A DNA stretch of 56,549 nucleotides from Ruminococcus sp. (GTDB taxonomy: Bacteria > Bacillota > Clostridia > Oscillospirales > Acutalibacteraceae). The stretch spans positions 1 to 56,549 of the forward strand of contig JAFUOM010000050.1 in the NCBI GenBank assembly GCA_017481885.1, written 5' to 3'. The notes under the pieces were generated by a model. The model had not been told where the DNA came from, searched no databases, and saw only the letters and a program-made list of their open reading frames with translations. Below are positions 1 to 56,549 of this stretch, piece after piece. The position numbers were made by a program, and so were the translations under genes. How positions within the stretch are numbered: position 1 is the first letter of the stretch; each line of letters opens with the position of its first letter.

Positions 1-1513
1 TACTTGTCATAGTGTCAGGCATTTTTATGCTTTTTAATGAAACACAATCATAAAAAGCATCCGGACCAATACTATCTACACTATCAGATATCACAATACT
101 TTCCAACGATGTAAACTTAAAAAATGCATACTCATTTATCTCACTAGCGGTTGTTATTTCAGCCTGTGTAAACAATTCTCCATTCATATAGATGTTTTCA
201 ACGCCACCTTTATATGTTCCCGGTAGACTGTACTGATCAACAAACTCGATGCTTACCCACTGGTCAATTGTACCTTCGTAATACATATTTTCTATACTTT
301 TGCACAAATAAAAAGCATATTCACCTATATTTGTTACGCTATCAGGAATTGTGATACTTTTCATACTCTCGCAACTTAGAAAAGCATACTCACCAATAGT
401 AGTCACACCATCAGGTATTACCACGCTTTTCAGAGAAGTACAAGAAGCAAAAGTGTAATCTTCAATACTTGTCAAACTGTCAGGAATATTTATGTTTTCT
501 ATTTCTCTACAGTATTTAAAAGCGTTACTTCCAATACTTGTAACACTGTCTGGCATTTCAACGCTACTTAATCTAATACAATCGTAAAACGCATAGTCAC
601 CGATGGTTTTTACACCATCAGGAATTACAACGCTTACTAAATAGTGACAATTATTAAAGGCGTTTTTTCCAATATCTTTTAAGGTATTTGGAAAGACTAC
701 TCTACCTAAATTGCAACTATCAAAAGCCTTCTCACCGATTGTTGTAACCGTATAGCCATCAATAGTTGATGGAATGATAATCTCTTTATCGTAGCTTATA
801 GTACCCTCAAAACCTGTAATTGTAGCCGTGTTATCGTTGTTATAAGCAACCAGTAATTTGTATTCCGGTGAAAGCACATCTTCCAATGCCAAAAATTTAA
901 TGCCGTTTTTATAAGCATACGTATGTGCGGTTGAAATTCTGTATCCGCAAATAACCAAGTCGTCCGAACATTTTGAAAAAGCATCGGGAGTAATAGCTGT
1001 TTCACTATTAAGAATTGTCACGCTTTTTAAATTAGTACATTTACTGAAAGCACAAGATTCTATATTTGTTACACTCTCAGGAATTGTAACGCTTTCTAAA
1101 CTGGAACAACCAATAAAAGCATTAACTTCGATACTCACTACACCTTCAGGTATTGTTACACTTGTCAGCGATTCGCATGATTCAAATGCATACCTACCGA
1201 TACTTATTACACTGTCAGGTATTGTCACGCTTACAAGTGTATTACACTCAGAAAAAGCTCTACTATCGATTGTTACTACCGGGTAACCTTCGATAGTAGA
1301 TGGAATAACCAGATTTGTCTCATTTCCGTAGTATTTTTCAATTTCTACCGTTTCAGTATCACTATAAACTTCATATCTATACAAACCATCTGCAGTTATA
1401 TCTCCGGTTGGTGCAACATCCGCTTTATCTGTTACGCTATAAGCGTGAGCAGGTATTGTTACACCCGAAAACATCAAAGTAACTAAAAGCAGTATACTGA
1501 TTACTTTTTTCAT
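1..1513 (-). CDS. Secreted BspA-like leucine-rich repeat protein, C-terminus outside window
   Basis: The reading frame is open from the ATG at 1513 down to position 1 (504 codons) and leaves the window, so the C-terminus is missing. It begins with a signal peptide (MKKVISILLLVTLMFSG, then PAHAYS) and continues as two blocks of 23-residue repeats of the LRR_5/BspA type, with units such as LTSVTIPEGV followed by I..NAF..C. A non-repeat spacer with the form YKLLVAYNNDNTATITGF separates the blocks. LRR_5 proteins of gut Clostridia are usually cell-surface or secreted and bind protein or glycan; that role is family knowledge. The missing end could carry a dockerin like the LRR protein near 6 kb, but this cannot be seen. 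No good Shine-Dalgarno lies upstream (only GAGGTTGAATT). Confidence 0.85.
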   Translation of the reverse strand, partial: MKKVISILLLVTLMFSGVTIPAHAYSVTDKADVAPTGDITADGLYRYEVYSDTETVEIEKYYGNETNLVIPSTIEGYPVVTIDSRAFSECNTLVSVTIPDSVISIGRYAFESCESLTSVTIPEGVVSIEVNAFIGCSSLESVTIPESVTNIESCAFSKCTNLKSVTILNSETAITPDAFSKCSDDLVICGYRISTAHTYAYKNGIKFLALEDVLSPEYKLLVAYNNDNTATITGFEGTISYDKEIIIPSTIDGYTVTTIGEKAFDSCNLGRVVFPNTLKDIGKNAFNNCHYLVSVVIPDGVKTIGDYAFYDCIRLSSVEMPDSVTSIGSNAFKYCREIENINIPDSLTSIEDYTFASCTSLKSVVIPDGVTTIGEYAFLSCESMKSITIPDSVTNIGEYAFYLCKSIENMYYEGTIDQWVSIEFVDQYSLPGTYKGGVENIYMNGELFTQAEITTASEINEYAFFKFTSLESIVISDSVDSIGPDAFYDCVSLKSIKMPDTMTS

Positions 1514-1679
1514 AATTCAACCTCATTTTTATACATTTGTATTCTTTATCAATACCAAGTGTAGTTTATCACAGATGCCTTTTTCAAACAATAGACAAAG
1601 TGACGATATTTCGGGTTATAATGCCTGTATTGTTATCAGTTTGCGATTAGATTTTGCACCAAAAAATCTTAATAGCCTA

Positions 1680-1708
1680 TTGGAAAATGGGATAAAATGT
1701 GATATATT
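1680..1708 (+). promoter_or_regulatory. Probable sigma-A promoter of hisS-aspS
   Basis: TTGGAA at 1680-1685 and TATATT at 1703-1708 are separated by 17 bp, 40 bp before the hisS start. The leader is too short to hold a T-box, which often controls aminoacyl-tRNA synthetase genes in Firmicutes. Confidence 0.55.
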
Positions 1709-1748
1709 ATATACTAGATAAGTTTGTACTGAAAAGAGGTATAAAAAA

Positions 1749-3044
1749 ATGGCTATACTAACTAAAAAAGTCAGAGGAACCGAGGACGTGCTCCCAAAGG
1801 ACAGCTACCGCTGGCAGTTTGTCGAGGATATTATGCGCAAGGAGTCGTCCGCTTTTGGATATAAGGAAATCCGCACACCTGTTTTTGAGCATACAAAACT
1901 TTTTGCTCGTGGTGTTGGAGAGACAACCGATGTTGTACAGAAAGAAATGTACACTTTCGACACAAAGGGTGGCGAGTCAATCACTCTGCGTCCAGAAGGC
2001 ACAGCAGGTGCGGCAAGAGCTTTGCTTGAGCACGCTATCTACAACGACGGCTTGCCTGTAAAAGCAAGTTACTTTGTATCCTGCTATCGTTACGAAAAAC
2101 CACAGGCTGGTCGTTTACGTGAATTTCACCAGTTCGGTCTGGAGTGCTACGGCACATCTAACCCTGCCGCTGATGCAGAGCTCATCTGTGCGGCAAAGTC
2201 GATTTTTGACAGATTACAGATTAAAAATTTAAGACTTGAGCTTAACTCAATCGGCTGTCCGGAGTGTCGCAAAAAGTACCACGAAGCGTTAAAAGAGTAT
2301 TTCGAAAACTCAAAAGACGAGCTGTGCGAAACTTGTTTAGGCAGACTTGAGAGAAACCCAATGCGTATTTTAGACTGCAAATCCCCGATTTGCTCAAAAA
2401 TCGCTGAGGGTGCACCAAAGGTGCTCGATTACCTTTGCGATGAATGTGCTGACCACTTTGAAAAGGTTAAGGCGTTACTCGACAAAGCTCAGGTTGAATA
2501 CATAGTTAACCCGACAATCGTTAGAGGTCTTGACTACTATACAAAAACCGTTTTCGAATTTGTTTCAACTGACATCGGTGCACAGGCAACTGTTTGCGGT
2601 GGCGGAAGATACGACGGTCTTATCGAACAGCTCGGTGGTCAGCATATGCCATCTTTAGGCTTTGCGCTCGGTATTGAGAGATTGCTGATGTTAATGGACG
2701 CACAGGGTATCGAGATTGAAAAGCCAAACACCTGCGACATCTACTTTGCATCAATGGGCGACAACGCTCAGGCAAAGGCGTTTGAGCTGACACAGGCTGT
2801 ACGTTCAGCATCACTTTACGCTGAGTGCGATGTTGTAGGTAGAGGTTTAAGAGCTCAGATGAAGTACGCTGACAAAATCGGCGCAAAGTTCTCGGTTGTT
2901 ATCGGTGACAACGAAATCCTCGAAAACAAAGCTAAACTTAAGAATATGCAGACTGGTGAGCAGATCGAAGTTTCATTAGGCGAAGATTTTCTCACACAGT
3001 TTTACGATGCACTTTTTGATGCACAGAACAAAAAGGATTTTTGA
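1749..3044 (+). CDS. hisS: Histidyl-tRNA synthetase
   Basis: This class II synthetase charges tRNA-His in the cytoplasm. At 431 aa it has the usual bacterial length. Class II motif 2 is at about 113-134 (RYEKPQAGRLREFHQF), the histidine-A loop GLDYYTKTVFEF lies in the middle, GGGRYDGL follows, and motif 3 reads LGFALGIERL. The C-terminal anticodon-binding domain follows. An AAGAGGT ribosome site precedes the ATG. aspS begins 16 bp downstream, so the two form one transcription unit, an arrangement common in Firmicutes. Nothing is abnormal in the sequence. Confidence 0.98.
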   Translation: MAILTKKVRGTEDVLPKDSYRWQFVEDIMRKESSAFGYKEIRTPVFEHTKLFARGVGETTDVVQKEMYTFDTKGGESITLRPEGTAGAARALLEHAIYNDGLPVKASYFVSCYRYEKPQAGRLREFHQFGLECYGTSNPAADAELICAAKSIFDRLQIKNLRLELNSIGCPECRKKYHEALKEYFENSKDELCETCLGRLERNPMRILDCKSPICSKIAEGAPKVLDYLCDECADHFEKVKALLDKAQVEYIVNPTIVRGLDYYTKTVFEFVSTDIGAQATVCGGGRYDGLIEQLGGQHMPSLGFALGIERLLMLMDAQGIEIEKPNTCDIYFASMGDNAQAKAFELTQAVRSASLYAECDVVGRGLRAQMKYADKIGAKFSVVIGDNEILENKAKLKNMQTGEQIEVSLGEDFLTQFYDALFDAQNKKDF

Positions 3045-3060
3045 CAAGGAGTGAATATAA

Positions 3061-4848
3061 ATGGCGGAATTTATGACAGGTCTTAAAAGATCACACTACT
3101 GCGGTGACCTTCGAATTACTGATGTAGGCAACGAAGTTACTGTTTGCGGTTGGGTACAGCGTCAGCGAGATTTGGGTCAGCTCATTTTCATTGATTTGAG
3201 AGACCGCACAGGTATTGTACAGCTTGCGTTCAACGACTCAACTGATAAAGAAATTTTTGAAAAGGCTTTTTCAGCACGTTCTGAATATGTACTCTGTGCA
3301 AAGGGTATTGTAAAAGAGCGTAGCTCAAAGACAGATAAGGTTGCAACAGGTGACATCGAAATCGAGGTCACAGACCTTCGAGTTCTTTCAAAAGCTCAGA
3401 CACCACCTTTTGAAATTGTAGATAATTCAAAAACAAGCGAAGATATCCGTTTAAAATACAGATATCTCGATTTACGTAGAAAGCCACTTTTCGATAACAT
3501 TTATCTTCGTTCAAAAATTGCAAAGGTTGCAAGAGATTATTTCTACGAAAACGGCTTCATTGAGATTGAAACACCAATGCTCATTAAGTCTACTCCTGAG
3601 GGTGCAAGAGACTACCTCGTTCCATCACGTATCCACAACGGCAAGTTCTACGCACTCCCACAGTCACCACAGATCTACAAACAGCTTTTGATGCTCTCAG
3701 GTTTTGACCGTTACATCCAGCTTGCAAAGTGTTTCAGAGATGAAGACCTGCGTGCTGACCGTCAGCCTGAGTTCACTCAGATTGATATGGAGCTTTCATT
3801 CGTTGATGTTGAGGATATCTTGGAAATCAACGAAGGTCTTTTCAAGAGACTTTTCAAAGAAGTGCTCGGACAGGATTTAGAAACTCCATTTGAGCGTATG
3901 ACATACAAAGACGCTATGAACAAGTACGGCTCAGACAAGCCTGACGTTCGTTTTGATATGCAGATTCAGGATTTATCAGACCTTGTTAAAGATTGCGACT
4001 TCAAGGTGTTCACTGATGCAGTTAATAACGGCGGTTCTGTTCGTGCTATCGTTGCAAAAAATGCTGCTTCCGTTCTTACTCGTAAGGAAATCGACAAGCT
4101 TACTGAGTTTGTTCGCGGTATCGGTTCAAAGGGTCTTGCATTTGTAAGATGGGTTGAAGATACACCTGCTTGCTCTTTCGCTAAATTTATGAAAGAGGGC
4201 GAGCTTGAAAACATACTTTCAACTGTCGGTGCAGAAAAGGGCGACGTTGTGTTAATCGTTGCTGACAAAGACAACGTTACTCTCCCAACACTCGGTGCAC
4301 TCAGACTCAATGTTGCTAAAAAGCTCGACATTATCCCTGATGTATTCAAGTTTGTATGGATTGTTGACTTCCCATTCTTCGAATTTGACGAAGAGAGTGG
4401 CGAGTGGATTGCAATGCACCATCCATTCACAATGCCTAAGGAAGAGTGTTTGGAGTATCTTGACACAGACAAGGGCAAGGTTATCGCAAAAGCGTATGAC
4501 CTTACATTAAACGGCACAGAGCTTTCTTCTGGTTCAATCCGTATCACTGACTACGAGCTTCAGCAAAAGATGTTCAGAGCACTTAAACTTACTGATGAAG
4601 AAATCGAAGCAAAGTTTGGCTTCTTAGTTGAGGCGTACAAGTACGGTGCACCACCACACGGCGGTATGGGTATCGGTTTAGACAGAATTGCAATGATTCT
4701 GTGCAAGTGCGATTCTTTAAGAGATGTTACGGCCTTCCCTAAGGTTCAAAACGCAAGTGAGCTTATGAGTGAATGTCCTGCAAGCGTTGACAAAGAAAGC
4801 TTGGACGTACTCGGCATTGAGCTTAAAGCAAATTTAGAAACTGAATAA
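3061..4848 (+). CDS. aspS: Aspartyl-tRNA synthetase
   Basis: This class II synthetase charges tRNA-Asp (or Asp/Asn if non-discriminating). Its 595 aa match the long bacterial form. In order: an N-terminal OB-fold anticodon domain (WVQRQRDLGQLIFIDLRDR), motif 2 with FRDEDLRADRQPEFTQ at about 217-232, the bacterial GAD insertion domain in the middle, and motif 3 GGMGIGLDRIAMIL near the C-terminus. AAGGAG lies 8 bp before the ATG. It is the second and last gene of the hisS operon and ends at a strong bidirectional terminator. Whether it is discriminating cannot be settled here. Confidence 0.98.
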   Translation: MAEFMTGLKRSHYCGDLRITDVGNEVTVCGWVQRQRDLGQLIFIDLRDRTGIVQLAFNDSTDKEIFEKAFSARSEYVLCAKGIVKERSSKTDKVATGDIEIEVTDLRVLSKAQTPPFEIVDNSKTSEDIRLKYRYLDLRRKPLFDNIYLRSKIAKVARDYFYENGFIEIETPMLIKSTPEGARDYLVPSRIHNGKFYALPQSPQIYKQLLMLSGFDRYIQLAKCFRDEDLRADRQPEFTQIDMELSFVDVEDILEINEGLFKRLFKEVLGQDLETPFERMTYKDAMNKYGSDKPDVRFDMQIQDLSDLVKDCDFKVFTDAVNNGGSVRAIVAKNAASVLTRKEIDKLTEFVRGIGSKGLAFVRWVEDTPACSFAKFMKEGELENILSTVGAEKGDVVLIVADKDNVTLPTLGALRLNVAKKLDIIPDVFKFVWIVDFPFFEFDEESGEWIAMHHPFTMPKEECLEYLDTDKGKVIAKAYDLTLNGTELSSGSIRITDYELQQKMFRALKLTDEEIEAKFGFLVEAYKYGAPPHGGMGIGLDRIAMILCKCDSLRDVTAFPKVQNASELMSECPASVDKESLDVLGIELKANLETE

Positions 4849-4856
4849 TATATAAA

Positions 4857-4895
4857 ATAAAAACAGGACTGTTCGATTCACAGTCCTGTTTTTTT
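4857..4895. terminator. Bidirectional terminator between aspS and paralogue A
   Basis: An 11-bp inverted repeat (AAACAGGACTG at 4861-4871, CAGTCCTGTTT at 4881-4891) is flanked by an A-run on the left and a T-run on the right. It serves the convergent genes on both sides. Confidence 0.85.
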
Positions 4896-4923
4896 ATGTT
4901 TTAAACTTTTTAACTTTTAATTA

Positions 4924-5535
4924 TTACATGAATTTACCAGAAGCGTTAGCAATGCTCCACACTGAACCTGCATTGTCTGTTTCGTTAATTGTAAGAATTG
5001 TTCTGTATGGGTTGTAATCAATCTCGCCTGTGCCTGAATTACCGAAAGAGTCTGTGTATTTAAACTCAGCTACACCACATGGAATACCATTCTCATCTAC
5101 ATTGTTAAATGATACTGATACATCAGCTGTAGCGATGTGTGAATAGTTTTCGTTTGATGAAGAGATTTTGAAATCTAATGTGTAGCCATAATGATCTGTT
5201 ATTTCAATAGAGCAGTGGTCTGGATTGCTCAGATTACGGTAGCATAAGCCAACTACTGAAGAACTATCCTGTACACTTGTCTGTTCGTTTGATGTGTTTT
5301 CTGCATTGTTTGTATCTGCTTTGTTTGTATCAACTTTTGTTTCCTGAGTCTGTGTCTGTGTTGATTTAGTCTTCTGTGCTTCTGTGCTCTTTTGTGTTGC
5401 TGTTACGCTTGTTGCAACCTGTGAAGGTGTCTGGTTTACTTTGTCTGTTGTGATTCTCTTTGCAACAGCTGCTCCGCCGATTACTGTTGAGATTGCTAAT
5501 AATACTACGAGTACGATTGTTAATGTTTTTTTCAT
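4924..5535 (-). CDS. Secreted protein with the YTDS/WSI C-terminal domain (paralogue A)
   Basis: I do not recognise a named family. The protein (203 aa from MKKTLTIVLV, with AAGGAG well placed before it) has a hydrophobic export segment at 5-25, a Thr/Gln/Asn-rich linker at about 30-92 and a C-terminal domain at 95-203. The domain carries FKYTDSFGNSGTG at 158-170 and WSIANASGKF at 193-202. The same domain is found in the three larger proteins at 39.8-43.4 kb. The export segment has no lipobox, so it is either a cleaved signal peptide or an N-terminal anchor. The promoter and the first 30 nt of the leader nearly match those of paralogue C 37 kb away, so they are probably co-regulated. An upstream in-frame start at 5577 lacks a ribosome site. 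Confidence 0.85.
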   Translation of the reverse strand: MKKTLTIVLVVLLAISTVIGGAAVAKRITTDKVNQTPSQVATSVTATQKSTEAQKTKSTQTQTQETKVDTNKADTNNAENTSNEQTSVQDSSSVVGLCYRNLSNPDHCSIEITDHYGYTLDFKISSSNENYSHIATADVSVSFNNVDENGIPCGVAEFKYTDSFGNSGTGEIDYNPYRTILTINETDNAGSVWSIANASGKFM

Positions 5536-5625
5536 GATGAATTTCTCCTTTAATAAATGTTTTGTACCCCTGAACATGTGTATATGTTCAACGCAAGTTT
5601 GTTGTGTTTTTAACTTACAATTGAG

Positions 5626-5697
5626 ATTATAAACAAAAAAACAGAAAAAAACGAAAAAGCATCATAAATATGGAATTAAAGTGCATAAAACGGAAAA
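5626..5697 (-). promoter_or_regulatory. Conserved regulated promoter of paralogue A (-10 plus upstream element)
   Basis: On the minus strand TATAAT occupies 5631-5626. The upstream element with core CCGTTTTATGCAC lies at 5697-5672, its core cytosine 60 bp from the -10 box. The CGTTT at the -35 position is a possible second half-site. The same layout occurs before four other genes and one orphan site in this window. Confidence 0.7.
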
Positions 5698-5753
5698 ATG
5701 CCGTATTTTTACCCTGTATTTTTTAATTTAAACAGGTTTTATGTATTTTAGAT

Positions 5754-5787
5754 ATAAAAAAAGGACCACCCAACACGGATGGTCCTT
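5754..5787 (-). terminator. Terminator of the LRR-dockerin gene
   Basis: AAGGACCACC at 5761-5770 pairs with GGATGGTCCTT at 5777-5787. Read leftwards the hairpin is followed by a run of Ts. Confidence 0.85.
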
Positions 5788-5798
5788 GTACTTTAAAA

Positions 5799-6626
5799 TT
5801 AAAGTGAATCAATAAGCTGAGCTACAAAAAGCTGAATCTGAGTTGCGTCCATAATGGAAATCTCGCCATCTCTGTCAGCATCAGCTGCTGAAAGCTTATC
5901 TTCTTCGATTAAAACAACTTCAGCAATGTGGAGCTGGATAGCTGTAGCGTCCATAATTGAAACCTCGCCGTCACCGTCAACATCACCGATAACATACTGT
6001 GGCTGAGAAGGTGTTTGAGTTTCTGTTGGAGCAACTTCTGTTGATGGCTGAGTTTCAGTAGGTGTAACCTCAGTCGGTGCAACTGTTTCACTTGGTAATA
6101 CTGTTGGCTGTGTTGCCTCAGTTACAGGAGCATTTGTTGGAGTTACAGGTGTGTCGCCAAGTGACTCAAACGCTCTTTCGTACTTAACTGCATAGTCATA
6201 AGCAGTTGAGTTGTCATAACCACGGATAACAGTTGACTCATAAATTGTGAATTCGCTGTCAAAAATCTCGCACTCAGCGTTCATAAATGTAACAGTAGCA
6301 AGTGGACTTTCAAAAAAAGCGTACTCGCCGACTCTGACAATAGTTGATGGAATAGTAACACCTGTCAAAGTATCAATTGCCATAAATGCAAAGTCGTCAA
6401 TAGAGGTTACCTTGTAATCATCAAGTTTTTCAGGAATAGTGATTTCAGCATCAGCACCGCTGTAACCGGAAACCACTGCGTCAGTTGAACCAACCACATA
6501 ATATGTGTAGTCACCGCTGACATAATAATTAGGGCTTGCATCAGTAGCATTTGAGCTGAACACAACAGTAGCAAAAACGCTTACGATAACAACAATGCTT
6601 AATATAATTGGTAATACTTTTTTCAT
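5799..6626 (-). CDS. Secreted LRR protein with C-terminal type I dockerin
   Basis: The 275-aa protein begins with a signal peptide (MKKVLPIILSIVVIVSVFATVVFS). A short BspA-like LRR_5 block follows at about 60-125 (KVTSIDDFAFMAIDTLTGV, then IPSTIVRVGEYAF). A Pro/Thr-rich linker spans about 160-210, and a type I dockerin about 213-272. Both calcium loops are intact: DVDGDGEVSIMDA and DADRDGEISIMDA, each leading into IQL helices. Dockerins plug into cohesin modules of scaffoldins, so this protein is probably displayed in a cellulosome- or amylosome-like complex; no cohesin is encoded in the window. AAGGTGG lies before the ATG. It has its own terminator. Confidence 0.92.
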   Translation of the reverse strand: MKKVLPIILSIVVIVSVFATVVFSSNATDASPNYYVSGDYTYYVVGSTDAVVSGYSGADAEITIPEKLDDYKVTSIDDFAFMAIDTLTGVTIPSTIVRVGEYAFFESPLATVTFMNAECEIFDSEFTIYESTVIRGYDNSTAYDYAVKYERAFESLGDTPVTPTNAPVTEATQPTVLPSETVAPTEVTPTETQPSTEVAPTETQTPSQPQYVIGDVDGDGEVSIMDATAIQLHIAEVVLIEEDKLSAADADRDGEISIMDATQIQLFVAQLIDSL

Positions 6627-6737
6627 AACGTTCCACCTTATATTTTAGTATTCTGATAAAACAATATTTATATCATTATAGCATTTAGTATTACTCACAA
6701 CAAGTACTAAATGAAAATTTTTGCAATTATTTTATAA

Positions 6738-6764
6738 ACAAAAAGCCACAGCACTGCTGTGACC
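6738..6764 (-). terminator. Terminator of the sigma/anti-sigma operon
   Basis: A hairpin at 6744-6764 (GCCACAGCA with TGCTGTGAC) is followed leftwards by a T-rich run, 26 bp after the stop of the anti-sigma gene. Confidence 0.8.
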
Positions 6765-6789
6765 TTTCATTTATTTATTAATGTATTGC

Positions 6790-7551
6790 TCAATAATTCA
6801 GTGATACGGCACAGGTATAAACATCCACGCCATATTCATTGTAGAAAGTAAAAATATAAAGCGGGTCAGTACCGTTTACCACAACATTGTTTTTATAAGG
6901 GTAGTACAAAAAAACAGTAGAATTATCGTTTTTTTCAACGATTTCAGCTTTGTGTTGTTCAGAAAACAAATCAGAACTTCCCACAAGCATACCACTATTA
7001 TAAACTTTGCAATAAATATCAGAACTGTCCTTTAGTTTGCTGTTGTCAATAACCGCTTTTACAGAGTAATTATATTTTTCATTTTCATTATCCTCTGTAT
7101 TTGATTGACCGCCATTTTGGGATACATTAGAGTCAACATCGCTGTCATTTTCAGTTGCAACAGGCTGTGTTTCTTTTGTTATATGATTGTTGTTTGTTTT
7201 GATTTCATCGTCTGTTACGCTATCTGTCTGGGCCATTACACTGTTTAATTCAGTTTCTTCCTTTGTTTCTTCGGTTGCAAGGGCATATACTGATGAATTT
7301 GAGCTTTCAGTTGACTTTATGTTCTGAGTTTCATTTGTGCTGTCTATTCCAACGTTACTCTCTTCAAGTGCAAACGTAAACACAGTAGCAATTAAGAAAA
7401 ACAACACGCTTGCTATCAGTGCAATTTTGGTAAATCTGAAATGTTCGCTGAAATTGATAACTTTGATGCTTTTTGCTTTTTGTATTGTTTTTTCTGCCCA
7501 TTCGTCGGGGATGTCAATATTTTGCATTTTGTCAAAATTGAACTCACTCAT
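6790..7551 (-). CDS. Probable membrane anti-sigma factor
   Basis: The 253-aa protein has a short cytoplasmic N-terminus (about 1-40), one membrane helix at about 42-65 (TKIALIASVLFFLIATVFTF) and a long extracytoplasmic part that is Ser/Thr/Asn/Glu-rich to about 165 and then a globular region ending in YNEYGVDVYTCAVSLNY. The start codon overlaps the stop of the upstream ECF sigma gene (ATGA), so the two are translationally coupled. That position and topology are typical of an anti-sigma factor that holds its sigma at the membrane until an envelope signal arrives. No zinc-binding HXXXCXXC motif is visible, so the class is unclear. The anti-sigma role is inferred from context. Confidence 0.75.
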   Translation of the reverse strand: MSEFNFDKMQNIDIPDEWAEKTIQKAKSIKVINFSEHFRFTKIALIASVLFFLIATVFTFALEESNVGIDSTNETQNIKSTESSNSSVYALATEETKEETELNSVMAQTDSVTDDEIKTNNNHITKETQPVATENDSDVDSNVSQNGGQSNTEDNENEKYNYSVKAVIDNSKLKDSSDIYCKVYNSGMLVGSSDLFSEQHKAEIVEKNDNSTVFLYYPYKNNVVVNGTDPLYIFTFYNEYGVDVYTCAVSLNY

Positions 7552-8033
7552 TCATCATCACCTCCGTATATTGCTTTTAATTTTTCTCTGCCACGGCTTA
7601 GCAGAGTTTTAACGGTGTTAGGGGATTTGCCTAAGATTTGCGCAATTTCGTTAACCTTGTAATCCTCACAATAGTGAAGATACAACACTTCGCGATATTT
7701 AAGTTCCAGTCTAATCAATGCCCATGACATATCGCTTCTTTCCTGCTCAAAATCTGTAAAATCGTTATTAACCTTATCAAGGGAGATAAATGGGCGATTT
7801 TTCATTATGTATCTTTTGCACTCATTAATTGCAACACGAATTAACCACGCCTTAAGATGTTCTCTGGTTTCAAAATCAGGGGATTTTTTATGGAGTCTTA
7901 AAAAGGTGTTTTGAAAGCAGTCTTCAGCATCATAAGAATTGTTAAGTCGCATTACGCACACTGAGCCAACAGTTTTTTTGTATTCACGGACGACCTGCTC
8001 AAAGCTCAGTCCCGCAAAAAGAACATCTCCCAT
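7548..8033 (-). CDS. ECF-type RNA polymerase sigma factor
   Basis: This 161-aa protein has the two domains of extracytoplasmic-function sigma factors. Region 2 is at about 15-80 (YDAEDCFQNTFLRLHKK, then HLKAWLIRVAINECKR). Region 4 is at about 100-155 (LELKYREVLYLHYCEDYKV, then the helix-turn-helix IAQILGKSPNTVKTLLSRGREKLK). AAGGGGGA stands 6-8 bp before the ATG. It overlaps the anti-sigma gene by 4 bp. A TGAAACC motif at 8085-8079 (minus strand), about 50 bp upstream of the start, resembles the -35 of ECF-dependent promoters and may allow autoregulation; I could not identify a convincing -10. Confidence 0.95.
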   Translation of the reverse strand: MGDVLFAGLSFEQVVREYKKTVGSVCVMRLNNSYDAEDCFQNTFLRLHKKSPDFETREHLKAWLIRVAINECKRYIMKNRPFISLDKVNNDFTDFEQERSDMSWALIRLELKYREVLYLHYCEDYKVNEIAQILGKSPNTVKTLLSRGREKLKAIYGGDDE

Positions 8034-8107
8034 TTTTAATCCCCCTTTACATATAATACCCTGCTAAAGTACAGTTTGGTTTCAATGAAATTAAATTTTA
8101 TCAGATT

Positions 8108-8152
8108 TTGTAAAAAAAATAAAGGGACGATGTAATCATCATCCCTTTAATA
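8108..8152 (-). terminator. Terminator of the ATP-grasp gene
   Basis: AAAGGGACGATG pairs with CATCATCCCTTT around a short loop. Read leftwards the hairpin ends in a run of Ts. Confidence 0.8.
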
Positions 8153-8158
8153 TAAATT

Positions 8159-9190
8159 TTATTTAATTTTTCTGTAAGGTGTAATTTTCTGCTTAAAGAG
8201 CTTCTCAAAGTATGGAAGAATACCAAGTCTGTCAGGAGTAAGCTCAGGAAGCTGCCAGAAATAGTAGTCAGGGTAATCGTTAGCCTCGATAATACCAGGG
8301 CCGTTCTCACCAATGTAGCAGTCCCAACCAACGAATTTAACATCTGGTGTATCTAAAGCTGCCTTGAAGCAAAGCTCAACAGCCTCTTTGAACATTGGAA
8401 TTTCGAAATCTTCGAAAACTACGCCTGTGCGTGGGTGCTCAGTGTAAAGCTGACGGTGCTCTGTACGGCCTGTTTTTATAAGCTTACCTGTTTCTTTATC
8501 AACAGGAATATTGATACCATCAAAACCGAGGTTATCAACAAAGTGACCGCCGTTGCCTGCTTTACAAGCAGCGTAAACAAGATGTGGTTTACCATCAACA
8601 ACGATTGTTTGCATTCTGACACAGTTAACTGACTCAGGATGAAGTGACGCCATCTTTGGATGCTGTTTAGCAACTTCTTCAACAACGCCGAAATTCTTTT
8701 CCTTGCAGTACTCATAGATAGCTTTGACAGAGTCAAAGTCAGCAATCTTGAGCTTTTCGATACCACGACCTGAATCAAGTCCGTCAGGCTTGCAGAATAA
8801 GTACTCCTTGTCACTGCAGAACTTCTCGAACTCTTCGAAAGTTCCTCTTTCCATATCGTACCAGCCACGGCCCAAGTACTTTGAGTATCTGCGGTTGAAA
8901 CGGCTCTTGTAGTGAAGCTCGTCTGATACGCTCTGGTCGTTGCACTTCATAATGATTTTCTTGTTTAATACACGAGTTACGTAAGTCTTACGCTTTTTAG
9001 CGTCGATATTGTAGAACTGAAAAATATCGTAATCGTTGTAGCCCGCACCATAACGGAGAGTACAGTTGATAATGTCAAAGAAAGTTTTGATTTTACTTTG
9101 ACCTGACTTTTCTTTTACAGTTGTGAGTACCTTGTCAAGCTTTGAAAATCTGACACCTGAGAGTACTCGAAGAATATAAATTTCTCCCAT
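8159..9190 (-). CDS. Sugar-transfer-associated ATP-grasp family protein
   Basis: The 343-aa soluble protein has an ATP-grasp fold: the nucleotide-binding region includes CKPDGLDSGRGIEKL at about 133-147 and VVEEVAKQHPKMASLHPESV at about 170-190. A glycine-rich segment KAGNGGHFVDNLGFDGI follows, and the metal-binding region is WDCYIGENGPGIIEANDYPD near the C-terminus. This pattern fits the 'sugar-transfer associated ATP-grasp' family, which is linked to polysaccharide or exopolymer biosynthesis and presumably forms an amide or similar bond. The substrate is unknown. AAGGAG precedes the ATG. It is monocistronic, between the gyrA-linked lipoprotein and the ECF operon. Confidence 0.8.
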   Translation of the reverse strand: MGEIYILRVLSGVRFSKLDKVLTTVKEKSGQSKIKTFFDIINCTLRYGAGYNDYDIFQFYNIDAKKRKTYVTRVLNKKIIMKCNDQSVSDELHYKSRFNRRYSKYLGRGWYDMERGTFEEFEKFCSDKEYLFCKPDGLDSGRGIEKLKIADFDSVKAIYEYCKEKNFGVVEEVAKQHPKMASLHPESVNCVRMQTIVVDGKPHLVYAACKAGNGGHFVDNLGFDGINIPVDKETGKLIKTGRTEHRQLYTEHPRTGVVFEDFEIPMFKEAVELCFKAALDTPDVKFVGWDCYIGENGPGIIEANDYPDYYFWQLPELTPDRLGILPYFEKLFKQKITPYRKIK

Positions 9191-9254
9191 TTTACTAACT
9201 CCTTTGTATAGATGTATCTATGAAAAACTCATTAAAGTGAGTGTACAAAATAAT

Positions 9255-9986
9255 CTACTTTTTATATGTGCCGTCAAAACTTCTGTAATCAGTCAGTTCC
9301 CACTCTGTTTTGATTTCATCCTTACACGGTGAAGTCATAAACAGTAGTGCTGAACCCTGTTCACCCTCAGTTTTGCTGATGTTCATCATATAAACATTGT
9401 TGTGGTAGAAAAACTGCTCATTGTACTTTGCAGAATCAAAGAACATACAGTAAAGAAATTCAATGTCGTTTTGAGTATATCCGCCTGCAACCATCGCAAT
9501 AATTGCAGAGGTGAGCATAACCGTGTACTGATAATCTTCGTCAGCAGTAGCAAAATCTTCGTAAGATGTTCCGCAACCCAAGTTCATCACTTTTCCGCTT
9601 TCGTTTTCAATTGCGGCAGTGATAGTAAGTGTGTCGGTGTTGTAGTAATACGAAGAATACTTTATGCCGTTGTCATCAGTAAGGTTGTCGGACATAACCT
9701 GCCAGTTAGAAAAATCAAAATACTGAGCAGATGCTGATGTTGACAGCTCACTGCAAGCTGAGTTTAACATTTCATTGAACTCATATAAAGTGAAAACATA
9801 TCTCGCACCGAGATTACTCTCGCTTTCTTCATAAGTAAGCGTAGAAGGTGCAGGATATTTAACCGTCAAAGCAACCTGATCTTTACTGCTGTCGGTCATA
9901 ATGCCCTTTTGTCCTGTCTCTTTGTTACAAGCACAAAGAGACAGCACCATTAACATAGCAATTAAAATACAAATAAATCTTTTCAT
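9255..9986 (-). CDS. Lipoprotein of unknown function downstream of gyrA
   Basis: The protein (243 aa) starts with a lipoprotein signal peptide and a clear lipobox (LSLCAC, lipidated Cys at about 20). The mature part has no motif I recognise; it is moderately acidic with several aromatic stretches (FFYHNNVYMMNISK). It starts 17 bp after the gyrA stop and on the same strand, so it is probably the last gene of the gyrB-gyrA unit. No strong Shine-Dalgarno precedes the ATG, so translation may depend on coupling. Function unknown. Confidence 0.8.
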   Translation of the reverse strand: MKRFICILIAMLMVLSLCACNKETGQKGIMTDSSKDQVALTVKYPAPSTLTYEESESNLGARYVFTLYEFNEMLNSACSELSTSASAQYFDFSNWQVMSDNLTDDNGIKYSSYYYNTDTLTITAAIENESGKVMNLGCGTSYEDFATADEDYQYTVMLTSAIIAMVAGGYTQNDIEFLYCMFFDSAKYNEQFFYHNNVYMMNISKTEGEQGSALLFMTSPCKDEIKTEWELTDYRSFDGTYKK

Positions 9987-10003
9987 AAGCTTAACTCAAA
10001 CGA

Positions 10004-12571
10004 TTATTCTGTGACAGTTTCTTCTGCTGCATCAGCTGTTTCAGCGTTTTCAGCATCGGTAGACTCTGTATCCGGTGTCAGCTCGTCCTCTTCTTCGTCC
10101 TCGTGAGGAACAGCCGCAACAGTGACAACCTCGTTGTCGTCCTTAATCTTCATAACTGTTACACCCTTTGATGGACGTGCACACTGACGGATAGTGTCAG
10201 CCTTGATACGGATAATAACACCATTTGCTGAAATGATGATAACGTCGTCATCCTTAGAAACAACGCTAAGTGCGGCAACTTCGCCGTACTTTTCAATGTG
10301 GTAGTTAGTCAGACCCTTACCGCCACGGCTCTGAGTACGATAATCAGACGGAGCACTAAGTCTACCATAACCAGTTGATGAAACTGTAAGCACATAGCCG
10401 TCCTCATCAATTACGCTCATACCAATTACGTAGTCATTTTCTTTTAACTTGAGTGCTTTAACACCACGAGCCTGACGACCCATTGGACGGACATCGTTTT
10501 CGTTGAAGCGGATAGCCATACCAAGACGGGTAGCGATAATAATTTCATCGTTACCATCAGTCATTCTTACCCAGGCAAGCTCGTCACCTTCGTTTAAATC
10601 AAGAGCGATAAGACCGCCCTTACGCGCTGTGTTGTAAGCGTTTAATTCAATACGCTTAATAATACCCTGTTTTGTGACCATAATGAGGTATTTTTCCTCG
10701 TCAAATTCAGGTACACGAATCATCGAAGTAACCTTTTCGTCAGTGCCGATAGGCAGAATATTTGCAATATTCATACCCTTTGACTGGCGGGATGACTCAG
10801 GAACTTCGTAACACTTTAATCTGTAAACTCTGCCCTTGTCAGTAAAGAACAGAATGTAATCGTGTGAGTTTGAAATGAACATTTCAGTAACGGTGTCTTC
10901 TTCTTTTCTGGTCATACCGGAAACACCACGACCACCACGACGCTGAAGCTTGTATGTATCCTCAGCAAGACGCTTGATGTAGCCGAACTTTGTCATTGTT
11001 ACAACGCAGTCTTCCTTTGGAATAAGGTCTTCAATGTCAACTTCACCGCTGATAGCACAGATTTCTGTTCTACGTGGGTCAGCATATTTATTTCTAACTG
11101 CAACAGCTTCTTCTTTAACAAGAGAAAGCTTTCTTTCTTCGCTTGCTAAAATTTCGTTGTACTCAGCAATTTTTTCTGCTAAAGCTTTTAATTCGTCCTC
11201 AATTTTAGTACGCTCCATATTTGTGAGCTGACCAAGACGCATTGAAACGATAGCTTGAGCCTGAGCATCGTCCAGACCGAAGCGTTCCATCAAACCGATT
11301 TTTGCACTAGCCTGGTCTTTTGAACTACGGATAATAGCGATAACTTCGTCGATATTATCGATAGCAATTTTTAAGCCTTCTAAAATATGCGCACGCTCTT
11401 TAGCTTTTCTCAAATCGTAGATTGTACGACGTGTGATAACATCAACCTGATGGTCAATGTAGTGCTGGAGCATTTCTTTAAGTGTTAAGATTTTTGGCTC
11501 GCCATTTACGATAGCGAGCATAATGCAACCAAAAGTTGACTGGAGCTGAGTGAGCATAAAGAGCTGATTAAGCACAACCTGAGGAGATGCCTCACGCTTG
11601 ATGTCAATTTCGATGTGCATACCGTTACGGTCTGAATGGTCCTCGATATTTGAGATACCATCAATACGCTTGTCCTTAACAAGGTCAGCGATATTTTCGA
11701 TAAGTCGAGCTTTGTTAACTACATAAGGAAGCTCAGTAACGATAATTTTAAATCTGTTGTTTTTAGCTTCAACAATTTCAGTTTTAGCTCGAACGATAAT
11801 TTTACCTCTACCTGTAGCGTAAGCGGCACGAATACCTGAGCGACCCATAATGATACCACCTGTAGGGAAGTCAGGACCAGGCATACACTCCATAAGTTCA
11901 GCAACCTCAGCGTCAGGATTGTCAATAAGCAGACACATAGCGTCAACTGCTTCGCCCAAGTTGTGAGGTGGGATATTTGTAGCCATACCAACAGCGATAC
12001 CCGAACTACCGTTTACAAGCAGGTTAGGGAATCGGCTAGGCAAAACAGTAGGCTCTTTAAGTCTGTCGTCAAAGTTAGGCATAAAATCGACAGTTTCCTT
12101 GTCGATATCAGTAACCATTTCGAGAGAAATTTTTGAGAGCTTTGACTCAGTGTAACGGTAAGCAGCAGGTGGGTCACCATCGACAGAACCAAAGTTACCG
12201 TGACCGTCCACAAGCATATATCTCCTTGAGAAATCCTGAGCAAGACGTACCATAGCATCGTAAACAGAGGAGTCACCGTGTGGGTGATACTTACCGAGCA
12301 CGTTACCAACAGTATCCGCACATTTACGATATGGCTTGTGTGGTTCCAAGCCATTTTCAAACATTGTGTAAAGAATACGGCGGTGAACAGGTTTCAAGCC
12401 ATCTCTTACATCAGGCAGAGCACGTGAAACAATAACGCTCATTGAGTAATCAAGGAACGACTTTCTCATTTCGCGGTTGATGTCAACATCAATTACCTTA
12501 CCCATAGTTGAGTTATTCTCAGTGCTCTCAGTATTTTCATTTGTATTATTTAAATTCTTTTCGTTATCCAA
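10004..12571 (-). CDS. gyrA: DNA gyrase subunit A
   Basis: This subunit makes and reseals the double-strand break during negative supercoiling, as an A2B2 complex with GyrB. The breakage domain shows the catalytic tyrosine in [10 protein letters not shown] and the quinolone region [12 protein letters not shown] with a serine at the position usually mutated in resistance. The C-terminal beta-pinwheel has the GyrA box QSRGGKG, and the protein ends in a very acidic tail ([20 protein letters not shown]). I prefer the TTG at 12571 because AAGGTG lies 6 bp before it; the TTG five codons upstream has no ribosome site. The N-terminus has an unusual Asn/Glu/Thr-rich extension of about 25 residues. gyrB lies just upstream. 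Confidence 0.97.
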
Positions 12572-12616
12572 ATTTTGCACCTTCAATCAGTTATCAATAC
12601 TTTTTGTGGTATTCGC

Positions 12617-14608
<1,992 letters not shown>

Positions 14609-14637
14609 TCATTCAACTAAACTTATATATTATCTCA

Positions 14638-15225
14638 TCATAGATTTTTTAAATCATTGACAGGCATAGTGGCGTCTAAATTTTTATTACTTGAAATGTT
14701 CTCAAATTTTGAAAAACTTTTTGTGTCACCGCTTGACTGCTGTTCCATAACTTTTCTATCTTCTTTTATTGCATTGAACACGTCAGCATTGATTACAGGC
14801 TTGTCGTGATCTGTAAGCACAACGTCATCAACAAAAGTAGGAATAACGCGTGATGTTTTTGCCATAGTAGGGTCAGGACTTGCAATCGGACTGTCTATCA
14901 TTCCTGTGTCATAAAGAACATCCATATGCTTTTTTCTAGGCTTTAACTCAATGTAAAAAGGAGTAAGCAAGTAAAATCCAAAAAACGGCAATGCAACTAA
15001 AAGCATAAAGAAAAGATTTGTTCTGTCAGTTGCAAAGTAAAACAAAAGCAAAAACAAAACTGACAAAGCTGTCGCACCAATAAACGGACCTAAAAGAGAT
15101 TTTTTGATGAGTATGTTGGATTCTTTTTTGCATTTGTTGCAGAAATACTCACCGCGATTACGAATAACAAAAGCCTGCATAAAAGTGAGCTGTTTTCCGC
15201 AATATGGACATTTTGTAAGTTTCAT
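14638..15225 (-). CDS. Zinc-ribbon membrane protein, unknown
   Basis: The 195-aa protein begins with a four-cysteine zinc ribbon (CPYCGKQL at 6-13 and CNKC at about 33-36). Two adjacent membrane helices lie at about 45-68 and 72-95 (IGATALSVLFLLLFYFA; FFMLLVALPFFGFYLLTPF). A hydrophilic cytoplasmic tail of about 95 residues follows with no motif I know. Its start overlaps the stop of remB (ATGA), so it is coupled to the recF operon and sits directly before gyrB. Similar ribbon-plus-two-helix proteins are common in Clostridia near replication genes, but the function is unknown. Confidence 0.8.
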   Translation of the reverse strand: MKLTKCPYCGKQLTFMQAFVIRNRGEYFCNKCKKESNILIKKSLLGPFIGATALSVLFLLLFYFATDRTNLFFMLLVALPFFGFYLLTPFYIELKPRKKHMDVLYDTGMIDSPIASPDPTMAKTSRVIPTFVDDVVLTDHDKPVINADVFNAIKEDRKVMEQQSSGDTKSFSKFENISSNKNLDATMPVNDLKNL

Positions 15226-15488
15226 AAATTTGAGTCCTTTCGTGATAACAATCTTTTTTGTACGGTTTTAGATGATAGCTGACAAATATATATTTTTTGT
15301 TCTTTGCCGTCGCTACACAGTATGAACGATTTTGGAAGCTCGTATGACACAGTAAACGCTTCCTTGTTTTTCTCACATTTTGAAAGATAATCTCTGGTGT
15401 GCTTTGACACGGTTGATGTATCAAGGTCAAATATGCCGATAATCTGCTCGGTTTTGATAACCGTTTCGTTGCCCAAGTGTAAATACAT
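15222..15488 (-). CDS. remB: RemA/RemB-family (DUF370) regulatory protein
   Basis: The 88-aa protein matches the RemA/RemB (DUF370) family: it starts MYLHLGNE and continues IIGIFDLDTSTVSKHTRDYL with VSYELPKSFIL. Family members in Bacillus bind DNA and regulate biofilm matrix and osmolyte genes; the copy between recF and gyrB is usually the RemB (YaaB) type. I chose the ATG at 15488, which overlaps the recF stop (TGATG) and follows a GAGGTG ribosome site. A GTG two codons upstream is less likely. Its stop overlaps the next gene. Confidence 0.85.
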   Translation of the reverse strand: MYLHLGNETVIKTEQIIGIFDLDTSTVSKHTRDYLSKCEKNKEAFTVSYELPKSFILCSDGKEQKIYICQLSSKTVQKRLLSRKDSNL

Positions 15489-16585
15489 CAGCACACCTCA
15501 CCATTATTAATATAGAAAACCTTGCCGTTTTTTAACTGCTCTTTGTTTGACTCTTCACAACAAGTAACAAATACCTGATACGAATCAACCTTATTGAGCA
15601 GAAAATCCTGACGTTTAGGGTCAAGCTCGGACAAAACATCGTCCAAAAGTATGACAGGCTTTTCTGAATTTTTAATGTATAGCATCTGAGCCTGAGCAAG
15701 TTTTAAGGATAAAACAGCACTTCTCTGCTGTCCTTGTGAACCAAAGGTTTTTGCTGAAATTGAATTTATTTTAATTTCCATATCGTCCCTGTGAGGTCCG
15801 ATATTTGTATATCCTGTGTGATAATCATCCTTGCGTGATTTTTCATACGCAAGCCTTAATTTCTCGGTAATTTCAGTAATAGTGTCGTCTTCTTTTACAC
15901 CTGCGTTTGAAATATATTCAATGCCCAAAATTTCCTTACCGCTTGAAATATCGTCGTGAAATTTTTGAGCGTAAATTTTAAGCTCTTTAATATATTCCAT
16001 TCTCTCTTTTAAAATGATTGCACCTGTAAAAGCAAGCGAATCATCCCAAATAGGCAGCGTGTCTTTAAGTTCCTGATGCTTAAAAATATCTTTTAAAAGT
16101 GCGTTACGCTGATTAATAATCTGATTGTACTTAGCAAGTGCAGCAGCATAACGAATACGTTGCTGGCTTATAGCTCCGTCCAAAAATTTTCTTCTTAAAG
16201 ACGGGCCACGCTTAACAAGTGTCATATTTTCAGGCGAAAAAACCACGCACGAAAATATTTCTGTCAGATAAGATGAAGAATTTTTATCAACACCATTTAT
16301 TTTGATTTTCTTTTTGTTCTGTGAAAAAGCAATTTCGGCGTTCTGTTCACGCTCGTATGAATAAAAATCCATTGAAAGCCTGAAAAAGCTGTCATCAAAA
16401 TGTATCAGCTCGTTTTCTTTAGCACCTCGAAAAGAGTGTCCGCCACAAAAAAGCCAGATGGCTTCAAGCAGATTTGTCTTTCCCTGAGCATTATCGCCAT
16501 ATATTACATTAACTTTTTCACAAGGATTTATCTCACCATTTGAAAGATTTCTGAAATTTTCAAACCTGAGCTTTTTAATAATCAC
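15488..16585 (-). CDS. recF: DNA replication and repair protein RecF
   Basis: RecF is an SMC-like ATPase that loads RecA at gaps with RecO and RecR. The 365-aa protein has Walker A GDNAQGKT at 30-37, the ABC signature GSQGQQRSAVLSLKLA and Walker B VILLDDVLSELD near the C-terminus. The start codon is GTG and overlaps the yaaA stop (GTGA). It lies in the conserved dnaN-yaaA-recF-remB-gyrB string, which supports the start and the assignment. Confidence 0.96.
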   Translation of the reverse strand: MIIKKLRFENFRNLSNGEINPCEKVNVIYGDNAQGKTNLLEAIWLFCGGHSFRGAKENELIHFDDSFFRLSMDFYSYEREQNAEIAFSQNKKKIKINGVDKNSSSYLTEIFSCVVFSPENMTLVKRGPSLRRKFLDGAISQQRIRYAAALAKYNQIINQRNALLKDIFKHQELKDTLPIWDDSLAFTGAIILKERMEYIKELKIYAQKFHDDISSGKEILGIEYISNAGVKEDDTITEITEKLRLAYEKSRKDDYHTGYTNIGPHRDDMEIKINSISAKTFGSQGQQRSAVLSLKLAQAQMLYIKNSEKPVILLDDVLSELDPKRQDFLLNKVDSYQVFVTCCEESNKEQLKNGKVFYINNGEVC

Positions 16586-16800
16586 TCTGATACTACCTCA
16601 ATAATTTTGTTTTCAAATTGTGCGGTGTCGCCGTCACGCATTTTTTTGCCACGCATTGTGCAAACTTCGCCATTAACCAGTATCTCACCGTTTTGGATAA
16701 GGTACTTTGCCTGACCGCCTGTAGGAACAATACCCGCAAATTTAATAAGGTCCTGCAATTTAATGTATTCTTCTTTTATTTTAATAACTTCTTTTTGCAT
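16582..16800 (-). CDS. yaaA: S4-domain RNA-binding protein YaaA (RlbA-type)
   Basis: The 72-aa protein is almost all S4 domain: IKLQDLIKFAGIVPTGGQAK at about 14-33, then NGEILVNGEVCTMRGKKMRDGD. Homologues sit between dnaN and recF in most Firmicutes and bind RNA, probably in ribosome assembly. The ATG follows the dnaN stop by a single base, and GAGGG inside the end of dnaN acts as ribosome site. The stop overlaps recF. Confidence 0.92.
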   Translation of the reverse strand: MQKEVIKIKEEYIKLQDLIKFAGIVPTGGQAKYLIQNGEILVNGEVCTMRGKKMRDGDTAQFENKIIEVVSE

Positions 16801-16801
16801 T

Positions 16802-17908
16802 TTAACCCTCGCTTGATAATCTCATTGGAACAACGAGGAATGTAAAGCTGTCAGAATTAACAGGCTTAACAATCATAGGAGCAAGCGGACCATTAAGAAT
16901 GAGCTTTATTTCGTCTGTGTCGCTGTTCTTTAAAGCATCAAGTAAATATTTATTGTTAAATCCGATTTCAACATCGTTTCCGATTGTAGAAACAGTAAGC
17001 ACGTCGTTAGCCTTACCGACAGCAGTTGAACATGAAAGTTTAATCTGGTCTGCAGTTATTGACATTCTTACAGGTGATTGGATTTTCTCGCTTGTTAAAA
17101 GTGACATTCTGTCAACCGCATTTGAGAGCTTTCTTGTGTTTATAACAAGCTCTGTCTGAGCAGTTTTAGGAACAGTTGTTTTGTAATCAAGGAAATTACC
17201 CTCGATAAGACGTGAAATGATTGAGTAATTTTCGATTTTGAAACTGATGTGACGCTGACCAATAACAATTTCAACGTCCTTTTTGTCATCAGTAATGAGC
17301 TTTAAAATTTCGCTCTGTGTTTTACCCGGTACAACAAACTTGTTTGTACTGTCAGAATCAACGTTTTCTTCTCTGATAGCCATTCTGTAACCGTCAATTG
17401 CAACGATTCTCAGAATTTTGTTTTCAATGTCAAAGAGTGAACCTGTATAGATTGGCTTTGCCATATTGTCAGAAACAGCAAATATTGTCTGTCTGATCAT
17501 ATTTTTTAAGATTTCAGCGTTGACGATAATGTTATCTGTCTGCTCAAACTGTGGAAGGTCAGGATACTCGTTTGATGAAATACCAACAATCTGGTAATCA
17601 GCCTGACCACTTGTAATGTAAGTGATTAGTCTGTCGTCTGTTTCGATGCAAACGATTTCTTCAGGAAGCTTTCTTACGATGTCAGAGAAAAGTTTTGCAG
17701 AAACAACAATCTCGCCTTCTTCGTTAACAGTGGCATCCATTGTTGTTGTAATACCGATTTCAAGGTCGTAGCCTGATAAAACAAGGTTTGAACCATATGC
17801 TCTGATTAATATACCCTCAAGTGCAGGGATTGAAGCTTTTGATGAAACTGCACGCTGTACATTTGACACAGCTGATGCAAGCTCACTACGCAAGCAAGTA
17901 AATTTCAT
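16802..17908 (-). CDS. dnaN: DNA polymerase III beta subunit (sliding clamp)
   Basis: DnaN forms the ring-shaped dimer that tethers polymerase III to DNA. The 368 aa match the three-domain family. It begins MKFTCLRSELASAVSNVQRAVS, contains LSGYDLEIGI and IVSAKLF-type strands, and ends with VVPMRLSSEG, the usual hydrophobic-pocket C-terminus (MPMRL). AAAGGAG lies 8 bp before the ATG. It follows dnaA with a 296-bp gap, which is large for this pair and may belong to the origin. Confidence 0.97.
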   Translation of the reverse strand: MKFTCLRSELASAVSNVQRAVSSKASIPALEGILIRAYGSNLVLSGYDLEIGITTTMDATVNEEGEIVVSAKLFSDIVRKLPEEIVCIETDDRLITYITSGQADYQIVGISSNEYPDLPQFEQTDNIIVNAEILKNMIRQTIFAVSDNMAKPIYTGSLFDIENKILRIVAIDGYRMAIREENVDSDSTNKFVVPGKTQSEILKLITDDKKDVEIVIGQRHISFKIENYSIISRLIEGNFLDYKTTVPKTAQTELVINTRKLSNAVDRMSLLTSEKIQSPVRMSITADQIKLSCSTAVGKANDVLTVSTIGNDVEIGFNNKYLLDALKNSDTDEIKLILNGPLAPMIVKPVNSDSFTFLVVPMRLSSEG

Positions 17909-18204
17909 TTTAGTAATCTCCTTTAATATTCAAAAAATCAATCTAATCAAATCTATTAATAATTATTTAGAGTAGTTATAGTAGGGGGTGTTAAAATGTT
18001 GAAAATCAAAATTTGTCAGGTATAATCACGAATTTTTAAATTTAATTCTTAATAAAAACTAAGGAAAATTTTTCAAAACACAAAATTTCGGACGAGTTAT
18101 TAACATGATGTTAATCTATGTGGAGTTAATGTTGAATAAATTGTATGAAAACTGTGACATTATTTTACACTTAACACCAAAAAGAAACTCGCATCAAAAA
18201 AATA
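17909..18204. other. AT-rich dnaA-dnaN intergenic region, possible origin component
   Basis: This gap holds no gene. It is AT-rich and contains inverted TTAACAT/ATGTTAAT repeats at about 18097-18140 next to ATGTGGAG and TTGAATAA. They resemble loose DnaA boxes but none matches TTATCCACA at 8 of 9 positions. It may form part of a bipartite origin with the region on the other side of dnaA, and must also hold the dnaN promoter. Confidence 0.35.
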
Positions 18205-19536
18205 CTATCTGTCACGAATATTTTTGATAATATCCTCGACTGTGGCTTTTAAATTCATATCGACTTTCATATTTTTCTCAACCTGCTGGATTGTGTAAAC
18301 AATAGTTGAGTAATGTCTGCCACCAAACTCCTTACCTACTGTTTCCATTGAAAGGGATGTAAGCTCTCTTACAATGAAAATTGCAATCTGTCTAGGCTTG
18401 TTAATATTAGCTTTTCTTGATTTTTGGGAACGAATATCGTCGGCATTAACACCGAATGTGCGTGCAACTTCGTCAATAATCTTCTCAACTGTTAATTCAG
18501 GAGGAGCTTCGTTATTTAAAATATCTGAAATAGCCTCGCTTACTGTTGTAATGGTAGCTGTTTCTCCTGTTAAGTAGAAACGGGCTTTGAGTTTCTTTAC
18601 AACACCTTCAAGCTGACGGATATTTGATTTTAATTTTTGAGCAATGCACTCGCAAACGTCATCCTCAAGATTAAGACCTAAAATCTCCGATTTGCGCTTG
18701 ATAATAGCAATTCTTGTTTCAAGGTCAGGTGGCTGGATATCAGCAAGAAGACCTGACTCAAAACGTGAACGAAGTCTGTCTTCAAGTGTTTTGATTTCCT
18801 TTGGCGGGCGGTCAGATGTAAGAACAATCTGCTTTTTTGCCTCGAATAAAGCGTTGAACGTGTGGAAGAACTCTTCCTGAGTTCTCTCTTTACCGCCAAT
18901 AAACTGAACGTCGTCCACTAAAAGTACGTCAGCCTGTCTGTATTTTTGTCTGAAATCGGAAGTTGTAGCAAGCTTGATTGATTCAATCAGCTCGTTTGTA
19001 AAGTCATCACCCTTGATATAAATAATTTTCTTATCAGGATGTGAGTTTTTAATGTCATTTCCGATAGCGTAAAGCAAGTGAGTTTTTCCAAGACCTGAGT
19101 TACCGTACAAAAACAGAGGATTGTATGCACCTGCAGGGTTCTGCGCAACTGCTAAACACGCAGCGTGTGCAAATTTGTTGCTCTGTCCTACGATGAATGT
19201 ATCAAAAGTGAATTCATATCCTGCGTCAGCAGACTGAACGTTTGATAAAAACTTTGTCTGCTCTTTTTTTTCTATTTCATCAGGAATAACAAAAACAGTC
19301 TGAAATGTTGTACCAAAAACTGCTGTATATGCATCCTCAAGCATTGGTATGTAGCAACGCATAAGCGTCTGTCTGTGAAAATCATTTGGAACGAGCAAAG
19401 TAATCTCGCCTTTTTCAAAATCAATATTTTTTGGCTCAATACGGCTTATCCATGTTTTGTAAGCAACGTCGGTGATTTTCTTTTCATTTTGAAAGTAGTC
19501 ACATATTACCTGCCAAGCTTCTTCAAAAGAACCCAT
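18205..19536 (-). CDS. dnaA: Chromosomal replication initiator DnaA
   Basis: DnaA binds 9-mer boxes at oriC and melts the origin. The 443-aa protein has domain I (1-80), a short linker, an AAA+ domain with Walker A GNSGLGKT at 145-152 and Walker B LLVDDVQF, and domain IV with the signature FGGRHYSTIVYTI near the C-terminus. GGAGGA is 8 bp before the ATG. It is the first gene of the leftward replication operon, divergent from rpmH, the standard origin layout. Confidence 0.98.
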   Translation of the reverse strand: MGSFEEAWQVICDYFQNEKKITDVAYKTWISRIEPKNIDFEKGEITLLVPNDFHRQTLMRCYIPMLEDAYTAVFGTTFQTVFVIPDEIEKKEQTKFLSNVQSADAGYEFTFDTFIVGQSNKFAHAACLAVAQNPAGAYNPLFLYGNSGLGKTHLLYAIGNDIKNSHPDKKIIYIKGDDFTNELIESIKLATTSDFRQKYRQADVLLVDDVQFIGGKERTQEEFFHTFNALFEAKKQIVLTSDRPPKEIKTLEDRLRSRFESGLLADIQPPDLETRIAIIKRKSEILGLNLEDDVCECIAQKLKSNIRQLEGVVKKLKARFYLTGETATITTVSEAISDILNNEAPPELTVEKIIDEVARTFGVNADDIRSQKSRKANINKPRQIAIFIVRELTSLSMETVGKEFGGRHYSTIVYTIQQVEKNMKVDMNLKATVEDIIKNIRDR

Positions 19537-19825
19537 TTTTTATCCTCCATTTTCCATATTTATCCGGTCACAAACCCTTTGACCCTATACTTGTCCATTA
19601 TTACGTTTAACATTGTATCAAAATTATGTGGAAAAATCAATATTATTTTCCCTATATAAAGTAAATATTTTACATATAAATATATATCCTGTTTTGACAT
19701 TAAAATTTAATCTGTAAATTGTGGTTAAATAAGCTGTTAATACCACATATTGTGGGTGTTTTTTGTTAGTTTTTTAAGATAAAAAAGTATGATGCACAAA
19801 AGTTCTGTAAAAGCAAAAATTTTTG
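19537..19825. other. Putative replication origin (oriC) between dnaA and rpmH
   Basis: The region is gene-free, AT-rich and flanked by divergent dnaA and rpmH. DnaA-box-like 9-mers are TGTGGAAAA at 19627-19635 and TGTGGTTAA at 19720-19728 (each one mismatch from TGTGGATAA), TTATCCGGT at 19560-19568, and a back-to-back pair ACCACA/TGTGGG at about 19743-19758. Long AT runs lie between them at 19640-19700 and could unwind. The boxes are few and imperfect, so the exact origin is uncertain. Confidence 0.5.
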
Positions 19826-19855
19826 TTGACAAAACCGCTATTATTAAGCTATAAT
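19826..19855 (+). promoter_or_regulatory. Promoter of rpmH
   Basis: A consensus TTGACA at 19826-19831 and TATAAT at 19850-19855, 18 bp apart, lie 40 bp before the rpmH start. Confidence 0.85.
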
Positions 19856-19895
19856 GCTAGATTGTAAGGTTATGTACCCGAAAGGAGGGTTTTAA

Positions 19896-20030
19896 ATGCT
19901 GAGAACATATCAGCCAAAAAAGCTTCACAGAAAGAAGGAGCACGGCTTCAGAAAGAGAATGTCAACTAAGAACGGCCGCAAGGTTCTTGCAAGAAGAAGA
20001 GCTAAGGGCAGAAAGCACTTATCATACTAA
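19896..20030 (+). CDS. rpmH: 50S ribosomal protein L34
   Basis: The 44-aa product starts [20 protein letters not shown] and ends [12 protein letters not shown], the near-universal L34 sequence (usual length 44-46). AAAGGAGGG lies 8 bp before the ATG. It is a structural protein of the large ribosomal subunit. It starts the rightward arm and is followed by its own terminator before rnpA. Confidence 0.98.
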
Positions 20031-20046
20031 GAAATACTAAGAAATA

Positions 20047-20076
20047 GGCCACTGTAGGCAGTGGTCTTTCTTTTTA
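20047..20076 (+). terminator. Terminator after rpmH
   Basis: GGCCACTG at 20047-20054 pairs with CAGTGGTC at 20059-20066, then TTTCTTTTT. Read-through probably feeds rnpA, as in other Firmicutes. Confidence 0.8.
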
Positions 20077-20148
20077 TATTCAATTTTTCACAGCTACACA
20101 GTCACCTACTACTCATTCTTCCGACTGTTTGCCTTAAGGGTGGTTAAG

Positions 20149-20487
20149 ATGAGAGCTTATCTCACAATTAAAGAAAACTGGCAGTTCCAACGTGCTTACA
20201 AAAGGGGTAAATCCTTTGTATCGCCTGTTGTTGTCACTTATATCGTAAAAAATAAAACTAATAACCTTCAAATCGGAATAACTACCTCTAAAAAAATCGG
20301 CAAGGCTGTACAGCGTAACAGGTGCAGAAGAATCATAAGAGCGGCTTTTATGGAGCTTTCTCCTATGGTTAAATCAGGCTATGACATAGTTTTTGTAGCA
20401 AGGGCTAAGACCCCTTTTGTAAAAAGCACCGACATTTTAAACGCTATTAAAATTCATTTGCAACAGGCAAATGTCATTGACAACTGA
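20149..20487 (+). CDS. rnpA: Ribonuclease P protein component
   Basis: RnpA helps the RNase P ribozyme remove 5' leaders from pre-tRNA. The 112-aa protein has the basic signature [12 protein letters not shown] and the N-terminal [15 protein letters not shown] use the ATG at 20149, which is 7 bp after AAGGGTGG; a GTG at 20140 overlaps that ribosome site. It lies between rpmH and yidD as expected. Confidence 0.95.
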
Positions 20488-20488
20488 A

Positions 20489-20713
20489 ATGAAAAAGATT
20501 TTACTATCAATTATCAGATTTTATCAGTGCAGTATATCTCCGCTTTTGGGTGAGGGAAAGTGTAAGTACTACCCTACCTGTTCACAATACACCATAGAAG
20601 CAATTGAAATCCACGGAGCTTTTAAAGGTTTTTTTATGGGTATGTGGAGAATTTTGAGGTGTAATCCTTTTGCTAAGGGCGGGTATGACCCCGTACCACC
20701 AAAAAAGCACTGA
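20489..20713 (+). CDS. yidD: Membrane protein insertion efficiency factor YidD
   Basis: YidD is a small membrane-associated protein that assists YidC. The 74-aa product shows the family core [26 protein letters not shown] and GYDPVPP. The ATG at 20489 is one base after the rnpA stop codon, which suits translational coupling; another in-frame ATG at 20471 inside rnpA would add six residues that are not typical of the family. It is followed by yidC. Confidence 0.93.
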
Positions 20714-20731
20714 AATTAAGAAGGTTAAATT

Positions 20732-21643
20732 ATGCAATTTTTTAACATTTTCGGTAGTTTATTCGGCTATGTGCTCTGGGCAGCTTATTCTATTGTAAAC
20801 AACTTTGGTGTGGCTATCATCATTTTCACACTTTTGTTCAAGGTTGTTTTGTTCCCATCTTCTGTTAAACAGCAGAAGTCAATGGCTGCTAACTCCAGAC
20901 TTCAGGCAAAACAAAGAGCACTTCAGGAAAAGTACGGCAATGATAAGCAGAAGTACAACGAAGAACTTCAGAAGCTTTATGAAAAAGAGAACTTCAGTCC
21001 TTTTTCAGGATGCTTGAATTCTTTCTTACCGTTTATCGTAATGCTTGGTATTTACTACTCTGTTGTAAGACCTCTTTCAAATGTGCTTCACATCGCAAGC
21101 GAAAAGGTTGCTCAGCTTACAGAGTACATCAATACTATTCCTGGGTTAGCACTTAATACAAGCTCTATTTAGTCTGAAATCGAGCTTTTAAGAGTTTTTG
21201 ATAACGTTTCATCACTCAGTGGCGTTACAAATATTCTTACAGGTGAAGAAATTGAAAAAATCAATGTACTTACAGGCGGTTTTAATTTCCTTGGACTTGA
21301 CCTTTTAGCTACTCCTAAATTTGCAGGTGGCTGGGTATTAATTATTCCAATCCTCTGTTTAGTAACATCAGTAGGTTCACAGGCATTTATGATGTTCCAA
21401 AAGGGTAACCCAATGAGTCAGCAGCAGGGATGTATGAAGTATATGTTCCTTGCACTTCCACTTTTGACTGCTTGGATTGCTTACACTGTACCTGCAGCTG
21501 TAGGTTTCTACTGGATTTGCTCAACCGTATTCGGTTTTGTACAGACACTTATTATGAATAAGTTCTATTCACCTGATATTTTGAATGCAAAAGCTGAGGC
21601 GGCACACGTTGCTCGTCTTGAGCTTGATGAAAAAAATTACTGA
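20732..21643 (+). pseudogene. yidC: Membrane insertase YidC/SpoIIIJ with in-frame amber codon
   Basis: YidC inserts and folds membrane proteins. The frame encodes a normal-looking 303-residue Gram-positive YidC except for a single TAG at 21170-21172 (codon 147). Reading through gives continuous homologous sequence: one helix at about 15-45 (FGVAIIIFTLLFKVVLFP), a cytoplasmic coiled hairpin (LQEKYGNDKQKYNEELQKL), the helix FLPFIVMLGIYYSVV, an extracellular loop containing the stop, then WVLIIPILCLVTSVGSQAF and VGFYWICSTVFGF. No frameshift is present. A single C-to-T change from CAG would explain it. It could be a true null, a suppressed stop, or a sequencing or assembly error. TAG is used as a normal stop elsewhere (rsmG, noc), so general recoding is unlikely. 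Confidence 0.8.
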
Positions 21644-21695
21644 TAAACTACAAATTAACTAAGAAATTTCTATTACACTAAAAGAAGGTGCAAAC

Positions 21696-22490
21696 TTGAA
21701 TAGAGAAGCTATCGCAACAGGTGCTACTGTTGAAGAAGCAAGAGCTAAAGCCTGCGAAATGCTCGGTGTAGAAACCTATGACGATAACGTAGATTTCGAA
21801 ATCATCGAGATGCAGTCTAAAAAGATTCTCGGTCTGTTTGGCGGTCACCCTGCAAAGGTAAGAGTTTTTGTAAAAATTACTCCTGCTCAGGCAGCTGCAG
21901 AATATCTCGACTCTATCATTAAGGCAATGGGCCTTAACGATATCCAGATGAACGTTGAAGAAAAAGAGAAAAACGTCATCAATATTGAAATCACAGGCGA
22001 AGACGTTGGTTCAGTTATCGGCAGAAGAGGCGAAACACTGGACGCTTTACAGTATCTTACCTGTCTTGTAGCAAATCACGTTGACAACTCTTACTGCAGA
22101 GTTACAATAAACACAGGCGACTACAGAGAAAAGAGAGAAAAGACTCTCGAGATTCTGGGCAGAAAGCTCGGTATCAAAGCCGCTAAAACAGGCAAAAAAT
22201 CTTCTCTTGAGCCAATGAACCCTTACGAGAGACGCATTATTCACACTGCTGTGCAGAAGGTTAACGGTGCTATCTCTTGGAGTGAGGGTGAAAACATCAA
22301 CCGTCATGTTGTAATCGGTCCTGACCCTAAGAACAAGGGTAACTACAAAAACAGTAGACAGGGCGGCAACAGAAGACCATACAGAGGAAGCAAAGGTCCT
22401 GCTAGAACAAGCAAGCCACAAGCTAACCCTGACCGCAAGCCTTTAAACGAGGGTGGCGAGTTCGGTCTCTACGGCAGAATTGATAAATAA
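21696..22490 (+). CDS. khpB: RNA-binding protein KhpB (Jag)
   Basis: This RNA-binding protein usually pairs with KhpA and affects cell division and elongation. The 264-aa protein has a Jag-N domain at 1-50 (TGATVEEARAKACEMLGV), a KH domain with VIGRRGETLDALQYL, an R3H domain with PYERRIIHTAVQK and a basic Gly/Asn-rich tail (about 205-250). The start is TTG at 21696 with AAGGTG upstream. It follows yidC, as in most Firmicutes, and ends at a terminator. Confidence 0.95.
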   Translation: MNREAIATGATVEEARAKACEMLGVETYDDNVDFEIIEMQSKKILGLFGGHPAKVRVFVKITPAQAAAEYLDSIIKAMGLNDIQMNVEEKEKNVINIEITGEDVGSVIGRRGETLDALQYLTCLVANHVDNSYCRVTINTGDYREKREKTLEILGRKLGIKAAKTGKKSSLEPMNPYERRIIHTAVQKVNGAISWSEGENINRHVVIGPDPKNKGNYKNSRQGGNRRPYRGSKGPARTSKPQANPDRKPLNEGGEFGLYGRIDK

Positions 22491-22497
22491 TTACGTA

Positions 22498-22521
22498 GGG
22501 GCGGTTATCCGCCCCTTTTTA
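22498..22521 (+). terminator. Terminator after khpB
   Basis: GGGGCGG at 22498-22504 pairs with CCGCCCC at 22509-22515, followed by five Ts. Confidence 0.9.
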
Positions 22522-22650
22522 CTTTGCAAAAAATTTTGATTATTTTTAAAAATCAGCTAATTCTTGTAGGATTATTTTAATAGTTCACAGATTAATATTT
22601 CTGTGGTAATATAGTAATGTTATTTAAGTACTTCTAAAAGGAATGAAATT

Positions 22651-24018
22651 ATGACTGAGAATACAATCGCAGCTATAAGTACTGCTCAGGGCTTGGGCGG
22701 TATTGGAGTAATCAGAATATCGGGTGACGATGCTCAAAGTATTGCTGACAAAGTTTTCAAAGCTGTAAGTGGCAAAAAACTTGTTGACTCCAAAGGTTAC
22801 ACTGCACATTTCGGTGCTGTTTATTTTGAAAATAATAAAGTTGATGAATGTATAGCAACAGTTTTTAAAGCACCACACAGTTATACAGGTGAAAATGTTG
22901 TTGAGCTTTCTGTTCACGGCGGTGTGTATTCTACTAAAACAGTTTTAAGAGCTGTACTCGACAGTGGTGCTGTTTCAGCTACAGCAGGTGAATTTACAAA
23001 ACGAGCTTTCTTAAACGGTAAACTTGACTTAACCGAAGCCGAAGCTGTAATGGATATAATTGGCGCAAAATCACAAGCCGCTGCAAGAACTGCTCTTTCA
23101 GTACACGAGGGTGCTTTATCAAAAAGCATCAACGAAGTTAAAGACGAGCTTGTTAATCGTGCGGCGCATTTGTGTGCGTGGTCGGACTATCCTGAGGAAG
23201 ATATCCCTGAGATTGAATTTTCAGTATTGAAAGATTCACTTAAAGTGTGTTTAAATAAGCTTGATAATTTGCTTAAAAATTACGATAAAGGTAAGGCTAT
23301 CAGAGAAGGTATCGACACTGTTATTGTCGGCAGACCAAACGTTGGTAAATCTACATTGATGAACCTTATCACAGGCTACGATAAAAGTATTGTCACTGAT
23401 ATTGCAGGAACAACACGAGATATTGTTGAAGAAACTGCTATTGTTAAGGACATCACACTGCATTTGTCTGATACAGCAGGTATCCGTGATGCTGATAACG
23501 CTATTGAGAGAATCGGTGTCGATAAAGCTAAACAAAGAATTTCTACTGCTGAGCTTATCATTGCTGTTTTTGATGCATCGAGTGAACTTAGTGAAGATGA
23601 CCTTTCGATTTTGAATGATATTAAAGGCACAACCTGTATCGCAGTAATTAATAAGGAAGACCTAGAGCAAAAACTCGACATCGATAAGATTAAAGAAGTA
23701 ACAGACTACATTGTTTATATGTCTGCTAAAACTAAGACAGGTGTAACTGAATTTGAAAACCTGATTGAAAAAGTAGCAGGTACTGCTGATTTTGATTCTT
23801 CATCCGCTGTGCTTTGTAACGAGCGTCAGCGCAGTCTTGCGAAAAATGCTTTTTCTGCTTTAGACGATGCTATCAATGCTCTCTGTTTAGGTATGACTTA
23901 CGATGCTGTTACCGTGTCTTTGGAAGATGCAATTTCTTATCTTTGTGAGCTGACAGGAGAACGTGTAACAGAAACAGTTGTAGATAATGTTTTCCACCAG
24001 TTCTGCGTAGGTAAATAA
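22651..24018 (+). CDS. mnmE: tRNA uridine-5-carboxymethylaminomethyl(34) synthesis GTPase MnmE
   Basis: MnmE works with MnmG to modify wobble uridine 34 of several tRNAs. The 455-aa protein has an N-terminal folate-binding domain, a helical domain interrupted by the G domain (GRPNVGKST, DIAGTTRD, DTAGIR, NKED), and the C-terminal cysteine motif FCVGK. AAAGGAA stands before the ATG. mnmG follows after 31 bp. Confidence 0.97.
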   Translation: MTENTIAAISTAQGLGGIGVIRISGDDAQSIADKVFKAVSGKKLVDSKGYTAHFGAVYFENNKVDECIATVFKAPHSYTGENVVELSVHGGVYSTKTVLRAVLDSGAVSATAGEFTKRAFLNGKLDLTEAEAVMDIIGAKSQAAARTALSVHEGALSKSINEVKDELVNRAAHLCAWSDYPEEDIPEIEFSVLKDSLKVCLNKLDNLLKNYDKGKAIREGIDTVIVGRPNVGKSTLMNLITGYDKSIVTDIAGTTRDIVEETAIVKDITLHLSDTAGIRDADNAIERIGVDKAKQRISTAELIIAVFDASSELSEDDLSILNDIKGTTCIAVINKEDLEQKLDIDKIKEVTDYIVYMSAKTKTGVTEFENLIEKVAGTADFDSSSAVLCNERQRSLAKNAFSALDDAINALCLGMTYDAVTVSLEDAISYLCELTGERVTETVVDNVFHQFCVGK

Positions 24019-24049
24019 TTTTTAGATAATATATCCGTGAGGTTTTATT

Positions 24050-25951
24050 ATGAGTACATATTTTGCTGGTAATTATGACGTTGCCGTTATTGGTGCAGGT
24101 CACGCAGGTATTGAAGCCGCTCTTGCATCAGCACGACTAGGCTGTAAAACTGCTATTTTTACTATAAATATGGATGCTGTCGGAAACTGTCCTTGTAATC
24201 CGTCTATCGGCGGAACTGCTAAAGGTCACTTGGTGCGTGAGATTGATGCACTTGGTGGCGAGATGGGCAAAACCGCTGACGAGTGCTTCTTGCAGATGCG
24301 TATGCTTAATTTAGGCAAAGGTCCTGCGGTTCATTCTCTGCGTGCTCAGATTGACAGACGTAAGTATCAGGATGTTATGAAGCACAAGCTTGAGCTTTGT
24401 GACAATCTTGATTTGCGACAGGCTGAAATAACCGATATTGAGAAAAACGAAGACGGCACATGGACACTTACTACCCGTATGTTAGCCCAGTTTATAACAA
24501 AAACGGTAATAATTGCCACAGGAACATATTTAGGCGGTAAGATTTTTATTGGCGAAGTGTCTTATGAGTCTGGTCCTGACGGAGTATTCCCGTCAACTTT
24601 CCTTGGCGATAGCCTTAGAAAGCTCGGTATTCCTACTCGAAGATTTAAAACAGGCACACCTGCACGAGTTAAAAGAAGCACTATTGCACTCGATAAACTT
24701 GAAGTTCAGGAAGGTGACACACCACCAGTTCCGTTTTCTTTTGATACTGATAGCCTTGGTGACAATAAAGTTGTGTGTCACATCAGCTATACAAACGAAG
24801 ATACTAAGAAGATTATCCTTGATAATATTCATCGTTCACCACTTTATGGTGGTAAGATTGAGGGTGTTGGTCCAAGATACTGCCCTAGCTTGGAAGATAA
24901 AATCGTACGCTTTGAACACAAAGAGCGTCATCAGCTTTTCATTGAGCCTTGCGGACTTGATACAGAGGAAATGTACTTGCAGGGTATGTCTTCATCACTG
25001 CCAGAAGAAGTACAGCTCCAGTTCTACCACACAATACCTGGTCTTGAGAACGCACTCATTATGCGACCTGCTTATGCGATTGAATATGACTGCATCGACC
25101 CTACATCAATGAATGCAACCTTGGAGTTCAGAGATTTTGACGGTTTGTACGGTGCAGGACAGTTTAACGGTAGTTCCGGTTATGAAGAAGCAGCAGCTCA
25201 GGGTCTTATCGCGGGCATCAACGCAGCTTTAAAAGTACAGGGTAAAGAACCGTTCATTCTTGACAGAGCAAGTTCATACATCGGAACACTGATTGATGAC
25301 CTCATCACAAAAGGTGCAAACGAACCATATAGAATGATGACATCCAGAAGTGAATACCGTCTTATTCTCCGTCAAGACAACGCTGACACTAGACTCACAC
25401 CGCTCGGTTACAAACTCGGACTTATCACTAAAGACAGATGGCAACGCTTCAATAAAAAACAGGAGCTTATCAAAGCTGAGTTAAAGCGAGCAAAGGAAAC
25501 TGTTATCCCTTGCAATGAAGAACTCAACAACATACTTGTTTCACGTGAAACATCTGTCGTTACAAACTCAATCCGCTTGATTGAACTTTTAAAACGTCCA
25601 CAGCTCGATTACAAAGCCCTTGAAAAAGTTGACGTAAATAGACCTGATATTCCACAGAGTGTATTTGAACAAGTTGAGATTGCAATCAAGTATGACGGCT
25701 ATATTAAAAAACAGCTTGCACAGGTTGAGCAGATGCGTAAGCTTGAAGTTAAAAAGCTTCCAGCTGACACTGATTACAAAACGCTCAATGGTCTACGTCT
25801 TGAAGCACAGGAAAAGCTAAATAAGATTAAACCTGCCAACATCGGACAGGCATCACGAATCAGCGGTGTTTCTCCTGCTGACATCAGCGTGCTTCTTATC
25901 TGGCTTGCTAAAAGCTCACATAACGCAGAAGAGGTAAAAACAGATGTTTAA
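24050..25951 (+). CDS. mnmG: tRNA uridine-5-carboxymethylaminomethyl(34) synthesis enzyme MnmG
   Basis: MnmG is the FAD-dependent partner of MnmE. The 633-aa protein begins with the dinucleotide fold [19 protein letters not shown]. It then has [20 protein letters not shown] with a conserved Cys, and a helical C-terminus ([19 protein letters not shown]). The coding region carries a perfect 16-bp parS site at 25537-25552, as often seen near origins. GTGAGG precedes the ATG. The stop overlaps rsmG by 8 bp. Confidence 0.98.
25537..25552. promoter_or_regulatory. parS centromere site inside mnmG
   Basis: The sequence is TGTTTCACGTGAAACA, an exact match to the 16-bp palindromic parS consensus bound by ParB/Spo0J. 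It lies 3.3 kb before parB. In the protein frame it encodes SRET without disturbing the family alignment as far as I can see. Confidence 0.92.
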
Positions 25952-26654
25952 AGATATATTATTAAAACAGGCACAGCTCTCTGATATAGCGCTAAGTGAC
26001 GATCAAGTCGAAAAGCTGACTCGTTACTACGAATTACTAATCGAGTGGAACGAGAAAATGAACCTCACAGCTTTAACTGAGCCTGAAGACGTTGCACTTA
26101 AACACTTTTGTGACAGTATTCTGCTTTTAAAATATGCAGATCTACCACAGGGCAGTTCATTAATAGACGTCGGCACTGGTGCAGGTTTCCCGTCAGTACC
26201 GGTTAAGATTGTCCGACCTGATATAAAGCTCTGCTTACTCGATAGCTTAAACAAGCGACTTACCTTTTTAAATGAAGTAGTTAACGAGCTTAAACTTGAC
26301 GATGTAAAAATTGTGCACTCACGAGCAGAAGACGGAGCAAAAAAAGCAGAACTCAGAGAAAAGTTCGATTTTGCTACTTCACGTGCTGTTGCACAGCTCA
26401 ACGTACTCTCTGAATATTGTTTGCCCTATGTAAAAGTTGGCGGTGCATTCATCGCTATGAAAGGTAAATACAGCGAAGAAGAAATTGCTAATGCAAAATC
26501 AGCAATTAAACTCTTGGGCGGAAAAACAGTAAAGGTTGACACTTACAACCTCGCAGATACATCGGAGCGTACAATAATTAATATTAAAAAGCTAAACAGC
26601 ACTGACAAGAAATATCCACGAACATCTGCAAAAATTAAATCAAAACCATTATAG
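25944..26654 (+). CDS. rsmG: 16S rRNA (guanine527-N7)-methyltransferase
   Basis: RsmG methylates G527 of 16S rRNA; loss gives low-level streptomycin resistance in other bacteria. The 236-aa protein has the SAM-binding motif [32 protein letters not shown] and [16 protein letters not shown]. The ATG overlaps the mnmG stop by 8 bp with AGAGGT upstream. It stops at TAG and a terminator follows. Confidence 0.96.
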
Positions 26655-26665
26655 TCAGCTTTTAA

Positions 26666-26697
26666 ACGGCACATTCGACAGAGTGTGCTGTTTTTTT
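26666..26697 (+). terminator. Terminator after rsmG
   Basis: A 10-bp stem (ACGGCACATT with AGTGTGCTGT, two G-T pairs) is followed by a run of seven Ts. Confidence 0.8.
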
Positions 26698-26804
26698 ATT
26701 TAAATATGCAAAACAAAATTATATTTGCGGTGGTATTTCTACAAAATATCTGCACACAAAATGGTATTATCATCTTGCGGGGACAACCTGTGAGGGAGAA
26801 TAAA

Positions 26805-27644
26805 ATGAGTTTTTTGAACAGAGATGATAACAAGGTTTACCACATACCCACAATTTCAATAAGACCAAACAAAACCCAACCTCGAAAGAACTTTGATGAA
26901 CGTGAACTTAGGTCGTTGTCACAATCAATTGTGCAAAACGGAATTCTCCAACCGCTTACGGTAAGGAGGATTAACTCAACCGAGTTTGAACTGATTGCAG
27001 GCGAACGCAGGCTTCGAGCGGCAATTATGGCTGGTATAACACGAGTTCCGTGTGTAGTAATCAAATGCTCGGACAAGGAGTCAGCGGTATTTGCTTTGAT
27101 TGAAAACATACAACGCAAAGAACTTGGGATGTTCGAACAAGCCAGAGGTATTGCTCGATTAATCCGCAAGTACGGGTTAACGCAGGAACAGGCGGCAATT
27201 TCGCTTGGAAAAAAGCAATCAACCATAGCAAACAAGTTAAGACTTCTGCGTTTAACATTTGAAGAACAAGAATGGATTGCAAGTGCATCATTGTCTGAAC
27301 GTCACGCCCGAGCACTGCTGAGGATAGACGACGAAATACTCAGACGTGAGGCACTCAGCAAAATAATCTCGGACAACTTGAATGTTACTCAAAGCGAAGC
27401 CCTAGTAACAGAAATACTATACCGCAAAACGGTGACACAACTCCCCGAACCTGTAAAAAAACCCGAAAAGAAGATAGTAGTCAAAGATGTCCGCATCTTT
27501 GTGAATACGATAAACAAAGCAGTTGATACAATGCGTTTGTCAGGTATCAACGCAACAAGCTGTAAAAATGAAACAGACGAGTACATAGAGTACACAGTAA
27601 AAATTCCGAAGGCGTCAGAAAGAACAACACGCTCGGTAAGTTAG
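26805..27644 (+). CDS. noc: ParB-family nucleoid occlusion-type protein
   Basis: The 279-aa protein is a ParB/Spo0J-like DNA-binding protein: an N-terminal ParB/Srx domain with IRPNKTQPRKNFDERELRSL and the CTPase motif LIAGERRLRAA, then a helix-turn-helix (LTQEQAAISLGKKQSTIANK) and a dimerisation tail. Its position after rsmG and ahead of parA-parB matches Noc of Bacillus, which couples division to chromosome position. No NBS-like palindrome was found, so it could instead be a second ParB. The start at 26805 has GAGGGAG at the right distance; the longer frame upstream runs through the rsmG terminator. Confidence 0.82.
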   Translation: MSFLNRDDNKVYHIPTISIRPNKTQPRKNFDERELRSLSQSIVQNGILQPLTVRRINSTEFELIAGERRLRAAIMAGITRVPCVVIKCSDKESAVFALIENIQRKELGMFEQARGIARLIRKYGLTQEQAAISLGKKQSTIANKLRLLRLTFEEQEWIASASLSERHARALLRIDDEILRREALSKIISDNLNVTQSEALVTEILYRKTVTQLPEPVKKPEKKIVVKDVRIFVNTINKAVDTMRLSGINATSCKNETDEYIEYTVKIPKASERTTRSVS

Positions 27645-27798
27645 CTTTCCCCTTAGATGCGAAAGCATCTATCCACTCATACCCATTTCCTTATCTGAAC
27701 CCCTTGCCAAAGGCTATGTAGTATAATACTGCATAGCCTTTTGGCATTATGGTGCTGATAATTACATAATGTAGGATACAAAACTCAAACGTTTAATA

Positions 27799-27924
27799 TC
27801 ACGCCTCGTTGTCCTTCGCTTATTCTTAAAAGACCATACACTCTTGCCCTGTATTGTTTACACCAGTAAACTGCACAGGTCGGGTTCGTGTTCGACTTTG
27901 TGAGGGCTACGGACCTCGGCGCTT
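27799..27924. repeat. Dispersed imperfect palindromic repeat, copy 1
   Basis: It starts TCACGCCTCGTTGTCCTTCG and ends GAGGGCTACGGACCTCGGCG. The same two ends occur in the same order at 49014-49141. The two ends are imperfect inverted repeats of each other; the middle differs between copies. Confidence 0.6.
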
Positions 27925-27926
27925 AA

Positions 27927-27942
27927 CGTTTCACGTGAAACA
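27927..27942. promoter_or_regulatory. parS centromere site upstream of parA
   Basis: CGTTTCACGTGAAACA matches parS at 15 of 16 positions (first base changed). It lies 130 bp before parA, within the parAB locus it is expected to serve. Confidence 0.88.
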
Positions 27943-28071
27943 TAATCACCCTCAAAACGCTAAACTTTTTTAAATATATATGCAAAAAGTCTTTAATTTC
28001 ACTGTGATATGTGATAAAATTACTTTTATAGCGTTCAAAAACGCAAAAATTTGAATTTTGGTGTGATTTTT

Positions 28072-28845
28072 TTGGCAAAAGTTATTGCTGTTGCAAACCA
28101 AAAGGGTGGCGTCGGAAAGACAACATCGGCGGTCAATATTGCCGCATCCCTTGGTTTCAACAAGAAAAAAACGCTTTTGGTTGACATCGACCCGCAGGGA
28201 AATGCTACAAGCGGTGTCGGAATTGACAAGCGTTCGTGCAAATTCACGACCTATGATATGCTTGTCAGTGGAGCAAAAGCACAGGAAGTTGTAGTTCAAA
28301 CTCCGTTTGAAAACCTGTTTTTGATGCCAAGTGGCATTGATTTGGCAGCAGCGGAGCTCGAAATTGCGGATATGGAAAACCGTACATACAAAATGAAGCA
28401 GGCATTAGCTCAGATTAAGGCAGACTTTGACTACATTATCATCGACTGTCCGCCATCGCTCGGACTCATCACAACAAACGCTCTTACAGCGGCTGATACG
28501 ATTTTAGTTCCTATCCAGTGTGAATACTACGCACTCGAGGGACTTTCACAGCTGATGAACACAGTCAGAAGAGTTAAGCGTCAAACAAATCCTCATATTG
28601 ACATCGAGGGTGTGTTGCTCACAATGTATGACGGAAGACTCAACCTTACTCAGCAGGTTGTTAATGAAGTGAAACGTTTCTTTCCAAAAAAGGTTTTCTC
28701 AACAGTTATTCCGCGTGGTGTAAGGCTGTCGGAAGCTCCAAGCTTCGGTATGCCGGTAATTTACTTTGACAAATCCTGCAAGGGTACTCACGCGTACCTT
28801 GAATTAACACAGGAAATACTAAAGAAGGAGCGTCAGTATGGCTAA
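28072..28845 (+). CDS. parA: Chromosome partitioning ATPase ParA (Soj)
   Basis: ParA binds DNA as an ATP dimer and acts with ParB in chromosome segregation and in control of DnaA. The 257-aa protein has the deviant Walker A KGGVGKTT near residue 10, [13 protein letters not shown] and [13 protein letters not shown] choose the TTG at 28072 because it gives [13 protein letters not shown], the usual N-terminus; GGTG lies about 9 bp upstream. Upstream in-frame TTG (28051) and GTG (28063) have weaker support. The stop overlaps parB by 8 bp. Confidence 0.95.
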
Positions 28846-29701
28846 GAAAATGGGCGGACTCGGCAAAGGTCTGAGTGCCATATTCATTGAAAACGATGCA
28901 GAAAACAGCAACGAAGCTGTGACTTTGAGAATTTCTGACATTGAGCCTAACCGTGACCAGCCAAGAAAAGAGTTTGACGAACAGGCTCTCGCTGAATTGT
29001 CACAGAGCATTATGCAACACGGCGTGCTACAGCCTATTCTGGTTCGTCCTTTGCCACTTGGCGGATACCAGATTGTAGCCGGTGAGCGTCGATACCGTGC
29101 ATCACGTATGGCAGGGCTTACTGAAATTCCTGCAGTAATCAGAGAACTGACAGACACAGAAACAATGGAGCTTGCACTTATTGAGAACCTCCAGCGTGAA
29201 GACCTTTCTCCGATTGAAGAGGCTAAAGGCTACAAAACACTTATCGATACATATTCTATGAGTCAGGAGCAGGTTGCACAGACAGTCGGAAAATCCCGTC
29301 CTGCTGTTGCAAACACTATGCGTTTGCTTTTACTTCCTGATGATGTAATAGAAATGGTTGAAAAAGGAGAGCTCAGCTCTGGTCACGCTAGAGCATTGCT
29401 TGCACTTGAGAATAAGGCGTTGATGAGCGATATCGCTAAAGAAATCGTAGCTAAGAACCTCACAGTGCGACAGGTTGAAAAGCTAGTTAAGGATTTACTC
29501 AAAAAGCCTGTTGAAAAAACACGAGTTGTTAAGCAAAAACCATCGTACTTTTGTGAGGTCGAGCTTGCACTTTCCGAGTATCTCGGCAACAAGGTAGTGG
29601 TTACACCGTCAAAGGATGGCGAGGGTGGAACACTGGCGATTGATTTCTATTCGTTAGAAGAGCTTAAAGAACTAGCAAATAAACTTGAAGAAAATAAATA
29701 A
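28838..29701 (+). CDS. parB: Chromosome partitioning protein ParB (Spo0J)
   Basis: ParB is a CTP-dependent clamp that loads at parS, spreads on DNA and recruits SMC. The 287-aa protein has the N-terminal [11 protein letters not shown] that stimulates Par[21 protein letters not shown], the CTP motif [30 protein letters not shown], the [23 protein letters not shown] and a C-terminal dimerisation domain. AAGGAG lies before the ATG, inside parA. Two parS sites lie within 3.3 kb. Confidence 0.97.
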
Positions 29702-29720
29702 TATACATATTCAACCGAAT

Positions 29721-29797
29721 TGTAGGGGACGACGTCCTCGACGTCCCGCTAAAGTAATAATAAACCTTGAATGTAGGGACAAGCATTGCTTGTCCGC
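29721..29797. repeat. Two short TGTAGGG palindromic repeats
   Basis: The first unit is at 29721-29749 (TGTAGGGGACG then CGTCCCGC). The second is at 29772-29797 (TGTAGGGACAAGCATTGCTT then GTCCGC). Each folds into a hairpin. A third, inverted copy of the second type is at 48941-48968. They are common dispersed elements in gut Clostridia, of unknown function. Confidence 0.6.
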
Positions 29798-29833
29798 AGC
29801 AAGTGCATTAATAAAAGATTAAGGAGCAGAACA

Positions 29834-31117
29834 ATGATTGATATTAAATTTTTAAGAGAAAACCCTGATGTGGTAAAAGAGAATATAAAGAAAAAGTTTC
29901 AGGATTCAAAGCTTCCACTTGTTGACGAAGTTATCGAGCTTGATGCAGAGAGTAGAAAAATCAAGGGTATGGCTGATGATTTAAGAGCACAGCGTAACAA
30001 ATACTCAAAGGAAATCGGTAAACTTTTTGGTCAGGGCAAGCGTGAAGAGGCAGAAGAGATGAAGAAGCTTGTTACTGAAAAGGGCGAAGAGCTCGCAGCT
30101 TTAGAAGCAAAGGAAGCTGAGCTTTCTGCTAAAGTTACAGAGATTATGATGATTATCCCTAACATCATTGACGAGTCAGTTCCAATCGGTAAGGATGACT
30201 CCGAAAACGTTGAAGTACAGCGTTACGGCGAGCCACTCGTACCGGATTTTGAAATTCCATATCACACAGAGATTATGGAAAAGTTAAACGGCATTGACCT
30301 TGACGCTGCTCGTAGAGTTGCAGGCAACGGCTTCTACTATCTTATGGGCGATATCGCAAGACTTCATTCAGCTGTTATCTCTTACGCAAGAGATTTTATG
30401 ATTGACCGTGGCTTTACATATGTTGTACCACCATTTATGATTCGTTCAAACGTTGTAACAGGCGTTATGAGCTTTGCTGAGATGGAAGCTATGATGTACA
30501 AAATTGAGGGCGAAGACCTCTATCTTATCGGTACATCAGAGCACTCAATGATTGGTAAGTTTATCGACACAATCAACAAGGAAAAGGAACTCCCTTATAC
30601 ATTAACAAGCTACTCACCATGTTTTAGAAAAGAAAAGGGTGCTCACGGTATTGAAGAGCGTGGTGTTTACCGTATCCACCAGTTTGAAAAGCAGGAAATG
30701 GTTGTTGTTTGTAAGCCTGACGAGTCAGCAATGTGGTTTGACAAGCTTTGGCAGAACACAGTTGACCTGTTCCGCTCACTTGATATCCCTGTTCGTACAC
30801 TCGAGTGCTGTTCAGGCGATTTGGCTGACCTCAAGGTTAAGTCAATCGACGTAGAGGCTTGGTCACCACGTCAGCAGAAGTATTTTGAGGTTGGTTCATG
30901 TTCTAACCTTTCTGATGCTCAGGCACGTAGACTTAAAATCAGAGTTCACGGCGAGGACGGTTCAAAGTACTTTGCTCACACATTAAACAACACAGTTGTA
31001 GCACCACCAAGAATGTTAATCGCTTTCCTTGAGAACAACTTAAACGAGGACGGCTCAATCAACATTCCAGAGGCTTTAAGACCATATATGGGTGGCAAGG
31101 ATAAAATTGCTCCATAA
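29834..31117 (+). CDS. serS: Seryl-tRNA synthetase
   Basis: This class II synthetase charges tRNA-Ser and tRNA-Sec. The 427-aa protein has the long N-terminal coiled-coil arm (about 30-105, rich in E/K), motif 2 FRKEKGAHGIEERGVYRIHQ and motif 3 near NNTVVAPPRMLIAFLE. The ATG at 29834 has AAGGAG 7 bp upstream; the frame extends further up without a ribosome site. No T-box is visible in the short leader. It ends at a terminator. Confidence 0.97.
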   Translation: MIDIKFLRENPDVVKENIKKKFQDSKLPLVDEVIELDAESRKIKGMADDLRAQRNKYSKEIGKLFGQGKREEAEEMKKLVTEKGEELAALEAKEAELSAKVTEIMMIIPNIIDESVPIGKDDSENVEVQRYGEPLVPDFEIPYHTEIMEKLNGIDLDAARRVAGNGFYYLMGDIARLHSAVISYARDFMIDRGFTYVVPPFMIRSNVVTGVMSFAEMEAMMYKIEGEDLYLIGTSEHSMIGKFIDTINKEKELPYTLTSYSPCFRKEKGAHGIEERGVYRIHQFEKQEMVVVCKPDESAMWFDKLWQNTVDLFRSLDIPVRTLECCSGDLADLKVKSIDVEAWSPRQQKYFEVGSCSNLSDAQARRLKIRVHGEDGSKYFAHTLNNTVVAPPRMLIAFLENNLNEDGSINIPEALRPYMGGKDKIAP

Positions 31118-31126
31118 ACAAAGTAA

Positions 31127-31155
31127 AACCGCTCATTTTTATGGGCGGTTTTTTA
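31127..31155 (+). terminator. Terminator after serS
   Basis: AACCGCTCA at 31127-31135 pairs with TGGGCGGTT at 31142-31150, then TTTT. Confidence 0.85.
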
Positions 31156-31157
31156 TA

Positions 31158-31512
31158 TGTACAATCGTTAAGTATTTATTATACTTGTTTGCTAATTGAA
31201 TTAAGTTTTTAGTTCCCTTGGATTCTCCATCCCAGAAAGCGATAACGTAATCACAATTATTGACCATAATTTCATTACGTATCGGACCGGCTTATTTTCC
31301 ATACTTGTTCCATTCAGCTTTGTATAATTCAATGGTATAATTATTCTCTTTTGCATATCGTTCTGCAAGCATATCTACACCTTTGCAATGACCTGATACA
31401 ATAATGATTTCTGTTTTTATTTCAAGTTTATAAAGTATTGCATCAACATTATTCTAAAAAAAGTGTAATCATCATATGTTCTGCTACCACCAATGGTAAT
31501 TCTGGTATTCAA
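31158..31512 (-). pseudogene. Decayed DUF2493 (YAcAr/SLOG-like) gene
   Basis: Conceptual translation gives TRITIGGSRTYDD, IIIVSGHCKGVDMLAERYAK, EWNKYGK-stop-AGPIRNE and DYVIAFWDGESKGT. These match the intact protein at 48.5 kb step by step. The frame is broken twice: a frameshift at the run of seven Ts (31456-31462) and a TAA where the relative has a serine (GK-S-AGP). A GAGGTGAT ribosome site still stands before the TTG at 31512. The gene diverges from the ribbon-helix-helix gene at 31619. The family is thought to bind nucleotide-type ligands in a SLOG Rossmann fold; the intact function is unknown. Confidence 0.8.
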
Positions 31513-31533
31513 TAATATCACCTCTATAACTAA

Positions 31534-31556
31534 AGTATACTTACTTTAAGTATACT
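31534..31556. promoter_or_regulatory. Inverted repeat, possible operator for the RHH protein
   Basis: AGTATACTT at 31534-31542 and AAGTATACT at 31548-31556 form a perfect 9-bp inverted repeat with a 5-bp spacer, between the divergent pseudogene and the RHH gene. A related AATATACTTAAATTAAG follows at about 31585. Ribbon-helix-helix regulators bind such repeats; that it is the operator is inferred. Confidence 0.5.
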
Positions 31557-31618
31557 AACGTCATTATAACACAAAATCATCTTAAAATATACTTAAATTA
31601 AGATTATATGGTGATATT

Positions 31619-31810
31619 ATGCGTAATAAAAACAACAAGCACTTAGGAATAGAAATCGACCCACAACTTCACTACAAACTCCACTACATTTCAAAGTACG
31701 AGGGCAGAAGTGCTAATGGACAGATTTTGTATCTTATCAGGCAATGTATCAAGGATTTTGAAAAATCGGAAGGCGAGATTGTTTTGCCTGATGAAATTAT
31801 ACAGAAATAG
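31619..31810 (+). CDS. Small ribbon-helix-helix (Arc-like) DNA-binding protein
   Basis: The 63-aa protein has the size and pattern of an Arc/CopG-type regulator: HLGIEIDPQLHYKLHYIS as strand and first helix, then GRSANGQILYLIRQCIKDFE as the second helix. GGTGATATT is the ribosome site. It faces the decayed SLOG-family gene across a perfect inverted repeat, so it was probably the repressor of that pair. It could also be an antitoxin, but no toxin gene is next to it. It is followed by a terminator. Confidence 0.72.
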   Translation: MRNKNNKHLGIEIDPQLHYKLHYISKYEGRSANGQILYLIRQCIKDFEKSEGEIVLPDEIIQK

Positions 31811-31813
31811 TAA

Positions 31814-31845
31814 AACCGCTCGGATAATCACCGAGCGGTTTTGTT
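31814..31845. terminator. Bidirectional terminator
   Basis: AAAACCGCTCGG pairs with CCGAGCGGTTTT around ATAATCA, between the convergent RHH gene and the lipoprotein. Confidence 0.85.
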
Positions 31846-31869
31846 ATCAATTAATGCATATTGTGTTTA

Positions 31870-32556
31870 TTAAACTGTAACGCTTTCGAATTTAACGCCG
31901 TCGAGTACCAGCTTGCCATATTCATCAAAGCTGTAATCAACTTCTCTTGAGCCGTCTTTGGTATCGCTCGACATATAGTAGAATGTAAGTTTACCATTTT
32001 CGCAATTGTATTTACACTCAACTGTTGCGTAGGTGTACATATCAGTTATAGTTGCTGTTGAGTCTTCATTGAAACGATAACACTCGTAAGTATCAGCGCT
32101 TTGCCAGTCGCCAAGCACTTTTTTATCTACCTTGAGTTTGTCAGGCGCTTTTATTGTGACCTGTGGCATAGTTGCCTTTTTAAAAGTGAAGGATGAGTCC
32201 TCGCTTTTGAGTGTCATTTCGTCATTGTCAAAAGTAGCGGTGTAGTCGTTGTACAAAAAGTTTGGCACATCAATTTCGTAGTAACTCTCGTCTTCATAGT
32301 AGTCAAAGTATCCGTAAACGGTTGAAGTACCCCATTTAGCAAAGGCATCGCCGTTTTCTTCAAAAATAAAGTAACAATCTTTGCTGATATCTTCACATTG
32401 CCAAGTGCCTACAATATCGTTACCGTTGTAATTTACACCTGTGTAAGCCAAAGTTTCAGCCTCAGTTTCAGCTGTGCTGTTTTCAGTCTTGTTTTCACAC
32501 GCGCACAGCGACAGAATTAACAGAGCACACATAAGTATAATAGCAAATTTTTTCAT
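31870..32556 (-). CDS. Lipoprotein with two tandem beta-rich repeats
   Basis: The 228-aa protein has a lipoprotein signal peptide with lipobox LSLCAC. The mature part consists of two related units: one starts IVGTWQCEDISKDCYFIFEE and the other LGDWQSADTYECYRFNEDST. Each continues into beta strands and ends in a phrase like MTLKSEDSSFTF or KLVLDGVKFESV. The pattern is that of small lipocalin-like or DUF5640-type repeats found in clostridial lipoproteins; no ligand can be named. The ATG at 32556 follows GAGGTTAAT. It is transcribed alone, divergent from guaB. Confidence 0.8.
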   Translation of the reverse strand: MKKFAIILMCALLILSLCACENKTENSTAETEAETLAYTGVNYNGNDIVGTWQCEDISKDCYFIFEENGDAFAKWGTSTVYGYFDYYEDESYYEIDVPNFLYNDYTATFDNDEMTLKSEDSSFTFKKATMPQVTIKAPDKLKVDKKVLGDWQSADTYECYRFNEDSTATITDMYTYATVECKYNCENGKLTFYYMSSDTKDGSREVDYSFDEYGKLVLDGVKFESVTV

Positions 32557-32656
32557 ATTAACCTCACATATTTTTACATAATATTTATTGCTATTTGTAA
32601 TTTTAAGTATACAAGCACCAAAAGTCAATAAAATTTTAAAAAAGCCTTATTTTTAC

Positions 32657-32685
32657 TTGAAAAGAACACAAACCTTTGATATAAT
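32657..32685 (+). promoter_or_regulatory. Promoter of guaB
   Basis: TTGAAA at 32657-32662 and TATAAT at 32680-32685 are 17 bp apart, 30 bp before the start codon. No purine riboswitch fits in the short leader. Confidence 0.7.
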
Positions 32686-32687
32686 AA

Positions 32688-34193
<1,506 letters not shown>

Positions 34194-34237
34194 TTAACTG
34201 TTATGCAGTTTAGCTTTTAAACTAAATTAATTAAAAT

Positions 34238-34272
34238 AGGGACAACCAAACGGTTGTCCCTTAATTTTTTAT
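34238..34272. terminator. Terminator between guaB and the acyltransferase gene
   Basis: AGGGACAACC at 34238-34247 pairs with GGTTGTCCCT at 34252-34261, followed by TAATTTTTTAT. Confidence 0.85.
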
Positions 34273-34285
34273 TACAAGTAAGTTT

Positions 34286-35389
34286 TTACAATAGCTTTTT
34301 AAGACCCGGAATGAGCTTGAGCACTGCTGTGATGCCACAGCACATTGCAAATACAAGAAGTTCCCAGATTATGGTTGCAACCATAATTGAGCAGTCAAGC
34401 TGAAGATTTGCGTAAAGCTCTTTGGTAGAACGGATTATCATATCCGATAACAGGTAAACACCAAAGGTGAGCGAACCGATGTAACACAGCGCATTTGCAA
34501 CAGTTTCTTTGGTCGTACAAACAGTCGAAAGGTATTTGAAAATCACGTAAAAACAGAGCGCACCCAGTGTAACGGTGAGAAATTGCCAGTTGTCAAGTTG
34601 TAAGTACGAGTCAGAGTTTTTGTTGTAAAATTCATCGGTTGCCACAACCTGAAAAGCAATTAGAAAAACAAAAGAGAAAAGACAAGTGAGAAACGTTTTT
34701 TTGTTAATTACCATATACTTCTCAATGTAATATCCCATAAAAACCACGCCAAGATGTACAGGAAAGAACATATCAGTAATGTAGTGGTGAGGTCTGATTT
34801 TAAAGAAAATCTCCATCAGTGGGATGAAACCCAAGACACCCATAGACAAAACAACAAAATACATAGTAGCTCTTTTTGAAAAAGTCTGTGCCATTCTTTG
34901 CATAAGCGGTAAAAGTATCAGCAAACCGATGTAGGCGTATATGTACCAGAATGCGTTTGTTGCTCGGAATGTAAATATCTTTCTGACAAATTCAACTATG
35001 TTTATATTTTCAAGGTTGTTCCAGTAGTCTTTTACATAGTACACAACTGAAAATATGAGTGTAACTAAAAGCATTCTGACAACACGCTCAACAGATTTTT
35101 TTGGTTTGTCGACCTTTTGGAGCAACAAACCACCCATTATCATAAAGAATACAGGAACTGCAATTTTTGATACGTAAAAATAAGTCAGCGACAAATACCA
35201 CGTTAGAGATTGCGGCTCACACATTTTCAAAAACACATCGCTGTTAGTGTGGTTGACGATAACCAGAAACGCTGCAATGATTCGCATAACCTCGATGTAG
35301 GTTTTTCGAGCATAAGCCTTAGGCTTTTGCTCAATTTCAACTTGTTCAATTGTTATATTATGCGGTTCTTTGATAGCAGTATCCGACAT
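34286..35389 (-). CDS. Acyltransferase 3 family membrane protein
   Basis: The 367-aa protein has a short charged N-terminus and about ten membrane helices, starting at YIEVMRIIAAFLVIVNHTNS, which carries the conserved histidine (NHT). FFMIMGGLLL follows. This fits the acyltransferase 3 (OatA/WecH-like) family, which O-acetylates peptidoglycan, teichoic acid or exopolysaccharide from the membrane. No C-terminal SGNH domain is present, so it resembles WecH-type or capsule acyltransferases. The substrate is unknown. The ATG at 35389 follows GGAGGGATATT. Confidence 0.88.
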   Translation of the reverse strand: MSDTAIKEPHNITIEQVEIEQKPKAYARKTYIEVMRIIAAFLVIVNHTNSDVFLKMCEPQSLTWYLSLTYFYVSKIAVPVFFMIMGGLLLQKVDKPKKSVERVVRMLLVTLIFSVVYYVKDYWNNLENINIVEFVRKIFTFRATNAFWYIYAYIGLLILLPLMQRMAQTFSKRATMYFVVLSMGVLGFIPLMEIFFKIRPHHYITDMFFPVHLGVVFMGYYIEKYMVINKKTFLTCLFSFVFLIAFQVVATDEFYNKNSDSYLQLDNWQFLTVTLGALCFYVIFKYLSTVCTTKETVANALCYIGSLTFGVYLLSDMIIRSTKELYANLQLDCSIMVATIIWELLVFAMCCGITAVLKLIPGLKKLL

Positions 35390-35568
35390 AATATCCCTCC
35401 ATATTAAAAACTGAACAAAGTGTAGCATAAATATCAAAATTATGCAATAAAAATAACCCTTAGCTGTTGTCACTTGACTTCAACTAAGGGTTATCTCTGG
35501 TGATTCTTGATATCTAGCTTCATATTATCCTCTCTTTCTACAGTATAGTCGCTTTAGACTACTGATTA

Positions 35569-35813
35569 CTACTTGGTGTTGTTTAGCCATCGCTTCATTC
35601 TCTGTTGAGAAACACCGTCTGTAAAGTTTGTCTTTGGCTTTTTTGCTTTTACTTCATTAATTCAGATGGAAGAATATCATTAAAATTTTGATTTTTATAA
35701 ATCTAAGAAGGTAGAATTTTTGTTGTTAATTTGTTGTGTGATAACGATTTTTGCTTATCAATTTATTTTATCATCTGAATTTATGTTGTTAAAGCTTTTG
35801 TTTAACTGTACAT
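35569..35813 (-). pseudogene. Possible relic of a small gene
   Basis: A GAGGAGGGAG ribosome site precedes the ATG at 35813, and TATATT sits just above, but the frame stops after three codons. Further down, in shifting frames, are stretches that look coding: NFNDILPSELMK then KPKTNFTDGVSQQRMKRWLN with a stop at 35569. This suggests a small gene broken by several indels. I recognise no family. It may equally be chance. Confidence 0.3.
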
Positions 35814-35954
35814 TGGTTTCTCCCTCCTCTTTTCATCTATAATATAGCATATAGTATAGGGTTTTTCAAGACGTAATTTTGTACAAAGTATACATAAATT
35901 ACTAGTGCACAATGTAGAAACTATTGAAAATGTATACAGAAAAACGAAAAAGCG

Positions 35955-36022
35955 TTGACTTTATAAAATGATGTGTGGTACTATTATAGTGTTGGGGCGG
36001 TAATTTACCGCCTTTATTTTTG
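35955..36022 (+). promoter_or_regulatory. Promoter running straight into a terminator-like hairpin
   Basis: TTGACT at 35955-35960 and TACTAT at 35979-35984 (18-bp spacer) would start RNA near 35991. The hairpin GGCGGTA/TACCGCC at 35996-36012 followed by TTTATTTTT begins at once, so the product would be only about 30 nt. Confidence 0.45.
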
Positions 36023-36089
36023 CAACAAAAAGGTAGCTGTGTCACAAATCTGCAAATTGTAAATAGCATCTGGCAGAAAAAACCTTGTA

Positions 36090-36118
36090 TTGACATTGCA
36101 CATACTACATATTATAAT
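36090..36118 (+). promoter_or_regulatory. Consensus promoter of pnuC
   Basis: TTGACA at 36090-36095 and TATAAT at 36113-36118 with an exact 17-bp spacer. The leader would be about 100 nt. Confidence 0.85.
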
Positions 36119-36124
36119 AGCAAA

Positions 36125-36215
36125 GGAAACTGCCACCGGGTAGTAAAATGCAGATAAAGCATTCGTTGCACATCGTTAGGTCATAGAAGATGTGTATCGA
36201 ATGCTTATTTTTATG
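36125..36215 (+). ncRNA. Attenuator-like structured leader of pnuC, candidate riboswitch
   Basis: A 6-bp hairpin (ACTGCC at 36129-36134 with GGGTAGT-side bases at 36139-36144) is followed by two mutually exclusive pairings. One is AATGC (36147-36151) with GCATT (36159-36163). The other is a long stem of GCATTCG (36159-36165) with CGAATGC (36198-36204) extended by GCACATC with GATGTG. The long stem is followed by TTATTTTTA and then the GGAGG of pnuC, as in a transcriptional terminator. This is the antiterminator/terminator design of a riboswitch or attenuator. I do not recognise a known class. Confidence 0.5.
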
Positions 36216-36224
36216 GAGGTAAGT

Positions 36225-36917
36225 ATGAAACTGATATTCAAAAATCCGTTCAAAACACTCAACCGCTTTGAGTGGGTACTATGGGGAGTGTCTATAGCGA
36301 CGATTATTCTGTCAACTATTGTGTCGGGAAAGACCTCTGTGCTTGAAACAATAGCGTCGTTGATTGGAGTTACTGCGTTGATTTTTGTAGCAAAAGGACT
36401 TATCATCGGTCAGGCGTTGACTGTTTTGTTTTCGCTGTTTTACGGTTTGGTGTCGCTGAAGTTTCACTACTGGGGCGAGATGATTACTTATCTGTTTATG
36501 TCGATGCCGATTGCGTTTTTCTCAACGATTGAGTGGATACGTCATCCGTACAAAAACACCGAGGTGGTCGAGGTCAGCAAGGTCACAAAAAAGCAGGTGC
36601 TGACTATGTGTGCTCTCGGTACAGTTACAACTATTGTTTTTTACTTTATACTAAAAGCGTTTGATACACCAAATCTGTTTTTCTCAACAGTTTCAATAAC
36701 AACAAGCTTTATGGCGGCATACCTCACATTTTTGCGTTCACCATATTACGGCATTGGCTATGGTCTTAACGACATTGTGCTGATTATACTTTGGGCACTC
36801 GCAAGCGCGCAGGACATTTCGTACTTGCCAATGGTTATGTGCTTTGTGATGTTCCTCTTAAATGACATCTACGGTTTTTACAACTGGCGTAGACTCGCAA
36901 AAAAACAGAAAAGCTGA
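36225..36917 (+). CDS. pnuC: PnuC-type nicotinamide riboside transporter
   Basis: The 230-aa membrane protein belongs to the PnuC family of vitamin facilitators (nicotinamide riboside, sometimes thiamine or riboflavin). It has about seven helices. A conserved region is PIAFFSTIEWIRHPYK, and the second half has YYGIGYGLNDIVLIILWALA and LLNDIYGFYNWRRL, where the Asn/Trp residues match the substrate site of PnuC. GGAGGT lies 5 bp before the ATG. It is monocistronic under a consensus promoter and a structured leader, which suggests metabolite control. The substrate is inferred from the family. Confidence 0.87.
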   Translation: MKLIFKNPFKTLNRFEWVLWGVSIATIILSTIVSGKTSVLETIASLIGVTALIFVAKGLIIGQALTVLFSLFYGLVSLKFHYWGEMITYLFMSMPIAFFSTIEWIRHPYKNTEVVEVSKVTKKQVLTMCALGTVTTIVFYFILKAFDTPNLFFSTVSITTSFMAAYLTFLRSPYYGIGYGLNDIVLIILWALASAQDISYLPMVMCFVMFLLNDIYGFYNWRRLAKKQKS

Positions 36918-36923
36918 ATATAA

Positions 36924-36958
36924 CAAAACAGCCGAGGACATCCTCGGCTGTAATTTTT
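36924..36958. terminator. Bidirectional terminator
   Basis: ACAGCCGAGGA at 36928-36938 pairs with TCCTCGGCTGT at 36941-36951, between convergent pnuC and the dockerin gene. Confidence 0.85.
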
Positions 36959-36968
36959 GCGTAATAAA

Positions 36969-37844
36969 TTAATTACTTTTGTTAGCAAGGTGAAGCTGAA
37001 TTAATGTTGCGTCTAGGATTGAAATAACATTGTTGCAATCTACGTCAGCTCTGTACTGCGCCATTATGTCAAAGTCGTTTAATCTTGAAAGGTAAAGCTG
37101 TATTTCAGTTACATCAGAAATAGCAGCATAAGAATTTCTGACACAGCCTTTTGCAAAATCCTTTATTGTGCCGCCGTTGATACCGCCACCGCCACCGGAG
37201 ATATAGCGACCGTCTTCGCGAAGTTTATAATGGAAATTGGTGTAGTATCTTGGACGTACATCAATATTTGTTGAAGTGTAAAACTCAACAAAGCCTCTTT
37301 TGTCTGGAACAACGAAGTTGATTGCACCGCCACTTAAGATAACCAGACAAGACTCATAACAATTTACGCCGACATATTCAGGGTCACCAAAGTGATAAGT
37401 AAATCTATCTGTGGTGTGTGAGCCGTCCTCGTTAAAATAACTTGAACGTGATAGTTTTACTCTGACTTTTCTGTAAACACCGCCTGAGTTGTCAAACTTG
37501 AATGAGTGACCGCCACCTGCTCCGTTAGGAAGGCATGTATAAAAATCATATACAACATTAGGTGTGCTTTTTACAATCTTTTCGGCATCAATACATTCTG
37601 TGCCTGCAAATTCAATTACCTCAGGACCATCAACGTCCTCCAGTGAAATACTGCCTACATAGTTTTCTGAGACGTTGTAAGAACTGAATAAAATCTCGTT
37701 GTTTTTCAGTGAGATTGTTTTATCCAGAACCATAGCATCGTTTGTTTCGTTTACAAATGCCGCACCAAAGCTGATAGTGCTTGAAAAAATAACAACAATC
37801 GCAAGGATGACACTAAAGCTTGCTTTAACGAATCTGTTTTTCAT
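36969..37844 (-). CDS. Secreted protein with C-terminal dockerin
   Basis: The 291-aa protein has a signal peptide (MKNRFVKASFSVILAIVVIF) and a central domain of about 200 residues that I do not recognise, containing FYTCLPNGAGGGHSFKFDN and a glycine stretch SGGGGGINGG. The C-terminal dockerin spans about 235-288. Its first loop is degenerate (SDVTEIQLYLSRL, the calcium residues being lost), while the second is intact (ADVDCNNVISILDATLIQL). It is probably attached to a cohesin-bearing scaffoldin. The ATG at 37844 follows GAGGGTATT. Confidence 0.85.
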   Translation of the reverse strand: MKNRFVKASFSVILAIVVIFSSTISFGAAFVNETNDAMVLDKTISLKNNEILFSSYNVSENYVGSISLEDVDGPEVIEFAGTECIDAEKIVKSTPNVVYDFYTCLPNGAGGGHSFKFDNSGGVYRKVRVKLSRSSYFNEDGSHTTDRFTYHFGDPEYVGVNCYESCLVILSGGAINFVVPDKRGFVEFYTSTNIDVRPRYYTNFHYKLREDGRYISGGGGGINGGTIKDFAKGCVRNSYAAISDVTEIQLYLSRLNDFDIMAQYRADVDCNNVISILDATLIQLHLANKSN

Positions 37845-38198
37845 AATACCCTCTCTATAATAAATCAATAGCGTTTCTATATTTTATCACTTTATATTTA
37901 TGAATAAAATATTAACGGTTTAAATTCTCCGATTTTGCCAAAGCAGTCTGGTTTTTATCTTGAAAACTTATGTATTGTACAAAACTTGTATTGAAAATTT
38001 AGCAATATTTACTCAAAACAGGGTTGTTTTTTATCCTGATGACATCAATGAAAAACAGGCAATTTTTGCGACAGAATTTGACAAATCGGGTAGATACTGC
38101 TATATTAATAATTGAAGAATTCAGACAAGAATTTTCAGTATAATTATTAAATGCTGTTTTATTCAGCTGAAAAAACACACTTACGGAGGATACGAATT
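37845..38198. other. Intergenic region with promoter of the zinc-ribbon protein
   Basis: TTGACA at 38078-38083 and TATATT at 38101-38106 (17-bp spacer) form a good promoter for the rightward gene. The rest shows only AT-rich sequence. Confidence 0.6.
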
Positions 38199-38735
38199 AT
38201 GGCAACATGTAAAAATTGCGGTTCAAATGTAAACGACGATATCAAGTACTGTCCAAACTGCGGTACTGAGGTTGTAGCTCAGGCTCAGACTCAGGAGCAG
38301 CCACAGGCACAGGCTCAGCCACAGCAGTCAAACACAACAGACTTTACAACTAAGGTTGCTCAGCTCAACGATACAGCTGACACAACAGCTGAGTTTGATG
38401 CAAACGACATCTCTCAGAACAAGGTTATGGCTGTACTCTCATACATCGGTATTTTATTCCTTATTCCTATGTTTGCTGCTAAGGAGTCAAAGTTTGCTCA
38501 TTACCACGCTAACCAGGGTTTAGTACTCTTTGTTTTCAATGTAGCTTACAGCATTGCAGCATCAATTGTTGGTTCAGTTTTCTCAGCAATTTCATACAGA
38601 CTTATGTTTGTTTCAACAATCCTGAACCTCGGTTCAATTGTTTTCTTAGTACTTGCTATTATCGGTATCATTAACGCTTGCAACGGCAAAGCAAAAGAGC
38701 TTCCAGTTATTGGTAAGTTTAAGTTCTTAAAATAA
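38199..38735 (+). CDS. Zinc-ribbon membrane protein (DUF4870-like)
   Basis: The 178-aa protein starts with a zinc ribbon (CKNCGSNVNDDIKYCPNCG at 4-22). A Gln/Ala-rich linker follows at 28-45. A Tic20/DUF4870-like membrane part of three helices starts with VMAVLSYIGILFLIPMF and includes SKFAHYHANQGLVLFVFNV, a characteristic sequence of that family. The function is unknown. GGAGGA lies 9 bp before the ATG. A strong terminator follows. Confidence 0.85.
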   Translation: MATCKNCGSNVNDDIKYCPNCGTEVVAQAQTQEQPQAQAQPQQSNTTDFTTKVAQLNDTADTTAEFDANDISQNKVMAVLSYIGILFLIPMFAAKESKFAHYHANQGLVLFVFNVAYSIAASIVGSVFSAISYRLMFVSTILNLGSIVFLVLAIIGIINACNGKAKELPVIGKFKFLK

Positions 38736-38752
38736 TTGATTCTTAAAAAAAC

Positions 38753-38790
38753 AGCCTTCAAAAGCCAAGTTGCTTTTGGAGGCTTTTTGT
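38753..38790 (+). terminator. Terminator of the zinc-ribbon gene
   Basis: GCCTTCAAAAGC pairs with GCTTTTGGAGGC, then TTTTTG. Confidence 0.85.
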
Positions 38791-38812
38791 TTGTATAAAT
38801 TTGTACAAATAA

Positions 38813-38872
38813 TAATCCCCTTAAAGCAAGCCTGAGTTTTTGGGCCTCAAAACTGCTTTAAGGGGATTTTTC
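38813..38872. terminator. Long hairpin, probable terminator of the miniature paralogue gene
   Basis: AATCCCCTTAAAGCA pairs with TGCTTTAAGGGGATT over 15 bp around a 25-nt loop, with A/T-rich flanks on both sides. It lies about 50 bp beyond the leftward gene. Confidence 0.65.
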
Positions 38873-38921
38873 AACGTGAGCCGCGCACACCCAAGTTGAA
38901 AGGAGGATGATGAAAAAAGAT

Positions 38922-39146
38922 TTATTTATCGTTGGCGAATGCTAGTGTCCACTCGCCACCTGAGTAGTAATCGTTGTTATTAATTGTTTCTTTAAGATTA
39001 ATATCTGTTGATGCGTAATTGTCATCTATATGATTGAGTGAATAATAAGAGTCGTGTCCTGTTGTATGTGAAATTGTTGCGGATACACCGATTACGCTTG
39101 ACAGCATAATGATTGAAACCAGCATAATAGTAATTGTTGCTCTCAT
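38922..39146 (-). CDS. Miniature exported paralogue (F)
   Basis: The 74-aa product has an export segment (MRATITIMLVSIIMLSSVIG) and a short polar mature part that ends SGGEWTLAFANDK. That ending resembles the tail of the YTDS/WSI domain (WSIANASGKF in paralogue A), while the body of the domain is absent. GGGAGTG precedes the ATG. The promoter is the conserved type, with TATAAT and the CCGTTTTATGC element 60 bp apart. It is either a shortened paralogue with a new role or an internal deletion product. Function unknown. Confidence 0.65.
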   Translation of the reverse strand: MRATITIMLVSIIMLSSVIGVSATISHTTGHDSYYSLNHIDDNYASTDINLKETINNNDYYSGGEWTLAFANDK

Positions 39147-39220
39147 TGTTATTCACTCCCTGATTTGATACGTTTTGCTACGAACATTTAAGTTTTTGTG
39201 TTTCGTAACTTACAAGTATT

Positions 39221-39292
39221 ATTATAGTGAAAAAATCCGTCAAAAACCGTTAATTGACATAAAGTAGGAATAAACGTGCATAAAACGGAAAA
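39221..39292 (-). promoter_or_regulatory. Conserved regulated promoter of the miniature paralogue
   Basis: TATAAT at 39226-39221; element with CCGTTTTATGCACG at 39292-39267, its core cytosine 60 bp from the -10. CGGTTT occupies the -35 position. Confidence 0.7.
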
Positions 39293-39460
39293 GTTCGGAT
39301 TTATGAAGTTACACATAACAAAACGAGCCTTAAACTTAGTGTTTTAGATGCTTTTGAGTTATAAACACTACACGTTAATTACGCAAATTTAAGCAAAAAT
39401 ACTGCAAAAAAAGGGGCTGTCTCACTAATTAAAGTAGCAAGACAGCCCGTTGTTTTTCAG

Positions 39461-39720
39461 TAAATTATAGTATAGTGAACCAATGAAACGTAAATGGATA
39501 GCAAATACAGGCTCCCTTGTGTAAAGGGAGCTGTCAGCGTTAGCTGACTGAGGGATTGTCCGTGCGTAGCACCAACAGAATATAAATTATTGGTACTGCG
39601 TACGGCAATTGTAACAATCCCTCCGACCAAAATCACAGATTTTGCCCACCTCCCTTTACACAAGGGAGGCTTTTATGTTGCGTTTCATTTAGTTTATTTA
39701 TACTGGTAAACTATAATTTA
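39461..39720. mobile_element. MITE-like element 1
   Basis: Its ends share the terminal inverted repeat TAAATTATAGTTTAGTGAAC with element 2 (left end TAAATTATAGTATAGTGAAC; right end a less exact copy). An inner inverted repeat is GGCTCCCTTGTGTAAAGGGA with CTCCCTTTACACAAGGGAGG. It codes for nothing. Confidence 0.6.
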
Positions 39721-39724
39721 ACAC

Positions 39725-39760
39725 AAAAGGGGCATCTCTCATTAGAGATAGCCCCTTTTA
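39725..39760 (-). terminator. Terminator of paralogue B
   Basis: AAAAGGGGC and GCCCCTTTT enclose an ATCTCTC/TAGAGAT inner stem. Confidence 0.8.
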
Positions 39761-39774
39761 ATATTCGATCCATA

Positions 39775-40713
39775 TTAGTAGTAAACACCCGTTGCATTGC
39801 TGATGCTCCAGCTCGCTCCGGTGTTGAACACTTCCTGTATAACCAAAATGATAGCATCTTCGTGAACGTTAATAACACCATAACCTTTGTTGCCATAGGA
39901 GTCAGTGTATTCAAACTTGCACTCACCGGCAACAATGCTACCGTTCTTGTGAACATTATTCAATGTAATAGGAACATCGGCTGTGGCAACCTGTGAAGCC
40001 TGATCCTTTATGCAGACGATGTTAAGAGTAAAGGAGTTGTCGTCCTGATTTGTAATTGTGACGATGTTTTGGTCCGGTTGGTTTGAGTGATGCCATGCTC
40101 GTGTGATATCAGGAAGGATAGGCAAGCCTGCTTCAGTGGTTTCCTTTTCAACGTGCACATCTTCATCATGAGAATGTGACGAAAGGTTGCTGTTAGGGTC
40201 ACACATTAATGAGAATGACCAGTCGTGCAGCACATGGTCGCCGTTATCAGTAACCAGTAAAACTTTTGCCTGACGGTTAGCAGGTGTGAGAATGGTGTCA
40301 AGCTCGGTTTCGTACTGAATGCTTAAAGTTGAGTTTGATATCGGACCCTCACATTTAATTTGTTCGCCGTCAAGCTCAAAGTAATATCCGTTGTACTTGT
40401 AGGTTTTGACCTCGCCCGATTCTTTGTGTTTAACAGTCATCTCCATACCTGTGCCGTCCAAATCAATACACTGCTGGAAATGAAGAGTATCATCACCATC
40501 AACCTTAATCGATGTTTTTGTTTCAACATCACTTAGGTAGTATATCTTTTTTTTAGGCTCAACAAAATCTATTATTTCGTAGTCGTCGCTCGGCTTAATG
40601 GTAATATTGTCAGAGTTAAAAGCTGTTGAATTTTGAATAAAAAAAGCAGTCGCACTAAACAGAACTGCTACCGCTAAAAATGATAGTATCAGATACAGTA
40701 CAGTTTTTTTCAT
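39775..40713 (-). CDS. Exported two-domain paralogue B
   Basis: The 312-aa protein has an export segment at about 4-25, an N-terminal domain at about 40-170 (DYEIIDFVEPKKKIYYLSDV, then QQCIDLDGTGMEMTVKHKES), a short His-rich linker (SHSHDEDVHVEKE) and the C-terminal YTDS/WSI domain at about 200-312 with FEYTDSYGNKGYG and WSISNATGVYY. The N-terminal domain is shared only with paralogue D. It has no catalytic motif I recognise. GAGGGAAACT precedes the ATG. It lies in the array below the LytTR operon, with its own promoter and terminator. Confidence 0.85.
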   Translation of the reverse strand: MKKTVLYLILSFLAVAVLFSATAFFIQNSTAFNSDNITIKPSDDYEIIDFVEPKKKIYYLSDVETKTSIKVDGDDTLHFQQCIDLDGTGMEMTVKHKESGEVKTYKYNGYYFELDGEQIKCEGPISNSTLSIQYETELDTILTPANRQAKVLLVTDNGDHVLHDWSFSLMCDPNSNLSSHSHDEDVHVEKETTEAGLPILPDITRAWHHSNQPDQNIVTITNQDDNSFTLNIVCIKDQASQVATADVPITLNNVHKNGSIVAGECKFEYTDSYGNKGYGVINVHEDAIILVIQEVFNTGASWSISNATGVYY

Positions 40714-40797
40714 TAGTTTCCCTCAATATATAACGCAATTAAACTGTAACACAAAATCGCAATATTCATTGATTTAGGTTACACTTCCCTCGGTGAG

Positions 40798-40890
40798 ATT
40801 ATACACGAAAAGTCAAAATAATTGCTCAAAAACGGCACGAATCGGGAATAAACGTGCACGAAACGGAAAAAAGCGGCATAAAACGGAAAA
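40798..40890 (-). promoter_or_regulatory. Conserved regulated promoter of paralogue B
   Basis: TATAAT at 40803-40798; element with CCGTTTCGTGCACG at 40870-40845, core cytosine 61 bp away. A second half-site CCGTTTTATGC lies 20 bp further up (40890-40878). Confidence 0.7.
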
Positions 40891-40910
40891 TTAAACCCAA
40901 AAAGCGGTTG

Positions 40911-40951
40911 ATAAAATAAAAACACCGTTGCATTATTAGCAACGGTGCTTT
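40911..40951 (-). terminator. Terminator of paralogue C
   Basis: CACCGTTGC pairs with GCAACGGTG; read leftwards a T-rich run follows. The surrounding 40714-41025 gap contains only this and the promoter of B. Confidence 0.8.
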
Positions 40952-41025
40952 TATGGATTTTGGATAGATATAGAATAATATATATTTTAGTTTGTTTATT
41001 TGTTTAGTAATTGTTATTGTGTGAA

Positions 41026-41916
41026 TCAGTTCTTGCTGATTAACTTAGATGATACAACCGGTACTTCTTTTGTATCTGTTAATGACATTGGCTCTGATGG
41101 TTCAATAACCTTGTCGTTTACCTTAGTGTAGTCGCCTGTTGCCTGGCTAATGCTCCAGTTTGTTTTATCTGTAGACTCACTCTTGATTGAAAGGTTGATT
41201 GAATCTTCCCTAACTGTGATTGTGCCTACACCCTTGTTGCCAAAAGAATCTGTGTACTTGAAGTCTGCTGTGCCGTAAATGCCCTTGCTGTCCTTGTGTG
41301 TATCAAGTGTAACAGAAACCTTTGCTGTAGCAATCTTAGTTGCTTTTGCGTTGCATGATTCGATGATGATGTCTAATTTGTTGCCTTCCTGTTTGATAAC
41401 CTGAACTGTGCAACCCTCGTTCTTTGTGTGCTTCCATACGCCTGTTACGTTTGGCATAACGTCTGTTTCTGGTGCAGTTGTTTCAGTTGTTTCAGTTGGT
41501 TCTGTTGTTGGGATTGTTGTAGGAATAGTTGTTGGAATTGTTTCCGGTTTAATTGTTGGCTTTACAGTTGGTTTTGTTGTAGGTTTAACAACTGGCTTTG
41601 TAGTTGGTTTAACTGTAGGCTTTGTTGTAGGCTTTACAGTTGGCTTAACAACAGGCTTCTTAACAGTTGGCTTTGTTTTGTTAGTTGTTGGCTTTACAGT
41701 AGGCTTAACTGTTGGTTTAACTGTTGGCTTTACAGTAGCCTTTTCTGTTGGAGCTGTTGTTGATTTTGTTTCTACTGATGTTGAAGACTCTGTTGAAACT
41801 ACAGTAGTTGCTTCTTCTGAGTGGTTCTTTGCACTTTTTGAGATAGCAGCTGTTACGCCAACTACGCTTGAAATCGCAAGTACTGCGATGAGGATGATTG
41901 ATAATGTTTTTTTCAT
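41026..41916 (-). CDS. Exported paralogue C with KPT repeats
   Basis: The 296-aa protein has an export segment (MKKTLSIILIAVLAISSVVG), a Ser/Thr-rich stretch, a long repeat of KPT/VKPT units at about 62-125, an IPTT/ETT-rich stretch and then the YTDS/WSI domain at about 155-262 with FKYTDSFGNKGVG and WSISQATGDY. A polar tail of 30 residues follows. The repeat resembles wall-spanning stalks of Gram-positive surface proteins, but there is no LPXTG motif. AAGGAG precedes the ATG. Its leader is nearly identical to that of paralogue A. Confidence 0.87.
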   Translation of the reverse strand: MKKTLSIILIAVLAISSVVGVTAAISKSAKNHSEEATTVVSTESSTSVETKSTTAPTEKATVKPTVKPTVKPTVKPTTNKTKPTVKKPVVKPTVKPTTKPTVKPTTKPVVKPTTKPTVKPTIKPETIPTTIPTTIPTTEPTETTETTAPETDVMPNVTGVWKHTKNEGCTVQVIKQEGNKLDIIIESCNAKATKIATAKVSVTLDTHKDSKGIYGTADFKYTDSFGNKGVGTITVREDSINLSIKSESTDKTNWSISQATGDYTKVNDKVIEPSEPMSLTDTKEVPVVSSKLISKN

Positions 41917-42006
41917 GATGGTTTTCTCCTTAATTAATTGAATTATTGTACCCCGAACTTGTTTTGTCCGCTAGCAAGTTTGTTGTGTTTTTAACTTACA
42001 AGTGAG

Positions 42007-42094
42007 ATTATATACGGAAAAACGCGTTAAAACGAAAATTAGTCATTAATAAGGAATAAATGAGCATAAAACGGAAAAACAGGTACAAAACGGA
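42007..42094 (-). promoter_or_regulatory. Conserved regulated promoter of paralogue C
   Basis: TATAAT at 42012-42007; CCGTTTTATGCTC element at 42078-42053, core cytosine 60 bp away. CGTTTT sits at the -35 position and a further CCGTTTTGTACC half-site lies 19 bp upstream. Confidence 0.72.
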
Positions 42095-42149
42095 ACAAAA
42101 TGGTGGTTTAAGGTGCTACAAATAGAAAAGAGTCTGCCATTGTTTTCGG

Positions 42150-42436
42150 TAAATTATAGTTTAGGTGAACAAAAAGCCTTCCCCGAGATTGGGGAAGGTG
42201 GCACCGATAGGTGACGGATGAGGTTGAAGGCGTTGATAGCTTAACAATTAAATTGCTGTTATCAAGCGTTTTTACCTCACCACCGCCTACGGCGGAGCCT
42301 TTCCTTGCAGGAACGGCAAACCCTTTGTCCTTCGGACATTTCCCTTATCAAGGGAATACCTGATTTCAAGCAGGGGAAGCCTTGATTTTCAAAAACGTTT
42401 TTTGTAGCAATTCGTGGTTCACTAAACTATAATTTA
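42150..42436. mobile_element. MITE-like element 2
   Basis: The ends are near-perfect inverted repeats: TAAATTATAGTTTAGGTGAA at the left and GTTCACTAAACTATAATTTA at the right (one extra G). The inside differs from element 1 and has its own hairpin CCTTCCCC/GGGGAAGG. It contains no gene. Confidence 0.65.
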
Positions 42437-42437
42437 A

Positions 42438-42471
42438 CAAAAAAGTGCCGTTGCAATAATTGCAACAGCAC
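42438..42471 (-). terminator. Terminator of paralogue D
   Basis: GTGCCGTTGCA pairs with TGCAACAGCAC; leftwards a run of Ts. Confidence 0.85.
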
Positions 42472-42481
42472 TAAAGTTATA

Positions 42482-43429
42482 TTATTTTTCTTCTATTATA
42501 TATTTACCGGTAGTATTGTTTACAGACCAGCCTGCACCTTTATCGTATTCCTGTTTCATAGTAAGTACAATGGAATTTTCACTGACAGATATTACGCCAA
42601 CGCCCTTATTATCCGTAGAATCTGTGTAATTGAATGCACTGGTTCCTTTCATAACACCATCGACCATATGTACATCTTTCAATGTGATTGATACTTTAGT
42701 AGATACAAAATGTGTGCCATTGTAAGAATTAGTAACTAAGAGCTTAAGGTCGTTGCCGTTCTGTTGCAAAATTTCAATGTGGCCACCGTCGTCGTTTACT
42801 TTGTGCCAGCGCTTGCTCAATTTTGGCATAACCAAAGTGTTTTCCTGTGTTGGCTTTTCGGTTTCTTGTTCAGCCTCTGTGTTATCCTGAGTTTCTGGCT
42901 CAGTAGGAGTTGTTACTTCAGGTAATGCTTCAACGGTGAAATAAAACGGAGTTGTAATATATCCGCCGTCGTCTGTAATTAGTATAACATCTGCACTGTA
43001 TTTACCCGGTGTGAGTACGCCGTTGGCGTTTGCGTTTTCCTCTATGCTAAAGTCAAACCAGAAGTAGTCCTCAAATTTAAGTAACTGGTCGTCGAGCTTA
43101 AAGTAATCGCAGTTGTAAGTATATTCCTGTATATTTCCATTAGTGTTGTTTTTCACGACCATACTCATACCTGTGCCGTCAAAGTCGATTTCCTGTGTGA
43201 GTATATATTCGCCGCTTCCGTCAGGATTTAATTTATAACTGTTGATTTCGCTCAGTGAGTAGCATGTTTTTTTAGGTGGGATAAATTCTTCTATAGTGTA
43301 GTCGTCGCTTGTATCAGACGGGCAATCCGCAACCTTTTGAGAAATCCCCTTTGATACTAATGCAGTTGCACCAAACAGAAGTGCAGCTGTAAAAATAGAA
43401 ATCAACAAGAGTAATAGTGTTTTTTTCAT
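42482..43429 (-). CDS. Exported two-domain paralogue D
   Basis: The 315-aa protein has an export segment (MKKTLLLLLISIFTAALLFG), an N-terminal domain homologous to that of B (DDYTIEEFIPPKKTCYSLSE; TQEIDFDGTGMSMVVKNN), a Glu/Thr/Pro-rich linker (about 170-200) and the YTDS/WSI domain at about 203-312 with FNYTDSTDNKGVG and WSVNNTTGKY. It is the member nearest to the sensor kinase gene. GGAGGGTTATT precedes the ATG. Function unknown. Confidence 0.85.
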   Translation of the reverse strand: MKKTLLLLLISIFTAALLFGATALVSKGISQKVADCPSDTSDDYTIEEFIPPKKTCYSLSEINSYKLNPDGSGEYILTQEIDFDGTGMSMVVKNNTNGNIQEYTYNCDYFKLDDQLLKFEDYFWFDFSIEENANANGVLTPGKYSADVILITDDGGYITTPFYFTVEALPEVTTPTEPETQDNTEAEQETEKPTQENTLVMPKLSKRWHKVNDDGGHIEILQQNGNDLKLLVTNSYNGTHFVSTKVSITLKDVHMVDGVMKGTSAFNYTDSTDNKGVGVISVSENSIVLTMKQEYDKGAGWSVNNTTGKYIIEEK

Positions 43430-43514
43430 AATAACCCTCCATTTGTTTTGTTTGCATATAATAAAATACTTGAATCTTTACTTGGAATTTCAAGCACAGG
43501 GAAGCCCCGCTTGC

Positions 43515-43586
43515 ATTATAAACCAAAAAAATGACAAAAACTGTGTACTGTCACGATTAGGGAGTGAATGTGCACAAAACGGAAAA
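43515..43586 (-). promoter_or_regulatory. Conserved regulated promoter of paralogue D
   Basis: TATAAT at 43520-43515; CCGTTTTGTGCAC element at 43586-43561, core cytosine 60 bp away; CAGTTT at the -35 position. Confidence 0.7.
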
Positions 43587-43653
43587 GTACCGTCGCATTA
43601 AAGTGACGGTACTTTTGGGTGGTTTGGTATAAAAGAATGGTATGTAATCAACA
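43583..43653 (-). ncRNA. Possible small RNA from the orphan conserved promoter
   Basis: Transcription from the orphan -10 (43665-43660) should start near 43653. It meets a perfect 12-bp stem (AAAAGTACCGTC with GACGGTACTTTT) at 43583-43616 followed by CCGTTTT. That would give an RNA of about 70 nt. No open frame with a ribosome site lies inside. It may instead be what remains of a deleted paralogue. Confidence 0.35.
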
Positions 43654-43659
43654 ATTGAG

Positions 43660-43740
43660 AGTATACACTATTAAACGTTTAAAAACCAAAGACAAGCTCA
43701 AACAAGGAACAGACGAGCATAAATCGGAAAGAGCGGAAAT
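43660..43740 (-). promoter_or_regulatory. Orphan copy of the conserved regulated promoter
   Basis: TATACT at 43665-43660; the element CCGATTTATGCTCG at 43731-43706 has its core cytosine exactly 60 bp away, and a further TTTCCGC lies just upstream. The start-site sequence CTCAATTG matches that of paralogue A. No gene follows before the promoter of D. Confidence 0.6.
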
Positions 43741-43748
43741 GAGCGTAT

Positions 43749-43781
43749 AAAAAAGTGCCGTTGCAAATGCAACAGCACTCA
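43749..43781 (-). terminator. Terminator of the kinase/regulator operon
   Basis: GTGCCGTTGCA pairs with TGCAACAGCAC; leftwards a T-run. It closely resembles the terminator of D. Confidence 0.85.
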
Positions 43782-43785
43782 TAAA

Positions 43786-45060
43786 TCAAAATACAAATAA
43801 AACGTCAAAGGTGTCATCTGTGTGAGCAATCTTCATTAAGACATCGTTTCTGTCACAGATTTCCTGCATTGAGCTGATACCGATTCCGTGGTCGCCCTCG
43901 GTCTTGCGTGTAAGGAACTTGTCATCCTTTTTGTTTACAACGCCGTCAAATGAGTTACGGATAAGCACCTGCATTCCTGCGCCCTCTCCGTTTGAAATAA
44001 CCTGAATGAACGGGTTTTCCTTTACATTCTGGCAGGCTGTAACAGCATTATCCAAAGCATTACCAAGCAGAGAGCACAAATCGATATCTGAAATATCAGG
44101 TGGATTGATTTTCTTGTACTCAAAGCTGATGTTGTTTTGCTTTGCGATGGTCGCATAGTGGTACATAATGCCGTCAACAGCAGGGTTGCCGGTGTACGGA
44201 ATACTTACTTCAGCATTGTTGTGCGACTGCAACTCGTTGCAGTATTTTTTAAGTCCGTCGTAATCCTTGTTGTTCAGATACTGGTGAATTGTTGTGATAC
44301 GGTGTTTGAAGTCGTGACGGATTCGTCTGGCGTCTTCAATACGATTAGCAAGCTCAAGGTAGTGGTTTTGCTGTAAGCTGAGGTCTTTTTCGAGTTCGAG
44401 CTTACGCTTTATGGAAAGGCTGGAGCTTGCCATTGTTCGACACACAACCACAATTACTATGTACTGCAAAAGTATGGTAGCCAGAGCGTGCTGGTTGTTG
44501 ACCAAATCGCTTATCGGCAGGGCAACGAAACACGATATAAACATAATAATGGAAATGAACCATATTCCGTTCCAGTAATCACCGTCTTGCAACGAAAGGA
44601 AAGGTCGCACTGTGTCAACAATGAGCTTGCGGAAAAACCAGTAGAATATTATCTGGATAATCACACAATATATGCTGATGAGCAACAAAAGGTCGTTGTA
44701 GGAAAGGTAATCGGTCATCTGCTTCATCAGGTATGTAACAACTGAAACCACGATGAAATCCTGAAGCATTACAAGACCGCAAACAAAAATGTGTTCCTTG
44801 ATGTATTTTTCAAGGACAAGAATGTTTGCCGTGGACGCCAGAATACCGAAAATGAAAATATCGCTTTTCATAATTCCGTCGCCCATATGTATTATTTTTG
44901 TTATCAGACAAAGACCATACCAGTTAAATGCAAGCAGGATAGCTTGAGTAATGACGATTGCAATCCATTGTTGTTTTTTTATTAACTTTTTGAAAGGCGC
45001 CAGTCTTAGGAGTATGCCCGGAACAAAACCGAGCGTGAAGATTAGTAACCTTACTTCCAT
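43786..45060 (-). CDS. AgrC/ComD-type sensor histidine kinase
   Basis: The 424-aa protein has an N-terminal membrane domain of about six helices (1-210). A coiled linker follows, then the H box ARRIRHDFKHRI with the probable phospho-His at 249. The GHKL ATPase has the N box SLLGNALDNAV at about 330-340 and the G box GDHGIGISSM at about 389-398. This is the HPK10 class that senses peptides or other envelope signals and signals to LytTR regulators. It starts 5 bp after the regulator stop. No agrB/agrD-like genes are nearby, so the signal is unknown. Confidence 0.92.
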   Translation of the reverse strand: MEVRLLIFTLGFVPGILLRLAPFKKLIKKQQWIAIVITQAILLAFNWYGLCLITKIIHMGDGIMKSDIFIFGILASTANILVLEKYIKEHIFVCGLVMLQDFIVVSVVTYLMKQMTDYLSYNDLLLLISIYCVIIQIIFYWFFRKLIVDTVRPFLSLQDGDYWNGIWFISIIMFISCFVALPISDLVNNQHALATILLQYIVIVVVCRTMASSSLSIKRKLELEKDLSLQQNHYLELANRIEDARRIRHDFKHRITTIHQYLNNKDYDGLKKYCNELQSHNNAEVSIPYTGNPAVDGIMYHYATIAKQNNISFEYKKINPPDISDIDLCSLLGNALDNAVTACQNVKENPFIQVISNGEGAGMQVLIRNSFDGVVNKKDDKFLTRKTEGDHGIGISSMQEICDRNDVLMKIAHTDDTFDVLFVF

Positions 45061-45065
45061 AGTGG

Positions 45066-45806
45066 TTAGCTTCCTATATTCTCAATAAGTCTTTTGTATT
45101 TAATGTCGGCAAATTCGTTTCTGATGGCAACTCGCTTGTCCTTTGGAATATCAAACTCGGTGCCGTCAGTGAGTAACATTGTTTTGTTTGGTGTGCCTAC
45201 AACCTCACTTATTGAAACCAGAGCGTAGCGCACAGGTTTCATAAATCCGTAAGGTTCAAGTTCCTTGTGGAATTCAGCGAGTGATGAGCGGGTAGTATAT
45301 TCACCGTCGTTTGTGTGGATAACGGACTTGTGTCCCTGCGACTCAATCCAGATGATATCATCAAGTGCAATTGTTTCGTCAATTCGGTCACACTTAACGG
45401 TAATTGTCTTTTTTGCCGCGAAGTTCTTGAAAAAGAAGTCGAGTACAGCAAAAAACTTTTCCTCTTCAATCGGCTTGAGCAAATATCTCATAGCTTCAAC
45501 GTCGTAGGACTCTACGCCGAAATCAGAAGATGTTGTGCAGAAAACAATTTTTGTACGCTTGTTTCCGCTGTAGAGCTGTTTTGCAGTTTCCATACCGTTG
45601 ATGCCTGTCATATATATGTCCATAAACACAAGGTCATATTTATTGATATCAGCGGCAAGGAAATCTTCGCCTGATACAAAGCGGTCAATGTTTTCTATGT
45701 AATCGGTTTTAGAAAAACCTTTTGTTATAAGCTCAATAATCCTGTTGCGTTCGTAATCGTCGTCGTCACAAACCGCAATATTTACTGTAAAATTCTTGTC
45801 GAGCAT
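45066..45806 (-). CDS. LytTR-family response regulator
   Basis: The 246-aa protein has a receiver domain (acidic DDDD at 14-17, phospho-acceptor D63 in LVFMDIYM, K111 in YLLKPI) and a C-terminal LytTR DNA-binding domain at about 135-238 (ITVKCDRIDETIALDDIIWI then GFMKPVRYALVSI). LytTR proteins bind direct repeats with a GTT core. It is the first gene of the operon, with the kinase downstream. The array of paralogues with conserved promoters lies directly beyond, so it is the obvious candidate regulator; this link is inferred. Confidence 0.94.
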   Translation of the reverse strand: MLDKNFTVNIAVCDDDDYERNRIIELITKGFSKTDYIENIDRFVSGEDFLAADINKYDLVFMDIYMTGINGMETAKQLYSGNKRTKIVFCTTSSDFGVESYDVEAMRYLLKPIEEEKFFAVLDFFFKNFAAKKTITVKCDRIDETIALDDIIWIESQGHKSVIHTNDGEYTTRSSLAEFHKELEPYGFMKPVRYALVSISEVVGTPNKTMLLTDGTEFDIPKDKRVAIRNEFADIKYKRLIENIGS

Positions 45807-45840
45807 GGTCTATACCTGCCTTTTTATCATACTTACAATA

Positions 45841-45869
45841 AGTATATCATTAAAAATTCGCAATCGCAA
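45841..45869 (-). promoter_or_regulatory. Promoter of the two-component operon
   Basis: On the minus strand TTGCGA (45869-45864) and TATACT (45846-45841) are 17 bp apart. No CCGTTTTATGC element is present here. Confidence 0.6.
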
Positions 45870-45937
45870 TATTTTTTGTATTAATAGGCAAGAAATATGA
45901 ACATATTGAAAATTATGATAAACAAAGGATAAATGTG

Positions 45938-45966
45938 TTGATTTTTAAATCCTAGGAGTATATAAT
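45938..45966 (+). promoter_or_regulatory. Promoter of the SnoaL-like gene
   Basis: TTGATT at 45938-45943 and TATAAT at 45961-45966, 17-bp spacer. Confidence 0.7.
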
Positions 45967-46034
45967 CTAGTCTTGCAAAAGGGTAGAACATCGAGATAAA
46001 GTTTAAACTATTATAAAATTTTGGAGGCAGACAA

Positions 46035-46433
46035 ATGACTAACAAAGAGGTAGTGACTAAATTTTTCACCGATGGTTACACAAACAAAAACTATGATTAT
46101 GTTATGGAGCATGTAGCAAAAGACTACATTGACAACAGCCCTGCAGGTGTTCGCAGTAACGCAGAAGCTGTTGGAATTTTAAAGCTTGTGGCAGAGCAGT
46201 TTACAGATTTAAAGTGCACTGTTCTTGATGTTTTTGGCGAGGGCGATATGGTAGCGGTACGTGTGCTCTTTGAAGGTATTCACACAGGCGAGTGTATGGG
46301 GATTGCTCCAACAGGCAGAAAAATCGGTTTCGAAGCACTTGAGACTTTCCGCCTTGAAAACGGCGTGATTGTAGAGTCCTGGGGCTACTGGCCTGACAAA
46401 GAAATCGAGTACAAGCTCACTTGTGAAAACTGA
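46035..46433 (+). CDS. SnoaL-like / ester cyclase family protein
   Basis: The 132-aa protein is a single NTF2-fold domain of the SnoaL type: VVTKFFTDGYTNKNYDYV, VAKDYIDNSP, GDMVAVRVLFEGIHTGE and ETFRLENGVIVESWGYWPD. Members act as cyclases, isomerases or small-ligand binders; the substrate here cannot be named. GGAGG precedes the ATG. It is monocistronic, divergent from the two-component operon, and has no visible link to it. Confidence 0.85.
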   Translation: MTNKEVVTKFFTDGYTNKNYDYVMEHVAKDYIDNSPAGVRSNAEAVGILKLVAEQFTDLKCTVLDVFGEGDMVAVRVLFEGIHTGECMGIAPTGRKIGFEALETFRLENGVIVESWGYWPDKEIEYKLTCEN

Positions 46434-46461
46434 ATTTTGAAAAATAATGAAAATAATGACA

Positions 46462-46502
46462 AAATGGGATGCCTCACTAATTCAGGTGAGACATCCCCTT
46501 TA
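46462..46502 (+). terminator. Terminator after the SnoaL-like gene
   Basis: GGGATGCCTCA and TGAGACATCCC form the stem, followed by CTTTATT. Confidence 0.75.
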
Positions 46503-46599
46503 TTCGTATGAGAAATATAGTGTAAGCGATAGCTTTGATTCAGTCATATTGACACCGCTTTTCGTGAAATAATTATACCATAATCGTTAGAAAAGTTAA

Positions 46600-46760
46600 G
46601 GTGAAATATCCTTCGGATGTGAAATAATGACCTGTGGTCATTGTGAAATATTGCTCCTTTGTTGCAATGTGAAATGAAATTTGCCCACATTCGCTTTAGC
46701 GAATATTTCATATTTACGAAGTAAATATTTCACAGCGAAGCTATTTCACTTGTCCGTTAG
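46600..46760. repeat. Array of short hairpins spaced by GTGAAAT
   Basis: At least five small inverted repeats (such as ATCCTTCGGAT, ATGACCTGTGGTCAT, ATTGCTCCTTTGTTGCAAT, ATTCGCTTTAGCGAAT and ATTTACGAAGTAAAT) are separated by GTGAAAT on the left half and ATTTCAC on the right half. The whole is a mirrored, palindrome-like block. It codes for nothing. Confidence 0.65.
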
Positions 46761-46773
46761 GGCAAATTTCGTT

Positions 46774-46818
46774 GAAAAGAAAACACCATTTGTCTACTTG
46801 ACAAATGGTGTTTCTTTT
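46774..46818 (-). terminator. Terminator of the tRNA operon
   Basis: AAACACCATTTGTC pairs with GACAAATGGTGTTT, immediately beyond tRNA-Leu, with T-rich sequence leftwards. Confidence 0.85.
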
Positions 46819-46819
46819 C

Positions 46820-46907
46820 TGGTGCCGGTGACCGGACTTGAACCGGTACGATTGCAATAATCGAGGGATTTTAAGTCCCTTGTGTCTGCCTATTCCACCA
46901 CACCGGC
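46820..46907 (-). tRNA. tRNA-Leu (TAA)
   Basis: The minus strand starts GCCGGTG and ends CACCGGCACCA, with CCA encoded. The anticodon loop CTTAAAA gives TAA. A long variable arm is present, as in leucine tRNAs, and the T loop is GGTTCAAGTCC. Confidence 0.96.
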
Positions 46908-46946
46908 GGTTAAAATAAGCAACCCCTGCTGTTGCAGGGGTCGTAG

Positions 46947-47021
46947 TGGTGACCCGGACGGGAATCGAACCCGTGTTACCGCCGTGAAAGGGCGGTGTCT
47001 TGACCGCTTGACCACCGGGCC
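46947..47021 (-). tRNA. tRNA-Glu (TTC)
   Basis: The minus strand starts GGCCCGG and ends CCGGGTCACCA with encoded CCA. The anticodon loop CTTTCAC gives TTC. T loop GGTTCGATTCC. Confidence 0.96.
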
Positions 47022-47023
47022 AT

Positions 47024-47100
47024 TGGTAGCGGAAATAGGACTTGAACCTACGACACTTCGGGTATGAACCGAATGCTCTAGCCAACTGAGCTATTCCGCC
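47024..47100 (-). tRNA. tRNA-Met (CAT)
   Basis: The minus strand starts GGCGGAA and ends TTCCGCTACCA with encoded CCA. The anticodon loop TTCATAC gives CAT. It lacks the C1-A72 mismatch of initiators, so it is probably the elongator; a tRNA-Ile with lysidine is a less likely alternative. Confidence 0.93.
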
Positions 47101-47128
47101 AAATGTGCTAAACAAATTAGCAAGAACG

Positions 47129-47157
47129 ATTATATTATATCTTTTGAGATTTGTCAA
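47129..47157 (-). promoter_or_regulatory. Promoter of the tRNA operon
   Basis: TTGACA (47157-47152) and TATAAT (47134-47129) with a 17-bp spacer on the minus strand, 28 bp before tRNA-Met. Confidence 0.88.
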
Positions 47158-47316
47158 GTTATTTATTAATACTTTTTTAGAAAAATTTATTATTTATTCG
47201 ATAATGTGCAAAAATCTTCAAAAATTGCCAATATGCAAGTGATTTTGACGAGTGACATTTAAACTAGTTTGTGCTATTATGAAACATATTATGATTTTTA
47301 TTCTGGGGGATTACAG

Positions 47317-47979
47317 ATGAATTGTCCTAATTGCGGTGGGTTACTTGACCTTAAAAACAAGAGATGTGAATTCTGCAACACTACCTTTAACGATGCTGAG
47401 CTTGGACTCAACAAAGAAACTCCAAAAACCGAAAGAATACAAGAGCCTCAGCGTGTTAAAAGTGCCACAGAAAAAAGAATGGAAGAAATTGAAAAGGAAA
47501 GAGAAAATCGACCTGACAAACTTCCTGATAGCCATATAAAAGATGCAATGACAGGTGCCGCAGTTTGGAGTATGATATCAATGTTCACTGGTATCAGAGG
47601 CTTTTTCAGAGATTTAAAGAGAACCGTATGTATGATACTGCTGGTTGCTTTGGAGGGTTTCTTTGCATTTACGATGATAAGCGGTCAGGTTACTGATTTG
47701 CTCAAAGGCGAGCTGGAGGGTTTTGTCGCTGTTAACATCCTGATACTTATAAACGCTTTAATTGCGGGTATTATCAGCCGAATCGGTTACATCAGAGCAG
47801 GCACTGCGATTACCGCTGTTGTAAACGCACTTGCAGTTGTGTGGGTGTTTATTTATCCGCTTATCAAGACAGATTTTGCAGGTCAGACACCACAGAGCGT
47901 TGCTATTTTAGCAGTTATCGAAATGGCTGTGCTTGCGATAAGCGTGCTTCTTTCTCACCTTGTTTACAGAAGATATTAA
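47317..47979 (+). CDS. Zinc-ribbon membrane protein, unknown
   Basis: The 220-aa protein begins with a zinc ribbon (CPNCGGLL and CEFCNTTF). A charged Lys/Glu-rich helix follows at about 30-70. Four membrane helices make up the rest (MILLVALEGFFAFTMIS; VAVNILILINALIAGIIS; then two more). It resembles other ribbon-plus-helices proteins of this genome only in layout. GGGGGAT precedes the ATG. No function can be given. Confidence 0.8.
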   Translation: MNCPNCGGLLDLKNKRCEFCNTTFNDAELGLNKETPKTERIQEPQRVKSATEKRMEEIEKERENRPDKLPDSHIKDAMTGAAVWSMISMFTGIRGFFRDLKRTVCMILLVALEGFFAFTMISGQVTDLLKGELEGFVAVNILILINALIAGIISRIGYIRAGTAITAVVNALAVVWVFIYPLIKTDFAGQTPQSVAILAVIEMAVLAISVLLSHLVYRRY

Positions 47980-48012
47980 TTACATATTATATATATACAT
48001 CACTATAGAATC

Positions 48013-48048
48013 ATGCCGACAGATTTTTAAGATTCTGTCGGTTTTTCT
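48013..48048 (+). terminator. Terminator after the zinc-ribbon gene
   Basis: CCGACAGA pairs with TCTGTCGG, then TTTTTCTTTT. Confidence 0.85.
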
Positions 48049-48116
48049 TTTGTATATTTAATAATAACCAAGATGCGATTTCACTGTATTTGTCAAAGTT
48101 AAGTAATGATTTGACA

Positions 48117-48151
48117 CAAAAAGCCGTTGCGTTTTACCGCAACGGCTTATC
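48117..48151 (-). terminator. Terminator of the XRE regulator gene
   Basis: AAGCCGTTGCG pairs with CGCAACGGCTT; leftwards a T-rich run. Confidence 0.8.
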
Positions 48152-48170
48152 TGTTATATACATTTATATA

Positions 48171-48392
48171 TCATTTGGTTTTTGGGTATCTGTTCTTGCA
48201 ATCAGTTTCTCCAAGCAGATAGTCAATGCTTGTGTTGTACATTCGTGCAAGCTTTATTAATACCGCTGTTGGTATATCGTTTTCCCCAGTTTCATATTTT
48301 GAATATCCTGTTTGGGACATTCCAAGTTTTTGGGCTACCTTTGTTTGATTAAGGTCGTGATCTTCTCTCAAGTCACGGATTCGTTTGTACAC
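48171..48392 (-). CDS. XRE-family transcriptional regulator
   Basis: The 73-aa protein is one helix-turn-helix domain: IRDLREDHDLNQTKVAQKLG, then MSQTGYSKYETGENDIP and LIKLARMYNTSIDYLLGETD, the standard Cro/cI-like (HTH_3) fold. The start is GTG with GGAGGA well placed. It is divergent from the SLOG-family gene across a region with nested inverted repeats, so it probably controls that pair. Confidence 0.92.
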   Translation of the reverse strand: MYKRIRDLREDHDLNQTKVAQKLGMSQTGYSKYETGENDIPTAVLIKLARMYNTSIDYLLGETDCKNRYPKTK

Positions 48393-48431
48393 CGTCTTAT
48401 CCTCCGACTAAACTAGTATAACCAATTTTAG

Positions 48432-48477
48432 TTTAATCTGAATAAGGTTATTGCATTTTAACCTGAAACAGATTAAA
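48432..48477. promoter_or_regulatory. Nested inverted repeats between XRE and SLOG genes
   Basis: TTTAATCTG (48432-48440) and CAGATTAAA (48469-48477) form the outer repeat. AGGTTA (48445-48450) and TAACCT (48459-48464) form the inner one. Probable operator of the XRE protein; inferred from position. Confidence 0.5.
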
Positions 48478-48512
48478 ATGTTAACTGTAATTAATCACGG
48501 GGATTGATGATT

Positions 48513-48881
48513 ATGGTTAAACGAGTTGTTGTCGCAGGATGCAGAAATTACACAGACTTTGATGAGGCGAAAAAATATATCGACTACTGTTTATCTGAGG
48601 TGAAGAAATCGCACGAGATAATAATAGTATCGGGAGGATGCAAGGGTGCTGATATGCTGGGTGAGAGATATGCAAGAGAGCAGAATCTCCAAATTGAACG
48701 ATACTGTGCACAGTGGGATTTATATGGAAAATCAGCCGGACCAAAACGAAACTTGGAAATGGCTAAGGTTTGCGATTATGTTATTTGCTTTTGGGATTCA
48801 AAAAGTAAGGGCACAGCATCTATGATTAAGTGTGCAAAAGAGTTAGATAAACCAGTTAGGATTAAATGGATTCAAAACTAA
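48513..48881 (+). CDS. DUF2493 (YAcAr/SLOG-like) family protein
   Basis: The 122-aa protein has a Rossmann-like fold of the DUF2493/YspA-related type: VVVAGCRNYTDF at the N-terminus, the phosphate-binding stretch IIIVSGGCKGADMLGERYA, and YGKSAGPKRNLEMAKVCDYV and FWDSKSKGTASMI. SLOG-family proteins are proposed to bind nucleotide-derived ligands and often occur in defence or stress islands; the function here is unknown. I use the ATG at 48513, 9 bp after GGGGAT. A decayed relative lies at 31158-31512, also facing a small regulator. Confidence 0.85.
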   Translation: MVKRVVVAGCRNYTDFDEAKKYIDYCLSEVKKSHEIIIVSGGCKGADMLGERYAREQNLQIERYCAQWDLYGKSAGPKRNLEMAKVCDYVICFWDSKSKGTASMIKCAKELDKPVRIKWIQN

Positions 48882-48889
48882 ATTTAGTA

Positions 48890-48926
48890 AAAACAGCGAC
48901 GGAGATAATCCATCGCTGTTGTGTTT
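48890..48926 (+). terminator. Terminator after the SLOG-family gene
   Basis: ACAGCGACGGA pairs with TCCATCGCTGT (one mismatch), then TGTGTTTT. Confidence 0.7.
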
Positions 48927-48940
48927 TACAGATATTTATG

Positions 48941-48968
48941 TTGCGGACAAGCAATGCTCGCCCCTACA
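48941..48968. repeat. Short TGTAGGG palindromic repeat, inverted copy
   Basis: Reads TGCGGACAAGCAATGCTC then GCCCCTACA; its reverse complement matches the unit at 29772-29797. Confidence 0.6.
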
Positions 48969-49013
48969 ATTTATATTGAGATTTCAAAGGCTCGATTGCT
49001 CGGCACTTCTATG

Positions 49014-49141
49014 TCACGCCTCGCTGTCCTACGCTATTCCTCAAAAGTCCGCAGTCTCGCATTGATTTTCTGCGTTGACTTTGTCAACTACGAAAATGCA
49101 GACTCGTCTTTGACTTTTGAGGGCTACGGACCTCGGCACTT
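49014..49141. repeat. Dispersed imperfect palindromic repeat, copy 2
   Basis: It starts TCACGCCTCGCTGTCCTACG and ends GAGGGCTACGGACCTCGGCA, next to the glk stop. A shared CTCAAAAGTC/GACTTTTGAG inverted pair is clear here. Confidence 0.6.
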
Positions 49142-49142
49142 C

Positions 49143-50093
49143 TTACAGCATTGCGGCGCCGATGATACCTGCGTCGTTGCCAAGTGTAGCAGCACAGATG
49201 TATGTCTGCTTTTCGTTGTGCTTTGTGATACGCTCAGCTTCAACAATAGCTCTTACAGGGTTTAAGAGATTGTCGCCCTGACGGCTTACGCCACCACCGA
49301 TGCAAAGTACATCAGGCTGGAAAATATTGATAACGTTAACGATACCGCAAGCAAGGTAGCTGATGTATTCGTCAACTACAGCCTTACCTGTTGGGTCGCC
49401 AGCCATCATAGCGTCGAATGGTGTTTTACCTGTAACGTTGTTAATGTCGTCGTCGCATAAGTTGAGCATATATGAGAACTCAGGCTTTTCGTTACGGATA
49501 GCCTCTTTTGTCATATTGATGAGAGCAGTAGCGGATGCATATGCTTCCCAGCAACCTTTTCTGCCACAGCCGCACTCTTTGCCGTCTTTAACGATAACCA
49601 TATGACCAAGCTCAGCGCCTGCAAAGTTAGAGCCTGAGTAAATTTTGCCGTCGATAACAATACCGCCGCCAACGCCTGTGCCAAGTGTAATAGCAACAGC
49701 GTTTCTGCAACCCTTTGCTGAGCCTGCTAAGAACTCGCCTAAAGCCGCAGCGTTAGCGTCGTTTTCGATTTTAATATATTTGCCTGTTATGTCGTTCATC
49801 ATCTTTCTGATGTCCCAGTTTTTGAAAAGAAGATTAGGGCAGGTTTCAACGATACCTGTTTCAGGGTTAACAGCGCCAGGTACACCGATACCGATGTAGT
49901 CTACATCATCCATCTTGATTTTTGCTTTTTTAACAGCTTCCTTTACGATAGCCGCCATTGAATCGCAAACATCAGACTCAGGACGTGGGATAGCAGTCTT
50001 GCACTCAGCACGAGCAACGATTTCGTAATCGTCGTTAACTACGCCTGCAACAATGTTTGTACCGCCTAAGTCAATACCAACTCTATATCTCAT
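49143..50093 (-). CDS. glk: ROK-family glucokinase
   Basis: This enzyme phosphorylates glucose with ATP at the entry to glycolysis. The 316-aa protein has the phosphate motif GIDLGGTNIVAGV, the sugar-binding ENDANAAALGE and ELGHM, the ROK zinc motif CGCGRKGCWEAYASATAL, and the adenosine motif IGGGVSRQGD. The length and the zinc motif fit ROK glucokinases of Firmicutes; another hexose or a regulator role is less likely because there is no N-terminal HTH. AAAGAGGTGC precedes the ATG. Confidence 0.93.
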   Translation of the reverse strand: MRYRVGIDLGGTNIVAGVVNDDYEIVARAECKTAIPRPESDVCDSMAAIVKEAVKKAKIKMDDVDYIGIGVPGAVNPETGIVETCPNLLFKNWDIRKMMNDITGKYIKIENDANAAALGEFLAGSAKGCRNAVAITLGTGVGGGIVIDGKIYSGSNFAGAELGHMVIVKDGKECGCGRKGCWEAYASATALINMTKEAIRNEKPEFSYMLNLCDDDINNVTGKTPFDAMMAGDPTGKAVVDEYISYLACGIVNVINIFQPDVLCIGGGVSRQGDNLLNPVRAIVEAERITKHNEKQTYICAATLGNDAGIIGAAML

Positions 50094-50195
50094 AATAAAT
50101 GCACCTCTTTGTTGTAAAAAATACTTTAGAGTTAGTATAGCACAAAAGTAAGTGATAATAAAGAGTTTTTGTAAATTTTAGCAACAGTTTTTTGC

Positions 50196-50231
50196 GCAAA
50201 AAGTTGACCCTGCGGATTTCTCCACAGGGTC
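50196..50231 (-). terminator. Terminator of the USP-like gene
   Basis: GACCCTG and CAGGGTC form the stem at 50206-50231; leftwards AACTTTTT. Confidence 0.8.
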
Positions 50232-50297
50232 GGTGAGTGAACTGAATGTATATGTTTAAATTGTGCAATGAATTGCACGCTGATTTTTAATATTTTA

Positions 50298-50723
50298 TTA
50301 TGCGGATGCCATTGATACACACGCTTGGTTGTATAAAAGACATTCGTTTTGTTTTGTTACAATAGTTATTTCAGTTTTTGGCAAAAGTTTTTGCACGCTC
50401 TCGACGAAACCAAATGGTCTGTTGTCGGGAATTCCTGTAATTATGTGTTTTGCGTTAATCTTTTTTGCGAAGTCGGCTGCTGTTTGCGGTGCACGTTCGT
50501 TGAATGCGATAGTCATATCAGCACACAGTCGCTTGGATGTTTGGTACAGATATTCAATTTCATCGGACAAAAAGGACGCATTACTCACAGGTGTGTGTAC
50601 ACACAGTACGTGAAGCTCATATCCCAATTCTACAGCCTTTTCAAAACCGACGTTGATGAGTCTGTCGCAATCGTACTGTCCTGTAACACAAACAAGTACA
50701 GACGGCTTCTTACTAAGAATCAT
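50298..50723 (-). CDS. Universal stress protein-like (KdpD-type) protein
   Basis: The 141-aa protein matches the UspA-like nucleotide-binding module of KdpD: VLVCVTGQYDCDRLINVGFE, then LHVLCVHTPV, LCADMTIAFNERAPQTAADF and HIITGIPDNRPFGFVESVQK. Family members bind ATP or nucleotides; the role is unknown. The ATG at 50723 follows GGAGGTGATAAG; the frame starts a few codons earlier without support. It is a single gene between glk and rplM. Confidence 0.75.
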   Translation of the reverse strand: MILSKKPSVLVCVTGQYDCDRLINVGFEKAVELGYELHVLCVHTPVSNASFLSDEIEYLYQTSKRLCADMTIAFNERAPQTAADFAKKINAKHIITGIPDNRPFGFVESVQKLLPKTEITIVTKQNECLLYNQACVSMASA

Positions 50724-51142
50724 CTTATCACCTCCCTCTTTATTTGTACTCATCATACCACGAGATTATGAAGAAATATGTAAATTCGGGTTAACAAAAT
50801 GTGAATGGATTGTAAATTGTAAAGGTGTGAGGTTTAGATATATATATAGTATAGGGGACGGTAGGTTGCTCTGTGAAATGTAATGGGTGTATCATAAAAA
50901 AATGGACTTTGGTTTGCGATTTTTTGAAAAACGGGATAAAATCTACGTTTTTCCTGTTTTTTGTTTTGCTGATTTTAAAAATCGCAATTTAGAAAAAACG
51001 AGCAAATTAAAGAAAAACGGAGCATTTTAAAGTAAGTGCAGTTGTAAATTAAAAAAGTTGCAAAAAGGTGTTGACTTTGTCATTCAATAATGGTATTATC
51101 TCTAGGCACAAAAGAATTCTAATAATTATGGAGGAAATCGCT
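50724..51142. other. Gene-free region upstream of rplM
   Basis: It holds the rplM promoter. I see no other clear signal apart from AAAAACGG/AAAAATCG-rich stretches around 50935-51020. Confidence 0.6.
51071..51099 (+). promoter_or_regulatory. Promoter of rplM-rpsI
   Basis: TTGACT at 51071-51076 and TATTAT at 51094-51099, spacer 17 bp. Confidence 0.82.
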
Positions 51143-51571
51143 ATGTCAACTTATATGGCTAAAAAAAGCGAGGTTGAGCGCAAGTGGTACATCATTGATG
51201 CTGCTGGCAAGCCACTCGGTAGAGTTGCTGCTCAGGCTGCTGTTCTCTTAAGAGGCAAGCACAAGGCTACATTCACACCACACGTTGATTGCGGCGACCA
51301 CGTTATCATCATCAACTGTAAGGATGCTGTCCTCACAGGTAAGAAACTCGAGCAGAAAAAGTGGTACCGTCATACAGGTTATGTTGGCCACATGAAGGAA
51401 ACAGTTTACTCAACACTTATGGCTACACGTCCTGAGAAGGCTATGGAGCTCGCAGTTAAGGGTATGATTCCATCAAACACAATCGGCAGAGCAGCTATGC
51501 TCAGATTAAGACTTTTCGCAGGTTCAGAGCACGTTCACGAGGCTCAGAAGCCTGAGATGTTCGAGATTTAA
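51143..51571 (+). CDS. rplM: 50S ribosomal protein L13
   Basis: L13 is an early assembly protein of the large subunit. The 142-aa protein has KWYIIDAAGKPLGRVAAQAA, the domain core HKATFTPHVDCGDHVIIINC and the signature AVKGMIPSNTIGRAAMLRL. The ATG at 51143 follows GGAGG; the frame upstream reads through the promoter. rpsI follows 17 bp downstream, the standard pair. Confidence 0.98.
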   Translation: MSTYMAKKSEVERKWYIIDAAGKPLGRVAAQAAVLLRGKHKATFTPHVDCGDHVIIINCKDAVLTGKKLEQKKWYRHTGYVGHMKETVYSTLMATRPEKAMELAVKGMIPSNTIGRAAMLRLRLFAGSEHVHEAQKPEMFEI

Positions 51572-51588
51572 GAAGGGAGGCAGTTTAA

Positions 51589-51990
51589 ATGTACGATAAG
51601 GCACCATATTTTTACGGTACAGGCAGAAGAAAGTCTTCTGTTGCTAGAGTAAGACTTTATCAGGGTACTGGTAAAATCACAATCAATGACAGAGATATTG
51701 ACGATTATTTCGGTCTTGAAACACTCAAACTCATCGTTAGACAGCCTCTTGCTTTAACAGAAACAGGCGAGAAGTTCGACGTAGTTTGCAGAGTTGCAGG
51801 CGGCGGTGTTACAGGTCAGGCTGGCGCTATCCGTCACGGTATTTCAAGAGCACTTCTTCAGTATGATTCAGAAGCTTTAAGAGCTACACTCAAGAAGGCT
51901 GGCTTCTTAACACGTGACCCACGTATGAAAGAGCGTAAGAAATACGGTCTCAAGGCAGCTAGACGTGCTCCACAGTTTAGTAAGAGATAA
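51589..51990 (+). CDS. rpsI: 30S ribosomal protein S9
   Basis: S9 sits in the head of the small subunit with its tail near the P site. The 133-aa protein has [43 protein letters not shown] and the conserved C-terminus APQFSKR. GGGAGG is the ribosome site. The gene ends before a strong terminator. Confidence 0.98.
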
Positions 51991-52014
51991 TCATTTATTT
52001 CTTATACAAACAAC

Positions 52015-52048
52015 AAACCCCGAAACCATCACGGTTTTCGGGGTTTTT
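52015..52048 (+). terminator. Terminator of rplM-rpsI
   Basis: AACCCCGAAACC pairs with GGTTTTCGGGGTT, followed by TTTC. Confidence 0.88.
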
Positions 52049-52081
52049 CTTTCGTCTAAAAACATCTTTTGGTGCAAATTT

Positions 52082-52420
52082 TTAAACTCCACCAGTAAAT
52101 GCAGCCAATAACACACCTGCGGTGAAATACAGTAAAATATCGATTACAAAAAACACTATAAACAAAATCCACTTTTTGCCTATGATTTTACGATTTTCGT
52201 TATTACTCTTTTCAGAAAAGAAAAGGATCAATCCAACCACAACAGATATTAAACCAATTGGGTTTATAAGCCAACCGTAAACCAAAGTATTACCTAGTGT
52301 AAAGAAAATGCTCAAATCAAAATATCTATTGATTGCAAAGCATAATGATGATGTAATACAGAAGAAAGCAAATATACTTTGTAATACTATTGATGTTTTT
52401 AACCATTTAATTGTTTTCAT
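52082..52420 (-). CDS. Small membrane protein, unknown
   Basis: The 112-aa protein is mainly three hydrophobic helices (about 8-30, 48-68 and 85-110) with one cytoplasmic basic loop (SEKSNNENRKIIGKKW). No family is recognised. It starts 4 bp after the ttcA-like gene stop, with GGTGAG upstream, so it is co-transcribed with it. Confidence 0.7.
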   Translation of the reverse strand: MKTIKWLKTSIVLQSIFAFFCITSSLCFAINRYFDLSIFFTLGNTLVYGWLINPIGLISVVVGLILFFSEKSNNENRKIIGKKWILFIVFFVIDILLYFTAGVLLAAFTGGV

Positions 52421-52424
52421 ATTC

Positions 52425-53135
52425 TCACCAGTTGCTGATGTTGTCCTTTTTCAATGCGTTGATTATCTTGTTTTTTAGCGCCGGGTAGTCACGTTCAAGG
52501 TTTTTGACAAGAGTTTTTGTTTCTTCACGCACTGTGGTTTTGTCAACAGGGCAGTTGCTTTTGCACACAGGCAGGTTGTTTTTTGTGCACGCTTTTTCAA
52601 CTTCGCTTTCGTCAAGACCTATCATCGGGCGTATCATATGTATATCTTTGTTCGAAAGATATGTCACAGGCGAGAAGCAACCGATTGTGCCACCCTGTAG
52701 CAGATTCATTAAAAAAGTTTCAACTGCATCGTCCTTGTGGTGACCAAGTGCAATTTTATTGCATCCGCACGCTTTTGCCATATCGTGCAGAATTCCTCTA
52801 CGCATCCTTGCACACAGCGAGCAGGGATTTTTTTCTTCTCGGTTTACGAAAACGATGTTGTAAAGCTCGGTGCGTTTGATGTGATACTCAATTTGAAGCT
52901 CACGACAAAAATTTTCAATCACAGAAAAGTCGGAATCCTCGTTTTTAAAGCACGGGTCAAGTGTAACCGCAACCACCGTGAAATGCTTTGGGTGGTATTT
53001 TGACAAAAGATGCAGTCCGTAAAGCAGTACAAGGCTGTCTTTACCGCCTGATACTCCGACAGCTATACGGTCGTTTTCGTCTATCATATTGTATGTATCA
53101 ATTGCGTTGCGCATAACAGAGCAAATGTGTTTCAT
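52425..53135 (-). CDS. TtcA-like PP-loop tRNA thiolation enzyme
   Basis: The 236-aa protein has the ATP PP-loop SGGKDSLVLLYG, the cysteine pair CSLCARMRRG with a third Cys region further on (CKSNCPV), and ALGHHKDDAVETFLMNLL. These are features of the TtcA/TtuA family, which thiolate tRNA with an iron-sulphur cluster; TtcA makes 2-thiocytidine 32. The exact tRNA target in Firmicutes is not settled. AGAGGT precedes the ATG. Confidence 0.87.
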   Translation of the reverse strand: MKHICSVMRNAIDTYNMIDENDRIAVGVSGGKDSLVLLYGLHLLSKYHPKHFTVVAVTLDPCFKNEDSDFSVIENFCRELQIEYHIKRTELYNIVFVNREEKNPCSLCARMRRGILHDMAKACGCNKIALGHHKDDAVETFLMNLLQGGTIGCFSPVTYLSNKDIHMIRPMIGLDESEVEKACTKNNLPVCKSNCPVDKTTVREETKTLVKNLERDYPALKNKIINALKKDNISNW

Positions 53136-53283
53136 AATTTACCTCTATATATTAGTATAGGAAAGGGCACTTGTGCGGTGTGGTTATATATCGTATAGGA
53201 CAGTTATATATTATAGCATATCACTCTTGATTTCAAAAGTAAAATGGCGTATAATAGCAATATTAAATTTTCGGAGGATAATA

Positions 53284-53781
53284 ATGAAAAGATTAGTTGC
53301 TATATTAATGACAGTTTTAATTATCGTTTCTCTTGCAGGTTGTACAATGGGCACAGACGGAACAAAGCTCAACGGTGACACAGCTTCAACTGATGCTACA
53401 GAAGCACCAAAGGTTGACATTGCAAAGTACAGCAAGGACTTCAACGGTATGCAGGAATATCTCAAGAAGATGGACCTCATCAGTGACAAGGACGCAGATA
53501 AAACAGTTATGCAGGCTGATGTTATTGGTGCAAAGCAGGGTGTAAGATACAAGGTTGCTGATTCACAAAACTTTGTTGAGTTTTATGAGTTTGATTTCAA
53601 AGCAACTCCTGATGAAGCTGAAAACGTAGTTAAAGCTTTTGAAAATGACGAAACATACAAGGTGTTAGGTTTTGAAGATGTAAAGGGTAAAGTTTCAAGT
53701 AGCGGAAAATTTGTTATGCTCTACTCTGCAACAAGCTCATACGACTACTCAAAAATCGCCAATGAGTTTGTTAAGTTTTAA
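53284..53781 (+). CDS. Lipoprotein of unknown function
   Basis: The 165-aa protein has a lipoprotein signal (MKRLVAILMTVLIIVSLAGC, lipidated Cys at 20), a Thr/Asp-rich spacer and a compact domain of about 110 residues (YLKKMDLISDKDADKTVMQA; FVEFYEFDFKATPDEAENVV). I do not recognise the domain. GGAGGA lies before the ATG. It is a single gene with its own terminator. Confidence 0.82.
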   Translation: MKRLVAILMTVLIIVSLAGCTMGTDGTKLNGDTASTDATEAPKVDIAKYSKDFNGMQEYLKKMDLISDKDADKTVMQADVIGAKQGVRYKVADSQNFVEFYEFDFKATPDEAENVVKAFENDETYKVLGFEDVKGKVSSSGKFVMLYSATSSYDYSKIANEFVKF

Positions 53782-53805
53782 TTGATGGTTATAAGCAAAG
53801 TTAAA

Positions 53806-53838
53806 GCCACGGTGTTCGACCGTGGCTTTTGTTTTTGT
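53806..53838. terminator. Bidirectional terminator
   Basis: AAAGCCACGGT pairs with ACCGTGGCTTT, between convergent genes. Confidence 0.85.
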
Positions 53839-53890
53839 ATTTTGTTGATGTTTTGGTGTTTGATTTGTTGAGGGCTTCGGTGCTCAACGC

Positions 53891-55042
53891 TTAAAGTTTA
53901 GTTCCGCAGGCTTTGCAGAAAACATCGTCGTTTTTGACAGGTGTTCCACAACGTGGGCAATGTGTTGCCTGTGTAACCGCCTGACCTTCGTTGAAGATTA
54001 CCGGCTCAAACTGTGGTTCGTTTGTCTGAACAGGAGCTACAGGCTGTGCAGGTTCATTTGAAACAGGAGCACTATACACAGGAACACTTACAGGTTGTGG
54101 TGCAACTGAGTTGTCAATTCCAAACTCTGAGTAACCCTCTGTGAAGCTTCTGATGTGCTTTTTGTATCCAAGTGCTATAACACCGTTTAATATCATAATT
54201 GCTGCTGACAATACTGATGCGACAGTAGATACTATAAACAGTGGCGTGAATGAATCAAAAAGTCCTGCGATAAATTCCATTTCAGGCGCAAGTTCTGCCA
54301 TAAATTGCATCATCGGCTTGATTGAGAATACGGAAAATGCGTTCATAACCATATATACACCATATATAATGCTGAACACGCCGAAGATACCTGCACCTTT
54401 ATATGTAAGGTTGATTGTTGTAAGACTCTTTCTTATTGAGTTGTAGTATCTAACCTGATTGATGTAGTACATAAGAAGTAAAGCTATCATTGTACCGAAC
54501 ACCAAAGTATACACTGCAGTAACTACCCAAAGGATACCGGATTCAGGTGTACCGCTTGCAGCTATAGCTGCGACTGCCAAAAGAATAATTGCAAGTACCA
54601 ACATTACACTTAACATTATAATAGGAACAAGCTGAACTATTGAAAGAACGAAAAGTGTAACAATACCGCTCTTTGGTGTTGAAGCAGGGTCTGCGTTCTT
54701 ACTTTTATTATAGATAAGTATGAAAGCGGCAGCTGTGATTGCTGAAATAATAACACTAGGAACTATTGCGGCAATCGGCACAATATCTATGTATACATTC
54801 ATAAATGTTGTGAAGAACTCAAGCTCTGATGGTGACATACCGTCTGTGAAACCAGGCATTTTCATAATTACGCTGAAGTAATTGTTCAACACAGGCGACA
54901 TTATGAAGCCTGAGACGATTGTCAGTACAGCGGAAATTGCATAGAGAATTCCCTGTGTAAGTACAGTAGGCTTTTTGAAATAAGATTTTACAATCGCGAT
55001 GTTTTGAGAAAACGGGTTGAATCCGTTCTGATAAGTCTGCAT
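53891..55042 (-). CDS. Multi-pass membrane protein with C-terminal zinc ribbon
   Basis: The 383-aa protein has about six membrane helices in the first 290 residues. A Pro/Val/Gln-rich linker follows (about 305-350), then a C-terminal zinc ribbon (CPRCGTPVKNDDVFCKACGTKL). No family is named. It starts 16 bp after the stop of the gene at 55059, with AAGGAGG upstream, so the two form one operon near the rRNA promoter. Confidence 0.82.
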   Translation of the reverse strand: MQTYQNGFNPFSQNIAIVKSYFKKPTVLTQGILYAISAVLTIVSGFIMSPVLNNYFSVIMKMPGFTDGMSPSELEFFTTFMNVYIDIVPIAAIVPSVIISAITAAAFILIYNKSKNADPASTPKSGIVTLFVLSIVQLVPIIMLSVMLVLAIILLAVAAIAASGTPESGILWVVTAVYTLVFGTMIALLLMYYINQVRYYNSIRKSLTTINLTYKGAGIFGVFSIIYGVYMVMNAFSVFSIKPMMQFMAELAPEMEFIAGLFDSFTPLFIVSTVASVLSAAIMILNGVIALGYKKHIRSFTEGYSEFGIDNSVAPQPVSVPVYSAPVSNEPAQPVAPVQTNEPQFEPVIFNEGQAVTQATHCPRCGTPVKNDDVFCKACGTKL

Positions 55043-55058
55043 TTATAATCCTCCTTGT

Positions 55059-56009
55059 TTAGTCACCGTAAAAGGTGAGAAATTCATCTATTGTCATAAC
55101 CATAGCGCTGTTGTTAGCGTTATCAGGTATGGAAAACAATTTATAGTAGGCGTTGTATCGGGTTTCGTAGTCTGCCTTGCTGACAGCTTTGCTATCTATT
55201 TTATACACAGCTTTGCTGTCTGTCGCGTAACTACCGCTTGTGGTGAATTCCTCGGTGTCTGGTTTGAGGTTTCCAAGCGTACTGAGCGGTGTGAAGACTG
55301 AAGAATCATTGAAACCTGAACCGTCAGGCCTGCTCTTTTCGACTCCGACAAAAATTTCACCTGAGTAAGCATAAACACCGAGCGTACCCGTGTTACCGCC
55401 GACCTCTGTGTATAGTGTGTCAGAAAGCAGAAGCTGTTTGTTGTCAGGCTCCAAAGACCAGATTTCCGCTTTTGCGTGTATGACACCGTCTATTTTTTGG
55501 TTGTAGACTACGTAAAGCTCATAAATACCGTCAGCGTCTGCATCGGTAAGCACCGCACAGGACTCTTGCAGTCCATACGGCAGGTAATTGGCTTTTTCTG
55601 TTATGTCTTCAACTATGTCACCAGCATAGTCGCACATTATGTCAAGCGGGTCTTTATCGCTGTCGTCTTTACCGTTATCAATGTCAGCATCGATATCGTA
55701 ATCATCAGGCACAATATCGTTATCGAAAGCTTCTTCATCAAACTGAGAGTAAAAATATTCGTATTCATACTTGTTGTCATAGTAAGCATCAACGATACCC
55801 CAGATAACAAATCCGATTAATATCACAAGAACAAGTGCTACACCGGCAACAATCGCTACTATACCACCTGTGCCAAGGGGTTTTCTTTGCTTTTTGGGTG
55901 TTACATTGGTATTTGGGGTATTTGGAGTGTCGTCTTTCTTCGTGCCACACGCAGGGCAGAAGTTTGCTCCATCAGGAAATTCCTTTCCACACTTCATACA
56001 AAAGGCCAT
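55059..56009 (-). CDS. Zinc-ribbon, single-pass membrane protein
   Basis: The 316-aa protein begins with a zinc ribbon (CMKCGKEFPDGANFCPACG), then a Lys/Pro-rich linker, one membrane helix at about 45-68 (GIVAIVAGVALVLVILIGFV), an acidic Asp/Tyr-rich stretch and a C-terminal domain of about 190 residues that contains ADADGIYELYVVYNQ and ends MTIDEFLTFYGD. The layout suggests a cytoplasmic ribbon and an outer sensor-like domain. No function is known. GGGAGG precedes the ATG. Confidence 0.82.
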   Translation of the reverse strand: MAFCMKCGKEFPDGANFCPACGTKKDDTPNTPNTNVTPKKQRKPLGTGGIVAIVAGVALVLVILIGFVIWGIVDAYYDNKYEYEYFYSQFDEEAFDNDIVPDDYDIDADIDNGKDDSDKDPLDIMCDYAGDIVEDITEKANYLPYGLQESCAVLTDADADGIYELYVVYNQKIDGVIHAKAEIWSLEPDNKQLLLSDTLYTEVGGNTGTLGVYAYSGEIFVGVEKSRPDGSGFNDSSVFTPLSTLGNLKPDTEEFTTSGSYATDSKAVYKIDSKAVSKADYETRYNAYYKLFSIPDNANNSAMVMTIDEFLTFYGD

Positions 56010-56488
56010 AAATCTGCCTCCCTTATACATTTATATATGTATTATAAAGAAACATTTTCAGTGTGTCAATAATGTGGTCTATATATAGTGTTTTAAAAAG
56101 CAAAATAGTGGCACATTTAGGGCTTGAAAAAAACTTTAAAAAAAGTTGAATTTTTTTGCAAAAAAGGGTTGACTTTTTGTGCTGCGTGTTATATAATAAC
56201 AAACGTTCCGCGGTTGAGGGACACACGAAAAACCTCGAAAAAACAAGTAAAATACTGGGTTTCTGGGGTGTGTGAAGTTTCAGTCGTCGGACAAGGACCT
56301 TGAAAATTAAACAACGAATTAGTAAGTGAGAACCCGTAATTACTTTGAGTAAAAAACTCAAGAATTACAAGTGAGACAACACTAAAAAACACAGTAAGCA
56401 ATCGAGAGATTGCGGACAACACGCAAGTGTTTAATTTTGAGCAGAACAAGCTCTAAAAATGATATTAAGTCTTCGGACTTAACATACA
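56010..56488. other. rRNA leader region
   Basis: It contains the rRNA promoter, a boxA-like CTTGAAAATTAAACA near 56298-56312, TTAAGTC/GACTTAA hairpin at 56464-56481 and a CTCTAAAAAT/ATTTTTAGAG pair that brackets it and could be a processing stem. Confidence 0.6.
56169..56197 (+). promoter_or_regulatory. rRNA operon promoter
   Basis: TTGACT at 56169-56174 and TATAAT at 56192-56197, spacer 17 bp, about 290 bp before the 16S gene. Confidence 0.85.
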
Positions 56489-56549
56489 ATTTTTAGAGAG
56501 TTTGATCCTGGCTCAGGACGAACGCTGGCGGCGTGCTTAACACATGCAA
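56489..56549 (+). rRNA. 16S ribosomal RNA, 5' end only
   Basis: AGAGTTTGATCCTGGCTCAG (56497-56516) is the universal 27F site near the 5' end of 16S. It continues GACGAACGCTGGCGGCGTGC as in Clostridia. The gene runs out of the window; the 5' end is estimated. Confidence 0.97.

What the first reader, a model, noticed from the sequence alone, without database searches (positions are those of the whole stretch)
38922..45806. LytTR two-component operon next to an array of paralogous exported proteins: a candidate new regulon
Seen: an AgrC-type kinase and a LytTR regulator lie directly upstream of four exported paralogues, each with its own promoter and terminator; a fifth is 37 kb away with the same promoter. 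Known: LytTR regulators act on promoters with upstream direct repeats and often control exported or surface proteins. Inferred: the operon controls all five genes. No agrB/agrD or ABC exporter of a peptide is nearby, so the signal would be new.
Basis: partly seen in the sequence, partly recalled or inferred. Interest (0 to 1): 0.85.

Follow-up and report, generated by a model that had tools for sequence, protein, structure and literature searches.

The report
LytTR two-component secretome regulon, Ruminococcus
A sensor-regulator gene pair in a gut Ruminococcus most likely switches on a scattered set of genes for exported proteins through one shared promoter design, much like known clostridial regulators but with its own DNA code and an unknown signal.

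Summary
A REC-LytTR regulator (45066-45806) and a polytopic GHKL kinase (43786-45060) precede four exported-protein genes; a fifth lies near 5 kb. All five share an operator-promoter: half-sites TTCCGTTTTRTGCAC and TTCCYTRTTTRTGTC about 21 bp apart, no consensus -35, TATAAT at a fixed distance. The predicted geometry (G at -72, second half-site at about -50) matches that published for C. difficile RgaR. A model of the promoter, run over 161 genomes of the genus, reaches 22.6 bits only in four genomes (17, 6, 4 and 1 times); the best of the other 157 is 19.4. Three of those four, and no others, carry this kinase. The fourth (83% complete) has one operator and no pair found. Targets include avidin-like barrel proteins, BspA-type LRR proteins and cysteine peptidases; three sites precede only short terminated transcripts. 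Not shown: DNA binding, phosphotransfer, signal. Against: the regulator lacks residues that most related LytTR domains keep, and the genome has three other LytTR genes. Best reading: a new lineage-restricted secretome regulon of the VirSR/RgaSR kind.

The parts
45066..45806 (-). response regulator, REC + LytTR domains; presumed activator
   Evidence: Pfam over cut-off; 83% identical orthologue only in G056 among 161 genus genomes
43786..45060 (-). AgrC/VirS-like histidine kinase, seven hydrophobic N-terminal stretches, GHKL domain
   Evidence: orthologues (68-70%) only in G056 and G011 of 161
42482..43429 (-). exported protein with C-terminal barrel domain (target)
41026..41916 (-). exported protein, PT-rich linker and C-terminal barrel domain (target)
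39775..40713 (-). exported protein with C-terminal barrel domain (target)
38922..39146 (-). 74-aa protein with signal-peptide-like start and no barrel domain; perhaps a truncated paralogue (target)
4924..5577 (-). fifth paralogue (likely start 5535), exported, C-terminal barrel domain (target)
39256..39290 (-). operator (half-sites A and B) for 38922-39146; -10 at 39221-39226
40834..40868 (-). operator for 39775-40713, with a further A-like half-site just upstream; -10 at 40798-40803
42042..42076 (-). operator for 41026-41916, with a further A-like half-site just upstream; -10 at 42007-42012
43550..43584 (-). operator for 42482-43429; -10 at 43515-43520
43695..43729 (-). second operator just downstream of the kinase gene; -10 at 43660-43665
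43583..43653 (-). predicted ~70-nt non-coding transcript ending in a strong hairpin; RNA candidate or remnant
   Evidence: fold -26.0 kcal/mol for the 120-nt stretch that starts with it
5661..5695 (-). operator for the fifth paralogue; -10 at 5626-5631

Best explanation
The kinase senses an unidentified extracellular cue and phosphorylates the LytTR regulator. The active regulator binds two direct half-sites about two helical turns apart, at roughly -70 and -50, and recruits RNA polymerase to promoters with a good -10 and no consensus -35. This switches on a scattered set of genes: barrel-domain exported proteins beside the pair and elsewhere, BspA-LRR, cysteine peptidase and other exported proteins, and possibly three short RNAs. 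Shown: the promoter design, its fixed geometry, its distribution over the genus, its co-distribution with this pair, and signal-peptide-like starts in nearly every target tested. Inferred: that this regulator is the binder, that it activates, the transcription start sites, and the role (changing the set of surface and secreted proteins).
For: (1) Sites were picked by a 19-nt core alone, yet a TATAAT-like hexamer lies exactly 45 nt further on in 18 of 24 kept sites by strict pattern and 46 nt in 2 more. (2) Repeat autocorrelation peaks at 21 bp (0.55; column shuffles reach it in 2.8%), with lesser peaks at 20 and 10 bp (0.46 each). LytTR sites are commonly two repeats of 9-11 nt with 11-13 nt between (PMC4847170, passages). 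(3) If the -10 hexamer starts at -12, the invariant G of half-site A is at -72 and a G/A column of B at -50; RgaR of C. difficile depends on a G at -72 and at -51 (PMC10602386, passages). (4) Promoter model over 161 genomes: 22.6 bits or more 17 times in G000, 6 in G056, 4 in G011, 1 in G025; best in the other 157 genomes 19.4. Five of these 28 matches were not in the training set. (5) Kinase orthologue in G000, G056 and G011 only (ten further genomes have matches of 25-30% identity); in all three it lies directly beside operator-bearing genes for exported proteins. (6) Of ten close genomes (AspS 93% or more), the six with neither pair nor operator show no model match over 18.4 bits. (7) 18 of 19 target ORFs tested pass a crude signal-peptide test against 9 of 42 other window ORFs. 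(8) Unrelated genes share the operator, so gene duplication alone does not explain it.
Against: G025 has one strong operator (68.2 bits) and no pair found. The regulator reads GFMKPVRYALVS where, of 32 aligned rows, 17 have a histidine and 30 the later asparagine; the only row lacking both is its own orthologue. The genome has three more LytTR genes; the C61 pair also occurs in G056 and the C99 LytTR-only gene in G011. No operator was found upstream of the regulator gene itself. Three of the four genomes are one clade, so the co-occurrence is few independent events. One barrel gene in G011 (L052:473-1477) has no detected operator of its own. One target (C48) is a phosphomutase-like gene, not exported. 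The column-shuffle test of the repeat is only moderate (2.8%).
Confidence: 0.8

Rival explanations
1. The promoters form one real regulon, but another LytTR protein of the genome (C61, C47 or the receiver-less C99) or an unrelated activator binds them; the pair beside the array is only a neighbour.
For: The window regulator lacks residues that most related LytTR domains keep, whereas C47 and C61 have H.S..VN. The C61 pair occurs in G000 and G056 (67-68%) and the C99 LytTR in G000 and G011 (72%).
Against: C47 orthologues (72% and 66%) occur in G041 and G016, which have no model match over 16.9 bits. G011 has four operators but no match to the regulator query at E 1e-3, so C61 is not in its assembly (83% complete). 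The window kinase is in all three genomes with several operators, next to operator-bearing genes. C99 was not sought in G056.
Confidence: 0.13
2. The shared upstream sequence is mainly a by-product of recent gene duplication and not a regulated promoter set.
For: The leader CTTGTAAGTTA and the promoter are most alike among the barrel-gene paralogues.
Against: Genes of other families (LRR, C1 and C39 peptidases, CBM26, GLUG, DUF218) carry the same operator at the same distance from the -10, and stretches of the spacer are near random while the half-sites are not.
Confidence: 0.04
3. The element is an alternative sigma (ECF) promoter; an ECF-like gene lies beside the fifth paralogue (7548-8033).
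For: An ECF-like gene is next to the fifth paralogue in G000 and in G025.
Against: The promoters have a TATAAT-type -10, which fits the housekeeping sigma factor, and the conserved half-sites lie far upstream at about -76 to -42. That ECF promoters lack a TATAAT is from general knowledge.
Confidence: 0.03

Closest known systems
VirS-VirR of Clostridium perfringens
   Same: Polytopic kinase + LytTR-type regulator; two imperfect direct repeats just upstream of -35 at a fixed position and on one face of the helix; scattered direct targets that include secreted proteins, a cysteine protease and small RNAs (PMC2838878, PMC2688746, PMC4877802; passages).
   Different: Other operator sequence; regulator without the FxRxHrS motif (its importance for VirR seen only as a title in a reference list); no known toxin family among the ten targets scanned with Pfam; no AgrB found; more predicted direct targets than the five known in C. 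perfringens strain 13.
RgaS-RgaR of Clostridioides difficile
   Same: AgrC-like kinase and VirR-like regulator; direct repeats with critical G at -72 and -51, almost the positions predicted here; a small RNA and small hypothetical genes as targets; not driven by the Agr peptide (PMC10602386, abstract and passages).
   Different: There the kinase and regulator genes are orphans, not a pair; targets serve sporulation and include agrB1D1; the operators were called VirR-like, unlike these.
AgrC-AgrA quorum sensing
   Same: Kinase type and LytTR regulator.
   Different: No AgrB found in this genome and no AgrD recognised nearby; kinase far below the AgrC equivalog cut-off.

Membership tests
LytTR response regulators (PF04397) | REC and LytTR domains over the curated cut-off | tested here: met
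LytTR operators | two repeats of 9-11 nt with 11-13 nt between (pitch 20-24) | tested here: met
   autocorrelation peak at 21 bp; definition from PMC4847170 passages
LytTR operators | bound by the regulator | not testable with these tools
   needs a binding assay
VirR orthologues | FxRxHrS motif in the DNA-binding domain | tested here: not met
   GFMKPVRYALVS in its place; so not filed as a VirR orthologue
VirR/RgaR-type regulons | two boxes at a fixed place just upstream of the -35 | tested here: met
   compare
VirR/RgaR-type regulons | small RNAs among direct targets | tested here: inconclusive
   three short terminated transcripts predicted; none matches Rfam at gathering score
Agr quorum sensing | AgrB/AgrD with the kinase-regulator pair | tested here: inconclusive
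   no AgrB at E 0.001 in G000, but the genome is 88% complete and no control genome rang over the cut-off; AgrD not sought by a model
AgrC (NF046015) | score over the equivalog cut-off | tested here: not met
   54.7 vs 500 bits
avidin-like beta-barrels (exported domain) | avidin-like antiparallel barrel fold | tested here: inconclusive

The most novel reading that the evidence does not exclude
A LytTR pair with a rewritten recognition surface and operator code, uncoupled from any Agr peptide, runs a rapidly changing secretome regulon in which the secreted barrel proteins (or the 74- and 85-aa exported peptides) are themselves the ligand-carrying or signalling part that the kinase reads, and in which three short RNAs extend the control.
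Probability: 0.08. Interest if true: 0.75.

Novelty: new member of a known kind. Interest (0 to 1): 0.5.

Why it matters
Six searches of the held library (titles and starts of abstracts of the listed papers seen, listing 6 of 7 and 10 of 17) showed no paper on a LytTR regulon in Ruminococcus. The finding gives a predicted regulon with a base-resolution operator, a target list and a named regulator, so it is directly testable. It would show how a LytTR protein without the usual recognition residues reads DNA, and it ties uncharacterised surface and secreted proteins of herbivore gut bacteria to one switch.

Tried and rejected
Whole-genome script scan: not possible. The first degenerate pattern was mis-specified (it excluded C at one position) and was replaced. 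With up to 1 mismatch that pattern is noisy: reversed controls gave 5 (G000), 4 (G056), 1 (G011) and 2 (G025) hits. Of its 39 listed places (20 exact), I dropped L105 and L106 (inside one coding gene, in G056 and G025) and L107 (no promoter), and did not examine G000 C101 and C107, G056 C102:41066 and C119, G025 C29, C31, C42 and C46, or G011 C65 and C209:22127. The order-level hit in G080 was not examined. The upstream tandem site on C85 (L099:2830) has no -10 of its own and was kept in the count of 24 but left out of the model. A 15.1-bit match in G056 (C29) and a 19.5-bit match in G000 cut by a contig end (C84) are not counted among the 28.

Rejected or weakened: ECF promoter; copying by duplication alone; an Agr locus beside the pair. 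The 315-aa full-length fold was poor (mean pLDDT 52.2), so nothing is claimed for the N-terminal region. The barrel-domain profile found no solved structure by sequence at E 1. Rfam found nothing at the three short transcripts at gathering score. The sigma-70 consensus scan gave 21 promoter-like sites against 20.8 in shuffles, so it says nothing either way.

Full report
OBSERVATION. The operator occurs four times in the window at up to three mismatches against none in 100 shuffles. With a looser 19-nt core there are six in the window, two of them upstream of 42482-43429. Three array genes and the fifth share a ~110-residue C-terminal domain; a profile of it, run over ORFs of 18 sources held, did not find the 74-aa gene.

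PROMOTER. I collected sites by the 19-nt core only and laid them out without gaps (26 rows, 24 kept, two decoys set aside). Half-site A reads TTCCGTTTTRTGCAC, half-site B TTCCYTRTTTRTGTC. The -35 place reads CGGTTTTT, and a TATAAT-like hexamer follows at a fixed distance in 18 of 24 by strict pattern and one base further in 2 more. The core did not include the -10, so this is independent support. Spacer columns are near random in places (0.03-0.5 bits) while half-site columns reach 1-2 bits. Two window promoters (cores at 40850 and 42058) have a further A-like half-site upstream. Leaders of 31-92 nt end in a purine-rich, ribosome-site-like stretch in the 18 genes listed (judged by eye). Taking the -10 to start at -12, the invariant G of half-site A falls at -72 and a G/A column of B at -50; two further invariant G columns fall at -65 and -44, 21 bp apart. 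In C. difficile the critical G residues for RgaR are at -72 and -51 (PMC10602386, passages), and VirR boxes also lie just upstream of -35 at a fixed place (PMC2838878, passages). The start site here is predicted, not mapped.

DISTRIBUTION. A sequence-only model of 23 promoters was run over 161 genomes of the genus (stricter filters, which may lose weak matches). Scores of 22.6 bits or more occur only in G000 (17), G056 (6), G011 (4) and G025 (1). The best score in the other 157 genomes is 19.4. Of the 28, five were outside the training set: two C1-peptidase genes (G000 C66:2643, G011 C209), a CBM26 gene (G011 C190), a C39-like peptidase (G000 C77, 22.6 bits, the weakest) and the second site on C85. 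The kinase has orthologues (68-70%) only in G056 and G011; ten other genomes have matches of 25-30%. The regulator orthologue is only in G056 (83%); in G011 the contig ends inside the kinase gene, so the place of the regulator is missing.

INDEPENDENCE. AspS identity sets off ten close genomes at 93% or more, the next listed being 86%; five of 161 genomes had no AspS match at the threshold and a few partial matches were not listed. In an AspS tree G000, G025 and G056 form a supported group (99/99), while G011 falls in an unresolved bush with six genomes that have neither pair nor operator. So the co-occurrence is not simply one supported clade, but it rests on few events. Within 1.8 kb downstream of aspS the barrel gene is found in G000 and G025 only; G041 and G111 have a relative of the 5799-6626 gene there without it (the G056 and G180 flanks were cut by contig or locus ends).

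WHICH REGULATOR. The genome has four LytTR genes. C47 has close relatives in G041 and G016, which have no operator. C61 is in G056, but G011 has no match to the regulator query at E 1e-3. C99 (no receiver domain) is in G011, was not sought in G056, and remains possible. The window kinase is in all three genomes with several operators and beside operator-bearing genes in each. Its regulator's LytTR domain is odd: it reads GFMKPVRYALVS where 17 of 32 aligned rows have a histidine and 30 the later asparagine; only its orthologue lacks both. That may go with the unusual operator, or may mean that it binds poorly. This is the main doubt.

SHORT TRANSCRIPTS. Operators at window 43711, G000 C66:5783 and G000 C9:13574 precede only about 70-150 nt before a strong hairpin. 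VirR and RgaR both control small RNAs (PMC4877802, passages; PMC10602386, abstract), so these may be RNAs; they may equally be remnants of lost genes. The C9 stretch holds a possible 19-codon ORF.

VERDICT. A real regulon (about 0.93, my judgement), most likely run by this pair (0.8). It works like VirSR and RgaSR but is not filed as a VirR orthologue, because the FxRxHrS motif is absent. New member of a known kind.

Noticed in passing
39490-39690 and 42150-42420: Two hairpin-rich insertion-like stretches between a gene end and the next promoter, with similar A/T-rich ends; they look like small non-coding mobile repeats.
   Followed up: no
6790-8033: An ECF-sigma-like gene and a neighbouring membrane-protein gene near the fifth paralogue; G025 has two such pairs there (L053:511-3295). 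Named by eye.
   Followed up: partly
5799-6626 and 36969-37868: Exported proteins ending in dockerin-like repeats (by eye), as in several other loci of these genomes.
   Followed up: no
L055:2127-2381: 85-aa exported peptide with two cysteines, operator-driven, followed by a radical-SAM-like gene (start near L055:2676, by eye).
   Followed up: no
46700-47100 and 56490-56549: Gut-1 RNA next to three tRNA genes, and the start of a 16S rRNA at the contig end.
   Followed up: no
L101:2048-4059: Full operator-promoter upstream of a phosphomutase-like gene with a leader of over 200 nt, the one tested target without a signal-peptide-like start.
   Followed up: partly
L189:24-464 and L141:3048-3603: In G011 the receiver-less LytTR gene (72% to C99) lies on the same contig (C190) as an operator-bearing CBM26 gene.
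   Followed up: no
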